64,000 nucleotides of DNA. Source: Halohasta litorea (GTDB lineage: Archaea; Halobacteriota; Halobacteria; Halobacteriales; Haloferacaceae). The translations under genes and the position numbers were made by a program. Positions 1-64,000 of this stretch are shown piece after piece (positions within the stretch are counted from its first letter, which is position 1; each line of letters begins with the position of its first letter). The stretch spans positions 124,001 through 188,000 of the forward strand of contig NZ_JANHDJ010000007.1 of the NCBI RefSeq assembly GCF_024494645.1, read 5' to 3'. The notes below the pieces were generated by a model. It did no database searches. It was given only the letters and a program-made list of their open reading frames with translations, and was not told the origin of the DNA.

Positions 1-174
1 GACGATCGTGACGGTGAGCACACCCTGTAGATCGCTCATACTCCCCGCCAGTGTCCAAACCTCCTCGGTAACCACGAACGGGCCAGCCAGCAGGAAGCCG
101 CCGACGATCTGCTGGGCGGAGTCGGCGACTCTGAATGTCGGCCGCCGGAGTCTCAGCCGCGGTCGTGGCTGCAT
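1..174 (-). CDS. Integral membrane protein, DUF2391-like (5' part only)
   Basis: The reading frame starts at an ATG at 174 and stays open to the left edge of the window, giving 58 residues of a longer protein. After a basic N-terminus (MQPRPRLRLRR) comes RVADSAQQIVGGFLLAGPFV, which begins the first membrane segment. This N-terminal pattern resembles the haloarchaeal DUF2391/TIGR02587 family of integral membrane proteins of unknown function; that assignment is from memory of the family. A TATA-like box TTTATACG lies 24-31 bases upstream on the same strand, consistent with a leaderless transcript starting at this ATG. No function can be given. Confidence 0.65.
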   Translation of the reverse strand, partial: MQPRPRLRLRRPTFRVADSAQQIVGGFLLAGPFVVTEEVWTLAGSMSDLQGVLTVTIV

Positions 175-197
175 ACTCGCCCCGAAGTCACCGGATA

Positions 198-205
198 CGT
201 ATAAA
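198..205 (-). promoter_or_regulatory. TATA-like box for the leftmost membrane protein gene
   Basis: TTTATACG on the minus strand ends 24 bases before the ATG at 174, the usual spacing for leaderless haloarchaeal transcripts. The same AT-rich patch (CGTATAAACT on the plus strand) could also serve the divergent methyltransferase gene. Confidence 0.5.
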
Positions 206-293
206 CTATGAGGACAGTAGGGGTCGGCCGGGAGAGCAACCGATTTAGTGACTCGTCGACCACTCCGGGTATGAACATCGAGGAGGTCGACCG

Positions 294-974
294 ATGAGCG
301 TCCGCGAGGAGTTCGACAGTTGGGCCGCAAGCGGCCGGGACAAGGGGATGGAGGACCGCCACTGGCACACCGCCAAACACGCGCTGGCTCGGATGCCGGT
401 CGAAGCGGGCGAGACCGTCCTGGATCTCGGCTGTGGCAGCGGCTACGCCCTGCGGGCGCTCCGGGAGACCGCGGATATCGGCCACGGCGTGGGCCTCGAC
501 GGCTCCCCGGAGATGGCCCACAATGCCGCAGGCTACACCGACGACGAGGCGGTCGACTTCCTCGTCGGCGATTTCGATTCGCTGCCGTTCGCCGCCGACA
601 GCGTCGATCACGTGTTCTCGATGGAGGCCTTTTATTATGCACCCGATCCCGCCCACACGCTCGAAGAGCTAACCCGGATTCTCCGGCCCGGTGGCACGTT
701 CTACTGTGCGGTCAACTACTACGAGGAAAACGAAGCCTCCCACGCATGGCAGGAGAACATCTCGATCGAGATGACCCGCTGGGACCGCACCCAGTACCGC
801 GAGGCGTTCCAGGAGGCGGGGTTCCACGTCGCCGAACAGGAGACGATCCCCGACCAAGAAATCGAGATCCCGCCCGCGGATGCGTTCCCGACCGACGACT
901 GGGAGAGCCGGGAGGCGATGATCGACCGGTATCGGACGTGGGGGACGCTGCTGACGGTTGGCGTCGTTCCCTGA
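294..974 (+). CDS. Class I SAM-dependent methyltransferase
   Basis: This 226-residue cytoplasmic protein has the Rossmann-type methyltransferase fold. Motif I, VLDLGCGSG, is at residues 42-50, an acidic residue ending strand beta-2 follows in VGLDGSPEM, and FDSLPFAADSVDHVFSMEAF and RILRPGGTFYC match later motifs of the UbiE/Methyltransf_11 group. The substrate is unknown; family members methylate quinones, small molecules or proteins. The start at 294 is supported by a Shine-Dalgarno-like GGAGGTC a few bases upstream, unusual in a genome where most genes look leaderless. A nine-codon open frame (271-297) ends on the TGA that overlaps this ATG, so translational coupling is possible. It is convergent with the Bat-type regulator, separated by only 7 bases. 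Confidence 0.85.
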   Translation: MSVREEFDSWAASGRDKGMEDRHWHTAKHALARMPVEAGETVLDLGCGSGYALRALRETADIGHGVGLDGSPEMAHNAAGYTDDEAVDFLVGDFDSLPFAADSVDHVFSMEAFYYAPDPAHTLEELTRILRPGGTFYCAVNYYEENEASHAWQENISIEMTRWDRTQYREAFQEAGFHVAEQETIPDQEIEIPPADAFPTDDWESREAMIDRYRTWGTLLTVGVVP

Positions 975-981
975 GCTGCGA

Positions 982-3342
982 TTAGTGTCGTGCGGCCGGT
1001 AATCGTTGCTGGCTCGTCGTCGACAGCAGTTCGTCGAACACCCGTTTTTCGGCCTTGCGAAGGTGCTGGTGGAACGTCGCGGGAGCGACCCCCAGCGTGT
1101 CGGCGATCTCCGTCGCGGAATGGCCACGGGGCCACTCGAAGTAGCCCGCGTGGTAGGCCGTCTCAAGGGCGGCCGACTGGCGGTCGGTGAGCGTCTCGCC
1201 CAGATGCCGCTGGATGCGTCTGAAGCCGTCGTGCTGGGTAGTGATCTGCTGGCGGCGGAGCATCTCGACGTTGGGGTAGGCTGCCCGGACGAGATCGGCG
1301 ACCTGTCCCACGTCGGCGGTCGGTGCGAGGTGGATCGTCATCCGGTAGTCGCCGTCCTCGATGACGGCACCCTCGACGTAGCCGCCGTAGCTGGCGATCT
1401 CCGAGAGGATCGGCGGATCGCTGAGTCGGAGCTCGAAGCTCGCGGGGTCGTCGTCGGTATCGAAGTCGACCGCCTGCCAGTGGGGGAGGACCGCGACCAG
1501 TTGCGTGAGGCTGTCGACTGCGGCGTCGGTGGCGGTGCCGTAGACGAGGAACTCGTCGTCACCGATCGGGACGACGGTGTCGAACGTCGTCGTCCCCTCG
1601 ATATCGGCGGTCACGTCGAAGGTGGCGGCCACGTCTCGGATGCGGAATTCGAGTTCGGTCAGTTCGGTGCTCAGCAACGCCCGCTTCCGTTCGGCGGCGG
1701 CGATAGCGTGGCCGACCACCTCGCCGAGCTGGTCGATGACCGCCCGTTCCTGCCGCTCGAAGGCGTTCGAGCGGTCGGCATAGATGTTCACCGCGCCGTA
1801 CATAGTTCCCTCGTGGGCGATCGGGATGGCAGCCGACGAGCGGAAGCCGTAGCTCTCGACGGGGTCCCGCCACGGATCGTGACCGGCGTTGGTCGGAATG
1901 TCGTTTACCACCTGCGTCTCGCCCGTCTGGAGGGCTCGCGCCGTCGGGCCGCCGCTCAACGGATCCTCGGAGTCGACCGAGACCGTGATCTCGTCGGTGT
2001 ACCCACTCACCCCGGCTTCGGTTCGGATCTCGACGGTGTTGGAAGCGCGGTCGACCGCGCCGATCCACGCGAGTTGGTAGGAGTCAGTCGCCGCAAGCCG
2101 CTCGCAGACGGCCGCTTCGATCTCCGCGCGGGTCGACTGATCGATCACTGCGTTGGTGATCTCCCGAATGACGCCGTTGAGATCGTTCAGGGCGCCGACG
2201 CGCTCGCGTTGGGCGACCAACTGCTGGTCGGAGGCGTGGCGGTTGATCGCCGTCGCCAGAATGTTGGCGACCGACTGGACGAAGTTGGCGTCGTGGTCGG
2301 AGAACTCCCGCGGTGCCGTGTCGTGGGCACCGAGGATTCCCCACGGGCTATCGAGGGGACCGATGATCGTACTGATTCCGCTTCGCACGTCGTGGTCCGT
2401 CAGGAGGTCGGGTCCGCTGAACCGCGGCTCGGTCGTGAAGTCGTTCACGACGACGGCGGATTCGGTCTGCAGCGTGTGGGAGGCCTGTGACTCGTTTTCG
2501 ACCGCCGACACCGTCGCCGAGCCGACGATCCCCTCCTCCCAGCCGACCCCCTGCCGTAACAGGAGCTCGTCGGCCTCGGTATCGAGATCCAGGACTTTGC
2601 AGTAGTCGGTGTCCAGCGTCTCGGCGACGGCGGCCGCGGCCTCGGCCATCAGCGCATCGAGGTCGACGCCCTCCAGCCCACGGGTGCCGAGTTCGGTCAC
2701 CACCTCCTGCTGGCGAACTCGGTCGCGGAGGGCGCGTTCATCTCGGTTCCGATCGGAAATGTCGCGGCTGATCGCCACAAAGCGATCGGTACTCGATCCA
2801 GCGAGCCGGATGAGGTTGACCTCGACAGGGAACGTCGAGCCGTCGGCCCGCCGGTATCGAGCCTCGAAGCTCCGGGGGTCGTCGACCGACAGCCCCGATA
2901 ACAGGGTCTCGACCCCGTCTTCGTCGATCGACTCGTCGTACTCCCAGATCCCCGCGCCGAGAAGCGCCGCTTCGCTGTAGCCGAGTTCCATACACAGGCG
3001 GCGGTTCACCGACACCAACCGCCCGTCGGCGTCGAGAACGTCGATCATGTCCGGCGAGTGTTCGATCAGTGACTCGAACCGCTCGGTTGGCGAGTCGGGA
3101 GTAGCAGTGTCGTCCCGTTCCTCGTGGTCGACCGGCGACGGCTGCCACCAGATGCGGCCGCTCGCACCGACCGATTTGGTGTCGAGACGGTCGGCCTCGA
3201 CGAGCCGTTCGAGCCGTTCGTAGGCGCTCCGCCGACCGATCGGTAACTGGGCGGCGACCTCGGTGGTCGTCAGCGGCGTACCGGCGCGATCGAACAGCGA
3301 GAGGGTCTCTCGGAGCGCCGTGGTGAGCGATCCAGCGGGCAT
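982..3342 (-). CDS. Bat-type transcription regulator (HTH-PAS-GAF-GAF-BAT-HTH_10)
   Basis: The 786-residue protein resembles bacterio-opsin activator (Bat) family regulators. Residues 10-65 form an N-terminal winged helix with a tryptophan-rich end (GRIWWQPSP). A PAS domain spans about 85-200, two GAF domains about 212-370 and 400-550, a BAT domain about 555-705, and an HTH_10 DNA-binding domain 715-773 (TLTDRQSAALETAYHAGYFE). Such proteins are thought to sense redox, oxygen or light through PAS/GAF and act on promoters. I chose the ATG at 3342 because the 94 in-frame residues upstream have non-coding composition (Pro/Arg/His-rich) and a TATA-like TTGATATA lies about 25-32 bases before it. 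It is larger than the Halobacterium Bat known for bop control. Its target is not shown; a bop gene with a Bat-like site lies at 37 kb. Confidence 0.85.
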   Translation of the reverse strand: MPAGSLTTALRETLSLFDRAGTPLTTTEVAAQLPIGRRSAYERLERLVEADRLDTKSVGASGRIWWQPSPVDHEERDDTATPDSPTERFESLIEHSPDMIDVLDADGRLVSVNRRLCMELGYSEAALLGAGIWEYDESIDEDGVETLLSGLSVDDPRSFEARYRRADGSTFPVEVNLIRLAGSSTDRFVAISRDISDRNRDERALRDRVRQQEVVTELGTRGLEGVDLDALMAEAAAAVAETLDTDYCKVLDLDTEADELLLRQGVGWEEGIVGSATVSAVENESQASHTLQTESAVVVNDFTTEPRFSGPDLLTDHDVRSGISTIIGPLDSPWGILGAHDTAPREFSDHDANFVQSVANILATAINRHASDQQLVAQRERVGALNDLNGVIREITNAVIDQSTRAEIEAAVCERLAATDSYQLAWIGAVDRASNTVEIRTEAGVSGYTDEITVSVDSEDPLSGGPTARALQTGETQVVNDIPTNAGHDPWRDPVESYGFRSSAAIPIAHEGTMYGAVNIYADRSNAFERQERAVIDQLGEVVGHAIAAAERKRALLSTELTELEFRIRDVAATFDVTADIEGTTTFDTVVPIGDDEFLVYGTATDAAVDSLTQLVAVLPHWQAVDFDTDDDPASFELRLSDPPILSEIASYGGYVEGAVIEDGDYRMTIHLAPTADVGQVADLVRAAYPNVEMLRRQQITTQHDGFRRIQRHLGETLTDRQSAALETAYHAGYFEWPRGHSATEIADTLGVAPATFHQHLRKAEKRVFDELLSTTSQQRLPAARH

Positions 3343-3769
3343 GAACCGCCGTACTGCCGTCTCGTATATCAACCCTCCGGCGGCGGAAGCAAAGCTAGTC
3401 GTAACTGGGAGTATCCGTCGACTGTCGGTACGTATGTGGTGTCGACCGCCGGTAAAGGGGGGATGCACGGAACCGGACGGTTCGGAATGGTGGGGGACGG
3501 TTCCGTCGTGAGCCCGGATGAGGGCGCGGATCCCTGTCAGGAGGATCCGGGGGACCGGTTGTGAGGGGCGGGGAAGGCAAGCGGGATGTGTCACCACCGG
3601 GTGGGGGCCGCGGTGGAGGGGCATCGGTGGTGGTCTGCCCGCATTTCAGAGTGGGAGGCCTGTATGGAAAAGCTCTGAACCTACGTACGTTGGTACCAGC
3701 GATCGTCGGTACCGAAACGACCGAAAACGGCCAGTGAGCCGATAGCGAGTCCAACCCACCTCCTGACGG
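3343..3769. other. Gene-free interval with a cluster of short perfect palindromes
   Basis: No convincing coding frame is seen in these 427 bases; open frames here have unlikely Pro/Arg-rich composition. Positions 3683-3715 hold four back-to-back perfect palindromes: ACGTACGT (3683-3690), TGGTACCA (3691-3698), CGATCG (3700-3705) and TCGGTACCGA (3706-3715). They lie between the end of the FAD/Rieske gene and the start of the Bat-type gene, so they could be operator sites or a transcript-end structure. This is a visual observation only. Confidence 0.5.
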
Positions 3770-5425
3770 TTACAGTTCGTCGACTGAGTCGGAATCACTT
3801 TTTAAATCCTCGATCGTCGACAATCCCTCAATGGCTGGACCGTCGAAGACCTCGCCGTCGGCGTGAAACCGCGAGCCGTGACAGGGGCAGTCCCACGACC
3901 GTTCGGCGGGGTTGAAGTCGATGACACAACCCATGTGCGGACAGATCGCCGACCGGGTGTGTAGCTCCCCGTCGGAGTCACGGTAGGCGGCGATCGGTTT
4001 CCCCTCGCGGCCGTAGATGGCCGCTTCGTCCGTCCGGAGCTCGCTCGGCTCCGAACGGACGCTTTTCATCCAGCCGCGTATAAACTGGCCGCCCTCGTTG
4101 GCCGTCTCGGTGAGGAGTTTCCCGGCGGACTCCTGGACCGTCACGCGCCGCGGATCGAAGGCCCGCTGCCACGGCGTTTCGCGGCCGCGGACCATATCGG
4201 CCAACTGGAGTCCGGCGGCCACGCCGTTGGACATCCCCCAGCCGCCGAACCCCGTTGCGATATAGAGGTCGTCGGTCAGCGGTCCACCGTGGCCGACGTA
4301 GGGAATCCCGTCGACCGAGACGTAGTCCTGTGTCGACCACCGGTAGACGATCTCCTCGATCTCGAAGTGATCCCGCGCCTCGCGTTCGAGGGTTCGGTAG
4401 TGGTCGGCGGTGTCGCCACCCTGTCCTGTTTTGTGGTTCTGGCCGCCGATCAGCGTCAGTTCCTCGCCGTCGACCGTGGCGCTCCGCACCGAAAAGTAGG
4501 GATCGTCGACGCGGTAGTACATCCCCTCGGGCGGCTCGCCCCCGTCAGCCAGCCGAACCGCCAGCACGTAGGACTGCTTGGGATACAGCCGCGCGAAGAG
4601 GCCGAGGCGGTCCCGGATCGGGAAATGCGTCGCCAGGATCACCTGCTCGGCGTCGACCGTGACAGCCGCCTCCGTCTCGCCAGCCCTGTCGTCGACCGTC
4701 GCCTCGCCGTCGGCTGTCGTCTCGCTGTCGTCGACGCTCGTCTCGACGCGGTAGGGGTCGCTGCCGGAGAGTCCCGTGACGGCCGTGTTCTCATATATCT
4801 GGCCACCAGCCGACTCGATTTTATCACCCAGTTCCAGCAGGTAGGCCCGCGGATCGTACTGAGCCTGCTCGTCGAACCGAACCCCGGCCGTCGCGGTCGG
4901 CGAAAACGGAATCTCGTCGTCGGCTGTGGCGGAGATCCCGGCCTCCCACGCGGCCTTGCGTTCGTCGCGGAGTGTCGACCGCCGTCCAGCCTGCTCAGTA
5001 TACATGATCGCCGGGCGGCGCTCGAAGCCACAGTCGACGTCCCACTGGTCGATACGACCGGCGACGTGTTCGATGGCGGCCCGATTGGCGGCGGCGTACT
5101 GGCGGGCGGTCTCGGGGCCGTGTTTCGACCGGAGGGTGTCGTACTTGAGGCCGTGTTGGGTGGTGAGCTTCGCCGTCGAGTGACCCGTGACGCCGGTGAC
5201 GATCCGGTCGCGTTCGAGCACGGCGACCGACAGGCCAGCATCGGCGAGCTGTTTGGCCGCGGTCAGCCCGACAATACCGCCACCGCAGACCGCCACGTCG
5301 ACGCTGAGCGGGTCGGTGAGGGAGTCGTATTCGGTCTCCGGGTTCGTTGCGAGCCAGATCGAGGCTGGCTCTCCTGGAAGAGACGATTCGTCCGGCTGGT
5401 CGGTGGGAGGAGTCTCGTCGGCCAT
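3770..5425 (-). CDS. FAD-dependent oxidoreductase with C-terminal Rieske [2Fe-2S] domain
   Basis: The 551-residue protein has an N-terminal DAO-type FAD domain (dinucleotide-binding VAVCGGGIVGLTAAKQL from about residue 44). A C-terminal Rieske domain shows CPHMGC (C495, H497, C500) and CPCHGS (C513, C515, H516), a complete cluster-binding set. Proteins of this architecture occur in bacteria and haloarchaea, but the substrate is not established; electron transfer from an amine or amino-acid oxidation to the Rieske cluster is a reasonable inference. The ATG at 5425 (MADETPPTDQ) was chosen because the preceding in-frame residues are Arg/Pro-rich and non-coding in character. No signal peptide or Tat motif is visible at this start, so a cytoplasmic location is likely. 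Confidence 0.88.
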   Translation of the reverse strand: MADETPPTDQPDESSLPGEPASIWLATNPETEYDSLTDPLSVDVAVCGGGIVGLTAAKQLADAGLSVAVLERDRIVTGVTGHSTAKLTTQHGLKYDTLRSKHGPETARQYAAANRAAIEHVAGRIDQWDVDCGFERRPAIMYTEQAGRRSTLRDERKAAWEAGISATADDEIPFSPTATAGVRFDEQAQYDPRAYLLELGDKIESAGGQIYENTAVTGLSGSDPYRVETSVDDSETTADGEATVDDRAGETEAAVTVDAEQVILATHFPIRDRLGLFARLYPKQSYVLAVRLADGGEPPEGMYYRVDDPYFSVRSATVDGEELTLIGGQNHKTGQGGDTADHYRTLEREARDHFEIEEIVYRWSTQDYVSVDGIPYVGHGGPLTDDLYIATGFGGWGMSNGVAAGLQLADMVRGRETPWQRAFDPRRVTVQESAGKLLTETANEGGQFIRGWMKSVRSEPSELRTDEAAIYGREGKPIAAYRDSDGELHTRSAICPHMGCVIDFNPAERSWDCPCHGSRFHADGEVFDGPAIEGLSTIEDLKSDSDSVDEL

Positions 5426-5625
5426 GGGTGATCCACGCCCGTCCCGTCGACACCGCACTGTCGGCCCACATCTCGGCACACGACTGCGGGGACGATGCGC
5501 ACCAAAGTTCGGCAGCGGCGGGAATAACTCTCCCGTCCAGTATCGGTGAGCATCATCGTGGGTGATCTGACAGCACAACCCATCGGATGGCGAACTGTTT
5601 TGTGGGCCGATTGCCCTGAGTCTGT

Positions 5626-6702
5626 ATGAGCCGTCGACTCTACGTGCTCGGTGGCGTGTTGGCCGCCATCGCCACGCTCGCGGCCGTCATTCTGTTCGAT
5701 GTGTTGGGAACGGTGTTCGTCGCACTCTCGGTCGCCTATCTGTTGGTCCCGCTCCGGCGGCGGCTGCGCGGGTACGGGTTCTCGCGGCTCACGTCGACCC
5801 TCACGGTGACTGCAACCGCCGTGGGCGGCGTTGTCGCGCTGTTCGGGCCGCTGGTCTACCTCCTGATCATCAGGTTTTCCGAGGTGAGCGCGGTTATCCG
5901 CGGGCTGCCCGAATCGATTCCGCTGCGTCTTGGGGGGTTCACCTACGAGTTGGTCGTCTCGGATGTTATCACGCTCGTCAGCCGGGAGGTGACCGCGCTT
6001 GCGGGGGCGATCGCCTCGTCGCTGCCCGTCCTGTTGATCAAGCTCACGCTGTTCGTGCTGTTGGTGTTCTCGCTGCTCCACAACCAGCAGGACATCCGCT
6101 CGGGCGTCCTCACGGTGGTGCCGCCGAACTACCGGGATATCGGCGAGGCGCTCCACACGCGGGCGCGTGAGACGCTGTTCGCGCTGTACGTCTTGCAGGC
6201 GGCGACCGCGATCGGGACGTTCCTGATCGCGCTGCCGGTCTTCGTCCTGTTCGGCTACGACTCGCCGATCGTCCTGGCGACGGTCGCCGGTATCCTCCAG
6301 TTCGTGCCGATCGCCGGGCCGAGTCTGTTGATCGTCGTGCTCGTCGGCGGGCGTCTCGTCGCCGGGGACGTCGCCGGTGCACTGGCAGTTGCGCTGGTCG
6401 GCGGGGGGCTCATCGCGTGGCTTCCGGATCTGTTGATTCGACCGCGAATCGCCAGCCGAACCGCCGACATCTCCGGTAGCCTCTACTTCATCGGCTTCGT
6501 CGGCGGCCTGCTGAGTCTCGGCGCGATCGGTATTATCGTCGGCCCGCTGGTGGTCGCGCTGCTGGTCGAAGCCGCCGGGCTCGTCTCCCAGGAGTTCGAA
6601 ACGAGCGTCGACACGCCGCCCGAGTCGACATCCCATCACCCAAGCGAGTCGGCTGAAGCGGTTGAGCCGCCCGAGTCGACCGACTCCACAGTCGACGACT
6701 GA
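5626..6702 (+). CDS. AI-2E family transporter (UPF0118 membrane protein)
   Basis: The 358-residue protein has about seven to eight hydrophobic segments, beginning directly at the N-terminus (VLGGVLAAIATLAAVILFDV). Its middle and C-terminal parts have the pattern of the AI-2E/UPF0118 exporter family (FGYDSPIVLATVAGILQFVP, GLLSLGAIGIIVGPL). Members move small solutes or ions across the cytoplasmic membrane; the substrate here is unknown, and AI-2 export should not be assumed for an archaeon. The last 40 residues are an acidic, Pro/Ser/Glu-rich cytoplasmic tail typical of halophiles. The neighbour at 6727 is convergent. Confidence 0.85.
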   Translation: MSRRLYVLGGVLAAIATLAAVILFDVLGTVFVALSVAYLLVPLRRRLRGYGFSRLTSTLTVTATAVGGVVALFGPLVYLLIIRFSEVSAVIRGLPESIPLRLGGFTYELVVSDVITLVSREVTALAGAIASSLPVLLIKLTLFVLLVFSLLHNQQDIRSGVLTVVPPNYRDIGEALHTRARETLFALYVLQAATAIGTFLIALPVFVLFGYDSPIVLATVAGILQFVPIAGPSLLIVVLVGGRLVAGDVAGALAVALVGGGLIAWLPDLLIRPRIASRTADISGSLYFIGFVGGLLSLGAIGIIVGPLVVALLVEAAGLVSQEFETSVDTPPESTSHHPSESAEAVEPPESTDSTVDD

Positions 6703-6726
6703 GGGAGGGTAGTCCGAAGTGGACCG

Positions 6727-6906
6727 CTACGACACCCTGCCGTCCAGTCGGTTCTCGTGGTGCTTTTTAAACAAGGACAGCAGGATGCCGACGACGAGGA
6801 CGAACAGTCCGAGCGGGACCCAGAGCCACGCTGCGCTCAGCAGCGCCAGCAGTACCGGAATCGCGACGAGCAGCACACCGATCCGGACGAGTGTTTCGGG
6901 CACCAT
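6727..6906 (-). CDS. Small two-helix membrane protein
   Basis: This is a 59-residue hydrophobic protein starting MVPETLVRIGVLLVAIPVLL with a second hydrophobic stretch WVPLGLFVLVVGILLSLF and a basic end (KKHHENRL). It is probably a small inner-membrane protein of unknown function. An upstream in-frame ATG at 6942 would add 12 residues (MNCFVGWNSIPD), but that segment is less like the start of a membrane protein and I prefer 6906. It is encoded just downstream of the SpoIIM-like gene on the same strand. Confidence 0.55.
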   Translation of the reverse strand: MVPETLVRIGVLLVAIPVLLALLSAAWLWVPLGLFVLVVGILLSLFKKHHENRLDGRVS

Positions 6907-6975
6907 ATCGGGAATACTGTTCCAACCGACAAAACAGTTCATGAGTTGTCACTCCCGTGGCTCCAGGAGAGTCGA

Positions 6976-8733
6976 TTAGGCCAAAACGGCCTCGGCGATC
7001 GCTGGCGTCACGAACGCCTCGATGAACGACGCGACGACGAGGACAACCGCCAGGCCGAGCAGCACGCGGTAGGCGAGCCGGAGCGCCTCGGCGAGCTCGG
7101 CCGAGGTCCGGGTGCCGCGGAACATCCCGGCGACGATCCCGGCGAGATGGAACCCGAACCCGCCAGCGATGACGATCGCCGGGAGTTCGATCACGCCGTG
7201 GGGAGCAACGAGTGCGAGCACGACCAGCGGGTCTGCGATGCCGGAGATCGCCCCGACGAGGACGCCGTTGAGCAACATGTCGACGGCGGTCGGCACGCCG
7301 AGGGCGACCCCGCCGAAGATGGCGGTCGCCGAAACGAGCCAGTTGTTGGCGGCGATGGTGACAAACACAGCCACCGGGAACGTCCCGAAGACCTCACCCG
7401 GCTCGCTGCCTGCCGGGAGGTCGACCGCGTACTCGGCGGTGAGCTGCCAGCCGCCGATCGCCGCCGCAACGAACAGGATCGCGGCCCCGAGGATCGGCAC
7501 CGGGTGGTGGCGCGTGAAGCCGCCGAGGGCGACCAGTCCCTCCCGGAACGCCCCGATGAACCGATGGCGGTAGGCTGGCTGATCGTCGTCTTCGCGGTCG
7601 GCCTCGGCGGGACGGTCGGCTTTGTCGACTGGTGGCTCGCCATCGACCGTCCGATCGGTGTCCACCGACTGCTCGTCCGCATCCGCCGACTGTGGAGCGT
7701 CGACAGTCGCCTGCTCGTCGGCCGACGGCTGCGGCTCGTCGCCGGGTTGCTCGTCCGACGGAGGTCGTTCACCGCCGTCGGTCATCTCTGTTCGGCTGCC
7801 GGTCGTCGGTGTCCCGGCCGACGGTGAAGCGTGATCGTCGAGACGCGCCGAAAGGGGCCGGTCGGCGTACAGTGCCGTTTTGAATGCATCCAGGAAGGGG
7901 AACGCGACGAGGGGGCCAACAATCCCCGAGAGCCGTGAGACGCCGAGGAAATTGAAGATCATGAAGAGGACGCCGAGCCCGCCGAAGACGACGAGGGCGG
8001 CGACGACGTAGGCGAGGAAGGCGATGGGATTACCGAACGGGAAGCCGATGCTCCGCCGGATCGCAGTTCCGAGACTTGTCCCATCGACGACGATCGACTG
8101 GCCTGCGAACGCAAGCAACAACAGCCCGACGATGACGACGCCCGACGACAGCAGGAAGCCGACGAGTGTGGCCGCCACTCCGGCGGCGGTCGAGAGGATA
8201 AAGAGACTGGCTCCGAGGACGATCGGAACAGCCCCGACGAACAGTACACCGATCTTGACCAGCGTGATGCCGACGAAGGCTTTCCAGTCGCGGCCGACGC
8301 CGACGACGGCGTCCTCGACCCCGTCGCCGCCGTAGAGACAGCCGTAGATGCCGTTGATCGCCGCGGCGTTGCCGATGCCGTTGGCGACCACGCTGACGAC
8401 CACCGACGCCAGTATCGCCCCGAGACCCAAGACGAGTATCTCCGGGGAAAAGACGTCGAGAACCGCCTCTTCGAGCCCCGGCGGGATCGAGTCGGCGGCT
8501 GTTTCGGGCGACGATTCATCGAGGGCCTCGGGATCGATGCGCTGGAGTTCCGTCACTAGTGCATCGAGCCGTCCGTCAGCCGCGAGGATGCCGACAATGG
8601 CAGCCAATCCAAGCACGACCGGCACCCGTGTCGTCGCGGTGATGCCAGCGACGAGCAGGTAGACGGGCAGCACGCTCGCCGGGCGGTCGAGCAGGACACG
8701 AACACCGGATCGGAGGGCAGTTCCTATGTTCAC
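6976..8733 (-). CDS. Membrane protein with C-terminal SpoIIM (DUF95) domain
   Basis: About 585 residues in three parts. Residues 1-300 carry about six membrane segments of the type seen in glycerophosphoryl-diester-phosphodiesterase membrane domains and similar haloarchaeal permease-like proteins. Residues about 300-395 are a hydrophilic linker very rich in Asp, Glu, Pro and Ala. The last 190 residues are a stage II sporulation protein M-type domain, recognisable by FREGLVALGGFTRHHP, ALGVPTAVDMLLNGVLVG and LVAPHGVIELPAIVIAGG. SpoIIM homologues in archaea have no sporulation role and their function is unknown; membrane remodelling has been suggested. A GTG start at 8733 (VNIGTALRSGVRVLLDRPAS) is preferred over an upstream ATG at 8796 with poor composition. 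It is divergent from uvrB. Confidence 0.8.
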   Translation of the reverse strand: MNIGTALRSGVRVLLDRPASVLPVYLLVAGITATTRVPVVLGLAAIVGILAADGRLDALVTELQRIDPEALDESSPETAADSIPPGLEEAVLDVFSPEILVLGLGAILASVVVSVVANGIGNAAAINGIYGCLYGGDGVEDAVVGVGRDWKAFVGITLVKIGVLFVGAVPIVLGASLFILSTAAGVAATLVGFLLSSGVVIVGLLLLAFAGQSIVVDGTSLGTAIRRSIGFPFGNPIAFLAYVVAALVVFGGLGVLFMIFNFLGVSRLSGIVGPLVAFPFLDAFKTALYADRPLSARLDDHASPSAGTPTTGSRTEMTDGGERPPSDEQPGDEPQPSADEQATVDAPQSADADEQSVDTDRTVDGEPPVDKADRPAEADREDDDQPAYRHRFIGAFREGLVALGGFTRHHPVPILGAAILFVAAAIGGWQLTAEYAVDLPAGSEPGEVFGTFPVAVFVTIAANNWLVSATAIFGGVALGVPTAVDMLLNGVLVGAISGIADPLVVLALVAPHGVIELPAIVIAGGFGFHLAGIVAGMFRGTRTSAELAEALRLAYRVLLGLAVVLVVASFIEAFVTPAIAEAVLA

Positions 8734-8833
8734 GGTCGACCGGTCGTGTTGCTGGGTAGTAATTTCACGGGGTTCGGTTCGCGCCCAGCAACTCACCGCG
8801 GCCGTAAAGTATGGCGGTCCCTAACGCCCGCCA

Positions 8834-10894
8834 ATGAGCGACACGCAGTCCGGACCCCTCCAGCCGGATCGACCGGGCGACGCCCAGCCGTTCGCGGTCG
8901 ACGCGCCCTTCGACCCGGCGGGCGATCAGCCCGAGGCGATCGAGCAGTTAGTCGCGGGCTACGAGGAGGGGATGGACGAACAGACGTTGCTCGGTGTCAC
9001 CGGCTCCGGGAAGACGAACACGGTCTCGTGGGTCGTCGAGGAACTCGATTCGCCGACGCTGGTGTTGGCCCACAACAAGACGCTGGCGGCCCAGCTCTAC
9101 GAGGAGTTCCGCAATCTGTTTCCCAATAATGCGGTCGAGTATTTCGTCTCGTACTACGACTACTACCAACCGGAGGCCTACGTCGAGCAGACCGACACCT
9201 ACATCGACAAGGATATGTCGATCAACGAAGAGATCGAGCGGCTCCGCCACTCCGCGACACGCTCGCTGCTGACGCGGGACGACGTGATCGTCGTCGCCTC
9301 GGTGTCGGCGATCTACGGGCTGGGCGATCCGGGCGTCTACCGGGATATGGCGCTGGAACTGAGCGTCGATCAACAGATCGACCGCGACGAACTGCTGGCC
9401 CGACTCGTGGACCTCAACTACGAGCGCAACGACGTCGACTTCTCGCAGGGCACCTTCCGCGTCCGCGGTGACACCGTCGAGATCTTCCCGATGTACGGCC
9501 GCTACGCCGTCCGCGTGGAGTTCTGGGGCGACGAGATCGACCGCCTCCTGAAGGTCGACACGCTCGCAGGCGAGGTCAAATCGACCGAGCCAGCTGTCCT
9601 CATTCACCCCGCCGAACACTACTCGATCCCAGACAACACCCTCGACGAAGCCATCGCGGAGATCAAGGGGCTGATGGAGGAACGAATCGGCTACTTCGAG
9701 CGCCAGGGTGATCTCGTGGCCGCCCAGCGGATCGAGGAGCGGACGACCTTCGACATCGAAATGCTCCAGGAGACCGGCCACTGCTCGGGCATCGAGAACT
9801 ATTCCGTCCACCTCTCGGACCGCGAGTCGGGCGAGGCTCCCTACACCCTCTTGGACTACTTCCCCGAGGACTTCCTCTGTGTCGTCGACGAATCGCACGT
9901 CACCCTCCCGCAGATCAAAGGCCAGTTCGCGGGCGACAAATCCAGGAAGGACTCGCTGGTCGAAAACGGGTTCCGCCTGCCGACGGCCTACGACAACCGC
10001 CCGCTGACCTTCGAGGAGTTCGAGGAGAAAACCGAGCGACTCCTCTATGTGAGCGCCACGCCGGGCGACTACGAGCTGGATAACTCCGCACAGGTGGTCG
10101 AACAGATCGTCCGGCCGACCCACCTCGTCGACCCGAAGGTCGAGACCGTTCCGGCGACTGGGCAGGTCGAGGACCTCCTGGATCGAATACACGAACGCAT
10201 CGAGCGCGACGAGCGGACGCTGGTCACAACGCTCACAAAACGGATGGCCGAAGACCTCACCGAGTACTTCGACGAGGCCGGGATCGACGTCGCCTATATG
10301 CACGACGAGACCGATACCCTCGAACGACACGAACTGATTCGGAGCCTGCGGCTCGGCGAAATCGATGTGCTGGTCGGGATCAACCTCCTGCGTGAAGGGT
10401 TGGACATTCCGGAAGTCTCGCTCGTTGCGATCCTGGATGCCGACCAGCAGGGATTCTTGCGCTCCGAAACCACGCTGGTCCAGACGATGGGCCGGGCGGC
10501 CCGGAACGTCAACGGCGAGGTAATCCTGTATGCCGACGAGACGACCGACGCGATGGCCGCCGCGATTGACGAGACCCAGCGCCGACGGCGGATTCAACAG
10601 GAGTTCAACGCCGAGCACGGCAACGAGCCGACGACGATCGAGAAGGCGGTCAGCGAGACGAACCTGCCGGGATCGAAAACCGACACCAGTGGGCTGTCGT
10701 CCGACGCCCCGTCGACCGACGACGAGGCCAGAGAACAGATCGAACGCCTTGAAGACCGGATGCAGGAAGCGGCGAACAATCTGGAGTTCGAGTTGGCTGC
10801 CGACATCCGCGACCGGATCAGGGAACTCCGGGACTCCTTCGACCTTGACGGCGAGGACCTTGGCGTCGAACCCGAGGCCGAACCGGAGTTCTGA
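8834..10894 (+). CDS. uvrB: Excinuclease ABC subunit B (nucleotide excision repair helicase)
   Basis: The 686-residue protein is a normal-length UvrB, the damage-verifying ATPase that receives DNA from UvrA and recruits UvrC. Walker A GVTGSGKT is at residues 54-61, the beta-hairpin region [11 protein letters not shown] follows near 108-118, and the helicase motif DESHV is present. Motif VI-type QTMGRAARN is visible. The C-terminus carries the UVR coiled-coil motif ([20 protein letters not shown]) that contacts UvrC. Haloarchaea obtained uvrABC from bacteria, a known transfer. uvrC lies 4 kb downstream, not in the same operon. The start MSDTQSGP is preceded by no long alternative. Confidence 0.97.
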
Positions 10895-11037
10895 TACTGT
10901 TTATTGGAGACGGTTTCCGCTTCGACCGCCGCCCGGTGGGGGTCGAGCGGTAACTTCCTCCAATAATCCGTATGAGCCGACCCCAGCGACTGATAACAGC
11001 GGAAACGTCTTTGTCGGAGGGCTCCGTCGGTATAGCT

Positions 11038-11319
11038 ATGACCACTGCTGACGCACCGACGAGCTCGGAGCCAGCGACCGATCCCTCCGAGGTCGACGAC
11101 TGGCTCGACCTGATCGACTACCTGACGAGCGAAGCCGCCGAGCGGAATCAGGCCCTCGAATGCGAACTCGACGAGGTGAGCGTCGACGTGCCGATGCGGA
11201 TGTCGCCGGACGCACGCACCGCCAACTGGCGGTTCGACGGCGGCGTCACGATGAGCGTCGGCGAGGTCCGAGTCCCACTGCGGGACTGGATGCAGTACTG
11301 GGAACGAAGCTCCGATTAA
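11038..11319 (+). CDS. Conserved haloarchaeal hypothetical protein (93 aa)
   Basis: A small acidic soluble protein (MTTADAPTSSEP...WLDLIDYLTSEAAERNQALECELDEVSVDVP...VPLRDWMQYWERSSD). I do not recognise a named domain. The composition and the alternation of acidic helical and beta-like segments suggest a folded cytoplasmic protein. The ATG at 11038 is preferred; an in-frame ATG at 10972 would add 22 residues of non-acidic character. It is convergent with the band-7 gene, 7 bases apart. Function unknown. Confidence 0.65.
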   Translation: MTTADAPTSSEPATDPSEVDDWLDLIDYLTSEAAERNQALECELDEVSVDVPMRMSPDARTANWRFDGGVTMSVGEVRVPLRDWMQYWERSSD

Positions 11320-11326
11320 AAGAGCG

Positions 11327-12475
11327 TTACTCGGTTTCGGCCGGTTCGAACTCCGCTGCTACCTCGTTGTCGTCCATCCCCACTTCGTCGAGGTTGTCGA
11401 CGTCCAGATTCGTCAGTAGCTCCTCGATGTTGTCGAGCCCGAGCATCTCCCGTGTCTCCTCGTCGAACTCGCGGCTTTCGAGTTCCTGGCCCTCGGTCTG
11501 CACGTCGCTGCCGGTGAGATGGCTGCCGTAGCGACCCACCAGCGAGGTGAGTTCCTGCGGCAGGATGAACGTCGAGGACTCTCCTTGGCCGATGCGTTCG
11601 AGGCTCTCCATCCCGCGTTCGATGATCGCGCGTTCGCCCATCGACTCGGCGGATTTCGCCCGGAGCACCGTCGAGATCGCATCACCCTGGGATTCGAGGA
11701 TCTGGCTCTGTTTCGACCCCTGGGCGCGGATGATGTTGGCCTGTTTGTCTCCCTCTGCTTTCTCGACCGCAGAGCGGCGTTCTCCTTGGGCCTCCAGGAT
11801 CATCGCCCGGCGGCGGCGCTCGGCGGAGGTCTGGTCCTCCATGGCGCTTTTGACCTCCGGCGAGGGGCTGACCTCCCGGACCTCGACGGCCTCAACGCGA
11901 ATCCCCCACTCGTCGGTCGGTTCGTCCAACTCCCGGCGAATGCGGTTGTTGATCTGGTCCCGGCGCGAAAGGGTGTCGTCGAGTTCCAGATCGCCGATTA
12001 CGGCCCGGAGCGTCGTCTGGGCGAGATTTGAGATGGCGTTCTCGTAGTCGTCGACCTCCAGGAAGGCCTTTTTGGCGTCCATCACGCGGTAGTAGACGAC
12101 GGCGTCGGCCCGCACCGGCGAGTTGTCCTGGGTGATCGCCTCCTGGGGGTCGACATCGATCATCCGGGTGCGCATATCGAACCGGTAGGTCCGCGAGACG
12201 AACGGCGGGACCAGCCGCAGCCCCGGTTCGAGCAATTTTCGGTACTCGCCGAAGACGGTGAGCGCGCGCTTCTCGTAGGCCTCGACGATCTCGACGGCGC
12301 TGGCGACGGTGACACCGGCGACGACGAGTGCCAACAGCCCGACGGCGAAGACCGGGGGGAGACCCGCAAACAGCAACACCCCGATGAGTCCGGCGGCGAA
12401 GACGGCGAGGGTCGTCCAGACGATATCCGGAATCCGGTCCGGAACCCCACCGCCCATACTGGGTACCGTGGTCAT
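11327..12475 (-). CDS. SPFH/band-7 (stomatin-like) membrane protein
   Basis: The 382-residue protein has two N-terminal hydrophobic stretches (residues about 17-60). An SPFH/band-7 domain follows, starting EIVEAYEKRALTVFGEYRKL and including RMIDVDPQEAITQDNSPVRA and RVMDAKKAFLEVDDYENAI. A long Ala/Glu/Gln-rich coiled coil (QTSAERRRRAMILEAQGERR and beyond) comes next, then an acidic tail. Stomatin-family proteins form large membrane-bound oligomers, scaffold membrane domains and are often paired with an NfeD-like partner or protease; no such partner is adjacent here. The start at 12475 (MTTVPSMGGG) or the internal ATG at 12457 would both keep the membrane segment. The 2H phosphoesterase gene is divergent. 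Confidence 0.9.
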   Translation of the reverse strand: MTTVPSMGGGVPDRIPDIVWTTLAVFAAGLIGVLLFAGLPPVFAVGLLALVVAGVTVASAVEIVEAYEKRALTVFGEYRKLLEPGLRLVPPFVSRTYRFDMRTRMIDVDPQEAITQDNSPVRADAVVYYRVMDAKKAFLEVDDYENAISNLAQTTLRAVIGDLELDDTLSRRDQINNRIRRELDEPTDEWGIRVEAVEVREVSPSPEVKSAMEDQTSAERRRRAMILEAQGERRSAVEKAEGDKQANIIRAQGSKQSQILESQGDAISTVLRAKSAESMGERAIIERGMESLERIGQGESSTFILPQELTSLVGRYGSHLTGSDVQTEGQELESREFDEETREMLGLDNIEELLTNLDVDNLDEVGMDDNEVAAEFEPAETE

Positions 12476-12570
12476 GGTTGTTGTTCGGTCCGGCTACACT
12501 TACGACTATCCCTCGATTGGGTCCGAGGGGCATCCGCGTGTTTTTGCGTTCCCGTCTCCCACCGACTACT

Positions 12571-13095
12571 GTGTTCAGTCTGAACGTCCCGGTCCCGGGG
12601 CAGGTGGCGCGACTCGCGGGTGATCTCCATCCACAACTAGTGGGTTTCGACCAGCAGCGAGAGCAGCATACTCTCGTCGTCAAGCGGTTCGACGAGTCGG
12701 CACTCCGGGCCAGCCAGCCCGAGGTGCAGTTGGCGACCCTCCAGCAGCAACTCCCACAGGAGCTGACCGGAACCCCGGCATTCGGGGCTGCAGTCCGAGA
12801 GCTCGACTTCTTCCCAGAGCCGGCCCGCGGTGACGGACCGGTCGTCTATCTGGCGGTCGACAGCCCCGGCCTCCAGGAGCTTCATGCGGAGTTAGTCGAC
12901 GCCTACGGCGCGGTCGATGGACTGGAAGGCGACGACTACGTACCGCACGTTACGCTGGCACGTGGGGGGTCGGTGGCCGATGCCGAGCGAGTGGCCGAAA
13001 TGGGTGTTGAGTCGGTGTCCTGGACCGCCTCTGAGCTGACGATCTGGGACTCGCGGTACCGAGAGCCGGTGTCCCGCTATTCGCTGCCAGCCTGA
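12571..13095 (+). CDS. 2H phosphoesterase / RNA 2',3'-cyclic phosphodiesterase family
   Basis: The 174-residue protein has the two His-x-Thr-type signatures of the 2H phosphoesterase superfamily, HTLVVKRF and HVTLARGG, about 105 residues apart. This group includes the ThpR/LigT RNA 2',3'-cyclic phosphodiesterases. It probably acts on cyclic phosphate ends of RNA; the exact substrate is inferred from the family only. I chose the GTG start at 12571 (VFSLNVPVPG), because the sequence before it, although open, lacks coding character and runs into the divergent band-7 promoter. Confidence 0.8.
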   Translation: MFSLNVPVPGQVARLAGDLHPQLVGFDQQREQHTLVVKRFDESALRASQPEVQLATLQQQLPQELTGTPAFGAAVRELDFFPEPARGDGPVVYLAVDSPGLQELHAELVDAYGAVDGLEGDDYVPHVTLARGGSVADAERVAEMGVESVSWTASELTIWDSRYREPVSRYSLPA

Positions 13096-13187
13096 CCGGT
13101 AGGCGACCGACACGTCCCCCGTTTAAACAGTATACGTTCGGTGGTGTTGGGATTCGACACCTACGAGGGAGGCTACACTCCTCTGGC

Positions 13188-13445
13188 TCAGATTTCGTCG
13201 TCGGGATCGTGTTCCGAGGCCATCTTCTGGGCTTCGGTCGCGAACTGCTCGCGGTCGGTTTCGTCGACCGCGCTGAGTTCCTCCTCGTCGGCCTCAATGG
13301 CGGCAGTGATCGGCCGACTGCGCCGCCGGAGCAACGTCATCGACAGCTCCTTGCGGAGCTGTTGGGTGCCGTCGACGGTCGCATAGGTAAACGAAATCAG
13401 GTTCCGGTCGTCGTAACTCCGCTCGACAAGCCACAGGCGTGTCAT
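13188..13445 (-). CDS. Conserved haloarchaeal hypothetical protein (85 aa)
   Basis: This protein starts MTRLWLVERSYDDRNLISFT and continues with basic and acidic segments to an Asp/Glu-rich C-terminus (ASEHDPDDEI). The N-terminal half looks like a small beta-sheet domain and the second half is helical. I do not recognise a defined domain and no function is suggested by the neighbours. It is convergent with the 2H phosphoesterase gene. Confidence 0.65.
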   Translation of the reverse strand: MTRLWLVERSYDDRNLISFTYATVDGTQQLRKELSMTLLRRRSRPITAAIEADEEELSAVDETDREQFATEAQKMASEHDPDDEI

Positions 13446-13566
13446 GGGCTGGCTTGTGTGCCCATTCGGTTGTGACTATCGGTCACGACGGCGAACAGGC
13501 CACCGAAAAGGGTGCCTCCAGTCTGCCCGTTGTGGCCTGTCTGTCGTGAGTCCCTAGACACTACAG

Positions 13567-13752
13567 CTACTGTTCGCGGTCACGGCAGTCGAAACGGCCG
13601 GTAAATCGCACTGGCCAGGATGGCGAACGCTCCCTCGGCATCCGACCATCAGGGTAGAACATCTCGCGGGCGTCCTCGTGGTCGATCGCCGATTCGTGTA
13701 CTCCCCCCTCGGCGATCGGCCGAACTGCCACACGGACATCCGACCCATACAA
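13567..13752 (-). CDS. Possible small ORF, uncertain (about 61 aa)
   Basis: An open frame beginning at a TTG (13752) encodes YGSDVRVAVRPIAEGGVHES followed by an acidic helix and a basic end (RFTGRFDCRDREQ). The codon choice looks like haloarchaeal coding sequence, but the start codon is poor and no TATA box is clear. An overlapping ATG frame (13554-13748) has a less likely Arg/Ser/Thr-rich composition. It may be a real small gene or the remnant of one. Confidence 0.3.
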   Translation of the reverse strand: MYGSDVRVAVRPIAEGGVHESAIDHEDAREMFYPDGRMPRERSPSWPVRFTGRFDCRDREQ

Positions 13753-13901
13753 ATACGAGACAGTGTTGACCGTTTTAATCTATCCCGCCGAAAATCAGTT
13801 CTGATAACACGTTACCGCAAGAGGGGCAAGCTACTTCTCCCTCACAGCGAAATAGCTGGGTACCCACGTTGCACAACAGTATCCCCGGTCACGCCTAACT
13901 C

Positions 13902-14927
13902 ATGTCCCCCAGAGGAGCCCTCCCCATTCTGGTCGGACTGTGTGTCTGTCTGCTGACTGTCAGTAGCATCGCTGCGGTCACCACCGCACAGCAGCCCGAG
14001 TTGGTGGTCGAACAGCACGGCTCGGGGATCGCCCTCGAAGACGAGTCGACGACCTATCTCTGGCAGTACAGTACCTACTCGATGAGCGTCACGTTTTCGG
14101 CGACGAGCGACGAGATCCATACAGTCTGTCTCTCACAGTACGACGAGGATTCGGTCGAACAGCCGTTGGTCTGTCAGTGGACCGCCGTCGACACCGAGGG
14201 CTCGACGACGGTCACGCTGACCCAATCGGAGTGGCCGGAGGATATCTCCGGCGAAGAGACGCTGGCAATCGAGATCTACACCGGCCGCAACACCAACGGC
14301 GAGCCGATCGAACAGGTCCTCCAGCCGGTTTACATCATCGAGAAGGACGGCGACCTCGACGGGAACGGGCTGACGAACGAACGCGAGATCGAACTCGGTA
14401 CCCATCCCGCAGACGCCGACTCCGACGGCGACGGGCTCACCGACGGAATCGAGGTGATGCTCGGCACCGACCCGCGGGATAGCGCCACACCATACCGGAT
14501 CGGCGTCGTCACTGTCGGCTCGCTGACAGCGGGTGCCTTCGGCTTGCTGCTCGTGGCGGGGCGGCTCATGATGGGCCTGCAGGCCCTCGGCGTCTCGACC
14601 GGTCGGGACGGCGACGAGGAGCCAGTCAGCGAGCGGGCCGAAACGCCGACCTTCGAGGCACCGATCCGCGACGAAGAGCGGATTCGGCGGCTGCTGTCGG
14701 CCCACGAGGGACGGCTCAAACAGTCACAGATCGTCGAAGCAACCGACTGGTCGAAGTCGAAAGTGAGTCGGCTGCTGTCGTCGATGGAAGACGACGGGGA
14801 GATCACCCGGGTCCGACTGGGCCGGGAGAACCTCGTCTGTCTCCGCGGCCACGAGCCCGCGGATGTCACCCCCTCCTGGAAGGACACGGACGAGAGTGGC
14901 TCACCCGACGGCGGCACGTCACCTTGA
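13902..14927 (+). CDS. Secreted-domain membrane protein with Ca2+-type repeats and cytoplasmic winged helix
   Basis: The 341-residue protein has a signal peptide (residues 1-30, ends TTAQ) and an extracellular beta-rich domain with a likely disulfide pair (two Cys in HTVCLSQ and LVCQW). Residues about 150-195 are Asp-rich thrombospondin-type-3-like motifs (DLDGNGLTNE, DADSDGDGLTDG) expected to bind calcium. A transmembrane helix follows near 200-222, and a cytoplasmic MarR/IclR-type winged helix closes the protein (RRLLSAHEGRLKQSQIVEAT, KSKVSRLLSSMEDDGEITRV). It looks like a one-component sensor that passes an outside signal to a DNA-binding domain, a layout known among haloarchaeal membrane HTH proteins. 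Ligand and target are unknown. uvrC starts 28 bases downstream. Confidence 0.8.
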   Translation: MSPRGALPILVGLCVCLLTVSSIAAVTTAQQPELVVEQHGSGIALEDESTTYLWQYSTYSMSVTFSATSDEIHTVCLSQYDEDSVEQPLVCQWTAVDTEGSTTVTLTQSEWPEDISGEETLAIEIYTGRNTNGEPIEQVLQPVYIIEKDGDLDGNGLTNEREIELGTHPADADSDGDGLTDGIEVMLGTDPRDSATPYRIGVVTVGSLTAGAFGLLLVAGRLMMGLQALGVSTGRDGDEEPVSERAETPTFEAPIRDEERIRRLLSAHEGRLKQSQIVEATDWSKSKVSRLLSSMEDDGEITRVRLGRENLVCLRGHEPADVTPSWKDTDESGSPDGGTSP

Positions 14928-14954
14928 AACTCGCCGCGTGCCTAGGGTCGCCGA

Positions 14955-16688
14955 ATGCAGCTCTCGACACTCCGTGATCGCGCCCGGTCGGCTCCTCGCG
15001 AGCCGGGCGTCTACCAGTTTTTCGACGGCGAGACCGTCCTCTACGTCGGGAAGGCCGTCGACATTCGCTCGCGGGTGGGCTCGTATGCCGACCCCCGAAG
15101 CGACCGTATCCGGCGGATGGTCCGGGCGGCCGACGGGCTGGAGTTCGCCGTCACCGACACCGAGACACAGGCGCTGTTGCTCGAAGCCAACCTCATCAAA
15201 CGGCACCAACCGCGGTACAACGTCCGGCTGAAGGACGACAAATCCTACCCCCTCGTCCAGCTGACCGACCACCCGATCCCACGGATCGAGATTACGCGAG
15301 ACCCCAACGACGCCGCCACCGTTTTCGGCCCGTTTACTGATAAGGGCCGGGTCGAGACGGTCGTGAAGGCGATCCGGGAGGTCTACGGGCTGCGTGGCTG
15401 TTCGGATCACAAGTACAGCGGCCGCGATCGGCCCTGTTTGGACTACGAGATGGGACTCTGCACCGCCCCCTGTACCGGCGAGATCGATCCCGAGAGCTAC
15501 CGGGAGGACGTGGCGGCCGCAGTCCGGTTTTTCGAGGGCGAAACCGGGGTGCTTGCGGACCCACTCCGCCGGGAGATGGAGTCGGCCGCCCAACAGCAGG
15601 CCTTCGAGCGAGCCGCAAATCTCCGGGACCGCCTTGAGATCGTCGAGGCGTTCCACGGCGGCGGGGAGTCGGCGGTCTCGGGCCAGTCCCGGGAGCGCAG
15701 CGTCGACGTCCTCGGCGTCGCCATCGAGGGCGAACAGGCGACCGTCGCCCGGCTCCACAGCGAAGACGGCCAGCTGGTCGACCGCTCGCGGCACACGCTC
15801 GATGCGCCGGACGACGAGGAGCGCGTCCCGGCACTGCTATCGGCGTTTATCCCACAGTATTACGCCGAACGCGAGTTTCCCGACACCCTGCTGCTCTCCG
15901 AACGACCGACCGATTCGGAGGTCAGAGAGTGGCTGGACGCCGAGGGCATCGACGTCCGCGTGCCGGGGGCCGGTCGGGAGGCCAAGCTGGTCGATCTCGC
16001 ACTGAAAAACGCCCGGCAGGGACCGGTTCGCGGCGACCCTCTTGGGCGGCTGGGTGACGAACTCGCGATCGGTCGGCCGGAACGGATCGAGGGGTTCGAC
16101 GTGAGCCACTCCCAGGGCCGGGACGTGGTCGGCAGCAACGTCTGTTTCGTCGGCGGCAGCGCCGAAACGGGCGACTACCGCCGCAAGAAACTCACCGACC
16201 GCAACGACGACTACGCCAATATGTACGAGCTGGTCGAGTGGCGTGCTACTCGGGCCGTCGAGGGCCGGGACGACCGGCCCGACCCCGACCTCCTGCTCGT
16301 GGATGGCGGCGAGGGACAGCTCGCCGCGGCAGTCGACGCCCTGGAAGCGACCGGCTGGGATGTACCGGCGGTCGCCCTCGCCAAGGAGCGCGAACTCGTT
16401 GTCACCCCCGACCGCGTGTTCGACTGGCCGAGCGATGCCGCCCACCTCCACGTCTGCCAGCGTGTCCGCGATGAGGCCCACCGCTTTGCGGTCCAGTACC
16501 ACCAGACGCTCCGCGACGAGGTTGCGACGGCCCTCGACGGGATACCGGGCGTCGGTCCACAGACGCGGAGTCGCCTCCTGGGTCGGTTCGGTAGCGTCGA
16601 GAACGTCCGCAACGCTTCAGTTGCGGATCTCACAGATGTCGACGGTATCGGTGAAAAAACGGCCGCAGCGATCAGCGATCGGCTCTAA
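14955..16688 (+). CDS. uvrC: Excinuclease ABC subunit C (dual-incision nuclease)
   Basis: The 577-residue protein cuts DNA on both sides of a lesion marked by UvrB. The N-terminal GIY-YIG nuclease domain is clear ([18 protein letters not shown] from about residue 15). The UVR motif ([20 protein letters not shown]) lies near 205-225, an RNase H-like second nuclease domain follows ([20 protein letters not shown]), and tandem helix-hairpin-helix motifs close the protein ([20 protein letters not shown]). The length is slightly below the roughly 600 residues of bacterial UvrC. It works with uvrB at 8834. Confidence 0.97.
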
Positions 16689-16739
16689 CGACAGACAGCC
16701 GTACTGATAGATGGTATGAAAATACAACCCTATCTCATT

Positions 16740-16775
16740 ATCAGAATGGATATCTGATTGATTAGTTTTATTTAA
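16740..16775 (+). promoter_or_regulatory. AT-rich archaellin promoter with inverted repeat
   Basis: Between uvrC and the archaellin gene the composition drops sharply in GC. An inverted repeat ATCAGA-N7-TCTGAT (16740-16758) sits just upstream of a TATA-like TTTTATTTAA (16766-16775), about 50 bases before the ATG. That spacing predicts a short leader of about 20-25 bases, and the inverted repeat is placed like an operator or activator site. Confidence 0.5.
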
Positions 16776-16825
16776 CATCATTATTTCACGTTACACGAAG
16801 TCGACAGCGGAAACCCCAGAAAACA

Positions 16826-17404
16826 ATGTTCACAGACGAGACAGACAGAGGCCAAGTTGGGATTGGAACACTGATCGTGTTCATCGCGATGGTCCTCGTG
16901 GCGGCGATTGCAGCAGGCGTACTAATTAATACGGCCGGACTGCTCCAGACGCAGGCCGAAGCGACCGGCGAAGAGTCCGCACAGCAGGTCGCCGACCGGC
17001 TCCAGATCCAGAGTGCGACCGGCGTGGTCGAGGGAAGCGGTAACGACGCATCGATCAGCGGGATCAACCTCACCGTAACCAAAGCACCGGGTGCCGAAGA
17101 CATCCAGCTCGAAAACGTGACCTACGAGTTCGTCAGCGAGGACGAAGTCGTCTCGGGTGTCGTCAACGGGACGAATAGCGGCAGTAGTATCGGTGTCATT
17201 ACCGCTGATACGTCGGAGGATACGGTCATCACCGACCGAAGTGACCGTTATCTCGTCAACTTCACCACCGCTGATATTTTCGCCGAGGAACCAACCGGCG
17301 GCGATCGGATCAGAGTAACGCTCACCACCGCAGCCGGTGCCTCGACGGTCACCGAGCTCCGCGTCCCTGACTCGATTATCGACCGCAGCGCAGTCACGCT
17401 CTAA
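16826..17404 (+). CDS. Archaellin (archaeal flagellin)
   Basis: The 192-residue protein has the class III signal sequence of archaellins. A short charged leader ([10 protein letters not shown]) is followed by the hydrophobic helix [20 protein letters not shown] that packs in the filament core. The prepilin peptidase PibD/FlaK would cut near RGQ. The C-terminal beta domain is Thr/Asp/Ser-rich with N-glycosylation sequons (NLT, NVT, NGT), as in other haloarchaeal archaellins. It appears as a single gene here; no second archaellin or fla/arl accessory gene is in the window. A T8 run follows the stop. Confidence 0.92.
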
Positions 17405-17419
17405 GCGAGCTTCAATCCG

Positions 17420-17427
17420 TTTTTTTA
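17420..17427 (+). terminator. Poly-T transcription terminator after archaellin
   Basis: A run of eight T residues begins 16 bases after the archaellin stop codon. T-rich runs are the usual archaeal termination signal. The mdh gene is convergent and ends at 17545. Confidence 0.55.
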
Positions 17428-17544
17428 TTGCAGCACAGTCCGTCGGCGAGTCAGTTGACTCTCCGTGGGCATCGATATCGGTGAACTGGCCGTCAGAGCC
17501 GGTCAGTGTCGGCGATATTCGTTGTCACCGACCGGTGTGACTAG

Positions 17545-18459
17545 CTACCTGATTCGGCCGTACTGGTCGGTGAGCTTCTCGGCGGCCTCGGCCAGCAGAT
17601 CGGTTTCGTAGGCATCGAGCTCCCAGTCGACGATCGCTTCGACCCCATCCGAGCCGAGTTTGGCCGGAACACCCAGCGCGGTATCATTATGCCCGAACTC
17701 GCCGTCGAGAGCGACCGAACAGGGCAGCACCTCGCCGGTATCGTTCAAGATTGCGTCAACGGTGTGGGCGACGCCGGTGGCAGGCCCCCACTCGGTGGCA
17801 CCCTTGCGCTCGATGACATCCATGGCGGACTCCTGGAGATCGCCGAGGATTTCTTCCCGCTCGTCGTCGCTAAATGCGGGATCGCGGCCATCGACCCGGA
17901 CCTTCGAGAAGACCGGGACCTGGGCGTCGCCGTGTTCGCCCAGAATGGTCGCCTCGACGTTCTGCACCGGAGTATCGAACCGCTGGCTCAACACGTACCG
18001 GAACCGCGCCGAGTCGAGCCGTCCGCCGAAGCCGATCACGTGCTCCCGTGGCCGGTCGCCCGTCTCGTAGAGGTGGCGATTGAGCAGGTCGACCGGGTTC
18101 GAGGTGGTGACGGTGATGAAGTCGTCGTTGTACTCCGCCAGCGAGCTACTGATGTCCTCCATGATCGGGGCATTGTCCTCGGCGAGATCGAGCCGGGTGT
18201 CGCCGGGCGACCGGGGGATGCCCGCCGTGATGACGACGACATCCGAGCCCGCCGTCTCGGCGTAGTCACCCTGCCGGACGACCGTATTCGAGTCGTAGGC
18301 GATGCCGTGGTTGGTGTCGGCGGCCTGGCCGACTGTCGTATCCTCCATATCGGGGATGTCGACGAAGACGAGCTCGTCGACGATGTCCCGCAGCGCGAGG
18401 TTGTACCCCGTGGCCGCACCAACCGTGCCTGCCGCACCGACAATGCTCACTTTTGCCAT
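17545..18459 (-). CDS. mdh: Malate dehydrogenase (LDH-like family)
   Basis: The 304-residue enzyme interconverts malate and oxaloacetate with NAD(P) in the citric acid cycle. The N-terminal nucleotide-binding motif [18 protein letters not shown], the catalytic His in [14 protein letters not shown], the substrate-binding Arg region in [20 protein letters not shown] and the [17 protein letters not shown] segment are all present. Length and motifs match the tetrameric LDH-like malate dehydrogenases of haloarchaea, which depend on high salt. The Arg in [10 protein letters not shown] is expected for malate rather than lactate specificity. It is divergent from the zinc-ribbon gene at 18562. Confidence 0.95.
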
Positions 18460-18561
18460 GGGTAAAGGTGACGTGGAGGGATTCCCTGTAACTTTCGGTC
18501 ACCGGCAGTCGACGACGACCGAGCCGCTGTATTTTTCCACTGCAGGCCCCTCTCGTCGTCC

Positions 18562-19185
18562 ATGAGCGACTTCGACAAGGAAGCCGAACGCGAGAAGCTT
18601 CGGAAGAAGTTCGCCGACGACGAGGAGAAACGGGCCAGCACCCAGCGGATGAGCGAGCTCCTCTTGAAAGGCGCGACGATGACGAACAAACACTGCAGCC
18701 GGTGTAGTGACCCGCTGTTCCGCTACGACGGCCAGACGTTCTGTCCGTCCTGCCAGGCCGAGGGGGCCGCGGTCGACCCGCAGGCCGAAGCCAACGGTGC
18801 AGAGCCGGCCCCCGAAGGAGCCAGCGAGGAACAGCCAGCCGACCCACAGGACCACGAGACGCGGGGATCGGCCGAACCAAGCCAACCGACACAGCCACAG
18901 GCCGGGCAGTCGGCCCAACCGCAGACAGGGGAGTCGGCGCGGCCGCAGGCTGGGTCGTCGGAGCCGATCTCGTCAGTCACCGGTCGGCAAAACAAAACGG
19001 GGCCAACAGGAGTCGAGACCCGACCGGACGCGTCGGCGGGTGATCTCACCGAGGCCAGAGGGTCGCTGACCCGGACGGTGACTCGGTTCGCGCGGGCCGC
19101 CGAAGAGACCGACGATCCGCGCCGGGCCCGCGAGCTGTTGGCCGCCGCCCGCGAGGCTGCCGCGACGCTGGCGGAACTCGAGTAG
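18562..19185 (+). CDS. Sjogren's/scleroderma autoantigen 1 (Auto_anti-p27)-type zinc-ribbon protein
   Basis: The 207-residue protein starts with a charged helix (SDFDKEAEREKLRKKFADDE) followed by RMSELLLKGATMTNKHCSRC and a zinc ribbon with CSRC and CPSC pairs (residues about 50-70). That order matches the archaeal/eukaryotic SSSCA1 (PF06677) family. A long Pro/Gln/Ala/Glu-rich linker (about 75-140) and a C-terminal helical segment rich in Ala and Arg follow. The archaeal role is unknown. The linker contains short imperfect repeats (QPQAGQSAQPQTG). Confidence 0.8.
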   Translation: MSDFDKEAEREKLRKKFADDEEKRASTQRMSELLLKGATMTNKHCSRCSDPLFRYDGQTFCPSCQAEGAAVDPQAEANGAEPAPEGASEEQPADPQDHETRGSAEPSQPTQPQAGQSAQPQTGESARPQAGSSEPISSVTGRQNKTGPTGVETRPDASAGDLTEARGSLTRTVTRFARAAEETDDPRRARELLAAAREAAATLAELE

Positions 19186-19186
19186 G

Positions 19187-19456
19187 CTACAGTCTGAGGA
19201 CCGTGCGTTCCCGCTCTTCGGTTGGTTCCGGTTCGGGCTCCGGCTCCGAGGTTTCGACGGGAGTCATCGAGGCGGCGGAGAACTTCCGGCTGGCAACGGA
19301 GATGAGCCAGTCGGGGTCTTCGACGTCCTGTTCGTGTTGTGGGGGCCCGTAGAGGCAGTCGGTCGCGCTGGCCGACAGCTCGTGTTGTGGCTCGCCGTAG
19401 CGAGCCACGTCGACACCGACAACATCGAAGGGGGAAGTGGGGGGTTGTATTCGCAT
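19187..19456 (-). CDS. Hypothetical acidic protein (89 aa)
   Basis: This frame encodes MRIQPPTSPFDVVGVDVARY followed by a polar region and a Pro/Glu repeat (SEPEPEPEPTEERE). Its composition fits a haloarchaeal protein better than the opposite strand does. A possible TATA box (TACTATAAACC on the minus strand, about 19530-19540) lies about 70 bases before the ATG. Its stop codon sits just after the stop of the convergent upstream gene. No known domain is recognised. Confidence 0.5.
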   Translation of the reverse strand: MRIQPPTSPFDVVGVDVARYGEPQHELSASATDCLYGPPQHEQDVEDPDWLISVASRKFSAASMTPVETSEPEPEPEPTEERERTVLRL

Positions 19457-19591
19457 GGTGGTGTCATACGGACGACGCTCACTGCTGCGCCGACCCGTAG
19501 AGTATCCACCACAAGACGGCCAGCGGGTTTATAGTATATTTTTTTCCAACCATCTACATCTGAAAGGATGTGAGAAAGCGACTGATCGACC

Positions 19592-22045
19592 TCAAGAATA
19601 CTCGCTTCCAACGATATCACGGACCGTATCCGCCGTTACCTCGCCAACTCCTGTTACGTCACGTAACTCCTCCTTTCGGGCCGTCATGACGGCCTCGACC
19701 GTCCCGAAGTGATCCAACAGCGCCCGAGCCGTCACGGGGCCGATATCCGCGATCGAACTCACGACGTACTCCTGTTGTTCGGCCCGGGTTTTGGCCTGCT
19801 TCTCACCGTGGACCGAGACGGCCCGCTCGCGGGTCTGCTGTTCGCGGTTGGCGAGGGTCTCCAGGAGATCGGCGGTCTCGCTTTCCCCGTCGGTCCGCAG
19901 GACGCTGGCGTTGAAGTCGACCGCGAGACTGGCGATTGCTCCCCTGATGGCGTTGGGGTGGACGTTCCGCTCGCCGTAGAGGTCCTCGCCCTCGATAATC
20001 ACGATCGGGCGGCTGTAGTTGCGGGTGAGGTCGCCGATCTGCTCGAACATCGAACGGTCGCCGCCGGTGAGGGTATCCAGGAAGTCCGCCACCGACTTGC
20101 GCTCGACGGCAACCCGGTCGGAGAGCACGTAGTCGCCCACGGCGAGCGTTTCGAGTCGGGTGGTGATCCCCTCGCGCGTCGAGAGGTCGCGGGCGATCGT
20201 CGAGTCAAGTTCCCGCTGGTCGGCGACGATCTCGACGGTCTCTTCGTCGTCACTGGTAGCGGTGGCGACGATCCCGTCGTCGTCCGGGTCGGTGTCGACC
20301 GGCTCCTCGTCGTCCTCATGGTCGGCTTCGGCGGTCCCGTAATCGGTCAGGCCGGGCTGGTCGTCGCCCGACTGGTCGGGGTCGGCTGTGACCCCTTCAG
20401 TGCCGCCGTTCGTCGCAGCCGTGGCGGTGGCTGACTCGCTTTCGGTCGCGGGAGCCTCGCCGTCGAACTGGTCGAGCGCCGACTGCGGGGCCTCCAGTTC
20501 CTCTTCGACCTCCTCGGCGACGCCTTTCAGTTTGCGGAGTTCGGACTCCATTTCCTTCTCGCGGCGGCGGGAGATCCAGAAATAGGCCTCGTCGCGGGTG
20601 TCGTTCGCCAGGAGGACGACCACGCGGCCCGAGTCCTGTCGGCCGGTTCGGCCTTTGCGCTGAATGGAGCGGATCGCCGTGGGAACCGGCTCGTAGAACA
20701 AGACGAGGTCGACTTCCGGCACGTCGAGGCCCTCTTCGGCGACAGAGGTCGAGACGAGGACTTCGAACTCGCCGTTGCGGAAGGCATCCAGGGTCTCTTT
20801 CTGTTCGGTCTGGGTCATCCCGTCGGAGCCCTCCTTGTCACCCTGGCCGACGAACCGCCGGACGTGGAAGTTCTGGCTCAGGAAGTCGGTGAGGGCTTCG
20901 GCGGTGTCGCGGGACTCGGTGAAGACAATCACGCGGTCGCCGTCGTTGATGCCGAGGGTTTCGGCCAGCAGGATGCGGGTCTGTGAGAACTTGGGATGGA
21001 GGCCGTCGTAGCGTTCGGCCGCACGCATCGCCTCCTGGACCTTCGGCTCGGCGATCAGTCGCTGGCTGGCCTTCGAGGCCCCGGAGCTTCGGGCGGCGTT
21101 CTTCTGGCGTTCGAAGTACCTGCGGACGGATTCGACGCTCTGGGTCTCGACGAGGGTGACCGCCCGCCGGAGTTTCATGATCTCGGCGTGGACCGACATT
21201 CCCTGATACCCCTCGGATTGGTCGTTGTTGATCAGCTGGCGGAGCTCCGCACCGATCTTGTTGAGCTGTTTCTGGGAGATGTCGGGACTCGTCGCCTTCG
21301 TGACGCCCAGCTCGCGGAGTTTTTCGAGGCGGTCTTCTATCACCTCGTTGATCCCGTCCCGCATCGCGAGGATTTCGTCGGGGAGGTCGATCCGCTTCCA
21401 CTCGATGTCGGTCTCGTAGGTGTAGTCGTCGACGTCGGCGTCCTCGTCGGTCATCACCTCGACGGTGTCGAGCCCTAAGTTCTCACAGATGATCTGGATG
21501 TCCTCCTTGGTGCCGCCGGGGGAGGCGCTCATCGCCGTGACCAAGGGCTTGCGGGCGTCGGCGTGGTAGCGTTCGGCGATGTAGACGTAGGCGTAGTCGC
21601 CGGTGCCGCGGTGGCACTCGTCGAAGGTGAGGTGGGTCACGTCCGCGAGGGAAATTCGATTGCCGACCAGATCGTTTTCGACGACCTGCGGCGTGGCGAT
21701 GACGACCGTCGACGACTCCCAGAGTTCGGCACGGTCGTCGGGGCGGACCTCGCCGGTGAAGACGACGATCTCGTCGTCGGGGATGGTGAGTGCGTCGCGG
21801 TAGAACTCGGCCTGCTGTTCGACCAGCGGTTTCGTGGGGGCGAGGAAGAGCGATTTGCCGCCGACGTCCTGGAGTCGTTCGGCAGTGACCAGCAGGCTCA
21901 CGGTCGTCTTGCCAAGGCCGGTGGGGAGACAGACCAGCGTGTTGCCGTTGCGGGCGGTGCCCGCCAGTTGGATCTGGTAGAGTCGACGCTCGATGAACTC
22001 GGGGGTGAGCAAGGGGTGGTCGACGTAGGCGTCGGACTCGGCCAT
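19592..22045 (-). CDS. hef: Hef-type helicase/XPF nuclease (fork and flap DNA repair)
   Basis: The 817-residue protein joins an SF2 helicase to an XPF/ERCC4 nuclease, as in archaeal Hef (FANCM/Mph1 relatives), which processes stalled forks and branched DNA. Walker A PTGLGKT is at residues 41-47, DECH at 142-145, motif VI QRKGRTGRQ follows, and the nuclease domain has the VERKSVADFLDTL core (about 650-665). A helix-hairpin-helix pair closes the protein (IADIGPVTARALLDHFGTVE). Between helicase and nuclease is an acidic Asp/Glu/Thr-rich linker of about 85 residues, longer than in thermophilic Hef and typical of halophilic adaptation. The genes on both sides are unrelated. Confidence 0.93.
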   Translation of the reverse strand: MAESDAYVDHPLLTPEFIERRLYQIQLAGTARNGNTLVCLPTGLGKTTVSLLVTAERLQDVGGKSLFLAPTKPLVEQQAEFYRDALTIPDDEIVVFTGEVRPDDRAELWESSTVVIATPQVVENDLVGNRISLADVTHLTFDECHRGTGDYAYVYIAERYHADARKPLVTAMSASPGGTKEDIQIICENLGLDTVEVMTDEDADVDDYTYETDIEWKRIDLPDEILAMRDGINEVIEDRLEKLRELGVTKATSPDISQKQLNKIGAELRQLINNDQSEGYQGMSVHAEIMKLRRAVTLVETQSVESVRRYFERQKNAARSSGASKASQRLIAEPKVQEAMRAAERYDGLHPKFSQTRILLAETLGINDGDRVIVFTESRDTAEALTDFLSQNFHVRRFVGQGDKEGSDGMTQTEQKETLDAFRNGEFEVLVSTSVAEEGLDVPEVDLVLFYEPVPTAIRSIQRKGRTGRQDSGRVVVLLANDTRDEAYFWISRRREKEMESELRKLKGVAEEVEEELEAPQSALDQFDGEAPATESESATATAATNGGTEGVTADPDQSGDDQPGLTDYGTAEADHEDDEEPVDTDPDDDGIVATATSDDEETVEIVADQRELDSTIARDLSTREGITTRLETLAVGDYVLSDRVAVERKSVADFLDTLTGGDRSMFEQIGDLTRNYSRPIVIIEGEDLYGERNVHPNAIRGAIASLAVDFNASVLRTDGESETADLLETLANREQQTRERAVSVHGEKQAKTRAEQQEYVVSSIADIGPVTARALLDHFGTVEAVMTARKEELRDVTGVGEVTADTVRDIVGSEYS

Positions 22046-22133
22046 TTGCCGATCATTGGCCGCAACGGGGTTTAAGAGTTACCGGAAATCGAGAGGTGAG
22101 TCGACCGGCTGAGCAGCCGCGCCCTCGGCGGAC

Positions 22134-22238
22134 TGAAAGGGCGAGACGATCTCGGCGACTCCCGGCGACGCAAGCACCGCAGGCCGGAGGCCGAGGAGCG
22201 CAGCGAGCCGCGGGAGCCGAGAGCGTCGAGGGCTTTCA
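22134..22238. repeat. 105-bp GC-rich element bounded by inverted TGAAAG/CTTTCA ends
   Basis: This segment starts TGAAAGGGCGAGACG and ends with the near-inverse CGTCGAGGGCTTTCA, and contains a run of GAGC/CGAG-type words (GGAGCGCAGCGAGCCGCGGG). It lies between hef and the orphan hicB in a gap with no convincing gene. Its form is that of dispersed non-coding repeats common in haloarchaeal genomes, but copy number cannot be judged from one window. A minus-strand TATA-like TATATAAATC lies just outside it. Confidence 0.45.
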
Positions 22239-22284
22239 AAATCACGACTCCTACTCAACTGTTGATTTATATACTACTGATTAG

Positions 22285-22524
22285 TCATTGCATGAAATCG
22301 GGGAGGGGTTTGTCGTCGATATCGTCAGGATCGAGGCCGAGTTCTTCGAGGAACGCGTCTTCGATTGGCTCGCCCTCACCTTGGTGGAGTGCAACTGCCT
22401 CGTCGAGCATTTCTAACGCCTCCTCTCGGGTGTTGCCACAACTCGCCACCCCGAGGTCCTCGTCGACTGCAGACCACCCACCTTCTACTTCCTCTATCAG
22501 GGTGATCTTGCGCGTGCCGGTCAT
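22285..22524 (-). CDS. HicB-like antitoxin without adjacent HicA
   Basis: The 79-residue protein has the HicB/UPF0150 partial RNase H fold pattern: ITLIEEVEGGWSAVDEDLGV ASCGNTREEALEMLDEAVAL describes the beta-beta-beta-alpha core. The acidic C-terminus is long and lacks an obvious helix-turn-helix. HicB proteins neutralise HicA mRNA interferases. No HicA-like frame fits either flank: 60 bases upstream and about 240 bases downstream are non-coding. It is therefore an orphan in this window, either free-standing or a relic of an addiction module. Confidence 0.8.
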   Translation of the reverse strand: MTGTRKITLIEEVEGGWSAVDEDLGVASCGNTREEALEMLDEAVALHQGEGEPIEDAFLEELGLDPDDIDDKPLPDFMQ

Positions 22525-22584
22525 CAGGTGCAGGAATGGGTGAATCGAGAATAAGCGTTCGGGCGGTAGATGTCGACTACGATA

Positions 22585-23394
22585 CTATGGTTCGGAAACC
22601 ACCCAACGACCCATCCTAATGCGGTTTATAACTTGATATAGAACCGTCGCAATCTGCCTTCGCCAACCCTGCTTTTTTGCTTCTGCCCAAACCCATCCAT
22701 CATCCTCGTCAATGTCAAGATCGACTGAAAGCGGTCGTGCTGACTCGGCTTCTACGATCAATTTAATTCTCGCATCGGACCAATCAGCATTTTGAATATC
22801 TTCTTCTTTAAGATTTGTAGATGTCTTTGCAATGTCATTAGTTACGCTCTTCGAGATATCCTCGAACGTTGCTTCAAATGGTTTGTCAACTGCGGAGTGC
22901 CACTTGCTTTCTTTTCCAGTCTCAACGAACCGACGGCCGCCACTGACGACGTTTGGCTTTAGCTTTTTATTTCGCCCCTGTCGAAACACCTCCAGTTTTT
23001 GGGAACCGCCTGCTGGAATAGTCGTTTGATACCGCTGTTTCTCGTCATTCACAATTAAATCGTCTTTCGTGGTGAGCCAGTGTGTCGGCGTCTGAGACCG
23101 AATAACACGCTCTCCTTTCGGAATTCGCATGCTGAGAGTTCCTTCACAGTTCTTCGCGGCTTTCGTTCCGATATTTTCGATTTTGAATCGATGCGAGTAT
23201 CTCGTGTTGCCATTGGTGGCATCAACAATCGGAACTCGGCCGGATTCAGAGATAATCAAATGTGGGGAATGAAGCCAAGCCCACAACCCATAAGCAATTA
23301 TTGCGGCTAGAATCGATGGAAAAAGAGTTTCAGTGATGGATAACACGACACCAGTCAGGAAATCTGGGAGTACAATGAGGAAAGGAAGCGGCAT
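22585..23394 (-). CDS. Membrane-anchored hypothetical protein, AT-richer accessory gene
   Basis: This is a 269-residue protein of unknown function. Residues 1-42 hold two hydrophobic stretches (LTGVVLSITETLFPSILAAI, IAYGLWAWL) forming a membrane anchor. Residues about 45-110 look like an immunoglobulin-like beta domain (RYSHRFKIENIGTKAAKNCE, TLSMRIPKGERVI). The rest is Lys/Asn-rich and mixed alpha/beta. Codon use and base composition differ plainly from neighbours (A/T third positions, many Lys and Asn, fewer Asp/Glu), which points to recent transfer. No signature of a phage, transposase or defence enzyme is visible, so no function is assigned. Confidence 0.75.
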   Translation of the reverse strand: MPLPFLIVLPDFLTGVVLSITETLFPSILAAIIAYGLWAWLHSPHLIISESGRVPIVDATNGNTRYSHRFKIENIGTKAAKNCEGTLSMRIPKGERVIRSQTPTHWLTTKDDLIVNDEKQRYQTTIPAGGSQKLEVFRQGRNKKLKPNVVSGGRRFVETGKESKWHSAVDKPFEATFEDISKSVTNDIAKTSTNLKEEDIQNADWSDARIKLIVEAESARPLSVDLDIDEDDGWVWAEAKKQGWRRQIATVLYQVINRIRMGRWVVSEP

Positions 23395-23702
23395 TATGTT
23401 CTTCTTAGGTCTGAATTATATCAAAATATCGAACACAGATTTGTTAGTGAAGATGGTCCAAACTGATCAGCGGTAGATATGGTATCAGAGTAGCCAATCC
23501 GCGAATTCAGAATAGACGTTTTCGACCGGCCACAAAGCCAACCATTGACACACAGTGGTCGATTTCGACTGCAATATTTGCCCCATGTCAATCACCCCGC
23601 CAACGTCCCCAAAATCCCATAAACCACCCAAACACCGCTAAACACGCTTCTCACGGATTAATCAGAAAAAGCGAATGGATCGCGCAGACGAAACAGAGGG
23701 GT
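23395..23702. other. AT-richer intergenic stretch without genes
   Basis: These 308 bases have no convincing coding frame on either strand. The composition is AT-richer than the genome around it and matches the adjacent hypothetical gene, as if both arrived together. Near 23405-23430 an AT-rich patch (TTATATCAAAATATCG on the plus strand) could hold the promoter of the minus-strand gene. Confidence 0.5.
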
Positions 23703-24356
23703 TCAGTCGTCGACCGCAGCCGCCAGCACGCCACGACTCTCAAGCAGCGTTCCGAGATCGGCCATCGTCGACACCACTTCGTCACACGACGGCTCGACAG
23801 CCGGTTTCGGCTCGAAGCCGACCGCCAGCCCCGCGACCTCCAACATCGGCAGGTCGTTCGCGCCGTCGCCGACCGCGATGGTGTCGGCCATCTCGACGCC
23901 AAGCTCGCCCGCCAGTTCCTCCAGCTGGTCGTCCTTCGTCCCCTCGATCAGCGGCCCTTCGACCTCGCCGGTGAGTTCGCCATCCGCGATGGGCAGGCGG
24001 TTCGAGACGATCCGGTCGACGCTGGTCCCATCGGCCTCCAGGGCGCGCTGGACACCGCGTTCAAACCCGCCGGTGAAGATGGCGACCGTGTGGCCCGCCT
24101 CGCGCAGGCGGTCGATGAGGGTGGCTGCGTCGGGCCGAAGCTCGACCTCGCTGTAGGCGTCCTCGGCTTCGTCCTCGCTCAGTCCGGCCAGGAGCTCCGC
24201 GCGGCTCCGCAGGCTCTCGGCGTAGCTGAGTTCGTTGTTCATCGCCCGCTCGGTAATGTCGGCCATCTCGTCGGCCACACCGAGCCGCTGGCCGAGCAGG
24301 ACGGTCATCTCCGAGTTCGACAGGGTGCCATCGAAATCGAACGCAATGAGGCTCAT
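23703..24356 (-). CDS. serB: Phosphoserine phosphatase (HAD family)
   Basis: The 217-residue protein is a HAD-superfamily phosphatase with motif I DFDGTLSNSE (Asp7, Asp9), motif II FTGGF, and motif IV GDGANDLPML. The cap and loop pattern matches SerB, which releases serine from O-phosphoserine in the last step of serine synthesis. The divergent neighbour across 222 bases is serA, the first enzyme of the same pathway, so function and probable co-regulation support the call. It is near the usual archaeal SerB length. Confidence 0.9.
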   Translation of the reverse strand: MSLIAFDFDGTLSNSEMTVLLGQRLGVADEMADITERAMNNELSYAESLRSRAELLAGLSEDEAEDAYSEVELRPDAATLIDRLREAGHTVAIFTGGFERGVQRALEADGTSVDRIVSNRLPIADGELTGEVEGPLIEGTKDDQLEELAGELGVEMADTIAVGDGANDLPMLEVAGLAVGFEPKPAVEPSCDEVVSTMADLGTLLESRGVLAAAVDD

Positions 24357-24578
24357 TGGAGGCCCTTTTTCGGCAGGGAATGAAAAACACCCGTTTTAGG
24401 GTTCGGTGCCCACCCCTTGTTTTGACGACTAATCGACACGAGTGACAAAACGATTATAAATACGAGATCGTGAATATGTTGCAGCTGTCAGTCCGGGTTT
24501 ACAAGTGTGGTAATACATACCGATGAATAGCGAGTCGCTGTGGAAACGCTTAACCAACCGCCGTGGAATCCTACAGCT

Positions 24579-26165
24579 ATGAAGGTACTCGTCACGGATC
24601 CGATCGACGATGCGGGGCTCGATCGGCTGCGTGAAGCAGGCTACGAGGTCGAAACGAACTACGAAGCAGCGGGCGACGACCTGCTCGAGGCGGTCGCCGA
24701 CGCCAACGCGCTGATCGTCCGCTCGGGCACCGACGTCAACGAGGCAGTCTTCGAGGCCGCCGAGGATCTCGTCATCGTCGGCCGCGCGGGCATCGGCGTC
24801 GACAACATCGACATCGAGGCCGCCACCGACCACGGCGTGATCGTCGCCAACGCCCCGGAAGGCAACGTCCGGGCCGCCGCCGAACACACCGTCGCAATGG
24901 CCTTTGCGGGCGCTCGCTGGATCCCGCAGGCCCACACCCGCCTGAAAGACGGCGAGTGGGCCAAGTCGGACTATCTCGGCTACGAGGTCAACAACAAGAC
25001 GCTGGGCATCATCGGCCTCGGCCGCGTCGGCCAGGAGGTCGCCAAACGGCTCGACGGGCTCGGGATGGATCTGGTCGTTTTCGATCCCTACATCTCCGAG
25101 GAGCGGGCCGCCCAGTTCGGCGCGGAGCTCATCGACGACCTCGATGACTGTCTCGAAGCCTCGGACTTCGTGACGATCCACACGCCGCTGCTGCCGGAGA
25201 CCGAGAACATGATCGGCGAAGAGGAACTCGCCCTGCTTGAGGACGGCTTCCTCATCAACTGTGCCCGCGGCGGCATCGTCGACGAGGCAGCCCTCGCCGA
25301 CGCTGTCGAAAACGGCCCGATGGCCGGCGCCGCCCTCGACGTCTTCGCCGAGGAGCCACTCAGCGCGGACTCGCCGCTCCTGGATGTCGACGAGATCGTC
25401 GTCACCCCGCACCTCGGAGCCTCCACTGAAGCCGCCCAGGAGAACGTCGCCGTCGACACCGCCGACCAGGTCGTCGCCGCGCTCAACGACCAGCCGGTCC
25501 TGAACGCGCTCAACGCGCCGTCGGTCGACGAGACCGCCTTCCCGCGGATCGAACCGTATCTCGGACTCAGCGAAACCGCAGGCAAGATCGCCGCCCAACT
25601 GCTGGGCGAGCGCATCTCCTCGGTCGAGGTCCACTACGAGGGCGACATCGCCAACGAGGACGTCGATCTGGTCACCGCCAGCGCGCTCAAAGGCGTCTTC
25701 AAACCACTCGAATGGCAGGTCAACGCGGTCAACGCACCGCGACTCGCCGAAGAGCGCGGCATCGAGGTCACCGAGTCGAAAACCGTCCAGACCGAGGACT
25801 TCCAGAGCCTCGTCACCGTCAAAGTCGAAGACGGCGACACGTCGCTGACGGTCTCGGGGACCCTGTTCGCTGGCGACGATCCGCGGATCGTCCGCATCGA
25901 CGGCTACCGCGTCGACGCGATTCCGTACGGCCACATGCTGGTCGCCCGCAACAAGGACAAACCCGGCGTCATCGGCCTCATCGGCTCGGTGCTCGGCGAG
26001 AACGACATCAACATCGCGGGGATGTTCAACGCCCGCGAGACCATCGGCGGCGAGGCGCTGACCGTCTACAATCTGGACGTCGACGTGCCCGACGAAGTGC
26101 TCGAAGAGCTACTGGCCGACGACCGGATCATCGAACTCAAAACGATCACCCTCAACGGACAGTAG
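24579..26165 (+). CDS. serA: D-3-phosphoglycerate dehydrogenase
   Basis: The 528-residue enzyme oxidises 3-phosphoglycerate with NAD as the first step of serine synthesis. It is the long SerA form: N-terminal substrate and Rossmann domains (LGIIGLGRVGQEVAKRLDGL), catalytic Arg/Glu/His region (NCARGGIVDEAAL and VVTPHLGAST), an intervening allosteric-substrate-binding domain, and a C-terminal ACT domain (NKDKPGVIGLIGSVLGENDI) expected to bind serine for feedback control. The start ATG at 24579 (MKVLVTDPID) agrees with the conserved family N-terminus; 13 extra upstream residues are not needed. serB is divergent. Confidence 0.96.
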   Translation: MKVLVTDPIDDAGLDRLREAGYEVETNYEAAGDDLLEAVADANALIVRSGTDVNEAVFEAAEDLVIVGRAGIGVDNIDIEAATDHGVIVANAPEGNVRAAAEHTVAMAFAGARWIPQAHTRLKDGEWAKSDYLGYEVNNKTLGIIGLGRVGQEVAKRLDGLGMDLVVFDPYISEERAAQFGAELIDDLDDCLEASDFVTIHTPLLPETENMIGEEELALLEDGFLINCARGGIVDEAALADAVENGPMAGAALDVFAEEPLSADSPLLDVDEIVVTPHLGASTEAAQENVAVDTADQVVAALNDQPVLNALNAPSVDETAFPRIEPYLGLSETAGKIAAQLLGERISSVEVHYEGDIANEDVDLVTASALKGVFKPLEWQVNAVNAPRLAEERGIEVTESKTVQTEDFQSLVTVKVEDGDTSLTVSGTLFAGDDPRIVRIDGYRVDAIPYGHMLVARNKDKPGVIGLIGSVLGENDINIAGMFNARETIGGEALTVYNLDVDVPDEVLEELLADDRIIELKTITLNGQ

Positions 26166-26287
26166 TAGTCACTACTGGGTTGGTGGCCACGTGCTGTTGG
26201 AACGAACCCAGTTGGTCAGTATATAGGCAACAGGCGGTTTTTCAGTTTGTCAAACGTATAAGACCCTCCACGCCGAACTGTTCATAA

Positions 26288-26989
26288 ATGTCTACGTGGA
26301 AACGCGATATTGCCAGTGGACTCGTAGTGCTGCTTCCACTCGGGATTCTTCTCTTTGTCGTCAACTGGCTGTACGTCCGGATTATCGGACTCCCGCTGAT
26401 CAGTAACCTCGATTTCGCAGAGCTCGGGGTCCCCGACAGCCTCGTCCCGGTCACGCGGATTCTCGTCGCGCTCGCGCTCATCGTCACCCTCATCCTCGCA
26501 GTCGGCTACCTGATGCGGACGACCGCAGGCCGGGTCTTCGAGGCGACGATCGATGACACGATCAACCGGGTGCCGGGGCTGCGAGTGGTCTACAATGCCT
26601 CCAAACTCGCGGTCGAAACCGCGCTGTCGGGCACCGACGACCTCCAACAGCCCGTCAGGCTCGAAATCTGGGACGGCATTCGAATGACTGCTTTTAAAAC
26701 CGGCAAACGGACCGACGACGGCAAGGTCGTGCTGTTCATGCCAACTGCTCCGAACATCACCACCGGCTTTGTCATGGAAGTCGACCCCGAGCGCATCGAA
26801 GATACTGGCGAGAAAGTCGAGGAGGCACTGACCCGCGTGCTGAGCGCCGGGTTCGCCGAGTCGGCCCACCAGATCCCCGTCGAAGAGGAACCCAACCCGG
26901 CGGCCACCGACGACGACACTCGGACGACCGTCACAACGAATACGACCGACCAGTCGAGTGGCGACCAGTCGGCATCAACCGACGATTAA
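26288..26989 (+). CDS. DUF502 family membrane protein
   Basis: The 233-residue protein has two N-terminal membrane helices (GLVVLLPLGILLFVVNWLYV and TRILVALALIVTLILAVGYL). The DUF502 core follows (RVFEATIDDTINRVPGLRVV YNASKLAVETAL, VLFMPTAPNITTGFVMEVDP). The last 50 residues are an acidic Thr/Asp-rich tail. The family is widespread in bacteria, plants (LIKE COV) and archaea with no settled molecular function. The gene stands alone, 122 bases after serA. Confidence 0.85.
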   Translation: MSTWKRDIASGLVVLLPLGILLFVVNWLYVRIIGLPLISNLDFAELGVPDSLVPVTRILVALALIVTLILAVGYLMRTTAGRVFEATIDDTINRVPGLRVVYNASKLAVETALSGTDDLQQPVRLEIWDGIRMTAFKTGKRTDDGKVVLFMPTAPNITTGFVMEVDPERIEDTGEKVEEALTRVLSAGFAESAHQIPVEEEPNPAATDDDTRTTVTTNTTDQSSGDQSASTDD

Positions 26990-27016
26990 GCCGAGCGACG
27001 GTTCGGATCGATGGGA

Positions 27017-27211
27017 TCACTGCGAAGGCTGTGAGGCCCCACCGTCGCGCAGATCACGGCCGGTCGAACAGCTCATACAGCCGTAGACCGAGCCGTCGTT
27101 CGCGCCGAACACACGGACGAACTGTTTGGTGACGTACTCGCCGCAGTTCTCACACGTCCGCTGCTGGGACTGGTGCGATTCAGCCGTTGTCTGTGTATGG
27201 AGAACGTCCAT
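27017..27211 (-). CDS. Small zinc-ribbon protein (64 aa)
   Basis: This small protein has two Cys pairs, CENC and CMSC, about 27 residues apart (RTCENCGEYVTKQFVRVFGA then VYGCMSCSTG), which form a zinc ribbon. It resembles a small conserved haloarchaeal family (DUF7563-like, from memory). The ATG at 27211 (MDVLHTQTT) is preferred to 27253, whose extra residues lack coding character. Small zinc ribbons like this are often DNA- or RNA-contacting, but no role is known. Confidence 0.65.
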   Translation of the reverse strand: MDVLHTQTTAESHQSQQRTCENCGEYVTKQFVRVFGANDGSVYGCMSCSTGRDLRDGGASQPSQ

Positions 27212-27490
27212 GGAAGGCCACGAGAAGCATATCTGCTTTGTTATGAGTTCCATACGACTGTCTCGATAGCTGTTAAAGACGTCCTACTAGTCAGTGTCCG
27301 TGTTGGAACCATCGTGAACGAGACTGACCGGAGCGAATTCGAACCGACCACTCCGGCCAGTAGGCAGTGCCTACGTGACACTGTAGCCACACGTTAGTCG
27401 CTCGTTCCAGGAGCCGCATCGAAACGAGGACCGGGACCTATCATAATGTGTGAGTTGAGGGTTCTTGCTCGTCGCTGGCGTCGAGAGTGT
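27212..27490. other. Intergenic region with perfect hairpin and ACTAGT site
   Basis: No gene is seen. Positions 27360-27374 form a perfect inverted repeat GTAGGC-AGT-GCCTAC. At 27286-27294 ACTAGTCAG resembles one half of the palindrome upstream of the bacteriorhodopsin gene, although the flanks differ and no opsin is nearby. Confidence 0.4.
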
Positions 27491-27988
27491 ATGGGTGGCA
27501 CCATCACCGAGACGGGATCAGTCTCGACAGCGAGAGAGTGGGTCTCCGGACTATGGACGTACTATCGGCAGTACACACACTCCGCGATCCACGCCGCGTC
27601 GGCGGCCGCGCTCACCATCTTCGGGCTGCTCGTCTTTATCGATCCGCTGTTCGCCGCCGTTGCAATCGCCGCATACGTCTGTCCGCCGATCGTACTGTAC
27701 GTTCTCGGCGTCGAGGTCGGGGCGGAATCGGAAGCGGCATCGACCGAGAGACCGGGCGATACTGATAGCGTCGCGGTGACTGATTCCACACGCGGCTCGG
27801 AGCGCGGGGCGAGAGACAGCGACTCCGATAGCGATGGAGGAGACAGCGACTCCGACAGCGATTCGGATGGGGCTGATGGAGACAGCGACTCAGATAGCGA
27901 TGACGGGGATAGCGATTCGGACGGTGCTGACGGAGACAGCGACTCGGATGGATCGGATACCGACAGCGACGGCGTCAGCGTCGACTGA
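27491..27988 (+). CDS. Membrane protein with long Ser-Asp repeat tail
   Basis: The 165-residue protein has two membrane helices (residues about 34-75: SAIHAASAAALTIFGLLVFI, FAAVAIAAYVCPPIVLYVLG). About 60 residues of Ser-Asp repeats with interspersed Gly/Ala (DSDSDSDGGDSDSDSDSDG and similar) follow, ending in GVSVD. The repeat is built from varied codons (AGC, TCC, TCG, GAT, GAC), so it is maintained at protein level rather than as fresh simple-sequence expansion. Such SD tails occur in staphylococcal surface proteins as stalks, but here no secretion anchor is known. ATG 27491 was chosen over 27446. Confidence 0.65.
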   Translation: MGGTITETGSVSTAREWVSGLWTYYRQYTHSAIHAASAAALTIFGLLVFIDPLFAAVAIAAYVCPPIVLYVLGVEVGAESEAASTERPGDTDSVAVTDSTRGSERGARDSDSDSDGGDSDSDSDSDGADGDSDSDSDDGDSDSDGADGDSDSDGSDTDSDGVSVD

Positions 27989-28003
27989 TAAAAAGACAGT
28001 CGC

Positions 28004-28948
28004 TTAGATGTAGGTAAACCAGTCGTCGTGAGCGTCTGTTTTCCGCTCGACGAGATCGAAGAACGCAGACTGCAGGTCCTCGGTGATCGGCCCACGGTTC
28101 CCGTCGGCGATCTGGACGTTGTCGACCTGTCGGATCGGGGTGACTTCGGCCGCCGAGCCGGTAAAGAACAGCTCGTCGGCGGTGTGGAGTTCGCCGCGGC
28201 TGATCGTCGCCTGGTCGTGGACGGTGTAGCCCTCCTCGCGGGCCAGCGTGATCACGGTATCGCGGGTGATGCCGTCCAGGATGCTCTGGGAGAGCCCGGG
28301 CGTGTAGATCTCGCCGTCGCGGACGAGGAAGATGTTCTCGCCGGGGCCTTCGGCGACCTGGCCCTCCTTGTTCAGGACGATCGCCTCGGCGTAGCCGTTG
28401 CGGCGGGCCTCCTCGCCAGCCAGCAGGCTGTTGACGTAGAGGCCGGTGGTTTTGGCGTTGGTCGGAATCTGGCTGGAGGAGTGTTTCCGCCACGACGAGA
28501 CCATCACGTCGATCCCGTTTTTAAGTGCGTCCTCGCCGAGATAGGCCCCCCATGGCCATGCGGCGATGGCGACGTCGGTGGGGCAGCCTTCCGGACTCAC
28601 GCCGAGTGAGTTGTAGCCGAAGAAGGCGATCGGGCGGATGTAGGCGCTCTGGAGGTCCTGACGCCGCAGTAGTTCGAGGGTCGCCTCCGTTAGTTCGTCT
28701 CTACTAAAGGGAACCTCCATCTCGTAGGGTTTGCCGGATGCATAAAACCGGTCGAGGTGTTCTTCCCACCGGAAGACCGCGGTGCCGTTTTCGGTGTCGT
28801 AGGCGCGTGCACCCTCGAAGACACCCGTGCCGTAGTGGAGCCCGTGGGTCAACACGTGGGTCGTCGCCTCGTCCCAGTCGACGAACTCACCGTTTTGCCA
28901 GATCGTCTCGATGTCTCCCGCCTCGCGCATCTCATCGAATGATGCCAT
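28004..28948 (-). CDS. ilvE: Branched-chain amino acid aminotransferase
   Basis: The 314-residue class IV PLP aminotransferase makes or degrades leucine, isoleucine and valine. It begins with the family TIWQNGEFVDWDEATTHVLT, has THGLHYGTGVFEGARAY, the PLP-lysine region NAKTTGLYVNSLLAGEEARR, and the late EGPGENIFLVRDGEIYTPGL with the GPGEN phosphate-binding loop. The threonine ammonia-lyase that feeds isoleucine synthesis is elsewhere in the window (56073), not in an operon with it. Confidence 0.94.
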   Translation of the reverse strand: MASFDEMREAGDIETIWQNGEFVDWDEATTHVLTHGLHYGTGVFEGARAYDTENGTAVFRWEEHLDRFYASGKPYEMEVPFSRDELTEATLELLRRQDLQSAYIRPIAFFGYNSLGVSPEGCPTDVAIAAWPWGAYLGEDALKNGIDVMVSSWRKHSSSQIPTNAKTTGLYVNSLLAGEEARRNGYAEAIVLNKEGQVAEGPGENIFLVRDGEIYTPGLSQSILDGITRDTVITLAREEGYTVHDQATISRGELHTADELFFTGSAAEVTPIRQVDNVQIADGNRGPITEDLQSAFFDLVERKTDAHDDWFTYI

Positions 28949-29003
28949 TGGTACTCAGAACCTTCGCCTACCAGTTCTTAACAGTTTGCAAGAATCGTGA
29001 GGG

Positions 29004-29690
29004 TCAGTCGGCAAGCGCCGACAGCAGCGCCTCACCTTCGACGTAAACGAGGCCGTGGCGGTCGGCGTAGGCTTCGGCATCGCCCGGCGAGCGTGCGCCG
29101 CCGGTTTCGTCGTCGAGCATCTCACAGACGACGACCGCAGGCGGCTGGTCCGCCGCGGCCGCGAGTGCGATCCCGAGCTCCGTGTGTCCCACTCGATCGG
29201 CCAACAGCTCCGGGGCGGCCCGCAGCAGATGGACGTGGCCGGGGCTCCGAAAGGCCGCGGCGAAATCGCGCTCGTCGTAACCAGCGTCGGACGTGACGGC
29301 CGCCGCGGCGGTCCCGAGTTCCGAAATCGTCAGCGCGCGGTCGTCGTCCGTAATCCCGGTAAACGTCTCCCGATGGTTAACCGTCAACGAGAACGACGAC
29401 CGCTCGTCGTAGGCGAGTTCGTGGTCGGCCGCCGCGGGGTGGTCGACCAGCTCCTGGAGGAACGGCAGTCCGAAGGCGTCGCTCACCGCATCCGAAAGCG
29501 CCACACAGATCAGCCCCCCGGCATCGTTCCGCAACCGGGCGACGGCGTCGCTGTCGACCGCGGTCGCGGGATAGACGATATCGGTCTCGCCCTCACGATC
29601 CGCGAAGTCGTGGATCAACACGGGCTGGCCGTCGGCAAAGGCCGCGATGGCGGCGTCGACGGCGGCCGTACTGTCGGCCGACTGGGTCAT
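29004..29690 (-). CDS. ribB: 3,4-dihydroxy-2-butanone 4-phosphate synthase
   Basis: The 228-residue enzyme turns ribulose 5-phosphate into the four-carbon unit of riboflavin. The acidic metal-binding segment appears as [16 protein letters not shown] near residue 30, followed by [36 protein letters not shown] and the PGHVHLLRA His region. Its ATG overlaps the stop codon of the upstream rbkR gene by four bases (ATGA), so the two are translated from one message and probably controlled together. Confidence 0.94.
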
Positions 29691-30394
29691 TCGGTGGCCT
29701 CCGAGAGGTGGATCGAGACCGTATCGCCGTCGTCGAGCGCGAGGGCATCGCGGAGCTTTTCGGGGGCGATGAGTTCGAGATGCTCCTCGTCGTGGTGGGT
29801 CCGATCGGGGACGATCACGTGGGTCGGCTCGTAGGTTTCCCCGTCGGCTTCGAGGCGGGCCGGATAACAGGTCGCCGCGCCGAAGGTGCGGTCGCCGTCC
29901 TCCCAGCTGTCGATGGCCACCGACGCCTGGGCGGAGAGCTCCGGCCGGGATCGAACGCTCGGCTCGTCGAGATCAAGGTTGAGCGTCCCGGGGAACGGCG
30001 TATAGCCGAGTTCCGATTCGAACTGACGTTCGTAGCCGGGCAGCGAAATGTAATGTTTGCCCTCACCCATCCCGGTGGTGATCGTTCCCGAAAGCGAAAG
30101 CCCGGCCGATTCCTCGAACAGCTGGCGGTAGTCGGCGTACTCCGACCGGAGTGTGCGTTCACCGGCCTCGGTCAGCGAGACCCACTGGCCGTCGGCGACG
30201 ATCTCGCGGTCGAGGAGGCCACCGGATTCGAGCTCCTGGAGCCGACGGGAGGCCGTCTGATTCGAGGCATCCAGCCGGTCGGCGAGACTCGCACACGAGA
30301 CCTTGACAGACCCGCTGAGCGCGCCGTCCAGCGCGACCGTTTTTAAGGCCTGTAGTTCATCGTGGCCGAGAGTACTCACTGCCGATTCTGACAT
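29687..30394 (-). CDS. rbkR: Riboflavin kinase fused to HTH regulator (RbkR-type)
   Basis: The 235-residue protein has an N-terminal winged helix (residues about 10-85: [38 protein letters not shown]). It is joined to the DUF120 CTP-dependent riboflavin kinase domain (about 95-235: [32 protein letters not shown]). Archaeal proteins of this layout (RbkR) make FMN from riboflavin using CTP and also repress riboflavin genes in an FMN-dependent way. ribB follows in the same operon. A 25-bp palindrome lies 42-66 bases upstream of the ATG. ATG 30394 was preferred to 30472 because the extra 26 residues are not acidic and overlap the promoter. Confidence 0.92.
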
Positions 30395-30435
30395 AACTAC
30401 TCGAAGGGACGCAGTCCGCATAAGCATACCGAATG

Positions 30436-30460
30436 TGTGACGCTTCTCAAAAGTGTTACA
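30436..30460 (-). promoter_or_regulatory. Candidate RbkR operator (imperfect palindrome)
   Basis: TGTGACGCTT-N5-AAGTGTTACA has 8 of 10 matching pairs across the dyad. It sits 42-66 bases upstream of the rbkR ATG, at the place of a promoter upstream element, and is not explained by coding sequence. It is a natural candidate site for the RbkR winged helix; this is inference from position and symmetry. Confidence 0.5.
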
Positions 30461-30626
30461 AGAACGGACCAATCCGGCGCTATTTATATACGATTCGGCA
30501 CTACCCGGCTAAAACCACGTCGGTTTGCTGGAGGCCAGCCGTCGGCGGCGGTGTGGTAGTCAGCGACTGGTTAAAAATCCAGACCGGTTCGGAAGGCCCT
30601 TTAGCGGTGGGGCGAAACCGGGCGAT

Positions 30627-32384
30627 ATGTTCAGACCGTTCCGCTCGGAGGTCGAGACCGCCATGACCGCCTGTCTGGAGGCCCTCGACCTGCCGACCGG
30701 CGACCTCGGAATCGAGGAGCCGCCCGAAGACCTCGATGCCACGCTCGCCTCAAGCGTCTCGTTCCGCCTCGCTGGCGAACTCGGTGCGGCCCCACCGCAG
30801 GTCGCCCAGCAGTTGGCCGACGCCGTCGACACCGACCCCTACACCTACCTCGGTGATGTCTCCACGCAGGGCCCGTATCTCAACTTCCATACGACCGACG
30901 CCTACCTGACTGAGACCCTCGACGCCGCCCAAGACGCCGACTACGGACAGCTCGAAGCCCGCGAGGAATCGGTCGTCGTCGAACACACCAGCGCCAACCC
31001 AACCGGCCCGGTCCACGTCGGCCGCGCCCGGAACCCCATTCTCGGCGATGCAGTCGCCAACGCGATGGAAATGGCGGGCTACGACGTCGAGCGCCACTAC
31101 TACGTCAACGACGCGGGCCGACAGATGGCCGTCTTCACGTGGGCCTACGAGAAGTTCGACGAGAGCGACCTCGATAGCGAGCCAGCCCGCGATCGGACCG
31201 AGTACGATCTGGTGCGCTACTACCGCAAAGGAAACTCGTTCCTCGAAGACGCCGACGAGGAGGCCGTCGAGGTGGCCGAAGACGAAATATCCGCGATCCT
31301 CCAGGGGCTCGAAGCGGGCGACGACGAGACCTACGAGCGGGTCGGCGAGGTCGTCGACCAGGTGCTGGGCGGCATGAAAGCGTGTCTCGCCCGCCTGCCT
31401 GCGGAGTTCGACGAGTTCGTCAAAGAGACCCGGTTTATGATCGACGGCTCCACGGACGATGTGGCCGAGCGTCTCAAGGAAACCGAGTACGCCGTCTACG
31501 AGGAGGACGCCTGGCAGCTCGAACTCCAGGAGTTCGGCATCGAGAAGAACCTCGTGTTCCTCCGCTCGGACGAGACGAGCCTCTACACCACACGGGATCT
31601 GGCCCACCACGAGTGGAAGTTCGACAACTTCGACCGCGCGGTGACCGTGCTGGGCGAGGACCACAAACTGCAGGCCAAACAGCTCCAGGCCACCCTCGAC
31701 ATTCTCGGTAACGATCCCGAACGACTGGATGACGTGATCTACTCCTACGTCAATCTCCCCGAGGGGAAGATGAGCACCCGCCGCGGCACCGGGGTCATGC
31801 TCGATGACCTGCTCGACGAGGCCATCGACCGGGCCCGCGAGGAGGTCGAAAGCCGCCTTGAGGACCGCATCCGCGACGACGAACTCGACGACGACGACAT
31901 CGAACGCATCGCCCACCAGGTCGGGATCGGCGCGGTGCGCTACGACATCGTCTCGAAACAGCCCACCAAGGGGATCACGTTCAAATGGGACGAGGCGCTC
32001 AACTTCGAGGCCCAATCGGCGCCCTACGTCCAGTACGTCCACGCCCGATGTTGTGGCATCCTGGAGGAGGCCGACACCGAACCGACGGCGGCCGATCTCG
32101 ATGCCAGCGTGGTGTCGACGCCCGAGGAGCGCGAACTGCTCGACGTACTCGCGCGGTTCCCCGCGGTGATCGAGGAGGCGGGCGAAGACCTCGAACCCCA
32201 CCGGATCGCCACCTACACCCGAGAGCTGGCCGAGTCCTTCAACGGGTTCTACCGCTCGTGTCCGGTACTTTCGGCCGAGGACGCCGAGACGCGGCAGGCT
32301 CGGCTCGCCATGGTTGCGGGCGCGAAACATGCCGTGGCCAACGCGCTGTCGGTGCTCGGTGTGGCGGCTCCGGACTCGATGTAG
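30627..32384 (+). CDS. argS: Arginyl-tRNA synthetase
   Basis: The 585-residue class I synthetase charges tRNA-Arg. The HIGH-type signature is [17 protein letters not shown] (HVGR), the KMSKS-type loop appears as [14 protein letters not shown], and the N-terminal tRNA-D-loop domain begins at [13 protein letters not shown]. The C-terminal anticodon-binding helical bundle is complete ([20 protein letters not shown]). The start at 30627 is the family position; 34 residues upstream are of non-coding composition. A TATA box TTATATA about 140 bases upstream and another AT patch at about 30567 suggest two possible promoters. Confidence 0.96.
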
Positions 32385-32388
32385 GCGG

Positions 32389-32520
32389 CTACAGTAACAG
32401 ACCCGGAAGGGCGGTGAAGATACTCCCGCCGACGAGATACACCGCGCCGATTCCAGCCCCGAGTGCCAACAGTACGAAGGCGACGATCCACCAGAACGGA
32501 ACTGAGCCGTTTTCTGCCAT
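32389..32520 (-). CDS. 43-residue single-helix membrane protein
   Basis: ATG at 32520 to TAG at 32389 encodes MAENGSVPFWWIVAFVLLAL then GAGIGAVYLVGGSIFTALPG and a hydrophobic end. It is a tiny membrane protein with one long or two short hydrophobic segments. It overlaps no other gene and lies between the stops and starts of argS and the MinD-like gene, converging with argS. The coherent hydrophobic pattern and acidic/polar N-terminus argue that it is real. Function unknown. Confidence 0.6.
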   Translation of the reverse strand: MAENGSVPFWWIVAFVLLALGAGIGAVYLVGGSIFTALPGLLL

Positions 32521-32573
32521 ACCGCCACTGTGACCGCGGCCTACAAGAAGACCACGTTTTGCTGACCGTTCGA

Positions 32574-34208
32574 CTACCGGAACAGCCGACTGAAGAAGCC
32601 GCGTTTCTCCTCGCCTTCGTCGTCGGCGGTGTCGTCGCTCGCGTCTTCGGTGTCATCCGCCGCGGCGTCGGTGTTGGCCGCCGCCGTTTCCTCGGCATCC
32701 GGAATAAGTGGCTCGTCGGCATCGGCGGCCTCGGCGTCGCTGCCCTCGACGGAGTCGTCCTGCTCGTCATCGACAGCTTCTCCGAGGACAGTCGTCTGGG
32801 AGGTCTCAGCGTCGGCGTCGGCGTTGCCGAACGGGATCGCATCCCGGGGCACCGAGTCGTCGCTGTCGTTGGCTGCCGGGTGGATCTCGATGCCGTCCGC
32901 CTCGGCCGGGAGGTCGGGTTCGTCGTCGGCACCCTCGGGGCGGATCTCGATCCCGTCGCTCGCCGGGTCGTTGTCACTGACCGAGTCATCGTCGCTGACC
33001 GAGTCGTCGTCGTTTACTGTGTCATCGGTCGGGGAGTCGGCTTCGGGCTGGCGGTCGACGCCGGAATCGATCTCGATCCTGCCAGCCGAATCGTCGACGT
33101 TCGTTCCGGTCGCGGCCTCGGCCCACTTCGATTCGCCCGCCTCCGGTTCCGGCGAGGAGTCGTCATCCGGTTTCGCCGCAAACGGGTTGACGACGTTGTG
33201 GTCGTCGTTGTCGTCGCTGGCTGTTGCTGTTTGGTCGGTAGAGGGAGTGTCCGCAGAGCCGTCGGGTTCCGTATCGATCGTCACGCCAGCCTCGGCGTCC
33301 GGTTCCGTGGCGGAGTCGTCGCCATCGTCGGCTGGGCGATCGGTCTCCGGCGACTGTTCGGAGGTGGGCGTCCTGTCGGCTGGTGGGGACTCACTGTCGG
33401 CCGGTGTGGAGTCGCTGTCGACTGCTGGCGGGCCGTCGGCAGGGGCAGAACCATCATCGGCCGGTTCGGAGTCGGCGTCGACAGGCGCTGGCTCGGGGGG
33501 TGCGGCGGGTTCGATCCCGGTGAGTTCGGTGACGAGCCGACGGTAGGCGGCCGCGGCATCGCTGTGTGGGGCGTAACTCACGAGCGGTTCGCCGACGGCG
33601 ATCGACTCGCGAACCGCCTCGTCTTCGGGGATCGTCGTCAGCACGTCGGCGGTGAGCGTCCCGCTGATGATCTCCTCGACGGGTGTGGCCTCGTCAGTTC
33701 GGGTGAGCACCGCCCCGGCGACGACGCCACCGAGCCGCTCGGTGAGCTGGCGCGTCTTTTCGGTGTCGACCAGCGCGTCGCGTTCGGCCGTCGAGACCAG
33801 CAGGACGGCGTCGGCGACCGACAGCGGCACGCTGGTTTCGTGGCTGACGCCCGCGCCGACGTCGATCAAAACGAAATCGGCGTCGTCGAAAGCCTCGACG
33901 ACGCCGTGGAGCTGTTGGGGGTCGGCCGCCGAAAACGCCTCCAGGGAGGTATCTCCCGGGACGACAGTGACGCCCGCAGGCCCCTCGTAGGCGGCGGCTA
34001 CCGGCTCGACATCCCCGCTGAGGGCGTCGTGCAGTGTCGCGCCGTGCGGGCGCACCCCGAGTGCCGCCCCGAGGTTCGCCATGCCGATATCGCCGTCGAT
34101 GACCACCACGTCGGCGCCCGTTCCGGCGAGTGTCGCCCCCAGATTCGCTGTCGTCGTGGTCTTGCCAACGCCGCCTTTCGCGCTGGCTATCGCGTAGACC
34201 CGTACCAT
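32574..34208 (-). CDS. minD4: MinD4-like ParA/MinD ATPase with long acidic tail
   Basis: The 544-residue protein has an N-terminal deviant-Walker ATPase domain (residues 1-245). Walker A' is AKGGVGKTTTT at 10-20, and FVLIDVGAGVSHE and VLTRTDEATPVEEI follow. A disordered Asp/Glu/Ser/Thr-rich tail of about 285 residues comes next, and the end is a basic-aromatic peptide KRGFFSRLFR that looks like a membrane-targeting amphipathic helix. In Haloferax, MinD4 is an oscillating polar protein with a long C-terminal extension that positions motility and chemotaxis machinery; this protein and its neighbours (argS, riboflavin genes, ATP synthase) match that one, from memory. TATA TTTATATC lies 23-30 bases before the ATG. 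Confidence 0.85.
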   Translation of the reverse strand: MVRVYAIASAKGGVGKTTTTANLGATLAGTGADVVVIDGDIGMANLGAALGVRPHGATLHDALSGDVEPVAAAYEGPAGVTVVPGDTSLEAFSAADPQQLHGVVEAFDDADFVLIDVGAGVSHETSVPLSVADAVLLVSTAERDALVDTEKTRQLTERLGGVVAGAVLTRTDEATPVEEIISGTLTADVLTTIPEDEAVRESIAVGEPLVSYAPHSDAAAAYRRLVTELTGIEPAAPPEPAPVDADSEPADDGSAPADGPPAVDSDSTPADSESPPADRTPTSEQSPETDRPADDGDDSATEPDAEAGVTIDTEPDGSADTPSTDQTATASDDNDDHNVVNPFAAKPDDDSSPEPEAGESKWAEAATGTNVDDSAGRIEIDSGVDRQPEADSPTDDTVNDDDSVSDDDSVSDNDPASDGIEIRPEGADDEPDLPAEADGIEIHPAANDSDDSVPRDAIPFGNADADAETSQTTVLGEAVDDEQDDSVEGSDAEAADADEPLIPDAEETAAANTDAAADDTEDASDDTADDEGEEKRGFFSRLFR

Positions 34209-34230
34209 ACTGTCGTCCTACCACGACGCG

Positions 34231-34238
34231 GATATAAA
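34231..34238 (-). promoter_or_regulatory. TATA box for the MinD4-like gene
   Basis: TTTATATC on the minus strand ends 23 bases before the ATG at 34208, which fits a leaderless transcript. Confidence 0.6.
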
Positions 34239-34367
34239 GGTACGCTCTAGTGACTGGTTTTAGGGAGAGACAAACACGGATTCCTTGCGGAAATAGCGGT
34301 CGGCTGACGCGTTTCGGCGGTCGACCAGTCAAAGCATACTTACCGGCTCCGGGGCGAAATAGGGATA

Positions 34368-35615
34368 ATGAGTACGGACGCCGACGAGCAACCCAGCGAG
34401 GACCGCCGGAAATACGAGTTCCGAAAGGTCATCGAAGAGCTCCAGGAGTACGAGGGCTCGGGCACGCAGCTCGTCACGATCTACATTCCAGACGACAAGC
34501 AGATCTCCTCTGTCGTCTCACACGTTATCCAGGAGCACTCCGAGGCCGCCAACATCAAATCCAAACAGACCCGGACCAACGTCCAGGACGCCCTCACCTC
34601 GATCAAGGACCGCCTCCGCTACTACGACACCTACCCGCCGGAAAACGGCATTGTCATCTTCTCGGGGGCGGTTGACAGCGGTGGCGGCCAGACTGAGATG
34701 GTTACGCGTGTCCTGGAATCGCCTTCCGAGCCGATCCAGTCGTTCCGCTACCACTGCGATTCGGACTTCCTCACCGAGCCGCTGGAAAACATGCTGCTCG
34801 ACAAGGGCCTGTTCGGCCTGATCGTCCTCGACCGACGGGAGGCCAACGTCGGCTGGCTCAAAGGCAAACGCGTCGAAGCCGTCAAATCCGCCTCGTCGCT
34901 CGTTCCCGGCAAACAGCGTAAGGGTGGGCAGTCCGCCCAGCGATTCGCCCGGCTCCGACTGGAGGCCATCGACAACTTCTACCAGGAGGTCGCCGAGATG
35001 GCCAACGATCTGATGGTGGCGAAACGCCACGATCTCGACGGCATTCTCGTCGGCGGTCCCTCGCCAACCAAAGACGAGTTCATCGACGGCGACTACCTCC
35101 ACCACGAGCTCCAGGACATGGTGCTCGGCAAGTTCGACGTGGCCTACACCGACGAGTCGGGTCTCAACGACCTCGTGGATTCTGCCAGCGAGGTGCTGTC
35201 GGACCAGGAAGTCGTCAAGGACAAAAAGCAGATGGAGGAGTTCTTCGAGAAGCTCCACGTCGGCAACGAGTCGACCTACGGCTTCGAGCCCACCCGGAAG
35301 AACCTCGTGATGGGGTCGGTTGACCGACTCCTGATTTCGGAGGACCTCCGCAGCGACGTGGTCGTCTACGACTGCGAGGGCACCGAGGAGTACGAGGTCG
35401 TCGACCGCCGCCACGACACCCCGGACCATGAGTGTGCGGATGGCTCGGAGGCCGAAGTGGTCGAGCGCGAGGACGTGATCGACCACCTCATAAATATCGC
35501 CGAACAGCGCGGCACCGAGGTGAAATTCATCTCGACGGACTTCGAGAAGGGCGAACAGTTGCTCGATGCCTTCGGCGGCGTTGCCGGAATCCTGCGCTAC
35601 TCGACCGGCGTCTAA
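34368..35615 (+). CDS. prf1: Peptide chain release factor aRF1
   Basis: The 415-residue factor reads all three stop codons and releases the finished protein from the ribosome. The codon-reading NIKS loop is at residues 62-65 (ANIKSKQTR), and the catalytic GGQ is at 186-188 (KQRKGGQSAQRFARLR). The C-terminal domain ends DAFGGVAGILRYSTGV. Length and motif spacing are standard for archaeal/eukaryotic class I release factors. A TATA-like CATACTTA lies about 33 bases upstream. It is a single-copy essential gene. Confidence 0.97.
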   Translation: MSTDADEQPSEDRRKYEFRKVIEELQEYEGSGTQLVTIYIPDDKQISSVVSHVIQEHSEAANIKSKQTRTNVQDALTSIKDRLRYYDTYPPENGIVIFSGAVDSGGGQTEMVTRVLESPSEPIQSFRYHCDSDFLTEPLENMLLDKGLFGLIVLDRREANVGWLKGKRVEAVKSASSLVPGKQRKGGQSAQRFARLRLEAIDNFYQEVAEMANDLMVAKRHDLDGILVGGPSPTKDEFIDGDYLHHELQDMVLGKFDVAYTDESGLNDLVDSASEVLSDQEVVKDKKQMEEFFEKLHVGNESTYGFEPTRKNLVMGSVDRLLISEDLRSDVVVYDCEGTEEYEVVDRRHDTPDHECADGSEAEVVEREDVIDHLINIAEQRGTEVKFISTDFEKGEQLLDAFGGVAGILRYSTGV

Positions 35616-35826
35616 GCGGGCTGTTAGTCGGCTTTTACTCGGCAGTAGTTGAAGTATAACTAACTAGTAAATAATCAAATGAAGCTCTGTAGCGGCGGGA
35701 CGCTGTCGAGGCAGCATCCGTCGCTACCAGCACCACACTCCCGTCGCGTTCCGTGCCCGTCCCGGCCTCGTTCCCCCACTTCCGGCCCCCCATTTTATAT
35801 ATTCGATAAGCAGCGAGACGAACTGG

Positions 35827-36222
35827 TCAGTCCAACAGTGCTTCGAGCTGATCACGACGCCGGGCCAAGTCGTAAGAGGGCTGGATATCGGGAGCGTCCA
35901 AGAGTCGATCGAGGGTCAAAAACAGGTCGACACCGTTCGATTCGAGTCGGTCGACGAGCGACTCGATTTCGCTCCGATTGAGCGCCAGCGAGTCGAGCTT
36001 GTCGAGCAACAGGAACAGCGCGACTCCCTCGGTACCGGTCGGAAACCGCCGGATGACGGTCTCGAACGATGGCTCCGGGTCGATGATGGCGGAGTCGACG
36101 GGAGCGACTGAGAGACACCGCGGGCAACAGTCGAGAGCGGACCCATCGGTATATGTGGTCAGTTCGGCAGGCACCTCTACGGTAAACCGCGGTCCCTCAC
36201 AGCGTGGACACTGACTGGGCAT
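35827..36222 (-). CDS. Small zinc-ribbon haloarchaeal protein (DUF6276-like)
   Basis: The 131-residue protein begins MPSQCPRCEGPRFTVEVPAE with CPRC, then CCPRCLSVAP gives the second Cys pair. The remainder is an acidic helical domain (ALFLLLDKLDSLALNRSEIE, SYDLARRRDQLEALLD). It resembles a conserved haloarchaeal family often found next to atpD; that family name (DUF6276) is from memory. The start at 36222 is the first ATG before the zinc ribbon. It lies downstream of atpD on the same strand, after a hairpin. Confidence 0.65.
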   Translation of the reverse strand: MPSQCPRCEGPRFTVEVPAELTTYTDGSALDCCPRCLSVAPVDSAIIDPEPSFETVIRRFPTGTEGVALFLLLDKLDSLALNRSEIESLVDRLESNGVDLFLTLDRLLDAPDIQPSYDLARRRDQLEALLD

Positions 36223-36302
36223 ACAGTGAGAAGGTGAGAGAGCCGCAAAACAGCATGGATAGCCGACGACGCTGAGGAGTGTCTGGCGGGGTCGACGAAC
36301 CA

Positions 36303-36319
36303 CCGACCGTTGCGGTCGG
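36303..36319 (-). terminator. Hairpin just after atpD stop
   Basis: A perfect seven-base-pair stem CCGACCG-TTG-CGGTCGG sits 8-24 bases after the atpD stop on its transcript. It has no T-run, so it may be an RNA stability or processing element rather than a strong terminator. Confidence 0.4.
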
Positions 36320-36326
36320 GACGGCG

Positions 36327-37028
36327 TTAGTCGCTGGTAACGGCGACTTCCGTCTCGGTTTCGGCCTCGGCTTCGGCCGCGGCCTCGCGTTCGGCGGCCT
36401 CCTCCTCTTCTTTTTTCGCTTTGATCTTCTTCATGCGGAAGATCTCCTCGCGTTCCTGTTCTTCGAGCTTCTGCTCGATGTACTCCTGGTTGTCGTAGAG
36501 ATCGGGCAGGAGTTTGAACTCCAGGGCGTTGACACGCCGTTTGGTGGTCTCGATCTCCGTGAGCATCTTCTTCATCGCCGTCTCGACCTCGGCGGCGAGG
36601 ATGATCGTCTCGAGCAGCTCCTCGTAGGCGTCGGCGGCCTCGTCGATCCGGGCCGACGAGCCGAGCAGTCCGTACCCCCGCTCGTCGAGGGATTTGCGGA
36701 CTTTCGAGGATTCGATCTGCGGGACGACAACCCCCATGATGTTTTTCGACTGGGTTGTGATCTCGGGGTGTGTCTGAAGTGCCGCGGCTGCGCCACGAAC
36801 GGCCACGTCGCCCTCCATCGCTCGCGCCATGTCGAGTTTCCGCTGGGCGGTCTCGTAGTTGGCATTGAGGTCTTCGCGTACGTCCTGGGCCTGATCCAGG
36901 ATGTCCATGAACTCCATGATCAGCCCGTCGCGCTTCTGTTCGAGCGTGTCGTGGCCCCGCTCGGAGAGCTCGATGCGGTCCTCGATCGCCATCAGGTTCT
37001 TCCGGGTTGGTTTGACGTCCTCGGCCAT
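36327..37028 (-). CDS. atpD: A-type ATP synthase subunit D (central stalk)
   Basis: The 233-residue protein is the coiled-coil central-stalk subunit that couples rotation of the membrane ring to the A3B3 head. It starts with [20 protein letters not shown] and has [20 protein letters not shown], a family signature, then a Lys/Glu-rich tail. In haloarchaea atpD normally closes the atp operon near atpB. Here it is about 7.5 kb away from atpB, with the bacteriorhodopsin gene 112 bases upstream on the same strand. It therefore needs its own promoter or read-through from bop. Confidence 0.95.
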
Positions 37029-37112
37029 CGCTTATCGGCCCCTTGTCGGGCAAGGGGGTTAATGGTTTTCAGTTTCCGTCGCGCCGACGACAGTCACGAA
37101 CCGGGACCGCTT

Positions 37113-37118
37113 AAAAAA
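37113..37118 (-). terminator. T6 run after bacteriorhodopsin
   Basis: The transcript of the bacteriorhodopsin gene meets a GC-rich stretch followed by six T residues 23-28 bases after its stop codon. Such a run is a likely archaeal terminator that would limit read-through into atpD, 85 bases further on. Confidence 0.5.
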
Positions 37119-37140
37119 GTCGGCGGGTCGGCCGCGTCGA

Positions 37141-37875
37141 TCAGTCGACGGCAGCGCTCGGCGCGGATTCGGTGTGGGCGACCTCGTCGAGGACACTGTG
37201 GCTTCGGAGCAACACGAAGCCGAAGCCGACCTTGGCGGTGAGGTCGAGCACCATGAACGCCGCCGTCTCGACGTACAGCGGGATGAGCCCGATCGTCCCC
37301 TCGGTGCCGAGGATCCAGACGACGGGGTAGGCCAGCCACAGCACGATCAGCATATTGCGGAGCGTGGTCGTCAGGCTCCGTACCGACTCGGTCTGTCTGC
37401 TGGCGGCCTCGTTGAGCGACTGGACGAGGAAGTACAGCAGGAACAACAGGAGTGCCGTACTGATTCCCCACCAGACGATCCGGATCGCGGGGGTGGCCGC
37501 CAGCGCACCGATCAGCCCCGTCACGATCATCAGCACGTCGAGGCCGACGAGCGTGTAGATCGTGTTCCGACTCGCCTGTGCGAGCAAGGCGAGATCGATC
37601 AACAGCAGCGGCGTCGTGATCAGCCAGTCGGCGTAGCGTGCCCAGTAGATGTCCAACACCTGTCCGGCGACTTCGATCTCGGCGAGCCCGAACCCGGTCG
37701 CCATCGAGAAGTAGGCGACCGCTGCTGTCGCGGGGATGAAGATAGTGAGGACGTAGAACCGCTGTTGTTCCTCATCGGAGACACCCCAGCCACGGGCGAT
37801 AAAGCCCAACATCCCGAGTGTCATCCCGATGGTGCCGATCCACAGCCATATCGACTCACTACCTGGTGTTGCCAT
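37141..37875 (-). CDS. bop: Bacteriorhodopsin (light-driven proton pump)
   Basis: The 244-residue seven-helix retinal protein keeps every key residue of bacteriorhodopsin. Helix [19 protein letters not shown] has Arg80, Asp83 (the Asp85 counter-ion), Thr87 and Asp94 (the Asp96 proton donor), with Leu at the Leu93 tuning site as in green pumps. Asp113 matches Asp115. The release-group glutamates are Glu192 and Glu203. Asp211 and retinal Lys215 ([11 protein letters not shown]) are in helix G. It should pump protons outward and feed the ATP synthase. ATG 37875 ([10 protein letters not shown]) was chosen over 37905, because it precedes helix A at the family position. No blh/brp retinal gene is in the window. 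Confidence 0.96.
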
Positions 37876-37902
37876 ACCACATGACAGTACGGTGAGAATC
37901 GG

Positions 37903-37928
37903 CAAATAGGACTTACCTGACTAGTCAG
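37903..37928 (-). promoter_or_regulatory. bop promoter: ACTAGT palindrome (Bat-type UAS) plus TATA-like box
   Basis: A perfect 12-bp palindrome CTGACTAGTCAG is at 37917-37928, 42-53 bases before the bop ATG. Next to it toward the gene is CTATTTG (TATA-like, about 28-33 bases before the ATG). The plus-strand context ACCTGACTAGTCAG agrees well with the Halobacterium bop-regulon upstream activating sequence as I remember it (ACC..ACTAGT..GG), the site bound by or dependent on Bat. Confidence 0.65.
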
Positions 37929-37952
37929 CCACTCACTGGGGCGGGACGGAGC

Positions 37953-37968
37953 AGCCCAAAAACGGGCT
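37953..37968 (-). terminator. Hairpin with T5 loop at the end of the nucleotidyltransferase-HAD gene
   Basis: On the minus strand AGCCC-GTTTTT-GGGCT forms a five-base-pair stem with T5 in the loop and overlaps the TAG stop codon of the upstream gene. It separates that gene from the bop promoter 25 bases further on. Confidence 0.4.
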
Positions 37969-39514
37969 ACAGCTCGGTCGACTCGGCGACCGAGGCGGTC
38001 TCGACGGGATCTCCAGCAAACAGTTCACCGACAGAATCGACGACCAGCGAGGGCTGTTGGTCGGCGGTCTCGATATCCCGGCGGGTGGTCTCGCCCGACA
38101 ACACCGACACCGATCCACAGCCCAGCCGCTCGGCGAGTTCGATATCCGTCGACAGCCGATCGCCGACGATGACGACCTCCGAGGGATCATACCCCTCACG
38201 CTCCAAAACGTGGTCGACCATCCCAACCGATGGTTTGCCGAAGACGTGACTCGGCTCGCGGCCGGTGGCCGTCTCGACCAGCGCGGCGATCGACCCACAG
38301 TCGGGGACCAACCCCGCCTCGGTCGGACAGACCCTGTCGCCGTGGGCGACGAGGAACTCCGCGCCCTCGCGGATCGCAAGTGTGGCCGCGGCGACTTTCT
38401 CATAGGTGAGTTCGCGGTCGAAGCCGACAACCACGGTTTCGGGATCGGTCGCCGCTGGCTCGATTCCGGCCTCCGAGATCGCCCCGCGCATCGCCTCAGT
38501 ACCGACGACGTAGCTCGCCTCGATCCCGTTGGTCCGGAGGTAGTCGATCACGCCGTCAGTTGAGAGGATGATCTCGTCGGGGTCGGCGTCGATCCCGAGC
38601 GAGGCGAGCCGGTCGGCGTAGGTCGGTTTCCACCGAGAGGAGTTGTTCGAGAGGAAATACACGTCGACGCCTGCGGCCCTGAGTTGGTCGACGACGTCGA
38701 CAGCGCCGTCGATGGGCGTCTCGTCGAGATAGATCGTGCCGTCGAGATCGAAGAAGACCGCATCCTTCGAGCGGAGGTCGCCCAGCGACGAGAAGGTGCG
38801 GTCGGCGGCCAACAGATCGGCCTGCTCGTCGATCTCGACCCACTCGGCCCCCTCGATGTCGACCGGTTGCACGTCGTGGGAGCCCGTCTGCAACAGTTCG
38901 TCGAGAGCGAGTTCGGTCCAAGCGGTGTACTCCTCGTCGATCTCGATCCGACGGACGATCCGGTCGAACAGTTTGGCCGAGGTTACGGCCGAAAACCGGT
39001 AGCAGTCGATCGAGGTCGCGGCGGCCTCCTCAGGCGAGAAGTCCTTGGAGATCCCGTCGACTGCGCCCCCCTCGTCGACGGTGATCTTCATCGCCTCGGG
39101 ATCGTACTGCTCGGCGTCGACGGCGATCCCACTGTGGTCGTCGATTGCGGCCAGCCGCTCTATGACCTCGGGCTCGAAGACGACGTCGCCGTTGCTGAGG
39201 ACGAACGGCTCGCCAGCGACCTGCTTTCGGGCGCAGTACAGCGAGTACATATTGTCCGTGTTGGCGAAGGCCTCGTTGTGGAGCACCTCGATGTCGACCG
39301 ACAGCTCCGACGACAGACGATCACAGAGCGCTTCGATCCGATCGGCCATATAGCCAGTCACCACGTAGACGGTCTCGAAGCCCGCCGCGTCGTAGGCGCG
39401 AAGCTGGTGCTCGCCGATGGGGATCGAGTCGACTGTCACACAGGCTTTCGGCTGGTCGATCGTCAGTGGCCGGAGCCGTGAGCCGGTTCCGGCCGCCAAG
39501 ATAACTGCGTTCAT
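37967..39514 (-). CDS. Fusion: LicC-type nucleotidyltransferase + NagD-type HAD phosphatase
   Basis: This is a 515-residue two-domain protein. Residues 1-245 are a sugar/choline-phosphate nucleotidyltransferase: LAAGTGSRLRPLT (6-18), PK at 22-23, the LicC-like NEAFANTDNMYSLYCAR, and LSNGD with the metal Asp at 110. Residues about 250-500 are a HAD-IIA (NagD/AraL) phosphatase: FFDLDGTIYL (Asp256, Asp258), FLSNNSS, HVFGKPSVGM and VIVGDRLSTD. LicC-type enzymes make CDP-activated polyols or choline from CTP; HAD-IIA members remove phosphate from small phosphopolyols. Fused, and beside a CDP-glycerol transferase-family gene, it may make or regulate a CDP-polyol. The substrate is inferred, not shown. 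Confidence 0.85.
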   Translation of the reverse strand: MNAVILAAGTGSRLRPLTIDQPKACVTVDSIPIGEHQLRAYDAAGFETVYVVTGYMADRIEALCDRLSSELSVDIEVLHNEAFANTDNMYSLYCARKQVAGEPFVLSNGDVVFEPEVIERLAAIDDHSGIAVDAEQYDPEAMKITVDEGGAVDGISKDFSPEEAAATSIDCYRFSAVTSAKLFDRIVRRIEIDEEYTAWTELALDELLQTGSHDVQPVDIEGAEWVEIDEQADLLAADRTFSSLGDLRSKDAVFFDLDGTIYLDETPIDGAVDVVDQLRAAGVDVYFLSNNSSRWKPTYADRLASLGIDADPDEIILSTDGVIDYLRTNGIEASYVVGTEAMRGAISEAGIEPAATDPETVVVGFDRELTYEKVAAATLAIREGAEFLVAHGDRVCPTEAGLVPDCGSIAALVETATGREPSHVFGKPSVGMVDHVLEREGYDPSEVVIVGDRLSTDIELAERLGCGSVSVLSGETTRRDIETADQQPSLVVDSVGELFAGDPVETASVAESTEL

Positions 39515-39791
39515 GAGTTCACCACCGGGTGGATAGGGGATGGACCCAAAAGTGCGGGGCCGAATTCACGGACGACCGGACAAGTAAGCCGCAGCTACTC
39601 GGCAAAGACGGGAGCGTCTCCGTAGAGACGCCGATCCTATATATACCGAATACGGCAGGCTACGCCTGTTTGGTGACCACACGGTAGCCGGAATCCCGAC
39701 CAGCTGCCGAATGAGCACTCTCGGAGGGTGATCCAACCGAAGGCAGTCATCGCGCGCGTACGGGAAGCGGCGGAATTCGTAGCGGCGGGCC
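39515..39791. other. Structured intergenic region with TATA box and hairpins
   Basis: This 277-base gap has no gene. It has a perfect hairpin GCGTCTC-CGTA-GAGACGC (39614-39631) and CTATATATACC (39638-39648) that could be the TATA element of the minus-strand fusion gene, giving it a leader of about 100 bases beginning in the hairpin. Another foldable block lies at 39653-39709: outer stem CGGCAG/CTGCCG with an inner CAGGC-TAC-GCCTG hairpin. Confidence 0.5.
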
Positions 39792-40688
39792 CTACGGCGA
39801 AGCGTTCGGGTCGGATCGCTCGTGAGGAGGACAGACTCCTGGATAGTCGGCGATAATCCCGTCGACGCCCGCCCGTCCGAGGGCGGCAGCCTGCTGCCAC
39901 GTCGTCACCGTCCAGGCGTTGACCGCTCGGCCCTCCGCGTGGGCCAGCGCAACGAGATCGACGTCGTCGAACGAGCCCGAAACCGGGCCGTCGATCGACA
40001 GCGCCGAGCCGGTCACCATGTTCCACGGTGGGTGTATCGCCTCGACGTCGTACCGGCGGCTGAGTTCCAGTCCGGTGTCGACCGAATCGTAGAACACCGA
40101 GGCGATCGGCACCGATGGTGCAAGCTCCCGGGTCGACGCCAGTGCGCCCTCATAAAACGACGAAACCAACAGGTCGTGAGCGCCGTCGGTTGCGATATCG
40201 AGCACCCGGCCGACGAACTCCCGCCAGCGATCGGTCGCCGCCGCAAGCGTAGATTCGTCGAGCGTTTCGGCGAACCGGAGCTCCGCGCTCCCCGGGTTTT
40301 TTAATTCGATATTAACCGTACACTCGGGAGGGATTGCCGCCAGCACGTCGCTCAACAGCGGCACCGACTGGTCCGTGCCGAGCACGCTGTAGCCCGCGAT
40401 CGTGTCGTAGGACAGCTCCCAGAGGTCCGTTTCGGCAACCGATTTCGGGGCGTTGGTCAGTCGCGAGAGGTCGTCGTCGTGAAAGACGACGATCTCCCCC
40501 TCAGCGGTCGGCATCACGTCGATCTCGACAGTCGACACCTGGCCGTCGGCCACCGCGGCTTCGACTGCAGCCACCGTGTTCTCCGGGTAGACCCCGGCGA
40601 AACCGCGGTGTGCGATGCCGTTCGGTTGGGCTGCCGCCTGCTGTTCGGGCGCGGTCGTAAGCGTCCCCTGCGGGTTCCCCGATGTCAC
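39792..40688 (-). CDS. Glycerophosphodiester phosphodiesterase
   Basis: The 298-residue TIM-barrel enzyme is of the GDPD/UgpQ family, which splits glycerophosphodiesters into an alcohol and glycerol phosphate. The catalytic residues are all visible: His27-Arg28 (IAHRGF), Glu36 (YPENTVAA), Glu55 and Asp57 (VEIDV), His70 (VFHDDDL), and Glu in VNIELK. No signal peptide is present at this GTG start, so it acts inside the cell. The start is supported by a TATA-like TTTAAGTATA about 20 bases upstream. In this cluster it may turn over glycerol-phosphate polymer or lipid headgroups and recycle glycerol phosphate. Confidence 0.9.
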   Translation of the reverse strand: MTSGNPQGTLTTAPEQQAAAQPNGIAHRGFAGVYPENTVAAVEAAVADGQVSTVEIDVMPTAEGEIVVFHDDDLSRLTNAPKSVAETDLWELSYDTIAGYSVLGTDQSVPLLSDVLAAIPPECTVNIELKNPGSAELRFAETLDESTLAAATDRWREFVGRVLDIATDGAHDLLVSSFYEGALASTRELAPSVPIASVFYDSVDTGLELSRRYDVEAIHPPWNMVTGSALSIDGPVSGSFDDVDLVALAHAEGRAVNAWTVTTWQQAAALGRAGVDGIIADYPGVCPPHERSDPNASP

Positions 40689-40723
40689 TAGGGGAGCCTT
40701 CGGTGACGTATACTTAAATTTCT

Positions 40724-42058
40724 CTATCGGAACGTATCAGAGACCGTGGGTTGCATCGCGGCTGGTCGGGGATCAGCGAGGCGAGTCGGTGGCTCCGAGT
40801 CGGCGAACACGAGCCTCGAAACCGCATCGTAGACCGCCTGTGATGCGGTTCCGGGCGGGACGGGACAGAACCGCCTTCGGAGCTCTCGGCGGTCGGCCGC
40901 GTACGGGTCCTCACCACCGGTCGCGGCGTCGAGGGCTTCTGTTAGGGCCTCTTGGAGTTCGTCGGCGTCGGTCGCAATCGGGCCGGGTGTAACCGACTCG
41001 TAGGCGAAGTAGAAGCCGCGGCGCTCGGTGTACGTCGACTGATCGTACGGAAAGAAGACGATCGGCCTGTCGACCGCGAGGTAGTCGAAGAATACCGACG
41101 AGTAGTCGGTGACTAACACGTCAGCATGGGGGACCACGAGGTAGGGATCGACCGAGGCGGGCAGCCAGTGGACGTGGGAGTGGCTCTCGGCGGCGGTCAC
41201 CGGCTCGTCGGGATGGGCCTTGATGTAGAGGTGTGCCCCGCGTGCTGCGAGCAGATCGCCGACGGCGGCGGTGTCGAAGGCTTCGATGAAGGACGTACCC
41301 GCCGCGCGGTAGGTCGGCAAATAAAAGACGAGCTTGCTGTCGGTGGCCTGTGATTCGATACGGTCGAGGAGCGACGCGTCGGCGGTCAGCGTTGCGCCCT
41401 CGATATCGTTGGCAAACACGTCGGTGCGTGGATACCCCGTCACGACAAACCGGTCGGGATCGATACCGAGCCCCGACGACAGTGGCTCGATGGCCTCGGT
41501 CGACGGGGCGGTAACGAGATCAATTTCATCGGCCATAGACGCGTGACAGCGCCGAACGGGCCACGGCTGGTCGGACCACTCGGCGTCCCAGGCGATCGTC
41601 TTCAGCGGCAGGCCGTGCCAGAGTTGGACGAGCCGCGCGCCTGCGGTGCTACCCATATGAACGTCCCGAAGCCCCTGTGTGACGAACACGACGCCAGCCC
41701 GGAGCGTGAGCAGGCGGCCGCGCAACGAGTGGGCACGGTAGGCCTCGTAGCCCTGCTGTTGGAGCGTTTCAACGACAATTTCGTTTTTAGAGAGCCACAC
41801 GGGACGGATCGACGGGTCGTTGACGGCGACCCAGAGGTAGAGATATTTGGCGTTGTCGGCGAACGCCGTGCCGCCACGTGCACCAAAGACCCACAGTCGC
41901 TGGTCGCGGCTCCAAAAGCGAGCCAGTTGGCCGACGACGAGATAGACGAACCACTGCCACAACAGATCGAGGTTCGACCGCCACTGTTCGGATCGCTGCC
42001 ACACGGAATCGACCCACCCGCGAAACTGCGCGCTCAGTCGACGGAGAATGGTAGACAT
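40724..42058 (-). CDS. CDP-glycerol glycerophosphotransferase family (TagB/TagF-like)
   Basis: The 444-residue enzyme is a teichoic-acid-type polyol-phosphate polymerase or primase. It shows the family motifs WHGLPLK (147-153), FVVTGYPRTDVF, YLPTYRAAG, YIKAHPDE (278-285) and VLVTDYSSVFFDYL (314-327), including the two His and the DYSS acceptor region. The N-terminus is amphipathic with a hydrophobic stretch (LDLLWQWFVYLVVGQLARFW) that could bind the membrane. It would transfer polyol phosphate from a CDP-activated donor to a membrane acceptor. In haloarchaea the polymer and donor are unknown. It overlaps the downstream end of the isomerase gene by 25 bases, so the two are co-translated. Confidence 0.9.
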   Translation of the reverse strand: MSTILRRLSAQFRGWVDSVWQRSEQWRSNLDLLWQWFVYLVVGQLARFWSRDQRLWVFGARGGTAFADNAKYLYLWVAVNDPSIRPVWLSKNEIVVETLQQQGYEAYRAHSLRGRLLTLRAGVVFVTQGLRDVHMGSTAGARLVQLWHGLPLKTIAWDAEWSDQPWPVRRCHASMADEIDLVTAPSTEAIEPLSSGLGIDPDRFVVTGYPRTDVFANDIEGATLTADASLLDRIESQATDSKLVFYLPTYRAAGTSFIEAFDTAAVGDLLAARGAHLYIKAHPDEPVTAAESHSHVHWLPASVDPYLVVPHADVLVTDYSSVFFDYLAVDRPIVFFPYDQSTYTERRGFYFAYESVTPGPIATDADELQEALTEALDAATGGEDPYAADRRELRRRFCPVPPGTASQAVYDAVSRLVFADSEPPTRLADPRPAAMQPTVSDTFR

Positions 42059-42834
42059 GCGTCGAGTTTCTGCTTACTCAAACGCATGTAGTCCTTATCA
42101 AAGGTGTATGCCTCAACGGAGAAGGTTCCTTCCCAGTCAGTATCGAGTGCCCCAAAGATCGTCTCGAAGTCGGTCGTCCCTGAGCCGACCGGGACGTGTT
42201 CGTCGCGGGCTTGTCGGGCGTCGTTGACGTGGACGTGGGAGACCCGCTCGCGGTGCTCGTCGAGGAAGGCGGCGGTGTCGGCCGCCGAATACCCCGAGAC
42301 GCGCGCGTGGCCGGTGTCGACGGTCAGCGAGGCGTCGGTTTCGGCCAGCACCTCATCGATGGTGCGGATCGAAAACACGTCGTCCGGGAGGTTCTCCACA
42401 CAGAGTTCGATCCCGTGGGCGGTGGCGTAGGCTTCGAGCTCCCGGACTGAGGCGAGGATGCGGGGTTTGGTCCGCCGCTGGCTCCACTCGGGTTCGGTGG
42501 CGTGGGTGCTGGCGTGGAGGACGGCCTTTTCGGTCCCGAGTGCAGCGGCCGTATCCAGACAGGCCCGCAGCTCCCTGATCGAGCCCTCGCGGACCTTGTT
42601 TCGGGGGGTCCCCAAATCGAGGTCGACGAAGGGGAGATGCACCAGGCAGTCGATATCGTTTTCGGCGAGGGCGGCGGTGATCGCCTCCCGGTCGAGGCCG
42701 GTTCTCTCGGAGGCACCGTCCATATAGAGTTCGATGAAATCGTAGCCCAACTCGGCGGCCCACTGGATCGACTCCAGCGGCGTGACCGCTCCAGTGTGTG
42801 TCTGGGTCACGAACCCGACTCGTGGCGTAGTCAT
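42034..42834 (-). CDS. Sugar phosphate isomerase/epimerase family (AP_endonuc_2 TIM barrel)
   Basis: The 266-residue protein has the xylose-isomerase-like TIM barrel pattern: GFVTQTHTGAVTPLESIQWA, YDFIELYMDG, HLPFVDLDLGTP, VENLPDDVFSIRTIDEVLAE, LTVDTGHARVSGY and HVHVNDARQARDEHVPVGSG. The metal-binding Glu, Asp and His of this family can be placed in these segments. It may isomerise a sugar or polyol phosphate for the same pathway as the overlapping CDP-glycerol transferase-type gene. Its substrate is unknown. The gene starts 90 bases from the divergent glycosyltransferase. Confidence 0.85.
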   Translation of the reverse strand: MTTPRVGFVTQTHTGAVTPLESIQWAAELGYDFIELYMDGASERTGLDREAITAALAENDIDCLVHLPFVDLDLGTPRNKVREGSIRELRACLDTAAALGTEKAVLHASTHATEPEWSQRRTKPRILASVRELEAYATAHGIELCVENLPDDVFSIRTIDEVLAETDASLTVDTGHARVSGYSAADTAAFLDEHRERVSHVHVNDARQARDEHVPVGSGTTDFETIFGALDTDWEGTFSVEAYTFDKDYMRLSKQKLDACLPFSVD

Positions 42835-42924
42835 AGGTGGTTATTATAATCCCACTTACAAAGCCACTCTGGCTTGCTACCGGCGTGTCGGCATCCTTAG
42901 GAGCGATCCGACCGAAGGAATCGT

Positions 42925-43833
42925 ATGACGTGGCCGCCGACAAGTGTGATCCTGCCGACGGTGCGCCCGACCGACGTCGTCGACGAGATCGCCACCCAAC
43001 TCGCCGCCGAAGACGAACTGCTCGTCGTCTGTGATACCGAAAGCGATCCGATCGCAGGCACGGTCGACTCGTTACCTGAGGAGGTGCGGCTCGTTGTCGC
43101 CGGTGAGCCGGAGGGTTGTTCCGGAAAGGCCAACGCCATCGCCGCGGGGATGGCGGCCGCCGACAACGAGCGGCTGGTCTGGACCGACGACGACTTCCAC
43201 CATCCGCCGGAGTGGCTTGAGGACCTCCAGGAGGACTACGACCGACAGGGGCCGACAACCGAGGTGCCGTATTTCGTCGGCCGCGATCCGTTATCAAAGC
43301 TCCTGGAACCGATGTACATGATGGGCGCGACGGCAGGGTTGACACTGATCGACAAACCGTGGGGCGGCGCGGTGATCTTCGAGCGGGACGATCTCGACGA
43401 AGCGGCTTTTATAAGCGATCTCCGGCAGACAGTCAGCGACGACGGGCTGTTGGGGGCGTATCTCGACGTGACGCCGGTCAAGCGCGTCCGGCGGGTCGCG
43501 GTCGGCGGCACAGTAAGCGAGAGCCTCGAACGCAACACCCGGTTCATGCAGATCGTCCAGTACTTCTCGCCGTATCCCGTCGTGACGGTGCCGCTTTCGA
43601 CCTTTTATTTCGCGTGTTGTCTCCTGTTTCCGGTTCCGGTGGCGCTGCTGTCGACCGCGGCGATGGCGGCGGTCTATGCGTACTTCGGCGTCTTTCGGTG
43701 GACCGTCCTGTTGACGTATCCAGGACTCATCGCCCAGTTCCCGCTGTTGTTGTATGGGTTGTCCAGGAGCTTCGTCTGGGGCGGGCGGCGCTACCACTGG
43801 CCCGAGCGGTTCGAGGTGATAGTCGAGGGCTAA
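42925..43833 (+). CDS. Membrane-anchored family 2 glycosyltransferase
   Basis: The 302-residue enzyme has a GT-A fold N-terminal domain. It starts SVILPTVRPTDVVDEI, has a SGKANAIAAGM nucleotide-sugar segment and the acidic motif WTDDDFHHP (Asp88-90), then a Glu/Asp-rich acceptor region. Two to three membrane helices close it (PYPVVTVPLSTFYFACCLLF onward). It is likely to act at the cytoplasmic face with a polyprenyl or lipid acceptor. It is divergent from the isomerase gene and contributes to the same surface-polymer locus by position. No exact substrate can be given. Confidence 0.85.
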   Translation: MTWPPTSVILPTVRPTDVVDEIATQLAAEDELLVVCDTESDPIAGTVDSLPEEVRLVVAGEPEGCSGKANAIAAGMAAADNERLVWTDDDFHHPPEWLEDLQEDYDRQGPTTEVPYFVGRDPLSKLLEPMYMMGATAGLTLIDKPWGGAVIFERDDLDEAAFISDLRQTVSDDGLLGAYLDVTPVKRVRRVAVGGTVSESLERNTRFMQIVQYFSPYPVVTVPLSTFYFACCLLFPVPVALLSTAAMAAVYAYFGVFRWTVLLTYPGLIAQFPLLLYGLSRSFVWGGRRYHWPERFEVIVEG

Positions 43834-43880
43834 CGGCGGGATCAGTATCGTTATACTGTTGCTACCGAAGCAGCAAACCG

Positions 43881-44498
43881 ATGACTCACAGCCGACGACG
43901 GGTGCTGACGCTGACAGCCGCGGGCGTGGGTGGATCGCTCGCTGGCTGTCTGGGCAAGGGTTCGACCGACGAGAGTACCGACTCCGGCCTGCCGAGGGCG
44001 ACGCTGCGGACGAGTATGGGCGAGGTCGTGATCGACCTCTACGGGGACCGCGCCCCACGGACGGTCGAGAACTTCATCGGACTGGCGACGGGCGCGAAAG
44101 CGTGGACCGATCCCGAAACAGGCGAGGGGGTCGACGGCGAGGCCTTCTATCAGGACGTGCCGTTCCACCGCGTCATCGAGGGGTTCATGATTCAGACCGG
44201 AGATCCAACAGGGACCGGCCGCGGTGGACCGGGCTACCAGTTCGACGACGAGTTCCACGAGGAGTTACGCCATGACAGCGCGGGCGTGGTCTCGATGGCC
44301 AACTCGGGGCCGGACACAAACGGCTCGCAGTTCTTTATTACACTTACTGAAACCCCGCATCTCGACGATGTGCATTCGGTGTTCGGAGAGGTCACTGAGG
44401 GGATGGACATCGTTCGTGAGATCGGCAGCGTCGAGACTGATGGGAGTAATCGGCCAGTCGAACCGGTGGTTCTCGAATCGGTAGCGGTCGACGAATAA
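43881..44498 (+). CDS. Tat-exported lipoprotein cyclophilin (peptidyl-prolyl isomerase)
   Basis: The 205-residue protein has a Tat signal (SRRRVLTLTAAG) and a lipobox LAGC (Cys23), so it is exported folded and lipid-anchored outside the cell. Residues 35-200 are a cyclophilin-type PPIase: TLRTSMGEVVIDLYGDRAPR, PFHRVIEGFMIQTGDPTGTG (catalytic Arg), NGSQFFITLTETPHLDDVHS and FGEVTEGMDIV. It speeds proline isomerisation in exported proteins. The start at 43881 is set by the Tat motif. It is convergent with atpB, 29 bases apart. Confidence 0.92.
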   Translation: MTHSRRRVLTLTAAGVGGSLAGCLGKGSTDESTDSGLPRATLRTSMGEVVIDLYGDRAPRTVENFIGLATGAKAWTDPETGEGVDGEAFYQDVPFHRVIEGFMIQTGDPTGTGRGGPGYQFDDEFHEELRHDSAGVVSMANSGPDTNGSQFFITLTETPHLDDVHSVFGEVTEGMDIVREIGSVETDGSNRPVEPVVLESVAVDE

Positions 44499-44527
44499 AA
44501 GCGAAAAACCGAAAGACAGTCGGCTGC

Positions 44528-45945
44528 TTAGTCGGCGGTCGCTTCGACGGCTTCGCCCTCGTCTTCGACGTAGTACGAGTCGATGAACTCCTCGTCGATC
44601 CGGTTGAGTTCCGACTTCGGCAGCTGGCTCAAGAGGTCCCAGCCGATGTCGAGAGTGTCTTCGAGCGAGCGGTTCGTCTCGAAGCCCTGATCGATGAACT
44701 CGGTCTCGAAGTCTTCAGCGAAGTCGAGATACTTGTTGTCCCGTTCGCTGAGTGCTTCCCGACCGACAATGTTCACGAGGTCCCGAAGGTTCTCACCCTC
44801 GGCGTAGGCGGCGTACATCTGGTTGGCCACGTCGCCGTGGTCCTCGCGGGTGAGGCCCTCGCCAATGCCGTCGTCCATCAGCCGCGAGAGGCTGGGCAGG
44901 ACGTTGACCGGCGGCTGGACGCCCTGACTGTTGAGGTCACGGTCGACGTAGATCTGGCCCTCCGTGATGTACCCCGTCAGATCGGGGATCGGGTGGGTGT
45001 CGTCGTCGCCGGGCATCGTGAGGATCGGCAGTTGCGTCACCGAGCCCTCACGGCCCTGAATCCGACCGGCACGCTCGTAGAGCGTCGCCAGGTCTGTGTA
45101 CATGTAACCCGGGTAACCACGTCGACCCGGCACCTCTTCACGGGCGGCACCGATCTCGCGGAGCGCCTCACAGTAGTTGGTCATGTCCGTGAGGATCACC
45201 AGCACGTGGTAATCCTTCTCGAAGGCGAGATACTCGGCGGTCGTCAGTGCGAGTCGCGGCGTGACCGTCCGCTCGACGGCGGGGTCGTCCGCGAGGTTGG
45301 CGAAGACCACCGAGCGCTCCAGCGCGCCGGTGCGCTCGAAGTCGTCCATGAACTCGTTGGCCTCTTCCTGGGTAATCCCCATCGCACCGAAGACCACTGC
45401 GAACTCGCTGCTGTCTTCGTCGTCGCCTTCCTCGTCTTCAGGCACGCTCGCCTGCCGGGCGATCTGGAGCGCCAGATCGTTGTGGGGTAGGCCGGATGCC
45501 GAGAAGATCGGGAGCTTCTGGCCCCGAACGAGGGTGTTCATACCGTCGATGGCAGAGACACCCGTCTGGATGAACTCCTCGGGGTACTCCCGGGAGTAGG
45601 GGTTGATCGCCGCACCGATGATGTCCTCACGGGACTCGGGAACGATCTCGGGGCCGCCGTCGATGGGCTGGCCCGTCCCGTCCATCACCCGACCGAGCAG
45701 GTCCTCGGTAACGGGCATTTTGAGGGTCTCGCCGAGGAAGCGAACCGACGCTTTGCGGTCGATCCCACTGGTTCCCTCGAAGACCTGAATCGCGACGAGG
45801 CCGTCGTTGGACTCCAGGACCTGACCGCGCAGGGTGCGGCCGTCGTCGGTCTCGATCTCGACGATCTCGTCGTAGCCGATCGGCTCGTCGACTTCGGCGT
45901 AGACGAGCGGACCGCTGATCTCGTTGATGGTTTGGTACTCTTTCA

Positions 45946-45946
<1 letters not shown>
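44528..45946 (-). CDS. atpB: A-type ATP synthase subunit B
   Basis: The 472-residue regulatory, non-catalytic head subunit starts [20 protein letters not shown]. It has the family [16 protein letters not shown] segment in place of a full Walker A, and [20 protein letters not shown] and [20 protein letters not shown] typical of archaeal B. It follows atpA with a one-base overlap (TAATG) and ends the main operon; in other haloarchaea atpD usually follows soon after. Confidence 0.97.
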
Positions 45947-47703
<1,757 letters not shown>

Positions 47704-47705
47704 AG

Positions 47706-48032
47706 TTAGTCTTCGTCCTCCATCAGATCGATTCCGATGGCTCGTTTGATCTGTCCGCGCAGTCCACCGCTGCCAGCGCCCCCGCCAAGGGTAACCAGCG
47801 TCGGCTCGACGCTGGTCTCGACGGCCTTCCGCTGGGGCCGCGAGAGGTACTCCATATCATCGTCGTGCATGACAATAATACCCACGTCGTCGTCCTCCAG
47901 GACGCGCTCGACGGCGGCGTCGAGCTGTTCGTCCTTCTGGTCGGCCGGGACGTTCTCGAACTCGCGGACGCCAGCCAGCCGGAAGCCGGTGGTGAACTCC
48001 GGACTGCCGATCACGGCTATTTCCTGACTCAT
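47706..48032 (-). CDS. atpF: A-type ATP synthase subunit F
   Basis: The 108-residue central-stalk subunit starts [20 protein letters not shown] and has [20 protein letters not shown], the family core. It binds subunit D and contributes to coupling. Its ATG overlaps the atpC stop by four bases. Confidence 0.94.
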
Positions 48033-49075
48033 AGGATGACCAGCTCCTGTTCGATCTCCGTCTCGCTCAGTCCGGCCTCACGGCCGCGAGCGATCGCACG
48101 GATGTTTTCGACCTCGCGTTCCTTCATCAGGATGTAGGCGATGATCGGACAGATCGACAGCGGATACACGTTGCCGAGTCGCCGGGAGTATTTCAACAGC
48201 ACCGATTCGAGGGCGTGTTCGAACTCGATGAGGCTGTCTGCGGCCTCCAGTTCGTCCAGCGGCCCCGAGAGCTCACGGCCGTAGCTGCTGTCCCGAATCC
48301 GGGTGAGCAGCTGCTCGGGGTCCTGGACCAGCGCGTCCAGCTCCCGAGCCTTGAACAGCTGACCCCCCTCGATGAAGTAGTCGGCGGGATCGATATCCGT
48401 CCCACTGCGGGCCAACCGCAGGGCGTTTCGTGCATTGCGGAAGTCGATCTCGGCCTCCAGGAACTCCCGGTAGAGGTCGATCGGTTCGCTCGACGGCAGG
48501 TCGGCCAGCAGCTCCTCGTAGAAGGTGCGGTCGACCGCGTTTTCGAGCGGCACCAACACGCCGGTTTCCTCGAAGTCCTCGAAGGCCGCTTCGAGCGGGT
48601 CACCGAAGATCGTTCCATCGAGAGTCGTGATCACGTCCTCGATGGTCGAGGCCTCCAACAGCCGGTTGATGAACGACTCGTCGAACTCACCGGCCCGAAT
48701 CAGGTCGGTGTCGATCTCCTCGCGGCTCGCCTCCGAGTAGACGCCACGGAGCACCGTCTTGATGTTCCAGGCGTCGAACTTCCGGAGATAGCGGGCGATC
48801 AGATCGTAGATCCGGCCCTCCGAAAACCCCAACAGGTCGTTGAAGTGTTTGGCAAGGTTCCGGTTCAGCGAGTACTCGATGAGATCGACGCCGCTGTGTC
48901 GAGAGCCGAGCTCGTTGATCTCGCGTTTGTACTCCGATTCCTCCATGTAGCGGGCGATCTCCGCCGGACCCATCCGCACGAGCTTGCGGTACTCGTCGTC
49001 GTTGAACAGTGCGGCCCGTCGCGCACGGACACGGGCGTTGACGTACTCCGGGTTCGAGCTACCGGTCGTACTCAT
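48029..49075 (-). CDS. atpC: A-type ATP synthase subunit C
   Basis: The 348-residue subunit is the socket that joins the central stalk to the rotor ring. The family sequence is seen from STTGSSNPEYVNARVRARRA through VRMGPAEIARYMEESEYKRE to the C-terminal IIAYILMKEREVENIRAIAR. ATG 49075 overlaps the atpE stop by four bases and is the natural start; an upstream ATG at 49120 would lie inside atpE. Confidence 0.95.
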   Translation of the reverse strand: MSTTGSSNPEYVNARVRARRAALFNDDEYRKLVRMGPAEIARYMEESEYKREINELGSRHSGVDLIEYSLNRNLAKHFNDLLGFSEGRIYDLIARYLRKFDAWNIKTVLRGVYSEASREEIDTDLIRAGEFDESFINRLLEASTIEDVITTLDGTIFGDPLEAAFEDFEETGVLVPLENAVDRTFYEELLADLPSSEPIDLYREFLEAEIDFRNARNALRLARSGTDIDPADYFIEGGQLFKARELDALVQDPEQLLTRIRDSSYGRELSGPLDELEAADSLIEFEHALESVLLKYSRRLGNVYPLSICPIIAYILMKEREVENIRAIARGREAGLSETEIEQELVIL

Positions 49076-49653
49076 TGTTCGAACAGGTGGGCCGACACTT
49101 CCTTCAGATGCTCGTCCCACACCGAATCGAGCATCGAGTCGAAGGTGTTGTTCACCCGAACACGTGAGGTCTCGCTTTCGACGATCACGCCGCCGAGGCA
49201 GTCGGTGGGATCGCCGACCGAAAAGCCGTCGTACTCCTCGATGATCCCCTCGATGAGCGCCTCGTCGTCGGCCCGACCGTGGACGACGACCGCGTCGTGG
49301 TCGTCGAACTCCTCGGCCGCGCTGGCGATCAGACTGCGGGTCAGCCGCTCGCGGGTCTCGTCGTCGAGATCGACCAGTGCGTCCTCGATCTCCTCGTAGA
49401 CCTCTTCGAGGACGTCCCGGCGGGCTTCGAGCCGCTGCTGTTTGGCTTCGAGTTTCGCACTCGAAAGCGCCTGTTCGCGCCGTTGGGCGATCTCGGCGTC
49501 GACCTCCTCGCTGCGGGCGGCTTTGATCTCCTCGGCGTCGGCCTCGGCTGCCGAGATGATCTCGTCGGCGCGTTCCTCGGCCTCGGCGCGGATCTCATCC
49601 GCACGCGCGCGGGCCTCTTTTTCAATGTCGTCTCTGACTTGTTCCAAACTCAT
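49072..49653 (-). CDS. atpE: A-type ATP synthase subunit E
   Basis: The 193-residue peripheral-stalk subunit has a long N-terminal coiled coil (EQVRDDIEKEARARADEIRA and onward, Ala/Glu/Arg heptads to about residue 90). A C-terminal globular domain follows (VVVHGRADDEALIEGIIEEY, DCLGGVIVESETSRVRVNNT). It forms the stator with subunit H. Overlapping ends with atpC show tight operon packing. Confidence 0.95.
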   Translation of the reverse strand: MSLEQVRDDIEKEARARADEIRAEAEERADEIISAAEADAEEIKAARSEEVDAEIAQRREQALSSAKLEAKQQRLEARRDVLEEVYEEIEDALVDLDDETRERLTRSLIASAAEEFDDHDAVVVHGRADDEALIEGIIEEYDGFSVGDPTDCLGGVIVESETSRVRVNNTFDSMLDSVWDEHLKEVSAHLFEQ

Positions 49654-49674
49654 TGGTTGAAAGGGTCGCGTCGC

Positions 49675-49941
49675 TTACAGCAGGAGGATGACGACCAGCA
49701 GCGCGAGAATAACGAGCGTCTCGGGCAGCACAGTCAGGATCAGTCCCCGCGCGAAGAGGTCCTCGTTTTCAGCCATTGCGCCGACGGCGGCTGCACCGAT
49801 CGCTCGCTGGGAGTAGCCTGCACCGAACGCCGCAAGGCCGACGGCGATCGCCGCCGCACCCAGTTCGCTGAGTGCCGGGCCGCCTGCTTCTCCAGCTTGT
49901 AGTACAACGTTGCCAAACTCTGATGCAAGTTCCAAACTCAT
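49675..49941 (-). CDS. atpK: A-type ATP synthase subunit K (proteolipid rotor ring)
   Basis: The 88-residue protein has two membrane helices: GAAAIAVGLAAFGAGYSQRA and LILTVLPETLVILALLVVIL. The proton-carrying Glu is in LPETLVIL of the second helix, as in other two-helix archaeal c-type subunits. The start MSLELASEFGN is followed by the helical hairpin. A 201-base gap precedes it, in which a TATA-like element may add extra transcription for this high-copy subunit. Confidence 0.94.
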   Translation of the reverse strand: MSLELASEFGNVVLQAGEAGGPALSELGAAAIAVGLAAFGAGYSQRAIGAAAVGAMAENEDLFARGLILTVLPETLVILALLVVILLL

Positions 49942-50004
49942 ATTTTATGTCTCGCGGTGATTGCGTTGGCTTGTAGCCGAACAGTTTCTATTTGCCTTCA
50001 GGCC

Positions 50005-50013
50005 CATCATAAA
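50005..50013 (-). promoter_or_regulatory. Possible internal promoter before atpK
   Basis: TTTATGATG on the minus strand lies 64 bases before the atpK ATG inside the only long gap of the atp operon. AT-richer sequence surrounds it. A CGGCCG-ATAA-CGGCCG dyad at 50047-50062 lies just upstream and may end or process the atpI message. Confidence 0.35.
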
Positions 50014-50142
50014 GCTTCCCAAAACGGTTGATCGAAACCTGCTATACGGCCGATAACGGCCGATTCATGCGAGTCGCTCTCACTCCAAATGTGCGGAGAA
50101 AACAGAAACGACGCGCCGACCGAAACAGGGTGGTCGAACCGA

Positions 50143-52332
50143 CTACTCGTCGGTCGTCGTGTAGGTGCGATCGTAGCCGAACGGGAGGTACGACCGGCCG
50201 CCGCCCTCGTAGAACTTCCCGAAGAACTCGACGTACTCCAGGCGCACCGCCTGAAGGCCTGCGCTCGTCACGCCGAGGGCCAGCACCGCCGAGTGGCCAA
50301 CCAACAACACGAGCAGTCCGCCGATGATGCCGAGCGTGCCGCCGGGCATGAGCCCGCCGAACATGACCTCTGCGCCTTCCGGAATCCCATCACTGAGGAA
50401 GATGAAGTGGTAGTTGCCACCGTCGTTGTAGGCCCCGAAGACGATCAGGTTGACCGCGAAGGCGGTCCCGGCCTTGGCGAGCAGCACCGCGGCGATACGC
50501 GTGTAGGACAGCACGTTCACCAGGATGTTGAGGAACTCGACGGCCTCGATCCAGGAGCCGAGTGCGAGCAACACGAACCCGACTCCGGTGACCACCAGTC
50601 CGACCTGCCCGACGAGGAGCGAAAAGCCCTCGAACCCGAAGGGGAACGGCGCGCCGCTGAAGGCCGTAAAGAGGAACTCGGGTTTGGCTCCGCCGAACAG
50701 ATCACTGAATACGAACAGCCAGAAGCCGTTGAGCATCAGGATCCAGGAGCCACTCTCTAAGAGCGCCTCTTTGAACCCGTGAATCTCGAAGTCCTCGATG
50801 AACGAGAGGATGTAGCCGAGATTGAGGTGGACGACCCCGATCAGCACGCTCACGACGAACCATGCGAGTGCCCACTCGGCGTACTCGGGTTTCAGTCCCT
50901 TATGAAGGACTGGTAGGCCGAGATACGTCGACATCGGCTCCGACAGCGGGTGGAGCCCGAAGACCTCGTCGTAGAGGATGCCGAAGAAGGCCGTAAAGCC
51001 GCCAGCCCAGATAGCCACGCCACCGATGTCGCTGAGGCCGCCATCGTAGTTGGCATAGAGGTAGTAGCCGATCGCCATGTAGAGCAGCCCGAAGCCGACG
51101 TCGCCGATCATGAAGCCGAACATGAGCGGGAACGTCAGGAACACGAGGAACGTCGGGTCGAACTCGGAGTATTTCGGTTTGGCGACCGCGCCGACCAGCA
51201 CCTCGAAGACCCCCGAGCCGCGGGGGTTGTCCTGGACCACCGGCGGCTCGTCGTCGACGGTTACGACACCGCCATCTGCCCGTGCCTCTTCGGGCTCGCC
51301 ACTGCCGTCGGCGGCAGCCGGCTCCTCGACCGCCGGGGAATCGCTGCCGGCTGGCGACTCCGGCTCGGCGTCCTCGACGTGGTGGTCGCCGTTGGACTTG
51401 AACTGGGCCCGCTTGATCTCGTCGATATCGAGGGGCCCGTCGACGGCCGCGGTGAGCGTCGACTCGAATTCCTCGTAGCGACCCGTGGGAATCCAGCCCT
51501 CGGCGACGAAGGCGTTGTCGGTCGTCGCAAACGACAGCGGGGCCTGTTTCTTCTGGGCCTCGATGGAGAGATACTCCTCGGCGGACAGCAGAAAGCTCGC
51601 CTGATCGGCTTTGATCTCGTCGAGTTCGGCCTCAACGGCTTCGAGGTCCGACTGAACCGACGCTTTCCGTTCTTCGAGTTCAGCCACGTAGTCGGCGGGG
51701 CTTGCCTCGGCCTCAGGCACCGGGACGGTGGCGAACTCGACGCCGACGAGCGAATCGGCCAGCACCTCGTCACCAGCGTCGGCGGTCGGTTTGGCGAAGA
51801 TCGCGTGTGTGCGACCGCCCGACATAATTTCGAAGGTGTCGATCCCCTCGCTTTCGGCGAGCGTCGACTCGATGGCTTCGCGGTTACCCTCTCCGACGCT
51901 GACGACGAGCGAATCGTAGCCGCCCAACAGATCGAGATCGATCCCGAGGTCGGCGAAGGGTTCGACGGCCTCGATCTCCTCGTCGAGTTCCCGTAGCTTC
52001 GAGCGGAGCTCGCTGCGTCGGTCGTCGAGCTCGTTGACCGTCTCCTGGAGACTCGCAAGCTCGGCGGCCAGCATTTCGTCGTCGATGAGGATCTCCTCGT
52101 CGGCGTCCTCCTCGGAGACGTTGAGGATGCTTTCGAGGGCCCGAACGGTGACGAGCTTCTCGTTTACGTCCTCGGAGCCCTCCAGGGAGCGTCCGAGCTC
52201 GAAATCCTCCCAGGATTCGTCGTACTCCGAGAGGTGGAGCAGCCGCAGCTCGTGGACCGCCTCGATGGTCGGCTCCAGGACGCGTTTGGAGCCGGCCACC
52301 GAGACCTTGCTCATCCGTTCAGGTCTGAGCAT
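50143..52332 (-). CDS. atpI: A-type ATP synthase subunit I/a (membrane stator)
   Basis: The 729-residue protein has a cytoplasmic N-terminal half with long acidic coiled coils (residues about 40-300) and a C-terminal half with seven to eight membrane helices (from about residue 380). The proton half-channel sequence LNILVNVLSYTRIAAVLLAK contains the essential Arg. An acidic insertion of about 50 residues (near 310-365) is typical of haloarchaeal forms. ATG 52332 (MLRPERMSKVSV) overlaps the atpH stop by 14 bases; MSKVS at 52314 is an alternative. Confidence 0.95.
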   Translation of the reverse strand: MLRPERMSKVSVAGSKRVLEPTIEAVHELRLLHLSEYDESWEDFELGRSLEGSEDVNEKLVTVRALESILNVSEEDADEEILIDDEMLAAELASLQETVNELDDRRSELRSKLRELDEEIEAVEPFADLGIDLDLLGGYDSLVVSVGEGNREAIESTLAESEGIDTFEIMSGGRTHAIFAKPTADAGDEVLADSLVGVEFATVPVPEAEASPADYVAELEERKASVQSDLEAVEAELDEIKADQASFLLSAEEYLSIEAQKKQAPLSFATTDNAFVAEGWIPTGRYEEFESTLTAAVDGPLDIDEIKRAQFKSNGDHHVEDAEPESPAGSDSPAVEEPAAADGSGEPEEARADGGVVTVDDEPPVVQDNPRGSGVFEVLVGAVAKPKYSEFDPTFLVFLTFPLMFGFMIGDVGFGLLYMAIGYYLYANYDGGLSDIGGVAIWAGGFTAFFGILYDEVFGLHPLSEPMSTYLGLPVLHKGLKPEYAEWALAWFVVSVLIGVVHLNLGYILSFIEDFEIHGFKEALLESGSWILMLNGFWLFVFSDLFGGAKPEFLFTAFSGAPFPFGFEGFSLLVGQVGLVVTGVGFVLLALGSWIEAVEFLNILVNVLSYTRIAAVLLAKAGTAFAVNLIVFGAYNDGGNYHFIFLSDGIPEGAEVMFGGLMPGGTLGIIGGLLVLLVGHSAVLALGVTSAGLQAVRLEYVEFFGKFYEGGGRSYLPFGYDRTYTTTDE

Positions 52333-52651
52333 CGACGGCCTCCTCGAATCGTTCTAAGGCGAGGTCCACGGCGTCGTCGATCCGGTCGCTGGCGTCGTCG
52401 ACGAGCGCCTGGCGGGTCTCTTCGCCCTCTTCGAGGAGGTCCTCGCGGCTGGCCTCGATGTCCTTCTCGGCCTCCGCAAGGCGTTCGGTTGCTCGCTCCT
52501 CGGCTTCCTCCCGGGCGGACTCTCGGATCTCGTCGGCTTCCTGTCTGGCCTCGGCGATCCGCTCCTCACGGTCAGACTCGGCTTCCGCGATGATCTCGTC
52601 GGCCCGCGTTTCGGCCTCCTTGATCTCTTTGAGAACGTCTGGTCTCGGCAT
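52319..52651 (-). CDS. atpH: A-type ATP synthase subunit H
   Basis: The 110-residue peripheral-stalk subunit is almost all coiled coil (LKEIKEAETRADEIIAEAES then DREERIAEARQEADEIRESA). It pairs with subunit E to form the stator and is the first gene of the operon. ATG 52651 (MPRPDVLKE) is the family start; the 53 upstream in-frame residues are not coding in character. A TATA-like CCTTATACG lies about 30 bases upstream. Confidence 0.93.
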   Translation of the reverse strand: MPRPDVLKEIKEAETRADEIIAEAESDREERIAEARQEADEIRESAREEAEERATERLAEAEKDIEASREDLLEEGEETRQALVDDASDRIDDAVDLALERFEEAVDAQT

Positions 52652-52790
52652 ACTCACTAATCGTTCGAATGTGCAGTATCGGCGTATAAGGTGTTTGCGG
52701 AACCGTCCGACCGCTGGACCGTCCCTCGGCGGGCGTGAACGATCAGAAAACCGCACCGTTATTGTCCGGCCGCCCGTAGTCGATACCGAC

Positions 52791-53414
52791 ATGGGACTCC
52801 TCGAGAACAAGGCTCGGGCCCGCCTGTTCTACAAGTATCTCTCGCAGGTGTACGACACGATCAACCCCTTCATCTGGAACGAGGCGATGCGCGATGAGGC
52901 ACTCTCGTGGCTCGCCATCCAACAGGGCGATCGTGTCCTGGATGTGGGCAGCGGCACCGGCTTTGCCACCGAGGGGCTGCTCCAGCAGACCGACGAGGTC
53001 TACTGTCTCGACCAGTCGATCCACCAGATGGAGAAGGCCTTCGCCAAGTTCGGCAAACACGGCGATGTCAAATTCCACCGCGGCGATGCCGAACGCCTCC
53101 CGTTTGCCGACAACACGTTCGATCACTTGTGGTCCTCGGGCTCCATCGAGTACTGGCCGAACCCCGTCGACGCCCTCGAAGAGTTTCGTCGCGTCACGAA
53201 ACCCGGCGGCCGGGTCTTGGTGGTCGGTCCCGACTACCCGAACTCGGTGCTAATGCAGAAGCTCGCCGACGCCATCATGCTGTTTTACGACGAAAGCGAG
53301 GCCGACCGGATGTTCACCGAGGCGGGCTATACCGAGTTCGAACACCACATTCAACAGGCCAGCCAGGGGAGCCCGAAAGCGATCACGACCGTTGCGACCG
53401 TGCCCGAAGAGTAG
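52791..53414 (+). CDS. SAM-dependent methyltransferase, quinone-type
   Basis: The 207-residue enzyme has motif I VLDVGSGTGFATEG and GDAERLPFADNTFDHLWSSG, followed by RVTKPGGRVLVVGPDYPNS. The N-terminal RLFYKYLSQVYDTINPFIWN resembles MPBQ/menaquinone-type methyltransferases. It may methylate menaquinone; this is inferred from family resemblance. It is divergent from the atp operon, across 139 bases, as in some other haloarchaea. ATG 52791 is the family start. Confidence 0.85.
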   Translation: MGLLENKARARLFYKYLSQVYDTINPFIWNEAMRDEALSWLAIQQGDRVLDVGSGTGFATEGLLQQTDEVYCLDQSIHQMEKAFAKFGKHGDVKFHRGDAERLPFADNTFDHLWSSGSIEYWPNPVDALEEFRRVTKPGGRVLVVGPDYPNSVLMQKLADAIMLFYDESEADRMFTEAGYTEFEHHIQQASQGSPKAITTVATVPEE

Positions 53415-53453
53415 ACAGGACAGTCGAGCCGCCGGTGTCGCATCGAATGCGGC

Positions 53454-53951
53454 TCAAACCTGTGTTTCGGTTTTGATGACCGTTTTCGCGTCAGTTGTGA
53501 GCCGAACCGAGACGGTCGATCCCGGTTCGAGCTGTGGGCTGTTCGTGCTCGCAACGGTCAGACTCGCCGTCTCGCCGACCGACCACTGCGGATCGCTCGC
53601 CGTATTAAAGGGACCAGTTGGACCGGGTTCGAACCCCGAGGCCGAAAAGAACGGCACCGGCGGCTGCTCGTCGAGCGGTTCGCCGTCGACGACGATCCGC
53701 ACCGAGAGCGTCCGGACATCCAGCGGCTCGCCGCTTTCGTGCGTGAACCGCAGCGTGTCGCCCTCGACGGTGAGGTCGACGACCGCGGTGGGTGCTGGCT
53801 CGGGCGTCGAAGCACCGCCGAGCATGGCCGTGCCGACGACCGTCGCGAGGATGACCGTCAGGGCGACCACTAACAGCCCGCCGATGACGGGGGCGCTCCC
53901 TCGGGTCGACTGGGAGGAACGATACGCTGGAGGCTGTGGGAACCACGACAT
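53454..53951 (-). CDS. Type IV pilin-like protein (DUF1628 N-terminus)
   Basis: The 165-residue protein has a haloarchaeal pilin N-terminus, RGSAPVIGGLLVVALTVILA TVVGTAML, with a charged leader of about 18 residues cut by the PibD peptidase. The rest is a Thr/Pro-rich beta domain (TAVVDLTVEGDTLRFTHESG). It should form or associate with adhesion pili on the cell surface. It is encoded convergently with the methyltransferase and just after the exported protein at 53993 on the same strand. Confidence 0.85.
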   Translation of the reverse strand: MSWFPQPPAYRSSQSTRGSAPVIGGLLVVALTVILATVVGTAMLGGASTPEPAPTAVVDLTVEGDTLRFTHESGEPLDVRTLSVRIVVDGEPLDEQPPVPFFSASGFEPGPTGPFNTASDPQWSVGETASLTVASTNSPQLEPGSTVSVRLTTDAKTVIKTETQV

Positions 53952-53992
53952 ACGGCGGGCTGGCTGCGGTTTCGTATAAAAATAGTCGCCGA

Positions 53993-55288
53993 CTACTGGC
54001 CGGACGTCACCGTTTCCGGCGCCGGTGGCGTAATGTCGACGAACGCCGCGGAGGTGTCTTCACCCAAGACAGTGACCGTAAAGGACGCTCGTGGGCTGAG
54101 CGTCCAGAGGGCACCGTCGGCGTTGGTCGTGCCGACCGTCTGACTCTCCTGGCCGTCTTGGCCGACGGTGACGGTGGCTTCGAGCGGTTCGCCGGTCTCC
54201 GCGTCGGTGACAGTGAGCCGAAGCGGACCGCCCGCGTAGGTCTGTTCGACGGTTACGTTGAGTCCGTCCTGAACTTTCGTCGTCTCGGAGCCGGTGATGA
54301 CATCGTCGAGCGGGAGTCGCTGGTGTTCGATAAACGTCCGCTCGGTCGGCCCATCGGTGAACGTTCGAAGCTCACCCTGATCGAAGCTCACCGACATCAC
54401 AAACACCGATTCCAGTCCGTCGGTACTCCAACTCGTTGATTGCTCCCAGAGGGTCGGATACCGCTCTGTGGTGAGCTCTTCGATCCGTTCAGGAGTGAGC
54501 TGACTGTCGCCCGTGCCACGGAGCGGTTTTCGGTTGACTTCACGGATGTACTGCTCGTTGTCGATCGCTGCCATCGTGATCGATGTATCGCTGGTTTCGA
54601 TCAGAATCCGGTCGGCAGGTCGCTCCGCGCGAAGCACCGACACCACGTGGGCCCGGAGCGGGCCTTCGAGCATCTGGAGATCGTATTCCATCCGTTGGAG
54701 ACGACTCGTGGAGATCGGCTCTCCATCGAGCGTCGACGCCTGGGACTCCAACATATCCGTCCGGTCTCTGAGGGTTGCCGCCTCGAGATGGATCGTTGCC
54801 AGTTCGATCAGCAGCTCCCGGGGAGCGAGCTCCTCCCGACTGAATTCGCGTATCGCTGTCCGCTCGCGGGTTTCGAGGGCGTCGATCTCCGTCTCAACCG
54901 CGTTGAGTTCCGCAGCGATCCGCTCGCCGCGTTCGTCGGCGGCCAATGCGTCGAGTTCGTGTTCGATGGTCCGGGTCGCCAGACGATCGGTTGTGAGATC
55001 GGTATCGAACTCGGCGGCGGGACCCAGATCGGCGTACTGTCGCCGGAGGTCGCTTCGCTCGATCTCTCCGGCCGGAATCGCCACGGTATTCGTTACATTG
55101 GTGTCGGCTCCCATCGTATCGCTCAGTTGGGAAGGGTTCGCGTCGCTCAGTTGGGGCTGAGACGACGGTTGGGCGTCGACGGAGGCGGCCTGTCGCTCGC
55201 CGTCGACACCACCCGACGGAAGACCGACACCAACACCGATAACGGTCGTGACCAGGAGGACAGCGATCACGAGCGGGAGGCGTTTCAT
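53993..55288 (-). CDS. Exported/membrane-anchored haloarchaeal protein of unknown function
   Basis: The 431-residue protein begins with an N-terminal signal or anchor helix (RLPLVIAVLLVTTVIGVGVG). A Ser/Gln-rich segment and a long Glu/Arg/Leu-rich alpha-helical coiled-coil region (about 90-200: ELDALAADERGERIAAELNA, EIDALETRERTAIREFSREE) come next. The C-terminal beta domain contains a carboxypeptidase-regulatory-like/Ig segment (TVTDAETGEPLEATVTVGQD). It looks like haloarchaeal DUF7094/DUF7096-type exported proteins, from memory. ATG 55288 (MKRLPLV) is set by the signal sequence. Function unknown. Confidence 0.75.
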   Translation of the reverse strand: MKRLPLVIAVLLVTTVIGVGVGLPSGGVDGERQAASVDAQPSSQPQLSDANPSQLSDTMGADTNVTNTVAIPAGEIERSDLRRQYADLGPAAEFDTDLTTDRLATRTIEHELDALAADERGERIAAELNAVETEIDALETRERTAIREFSREELAPRELLIELATIHLEAATLRDRTDMLESQASTLDGEPISTSRLQRMEYDLQMLEGPLRAHVVSVLRAERPADRILIETSDTSITMAAIDNEQYIREVNRKPLRGTGDSQLTPERIEELTTERYPTLWEQSTSWSTDGLESVFVMSVSFDQGELRTFTDGPTERTFIEHQRLPLDDVITGSETTKVQDGLNVTVEQTYAGGPLRLTVTDAETGEPLEATVTVGQDGQESQTVGTTNADGALWTLSPRASFTVTVLGEDTSAAFVDITPPAPETVTSGQ

Positions 55289-55420
55289 CTGTGGGGACTC
55301 TCTCCCGGATGAACAAAAAGCCATCTACAGAGACCAATTGGATGAAACGTAGGTGGTCCCTACCGATCGTTTCTGCGAGGGAATCACAGTCCCTTTGGGT
55401 GTCTCGACCGAGGCGCTATC

Positions 55421-55888
55421 GTGACCGTCGTATTCGTGTATGGCACGCTGACCGACCGCGAGCAAGTCTCGGCGCTGCTGACGGAGTTCACCTTCGGCCC
55501 GTCGGCCGTCTGTCACGGCCTCCAGCGCGTCGACGGCCGGTATCCGACGCTGGTTCCCGGTGGGGAGGTGACCGGTCGGCTGCTTTCGACGCCGGAACTC
55601 GATCGGCTCGACCGCTACGAGGGCGTCGACCGCGGGCTCTACTGTCGAGTCACGGTCCCGTTGCGGTCCGCTCGCAGTTCCGAAACGAATGTCCTCGACC
55701 AGAATGACGCCGACCACTCGGCGTTCGATGTCGAGGCTGTGGCCGTCTATGTCGGGGAACCATCGAAGATCGGCGTCGAACCGGATGTCGGCTGGCCCGA
55801 CGCCGACAGTTTCACCCGATCAGTGAGGGCGTATCTGGAGACACACCCCGTTCGGATAACGGCTGAGCCAGCAGTAGATGACTACTGA
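55421..55888 (+). CDS. Gamma-glutamylcyclotransferase (GGCT/AIG2) family protein
   Basis: The 155-residue protein starts with FVYGTLTDREQVSALL, the GGCT nucleotide of the fold, and has PGGEVTGRLLSTPELDRLDR YEGVDRGLY with the family acidic residue in RYEGV. Members cyclise gamma-glutamyl amines or peptides; the substrate here is unknown. A GTG start (55421) is used by necessity because no in-frame ATG precedes YGTL. Confidence 0.85.
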   Translation: MTVVFVYGTLTDREQVSALLTEFTFGPSAVCHGLQRVDGRYPTLVPGGEVTGRLLSTPELDRLDRYEGVDRGLYCRVTVPLRSARSSETNVLDQNDADHSAFDVEAVAVYVGEPSKIGVEPDVGWPDADSFTRSVRAYLETHPVRITAEPAVDDY

Positions 55889-55962
55889 CTGACGACCGTC
55901 AGACGGTGCCGATCACCCCCTCGCTGTCGTGCGTTTTTTACTTTCACTCCGCGTGCCGTACG

Positions 55963-56010
55963 TTTTTATACTCCCGGTCCATTATTCCAGTTGCACGTCA
56001 CACGCGTGCA
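55963..56010 (+). promoter_or_regulatory. ilvA promoter with leader hairpin
   Basis: TTTTTATAC (55963-55971) is a strong TATA-like box. TGCACG-TCACACG-CGTGCA (55992-56010) forms a six-base-pair hairpin near the expected transcript start. The ATG is about 100 bases after the TATA box, so the message would have an unusually long leader of about 75 bases. Confidence 0.45.
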
Positions 56011-56072
56011 TTCCCCAATTCCCTTTCCATACCCACCGAAATCCATTAGCCGTCGCTCCGACGAGTGCGTGT

Positions 56073-57284
56073 ATGCTCTCGCTGTCAGCGGTCGAAGCGG
56101 CCGTAGACCGGGTGTCGGCTGTCGCTCGGGAGACGCCACTGGAGTACTCCCATCCGTTCTCCGAGCGGACCGGGGCAGCGGTCTCTCTCAAGCTTGAGAA
56201 CTTCCAGCGGACCGGCTCGTTCAAGATTCGGGGAGCGATAAACCGGATCGCCACGCTGTCGGCGGCCGAACGGGAGGCTGGCGTCGTCACCGCCAGCGCA
56301 GGCAACCACGCCCAGGGGGTCGCACTGGCCGCCACGCGGGCGGGCGTGGACTCGACGATCGTGATGCCGAAACACGCGCCGATCTCGAAGGTGAAAGCGA
56401 CCCGACGGTACGGGGGCCGGGTTGTCCTCCATGGGATCGACTACGAGGAGGCACAGGCGCGGGCCCACAAGATCGAGGCCGCCGAGGACCGAACCTACGT
56501 CCACGCCTTCGACGACGAGGCCGTCATGGCCGGACAGGGAACCATCGGACTGGAAATCCTCGACCAACGGCCCGAGGTTGAGACCGTCGTCGTCCCCATC
56601 GGCGGCGGGGGGCTTATTTCGGGCATCGCGACCGCGATCAAGACCCAGCGCCCGGACGTGCGAATCATTGGTGTGCAGGCCGAGGGTGCTTCGAGCGTCG
56701 TCGAATCGCTGGAGAAAGGCGAAATTTACACCCGGGAGAGCGTCGATACCGTGGCCGACGGGATCGCCACCCGATCTGTCGGCGAGCGGACGTTCGAGGT
56801 AATCCAGGAGCGCGTTGACGAGGTCGTCACGGTCTCCGACGAGGAGATCGCCCTGGCACTTACCTTGCTGTTAGAGCGGAGCAAAGCACTCGTCGAAGGC
56901 GCGGGAGCGGTCGCGCTGGCGGCACTGCTGGAAGAGCGGTTCGACTACCGCGAGGGGGAGGTGATCGTCCCCGCGCTCTGCGGCGGCAACATCGACATGA
57001 ACGTCCTGACGACGGTGATCCTCCGTGGACTGGTCCAGATGGGCCGGTATCTGAAGATCACGACCGTTCTCAAAGACCAGCCCGGCGCACTGCAGGGGTT
57101 GATCGATATCATCGCCGATCAGCAGGCCAATATCTACGCGATCCACCACGAGCGGACCTCCCGAGAGATCGGGATGAGCGACACCGAAGTCGAGATTGAA
57201 CTGGAGACCCACGGCCAACAGCACGCTGCGGAGCTACTGGCCGAGCTTCGATCGAACGGCTACGAGGTCGAGGTCCAACAGTAG
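56073..57284 (+). CDS. ilvA: Threonine ammonia-lyase with ACT domain
   Basis: The 403-residue PLP enzyme deaminates threonine to 2-oxobutanoate. The PLP lysine is Lys51 (GSFKIRGAINR), the phosphate-binding SAGNHAQGVA and VVPIGGGGLISGIATAI are present, and residues about 328-400 form an ACT domain (KDQPGALQGLIDIIADQQAN) for allosteric control. It is the TdcB-size form with ACT found in archaea. The RidA gene 280 bases downstream handles its reactive enamine product. ATG 56073 (MLSLSAVEAA) agrees with the family; the 48 residues upstream are unlikely. Confidence 0.94.
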   Translation: MLSLSAVEAAVDRVSAVARETPLEYSHPFSERTGAAVSLKLENFQRTGSFKIRGAINRIATLSAAEREAGVVTASAGNHAQGVALAATRAGVDSTIVMPKHAPISKVKATRRYGGRVVLHGIDYEEAQARAHKIEAAEDRTYVHAFDDEAVMAGQGTIGLEILDQRPEVETVVVPIGGGGLISGIATAIKTQRPDVRIIGVQAEGASSVVESLEKGEIYTRESVDTVADGIATRSVGERTFEVIQERVDEVVTVSDEEIALALTLLLERSKALVEGAGAVALAALLEERFDYREGEVIVPALCGGNIDMNVLTTVILRGLVQMGRYLKITTVLKDQPGALQGLIDIIADQQANIYAIHHERTSREIGMSDTEVEIELETHGQQHAAELLAELRSNGYEVEVQQ

Positions 57285-57291
57285 GCGCTTC

Positions 57292-57453
57292 CTACTGTCG
57301 GTTAGTCACGTCCGTACTCCCACACTCGGGACACTGGGTCATCCGCCCGAACGGTGGCGCGCTGATCCGGTTCCACTCGTCGCTCCCCGAGATCGCCGTG
57401 TAGCCACACCGCCGACAGACTGACATCGACTGCTCGTCGGTTGTGATTGCCAT
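57292..57453 (-). CDS. Small zinc-ribbon protein (53 aa)
   Basis: ATG 57453 to TAG 57292 encodes MAITTDEQSMSVCRRCGYTA, then a linker, then TQCPECGSTDVTNRQ. The two Cys pairs CRRC and CPEC, about 27 residues apart, form a zinc ribbon. It lies between ilvA and ridA on the opposite strand, ending 8 bases after the ilvA stop. It is a short but coherent frame; the function is unknown. Confidence 0.7.
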   Translation of the reverse strand: MAITTDEQSMSVCRRCGYTAISGSDEWNRISAPPFGRMTQCPECGSTDVTNRQ

Positions 57454-57561
57454 GGTTTATCATGCGGTGGCGACTCGAATAACGGTTTTTCAGCTGCGCC
57501 GAGAGGTCGGTGAACGAACCGATCCACGGGGACTTATGCTGCCAGTGTGACAATCACGGGT

Positions 57562-57945
57562 ATGAAACGGACGATCAGTACGGACGACGCACCGGAAGCC
57601 GTCGGGGCCTACAGTCAGGCGACGACCGACGGGTCGACGCTGTATACGGCAGGCCAGATTCCACTGACGCCCGACGGCGAGCTGCTCGATGGAGCGTCGA
57701 TCGCCAAGCAGACCGCACAGGCACTGGACAACGTGGTTGCGATCCTGGAGTCCGAGGATCTCGATGCGAGCGCAATCCTCAAGACGACCGTTTATTTGGC
57801 CGATATCGACGACTTCCAGGAGATGAACGAGACCTACAGCACGTATTTCGACGCCGAGCCACCGGCCCGAAGCGCCGTCGAAGCGGGAGCGCTCCCGAAG
57901 GGCGTCGACGTCGAGATCGAGGCCGTCGCCATCCTGGAGCCGTGA
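57562..57945 (+). CDS. ridA: RidA family reactive imine/enamine deaminase
   Basis: The 127-residue YjgF/RidA protein hydrolyses 2-aminocrotonate and similar reactive imines made by PLP enzymes such as threonine ammonia-lyase. It has GAYSQATTDGSTLYTAGQIP, TQALDNVVAILESEDLDASA and the active-site Arg in PPARSAVEAGALPKGVDVEI. ilvA lies just upstream on the same strand, so producer and protector are side by side. ATG 57562 (MKRTIST) is preferred; a GTG at 57547 would add five residues. Confidence 0.94.
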   Translation: MKRTISTDDAPEAVGAYSQATTDGSTLYTAGQIPLTPDGELLDGASIAKQTAQALDNVVAILESEDLDASAILKTTVYLADIDDFQEMNETYSTYFDAEPPARSAVEAGALPKGVDVEIEAVAILEP

Positions 57946-58148
57946 GACCGGTCGCCAAATCGAGCCTGCTGTGGGGAGTCGTCGGCACGCTGACGTTCCT
58001 CGTCGGAGCCCAGGGATATCGCCTGCTGATCGGTGCGCTCCCGACGGGATATATCGGCATGATCGCCATTGGGTTAGTGGTCGAAACCACTGTCGGTACG
58101 GTCTCGTATGTGGTCGAGCCGCGGCTGGCCGCGAAGGGAAGGACTTAA
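57942..58148 (+). CDS. Small membrane protein overlapping ridA
   Basis: A GTG start at 57942 overlaps the ridA stop by four bases (GTGA). It encodes a 68-residue protein with two hydrophobic helices (SSLLWGVVGTLTFLVGAQGY and GMIAIGLVVETTVGTVSYVV) and a basic end (EPRLAAKGRT). The overlap points to translation coupled to ridA. Function is unknown. Confidence 0.65.
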   Translation: MRPVAKSSLLWGVVGTLTFLVGAQGYRLLIGALPTGYIGMIAIGLVVETTVGTVSYVVEPRLAAKGRT

Positions 58149-58175
58149 AATCGCCAGCGGGCTATCAACGCATGA

Positions 58176-58256
58176 GCCAGAATGGCCGAGTGGTAAGGCG
58201 CACGCCTGGAAAGCGTGTTCCCTTTGGGATCCAGGGTTCAAATCCCTGTTCTGGCG
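58176..58256 (+). tRNA. tRNA-Ser (anticodon GGA)
   Basis: The cloverleaf folds fully: acceptor GCCAGAA/TTCTGGC with discriminator G, D-arm GCC/GGC, anticodon stem CACGC/GCGTG with loop CTGGAAA (anticodon GGA), a long variable arm TCCC-TTT-GGGA as expected for serine, and T-arm CAGGG-TTCAAAT-CCCTG. It reads UCC and UCU codons. No CCA is encoded. No intron is seen. Confidence 0.95.
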
Positions 58257-58450
58257 TTTCTGACGGATCAGCAAACACCAGCGGCGCGTTTCATCGCGCC
58301 GCGATCACTGCTGATCCGTGACACGGTGACTAACAGGGATTTGAATCAGGGAACGAAGCGAGTGAAACGAGCGGAGTGACCGTGGTTCAAATCCCTGTTC
58401 TGGCGTTGCTTTCGGACCAACAACCACAAGCAGCGCGTTTCGTCGCGCTG
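58235..58450 (+). repeat. Tandem partial duplication of the tRNA-Ser 3' end with hairpins
   Basis: The last 22 bases of tRNA-Ser plus two flanking bases (58235-58258) are repeated exactly at 58384-58407. Each copy is followed by a hairpin with the same loop context: ACGGATCAGCA/TGCTGATCCGT enclosing GCGGCGCG/CGCGCCGC (58263-58319), and CAGCGCG/CGCGCTG (58431-58450). A third, inverted T-arm copy AACAGGGATTTGAA (332-345 of the 58 kb block) pairs perfectly with the second direct copy. This looks like an attachment-site scar. Confidence 0.75.
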
Positions 58451-58567
58451 TAATTGCTGCCAGGGCCGAAGACGGTTTCTAACAACTATCAACTCACGAG
58501 AGGTGTATGTGAACAATTGTCGACAGGGAAAGCTTCATATCTATGGGTGTCTTTGACACGGTTGACA

Positions 58568-58738
58568 ATGCCAGACACGAAAGCAGGCCGCGAACGGAAA
58601 GGCCGTAACAAGCTCGCACAGCTAGAGTCGAAACTGAACGCTCGCGAGCGAGAATTATTGGGAGAGCGGAGCGAGCCGCCGGAACCTGATCGTGTCGACA
58701 GCGAATTCCTGACCGATCCGAGTGAGCTCGAAGCATAG
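58568..58738 (+). CDS. Conserved small charged protein (56 aa)
   Basis: ATG 58568 encodes MPDTKAGRERKGRNKLAQLE followed by a helical SKLNARERELLGERSEPPEP and an acidic end (SEFLTDPSELEA). A basic N-terminus with a helix and acidic tail is seen in small haloarchaeal proteins of unknown role. Longer upstream starts run into the tRNA scar and are unlikely. It may be a nucleic-acid-binding or regulatory peptide, but nothing shows this. Confidence 0.55.
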   Translation: MPDTKAGRERKGRNKLAQLESKLNARERELLGERSEPPEPDRVDSEFLTDPSELEA

Positions 58739-58822
58739 CCTCGTCCTTTTTATTTCGATCCGTAGCCGAGCGACAGTGCCAACAGCGGCTGAGCTTTCGG
58801 TCAGGCTCCAGGAACCCCCACA

Positions 58823-58881
58823 GTAGCCGTCGACTATAGTAGCCACACCGCCGCGTAGCCGTCGACTTCCTGCCAGTAGCC
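58823..58881 (+). repeat. GTAGCC direct-repeat array upstream of a TATA box
   Basis: GTAGCC occurs at 58823, 58839, 58855 and 58876 (spacing 16, 16, 21 bases), with a fifth copy at 58762. Two copies extend to GTAGCCGTCGACT. The last copy is followed at once by CATATAAAAG. The even 16-base steps and the position just upstream of a TATA-like box look like an operator array. Confidence 0.5.
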
Positions 58882-59035
58882 GCACATATAAAAGCGGCAA
58901 AGCGGTCCACAGAGATCGAATATAGCTGTGTGTTATCGGACCACATGAAATTCCCAAATCATACAGCCCTCTGTGTGTTTTCGAGCAGTCTCGCCTGCCG
59001 TGTTGCCGATGTGTTTTCCTCCTGTGTCCAAAAGA

Positions 59036-59043
59036 TTTATATA
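59036..59043 (+). promoter_or_regulatory. TATA box of the thermosome gene
   Basis: TTTATATA begins 36 bases before the ATG, so transcription would start a few bases before the start codon. The surrounding AAAAGATTTATATAG is the strongest TATA match in this region. Confidence 0.65.
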
Positions 59044-59071
59044 GAATCACAAACAATCAGTCGGGTGTACT

Positions 59072-60742
59072 ATGAGTCAGCGTATGCAGCAAGGTCAGCC
59101 GATGATCATTCTCGGAGAGGATTCTCAGCGCGTCCAGGATAAGGACGCCCAGCAGTACAACATCTCCGCGGCCCGGTCGGTCGCCGAGGCCGTACGGTCC
59201 ACGCTCGGACCAAAGGGGATGGATAAGATGCTCGTCAACTCGATGGGCGATGTCACCATCACCAACGACGGTGTCACCATCCTCACCGAGATGGATATCG
59301 ACAACCCGACCGCCGAGATGATCGTCGAGGTCGCCGAGACACAGGAAGACGAGGCAGGCGACGGGACGACGACCGCCGTCGCTATCGCCGGCGAACTCCT
59401 GAAGAACGCCGAGGACCTCCTGGAGCAGGAGATCCACCCGACGGCGATCATCAAGGGCTTCCACCTCGCCAGCGAGAAGGCCCGCGAGGAGGTCGACAAC
59501 ATCGCCGAACCCGTCGATCCCGACGACGAGGAACTCCTCCGGAAGGTCGCTGAGACCTCGATGACCGGCAAGGGCGCGGAGCTCGAAAAGGACGTCCTCG
59601 CGGATCTCGTCGTCCGTGCGGTCCAGCAGGTCACCGTCGAAGCCGACGACGGCAGCCACGTCGTCGACCTCGAAAACGTCAACATCGAGACCCAGACCGG
59701 CCGCTCGGCCGGGGAATCCGACCTCCTGGTCGGCGCAGTCATCGACAAGGACGCGGTCCACGGCGACATGCCGACGAACTTCGAGAACGCCGACACGCTG
59801 CTGCTCAACGAGGCCATCGAGATCGAAGAGGCCGACGTCGACACCCAGGTCTCGATCGAGACCCCCGACCAGCTCCAGAACTTCCTCGACCAGGAGGAAA
59901 AACAGCTCAAACAGAAAGTCGAGAAGATCGTCGACAGCGGTGCTGACGTGGTCTTCTGTCAGAAAGGTATCGACGACCTCGCCCAGCACTACCTCGCCAA
60001 AGAGGGCGTGCTGGCGATCCGCCGAACCAAGAAGTCCGACATCAAGTTCCTCAAAAACGTCCTCGGTGGCTCGGTCGTCTCCGACGTCAACTCCGTGACG
60101 GCCGACGATCTCGGCAACGGATCGGTCCGCCGCGACGAGGAAGACGAGCTGTTCTACGTTGAGGGCACCGGCGACGAGGTCCACGGCGTGACGCTCCTGC
60201 TTCGCGGCTCGACCGACCACGTCGTAGACGAGCTCGAACGCGGGATCAACGACGCCATCGACGTCGTCTCGACGACCGTTTCCGACGGTCGTGTGCTGGC
60301 TGGCGGCGGCGCACCCGAAGTCGAGATCGCCTCCCGACTCCGCGATTACGCCGACTCGGTCTCCGGCCGCGAGCAGCTGGCCGTCGAGGCATTCGCCGAC
60401 TCGCTCGAACTCGTCCCCCGCGTCCTCGCCGAGAACGCCGGGCTCGATTCGATCGACCTGCTCGTCGATCTCCGTGCGGAACACGAAAGCGGGAACGCCC
60501 ACGCAGGTCTGAACGCCTTCACCGGCTCCGTCGAGGACACCTACGAGGCGGGCATCGTCGAGCCGGCCCACGCCAAAGAGCAGGCGCTGTCGTCTGCCAC
60601 CGAGGCCGCGAACCTCGTGTTGAAGATCGACGACATCATCGCCGCGGGCGATCTCTCGACTGAGGGCGACGGTGACGAAGGTGGCGCACCCGGCGGCATG
60701 GGTGGCATGGGCGGCATGGGTGGCATGGGCGGCGCGATGTAA
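59072..60742 (+). CDS. Thermosome subunit (group II chaperonin)
   Basis: The 556-residue chaperonin folds proteins with ATP in a double-ring complex of the CCT type. It has the N-terminal NISAARSVAEAVRSTLGPKG MDKMLV, the ATP-binding GDGTTTAVAIAGELL, the apical VVFCQKGIDDLAQHYLAKEG and the GGGAPEVEIASRLRDYADSV catalytic region. The end is a Gly/Met repeat (GGMGGMGGMGG), typical of haloarchaeal Cct tails. Haloarchaea usually have two or three paralogues; only one is here. Heat-shock control is known for homologues. Confidence 0.97.
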   Translation: MSQRMQQGQPMIILGEDSQRVQDKDAQQYNISAARSVAEAVRSTLGPKGMDKMLVNSMGDVTITNDGVTILTEMDIDNPTAEMIVEVAETQEDEAGDGTTTAVAIAGELLKNAEDLLEQEIHPTAIIKGFHLASEKAREEVDNIAEPVDPDDEELLRKVAETSMTGKGAELEKDVLADLVVRAVQQVTVEADDGSHVVDLENVNIETQTGRSAGESDLLVGAVIDKDAVHGDMPTNFENADTLLLNEAIEIEEADVDTQVSIETPDQLQNFLDQEEKQLKQKVEKIVDSGADVVFCQKGIDDLAQHYLAKEGVLAIRRTKKSDIKFLKNVLGGSVVSDVNSVTADDLGNGSVRRDEEDELFYVEGTGDEVHGVTLLLRGSTDHVVDELERGINDAIDVVSTTVSDGRVLAGGGAPEVEIASRLRDYADSVSGREQLAVEAFADSLELVPRVLAENAGLDSIDLLVDLRAEHESGNAHAGLNAFTGSVEDTYEAGIVEPAHAKEQALSSATEAANLVLKIDDIIAAGDLSTEGDGDEGGAPGGMGGMGGMGGMGGAM

Positions 60743-60915
60743 GCTCGGCCGCAACCCACTCAGCTGCTGACTCATCCGGAATCGAACGCTCACCGACCGA
60801 ACGCTGCTGTTAGCTGTTTTCTAACGACTAGTAGACCGTGGCTACTGTCGTCCAGATCGTCGACGACGAGCCAGCCTACCAGACCCGTTAAGATCACGGA
60901 GTCGAACCAGTCGGT

Positions 60916-61929
60916 ATGCACACGCTGCTGCTCGACAGCGACGATGTCCGGGCGAACGCGCCGATGGAGGAGCTTATTTCGGCGGTCGAAGACGCCTTCG
61001 GAGCGTATCAGCGCGGCGACGCCCAGATGCCAGCGAAATCGTATATCGACCTCCCGCAGTACAACGGGGATTTCCGGTCGATGCCAGCCTATCTCCGCGT
61101 GCGTGATGAAACTGGCGGCGAGGAATGGGACGCCGCGGGCGTCAAATGGGTCAACGTCCACCCCGACAACCGAGCCGAGTACGGGCTGCCCACTGTCCTG
61201 GGAACGATGATCTACTCGGACCCCAAAAACGCCTTTCCGCTGGCGATCATGGATGGCCGCGAGCTAACGATGCTGCGAACGGGGGCGGCCGCCGCTGTCG
61301 CCACCGACCACCTCGCCGTCACGGATGCAGCGTCGCTCGGCATCGTCGGCGCTGGCGTCCAGTCCTACACCCAGCTCGAAGCCATCGAGGCAGTCCGGCC
61401 CATCGAAGAGGTCGTCGTCTCGGACGTCGACGCCGAGCGGGCGGCCGAATTCATCGACCAGTTCGAAGACCGCTTCGAGATCCGGGGCGGGTCGGTCGCC
61501 GAAGCCGCTTCCTGTGACGTCCTGTCGACGGTCACCCCGGTCGAATCGCCGATCGTCGACCGCGAGATGGTCGGCGAGGAGACCCATATCAACGCGATCG
61601 GCGCGGACGCGGCGGGCAAACACGAACTGGCCAACGAGATCCTCCTGGACGCCAAACTCGTAATCGACGACTACGAACAAACCACCCATTCGGGCGAGAT
61701 CAACGTCCCCTACAGCGAGGGAACGCTCACCGACGCGGATATCTACAGCTCACTGGGCGAGATCGTGACCGGTGAGAAAACGGGGCGAACCACCGAAGAC
61801 GGGATCACTGTCTTCGATTCGACCGGGTTGGCGATTCAGGACGTGGCCGCAGCCCACGTCGTATACACCGCGGCCCGAGAACGGGACAACGGCACGCCGT
61901 TCGACCTGCTCGGAGTGGCCGACAGTTAG
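60916..61929 (+). CDS. Ornithine cyclodeaminase / alanine dehydrogenase family (mu-crystallin)
   Basis: The 337-residue NAD-binding enzyme has PLPTVLGTMIYSDPKNAFPL-type family sequence (here GLPTVLGTMIYSD), LTMLRTGAAAAVATDHLAV, the Rossmann LGIVGAGVQSYTQLEAIEAV and the late GEIVTGEKTGRTTEDGITVF DSTGLAIQDVAAA. Archaeal members are alanine dehydrogenases or ornithine cyclodeaminases; the sequence alone does not decide. Its stop overlaps the end of the small convergent gene by four bases. Confidence 0.88.
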   Translation: MHTLLLDSDDVRANAPMEELISAVEDAFGAYQRGDAQMPAKSYIDLPQYNGDFRSMPAYLRVRDETGGEEWDAAGVKWVNVHPDNRAEYGLPTVLGTMIYSDPKNAFPLAIMDGRELTMLRTGAAAAVATDHLAVTDAASLGIVGAGVQSYTQLEAIEAVRPIEEVVVSDVDAERAAEFIDQFEDRFEIRGGSVAEAASCDVLSTVTPVESPIVDREMVGEETHINAIGADAAGKHELANEILLDAKLVIDDYEQTTHSGEINVPYSEGTLTDADIYSSLGEIVTGEKTGRTTEDGITVFDSTGLAIQDVAAAHVVYTAARERDNGTPFDLLGVADS

Positions 61930-62156
61930 TTGGGCTGTCCCCGCACCGCCGACCGGATCGCTCTGACGGCTTTGGTTGCGAGGACCAAGACGACGAAAAC
62001 GGGGATCAACGGAAACAGCAGCGTAAAGATGCCGAGAAACACCACCCATCCCAGCAGATCCATCTCCGTGTTGCCGCGGCTTTGGTAGCCCGGCGTCACC
62101 GTTCGGTAGGCTGATTCGAGGACTCCAGGATCGGACTGCGGGCTCATACCACTCAT
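61926..62156 (-). CDS. Small membrane protein, haloarchaeal family
   Basis: The 76-residue protein has a polar N-terminus (SGMSPQSDPGVLESAYRTVT) and one long hydrophobic stretch (MDLLGWVVFLGIFTLLFPLI PVFVVLVLATKA), then a basic end. It resembles a conserved small haloarchaeal membrane family (DUF7535-like, from memory). The start may also be ATG 62147 (MSPQSD). Function unknown. Confidence 0.65.
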   Translation of the reverse strand: MSGMSPQSDPGVLESAYRTVTPGYQSRGNTEMDLLGWVVFLGIFTLLFPLIPVFVVLVLATKAVRAIRSAVRGQPN

Positions 62157-62213
62157 CGGTGCCGAAAAACCATAAATCGGCTGTCAGTAGCGGTGAAAAC
62201 CGACGTCGACGTC

Positions 62214-64000
62214 CTATTCGATGTGGATTGCCGGGCGGAACGGCACGGCTTTCGAGGCCCGATCCTCGGGGTCGTCGATCCCCTCGCCGTCCTCGGCGTA
62301 GATCTCGACCGTAGCGTCGTACTCCCGTTCGAGGAAGCCAACCGCGGTTTCGTAGGTCGAGGTCTCGTCGATCTCGTCAAGTACGGCGAGCGTCTCATCG
62401 TCGAGACTTCGAACGAGCTCGACCAGATCCTGGACCAACTGATTGACTGCGTTGCCGCGCTCGCGGAGGTCGGGGACCTGCATGACCTCGCTCATCACGT
62501 CGCCGACGTTGGTACCGGTCTCCCGGACGGTCTCGAAGACCGACTGTTTCCAGTCGGCCGCAACGTAGACGCGGATCGTCTCAGGGTCCTGATCAGTGAC
62601 GTTGAGGATGTCCTGGATGTCGTCGGTCAGCCGCTCGATCTGTCGCTCCTCGGTTTCAGTGCGTGCTGACTGCCACTCGCTTTCGACCTCCGGCCACGGG
62701 GCGTCCTCGGCCGGGGTCCCAGTGAGCTGTTCGTGCAGCTCGTTGGTCATAAAGGGAATAAACGGAGCCAGCAGCCGGAGGCGGGTTTCGAGGACGTGTC
62801 GGAGCGTCCACTGGGCGCCTGGTCGATCGAGATCGGCCCGGCGGCGATACCATTTGAGGTGCTCCTCGAAGCCGTAGAAGGCCGCCTGCGAGGCGCTCCG
62901 CGTCTCGGCGTTTTCGAGAGCTTGCGTCGTCGACTCGATGGTGGTCTGGAGTTTGGACAGGAGCCAGCGGTCGATGTGTTTGAGGTCAGTCTGGGGATCG
63001 ACGTCGGGTTCATCGGCGTCGATCAGCTCCTGGGCACGGTTCCAAAACCGGCGGAGCTGTTTTTCCACACCTTCGACCTGTTCGGCTCGCCAGTCGTAAT
63101 CCTGCCACGGCTCCGCGGAGTTCAGCAGGAAGAAGCGGACGGTGTCCGCCCCGTAGTTCTCGATGGCCTTGCCGGGGAGGACAACGTGGCCCTTCGAGGA
63201 GGACATCTTTTCGCCCTCCAGGAGACCCATCCCCATGATGGTGATGCCGTCGGGCCACTGGGCCTCGTCGAACAGTTCGGCGTGGTGGAACAGGTAGAAC
63301 GTGAGGTGGTTCGAGATGAGGTCGTTGGCCGAGAATCGCTGGGTGACGGGGTACCAGTACTGCCACTCGTCGCGGAGGTCGAGGGCCCGCTTGTCGGCCT
63401 CGCCCTCGACGGCGTCTTCGCCGTAGAACAGCGCATCGAAGAACTCCCGGTCAAGGTCCTCGACCGGGATCTCGTCGAGCCGGTGGGCGATGGTGTAGTA
63501 GGCCATATAGATCGTCGAGTCCGACAGCGGCTCGATGACGAAACTGTCGTCCCACGGGAGCTTCGTGCCCAGCCCGTAGTTGCGGATACAGGGCCACTCG
63601 TTGAGCCAGTCGATGGTGTGGTCGTACTCCCCGCGGGTGTTGGCGGGGTTGGTATCGAGTTGGTCGACGACTCGCTTGGCCTCGGCCTTCCAGTCCTCGT
63701 CGTTGTACGTGAGGAACCACGTATCCTGGTAGGCAACGACTACTTTGCCGCCAGCCCGCGAGACGACGGGCTCCGGGAAGTCGTACATCGCGCCGAAGTC
63801 GCCCTGCTCGCGGTAGGCGTTGGCTAACTCATCGCGCACGTCCTCGATGAGCTCGTCGGCGTACTCGCCGTAGGCGTCGTGGAGTCGACCCGTGTGGAAC
63901 TCGGCGTTGTAGACGTCCTGGGTGACCTCCTTGAGATCGGGGTCGTTGCTGCTGGTTATGCCAGCCGATTCGACGGCGTCCTTCGCGGGGATCTCGCCGT
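62214..64000 (-). CDS. leuS: Leucyl-tRNA synthetase (C-terminal part, runs off the window)
   Basis: The frame is open from a TAG at 62214 to the right edge, covering about 595 residues of a protein expected to be about 900. It holds the KMSKS-type loop EGEKMSSSKGHVVLPGKAIE, followed by NYGADTVRFFLLNSAEPWQD, the anticodon-binding helical domain (RRRADLDRPGAQWTLRHVLE) and an archaeal-type C-terminal domain. The editing domain and HIGH motif lie mostly outside the window. It charges tRNA-Leu. The sequence before 63840 to the edge is continuous with it. Confidence 0.95.
   Translation of the reverse strand, partial: GEIPAKDAVESAGITSSNDPDLKEVTQDVYNAEFHTGRLHDAYGEYADELIEDVRDELANAYREQGDFGAMYDFPEPVVSRAGGKVVVAYQDTWFLTYNDEDWKAEAKRVVDQLDTNPANTRGEYDHTIDWLNEWPCIRNYGLGTKLPWDDSFVIEPLSDSTIYMAYYTIAHRLDEIPVEDLDREFFDALFYGEDAVEGEADKRALDLRDEWQYWYPVTQRFSANDLISNHLTFYLFHHAELFDEAQWPDGITIMGMGLLEGEKMSSSKGHVVLPGKAIENYGADTVRFFLLNSAEPWQDYDWRAEQVEGVEKQLRRFWNRAQELIDADEPDVDPQTDLKHIDRWLLSKLQTTIESTTQALENAETRSASQAAFYGFEEHLKWYRRRADLDRPGAQWTLRHVLETRLRLLAPFIPFMTNELHEQLTGTPAEDAPWPEVESEWQSARTETEERQIERLTDDIQDILNVTDQDPETIRVYVAADWKQSVFETVRETGTNVGDVMSEVMQVPDLRERGNAVNQLVQDLVELVRSLDDETLAVLDEIDETSTYETAVGFLEREYDATVEIYAEDGEGIDDPEDRASKAVPFRPAIHIE

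Follow-up and report, generated by a model that had tools for sequence, protein, structure and literature searches.

Four adjacent minus-strand genes of Halohasta litorea (37967-42834) are supported by comparison between genomes as one functional unit, more than chance neighbours, and on balance they probably encode a single pathway of CDP-alcohol activation, transfer and turnover. This reading is based on the families of the proteins, their intact catalytic residues, the co-conservation of the genes, the overlaps between them and the leaderless GDPD. All positions refer to the window, the 64,000-nucleotide stretch that was analysed. A sequence-only reading had assigned five open reading frames to one path; all five were confirmed in their coordinates and protein families, and each has the haloarchaeal coding signature of high GC3 and low GC2:

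37967..39514, minus strand: LicC-like nucleotidyltransferase (NT)/HAD-IIA fusion (Pfam NTP_transf_3 + Hydrolase_6/Hydrolase_like)
about 38795-39514, minus strand: NT half of the fusion (residues 1-240), LicC-like
about 38015-38767, minus strand: HAD half of the fusion (residues 250-500), HAD-IIA/NagD-like phosphatase
39792..40688, minus strand: GDPD-family glycerophosphodiester phosphodiesterase (PF03009, E 1e-32)
40724..42058, minus strand: TagF/TarF-like CDP-alcohol phosphotransferase (PF04464 Glyphos_transf, E 3e-60, full model)
42034..42834, minus strand: AP_endonuc_2 TIM-barrel protein (PF01261, E 5e-37)
42034..42058, minus strand: overlap of the TIM-barrel and transferase genes, 25 bases by coordinates
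42925..43833, plus strand: GT2/GT21-like membrane glycosyltransferase, divergent from the four minus-strand genes

The overlap between the TIM-barrel and transferase genes was likewise as described; the matching overlap is 16 bases in two other Halohasta genomes, and translational coupling is likely.

Conservation and genomic setting of the genes

Co-occurrence was counted over one set of 195 genomes of the order. The transferase is present in all 31 genomes bearing the fusion, against 23 of the 164 others (Fisher 1e-21), and TIM-barrel orthologues of at least 53% identity occur in 26 genomes with the fusion and in none without it (Fisher 1e-27), both tests ignoring shared ancestry. Synteny of the four minus-strand genes extends to about 20 other genomes; the cluster recurs in Halohasta, Haloprofundus, Halorussus and Haladaptatus, with a TIM-less version in one further family. 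Across the cluster-bearing genomes three gene orders are found: TIM-transferase-GDPD-fusion, transferase-GDPD-fusion-TIM, and transferase-fusion-GDPD with the GDPD reversed and no TIM. In most Halorussus and Haladaptatus loci the fusion gene shares 4 bases with the TIM gene, and the two remain a pair where the transferase sits on another contig. Nearly all fusion-linked transferases group together in a tree. In genome G162 the transferase that accompanies the fusion is very divergent and lies about 28 kb from it, and no TIM-barrel match reaches the search threshold. Divergent transferases in other families lie next to, or overlap, a separate LicC-like NT gene, which ties this kind of NT to the transferase. 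A scan of genome contigs with the transferase matched only Halohasta salina, because the scan patterns reach close relatives only. Relatives of the GDPD are widespread in genomes without the cluster.

The proposal of a five-gene path, for which recurrence of the gene set in other genomes had been offered as a check, is thus borne out for four genes, which are co-conserved in three orders with overlaps and with the transferase in 31/31 fusion-bearing genomes, but not for the membrane glycosyltransferase. This gene is divergently transcribed and adjoins the cluster in the window's own genus only; its relatives, found in 60 of the 195 genomes, co-occur weakly with the cluster (p = 0.05, shared ancestry ignored), and it was rejected as a member of the pathway.

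The cluster lies beside V-ATPase, bacteriorhodopsin or sucCD genes and outside glycan loci; the neighbours of related NT-transferase pairs include glycosyltransferases and a flippase. No exporter is conserved in the cluster neighbourhoods, and linkage-unit, reductase and kinase genes are absent from the conserved unit. Haloprofundus and f5 have SDR genes close to the cluster (only 45% identical to each other), and Halorussus and Haladaptatus have another SDR type; these were rejected as the missing reductase, no single orthologue being conserved.

Families and catalytic residues of the encoded proteins

Pfam matches place NTP_transf_3 at residues 3-132 and HAD-IIA at residues 253-498 of the fusion, and the two halves are joined in 31/31 carrier genomes of the order. 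Its assignment as a LicC-type NT/HAD fusion is upheld by sequence comparison: among PDB structures the NT half comes closest to LicC (1jyk, E 9e-14), with the CTP:inositol-1-phosphate cytidylyltransferase 2xme also among its solved relatives, and the NTP_transferase fold is accompanied by conserved G-x-G-x-R and PK motifs. Models of sugar nucleotidyltransferases that use UTP or dTTP (TIGR03992, AglF) score on this half as well. The HAD half is closest to 1vjr (E 1e-47), exceeds the HAD-IIA cut-off (TIGR01460, 145.3 against 100.15) and keeps the DxDGT, NNS, K and GDRxxTD motifs. As no TagD-type CTP:glycerol-3-phosphate enzyme passes the cut-off in this genome (26.4 against 165.4 bits for the TagD model), the LicC-like domain is the likely maker of the CDP donor here.

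The transferase, the sole PF04464 gene in the genome, matches that family over its full length (204.5 bits, gathering cut-off 22.1) and appears to keep both catalytic histidines, in line with its description as a CDP-glycerol glycerophosphotransferase-family enzyme. It falls below the cut-offs of the named equivalogs: the best NCBIfam match is TarF (100.6 against 550 bits), followed by TarL (52.6 against 1000), of which only positions 339-528 of 562 are covered, and TarB (39.8 against 500). H148 aligns directly with TagF H444 and is invariant in 22 sequences. H282 lies two columns from TagF H584 in the phmmer alignment yet is invariant in a K-x-HP context in 22/22 sequences, from which we infer that the two are equivalent. 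A hydrophobic N-terminal segment suggests membrane contact. At 390-475 aa the transferases are of TarF/TagB size and lack the polymerase-type N-terminal part of TagF/TarL, so that addition of one unit or a few seems likelier than synthesis of a long polymer.

The place of a GDPD in the gene set is sustained by its PF03009 domain with conserved catalytic residues (H27, R28, E55, D57, H70, E128, K130, W259). No signal peptide was found on the cluster GDPD; many paralogues elsewhere have Tat-like leaders, the cluster copies being leaderless. The enzyme is predicted to be cytoplasmic, and together with the HAD domain it looks like a cytoplasmic turnover arm. Pairing of GDPD and HAD genes elsewhere was set aside as weak support for sequential action, with a HAD-IIA neighbour at 3 of 21 other GDPD loci.

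Nine His/Asp/Glu positions of the TIM-barrel protein (H66, H107, E147, D173, H176, H202, D211, H213, E241) are invariant in 36 sequences and complete an endonuclease-IV/CbiR-type metal-ligand set; by the alignments made here and the known endonuclease IV site they correspond to the endonuclease IV ligands. The best NCBIfam model is CbiR, at 96.1 below its cut-off of 105, and no cobamide genes were noticed in the cluster or among its neighbours, so that identification as CbiR was rejected. The AF2 model has a pLDDT of 92.7. Foldseek places tagatose/allulose epimerases and UlaE at the top, ahead of endonuclease IV, and in several genomes paralogues adjoin the gene of a PfkB sugar kinase. Given its ligand set, the protein may be a metallo-phosphoesterase rather than the sugar-phosphate isomerase first proposed, a role that was not established. 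As judged from the alignments, the catalytic residues of the cluster enzymes are intact.

Proposed route, alternatives and known systems

In the proposed pathway the LicC-like domain would couple CTP with a small phosphorylated alcohol (X-P) to give CDP-X. Because the conserved unit has no reductase or kinase, the most economical candidate for X-P would be glycerol-1-phosphate supplied by the G1P dehydrogenase common to all archaea, an enzyme family present in the genome. At the inner membrane face the TagF/TarF-like enzyme would transfer X-P to an acceptor, most likely a surface glycan or glycolipid precursor, adding one or a few units through a phosphodiester. The cytoplasmic GDPD would cleave such phosphodiesters, probably aided by the TIM-barrel enzyme, if flux runs in this direction, and the HAD domain would dephosphorylate the freed X-P, so that synthesis and turnover would be encoded together. 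The most specific version, in which CDP-glycerol made from G1P by the fusion decorates a surface or lipid acceptor and is salvaged in the cytoplasm by two phosphodiesterases and a phosphatase, is tentative and on its own unlikely. Such CDP-glycerol, built on sn-glycerol-1-phosphate, is the mirror image of the bacterial compound. Counted against a single pathway are the scores of the NT half with sugar nucleotidyltransferases, the position outside glycan loci, the Foldseek ranking and PfkB-linked paralogues of the TIM-barrel protein, the GDPD relatives without a cluster, the G162 exception and the neglect of shared ancestry in the Fisher tests.

The same enzymes could instead build a long, teichoic-acid-like chain of polyol phosphate at the cell surface, as the transferase family includes the TagF and TarL polymerases and both catalytic histidines are retained. 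This is quite unlikely, and the polymer product first envisaged is disfavoured, given a transferase of single-transferase size without the N-terminal extension, a unit without exporter or linkage-unit genes, and a genome with one PF04464 gene and no TagD above cut-off. A sugar route, with the TIM-barrel protein as epimerase or isomerase, the HAD domain as sugar phosphatase, the NT as sugar-phosphate nucleotidyltransferase and CDP-alditol or a related donor for the transferase, would accommodate the Foldseek ranks, the PfkB neighbours, the NT scores and the SDR genes flanking the cluster in some genera; it appears decidedly unlikely, since D211-x-H213 and H66/H107 follow the pattern usual at endonuclease IV/CbiR-type sites, no model outscores CbiR and the SDRs are not one conserved orthologue.

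Transfer to a small-molecule acceptor, giving a soluble solute or reserve degraded by the cytoplasmic GDPD and HAD, is very unlikely. Di-myo-inositol phosphate, which hyperthermophiles make from CDP-inositol, offers a comparison, and the leaderless GDPDs, the relationship to 2xme and the position outside glycan loci fit; but the N-terminal segment of the transferase points to the membrane, to our knowledge characterised PF04464 enzymes all use membrane- or polymer-bound acceptors, and haloarchaea balance salt mostly with K+. That the genes are neighbours with separate functions, their order kept by descent only, would agree with the phylogenetically uncorrected tests and the commonness of the GDPD; it is highly improbable and largely refuted by a set that stays intact though rearranged into three orders, in three families and among differing flanking genes, with 4-base overlaps and pairs kept together where the cluster is split.

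If the pathway reading is correct, CDP-activated phospho-alcohols are produced in haloarchaea and joined to cell components, as is otherwise known chiefly from the teichoic acids and capsules of bacteria, and the enzymes could be a mirror-image (G1P) version of the bacterial ones. With its invariant NT-HAD fusion and cytoplasmic phosphodiesterases, the system looks like a self-contained unit of synthesis and recycling; literature searches found no description of it, nor of CDP-glycerol or glycerophosphotransferase in haloarchaea. Haloferax volcanii, one of the control genomes, gave no PF04464 signal; this may explain how the system has escaped notice in the usual model organism, and the species would make a clean host for gain-of-function experiments.

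The transferase shares with TarF, TagB and TagF a full-length PF04464 domain, conserved catalytic histidines and a TDYSS motif, but it belongs to an archaeal host with G1P lipids, is linked to cytoplasmic phosphodiesterases, and lacks the TagD-type synthase and in-unit exporter of the bacterial systems. CbiR, a cobamide phosphodiesterase (PMC7733943), and endonuclease IV have the same metal-ligand residues as the TIM-barrel protein, for which CbiR is the best-scoring model, although it scores below the CbiR cut-off and no cobamide genes were noticed in the cluster. The NT half aligns best with LicC, sharing the RLRPLT...PKA and N..NMYSL motifs, but unlike LicC and IPCT it is in every haloarchaeal case joined to a HAD-IIA phosphatase. 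Another CTP-dependent small-alcohol cytidylyltransferase is Gtp2, from the CDP-2-glycerol route of the pneumococcus. The HAD half belongs to the same HAD-IIA family (E 1e-31) as the mycobacterial glycerol-3-phosphate phosphatase 4i9f (Rv1692, of polar-head recycling), and is likewise linked to a GDPD; in the haloarchaea, unlike the mycobacterial case, it shares one protein with a nucleotidyltransferase and one cluster with a transferase.

Layout and conservation of the cluster

Re-reading the window sequence recovers all five open reading frames that the sequence-only reading had joined into a polyol-phosphate polymer pathway, and Pfam and NCBIfam models agree with the families assigned to them. 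The locus is laid out as follows:

37141-37905, minus strand: bacteriorhodopsin-family gene, on the same strand as the fusion gene and 61 bases downstream of it
37967-39514, minus strand: fusion of a LicC-like nucleotidyltransferase (NT; NTP_transf_3) and a HAD-IIA domain
39792-40688, minus strand: GDPD
40724-42058, minus strand: TagF/TarF-like transferase (Glyphos_transf, PF04464)
42034-42834, minus strand: TIM-barrel protein (AP_endonuc_2)
42925-43833, plus strand: glycosyltransferase of the GT2/GT21 type
43881-44498, plus strand: judged by eye to be a cyclophilin-like peptidyl-prolyl isomerase gene with a lipobox (LAGC), lying after the glycosyltransferase and before the V-ATPase operon; the open frame spans 43359-44498, and its start is probably at 43881

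The TIM-barrel gene shares 25 bases with the transferase gene, and gaps of 35 and 277 bases separate the transferase from the GDPD and the GDPD from the fusion, respectively. The same cluster is found in Halohasta salina, with protein identities of 78-89%. V-ATPase genes lie on both flanks. In genome G168 (locus L111), V-ATPase subunit D and a GDPD flank a related bacteriorhodopsin gene, so that part of the site is common to both genomes although the other cluster genes are missing there.

A presence/absence survey of 195 genomes of the order found the transferase in 54 and the fusion in 31, the latter never split into separate NT and HAD genes, while the TIM-barrel, counted at 53% identity or more, was found in 26. 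Relatives of the GDPD and of the glycosyltransferase are present in 114 and 60 genomes, respectively. The transferase accompanies the fusion in every case (31/31), as does the fusion the close TIM-barrel (26/26), in raw counts with shared ancestry left in. The co-conservation expected of the proposed pathway is observed for fusion, transferase and TIM-barrel, with the GDPD kept in the set, but does not extend to the glycosyltransferase; its occurrence among the 195 genomes is nearly independent of that of the cluster genes, which argues against its membership of the pathway.

Despite the counts not being corrected for ancestry, the gene set is kept in three arrangements:

TIM-barrel, transferase, GDPD, fusion: Halohasta and probable Haloprofundus
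transferase, GDPD, fusion, TIM-barrel: Halorussus and Haladaptatus
transferase, fusion, GDPD (reversed), without the TIM-barrel: family f5

Taxon names were obtained through plasmid contigs, by which G102 matches Halorussus vallis (100%), G194 matches Haladaptatus pallidirubidus (100%) and G149 has Haloprofundus salinisoli as its nearest named match (90%); names for whole genera are an extension from these matches. The fusion and TIM-barrel genes overlap by 4 bases in most Halorussus and Haladaptatus loci, and in G017, G041, G161 and G176 they are adjacent, with the transferase on another contig. The four-gene unit is real and conserved.

Association of nucleotidyltransferase and transferase

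Nearly all fusion-linked copies form one group in the transferase tree, the exceptions being a fusion-linked copy in G162 and a nested copy without a fusion at L051. In several other haloarchaeal families, a stand-alone LicC-like NT gene adjoins or overlaps a divergent PF04464 transferase gene, and HAD, GDPD and TIM-barrel are missing (L061-L071, e.g. L063:8459-10401 and L070:8392-10323). The neighbourhoods of these pairs contain glycosyltransferase-like genes and, at L066, also a polysaccharide flippase. NT and transferase thus belong together more widely than in the four-gene cluster.

More distant NT-HAD fusions, with 34-36% identity, occur in glycan-type neighbourhoods in another lineage of the phylum (L097:1254-2756, L098:9979-11481 and L099:6048-7550). 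Their NT half is visibly degenerate, AANDN replacing AAGxGSR and the metal-binding Asp being lost, which suggests that it is dead.

The TIM-barrel protein and the GDPD

The TIM-barrel protein had been read as a sugar-phosphate isomerase. Nine residues (H66, H107, E147, D173, H176, H202, D211, H213 and E241) are kept in all 36 TIM-barrel sequences; judging by alignments to solved relatives and by what is known of endonuclease IV, we take these to match its ligands. The best model is CbiR, at 96.1 against a cut-off of 105, and haloarchaeal paralogues score similarly. A high-confidence AF2 model matches epimerases, MJ1311, UlaE and endonuclease IV, so that the fold does not separate an isomerase from a phosphoesterase. 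The isomerase label lacks support. Paralogues with 44-49% identity adjoin a PfkB-type sugar kinase gene (L078:8177-10169, L083:9548-11374, L086:8422-10445 and L087:9630-11469), and the protein may accordingly still have a sugar role.

The catalytic residues of the GDPD are conserved. Cluster GDPDs have no leader, whereas many paralogues elsewhere have Tat-like leaders (RRTFL; L110:5937-6941, L112, L113, L115, L117, L118, L121 and L128), pointing to paralogues that would be exported, unlike the cluster type. GDPD genes are also seen adjoining a stand-alone HAD-IIA phosphatase gene (L042:74-2184, L110:5937-7897 and L116:5745-7854); in G161, the GDPD and HAD-IIA genes overlap by 4 bases.

Probable activation and transfer of a phospho-alcohol

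The unit most likely activates a phospho-alcohol as its CDP derivative and transfers it, with turnover built in. LicC is the best solved relative of the NT half, and the HAD half belongs to the canonical HAD-IIA phosphatases; its kinship with NagD and with phosphoglycolate and glycerol-3-phosphate phosphatases fixes no substrate. No TagD-type enzyme scores above the model cut-off in the window's own genome, where the G1P dehydrogenase family is present, and no kinase or reductase lies within the conserved unit. On the simplest reading, the small phosphorylated alcohol would be a ready-made metabolite, for which glycerol-1-phosphate is the obvious archaeal candidate. The unit is apparently new to the literature: our search found no account of one, though papers may exist beyond the set searched.

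The transferase retains a TDYSS motif and a counterpart of H444, the catalytic histidine of TagF, and a second invariant histidine is likely to be equivalent to H584. TarF is its best-scoring named model, yet the score falls far under the equivalog cut-off. The resemblance to TarF extends to short length, which counts against the polymer originally proposed.
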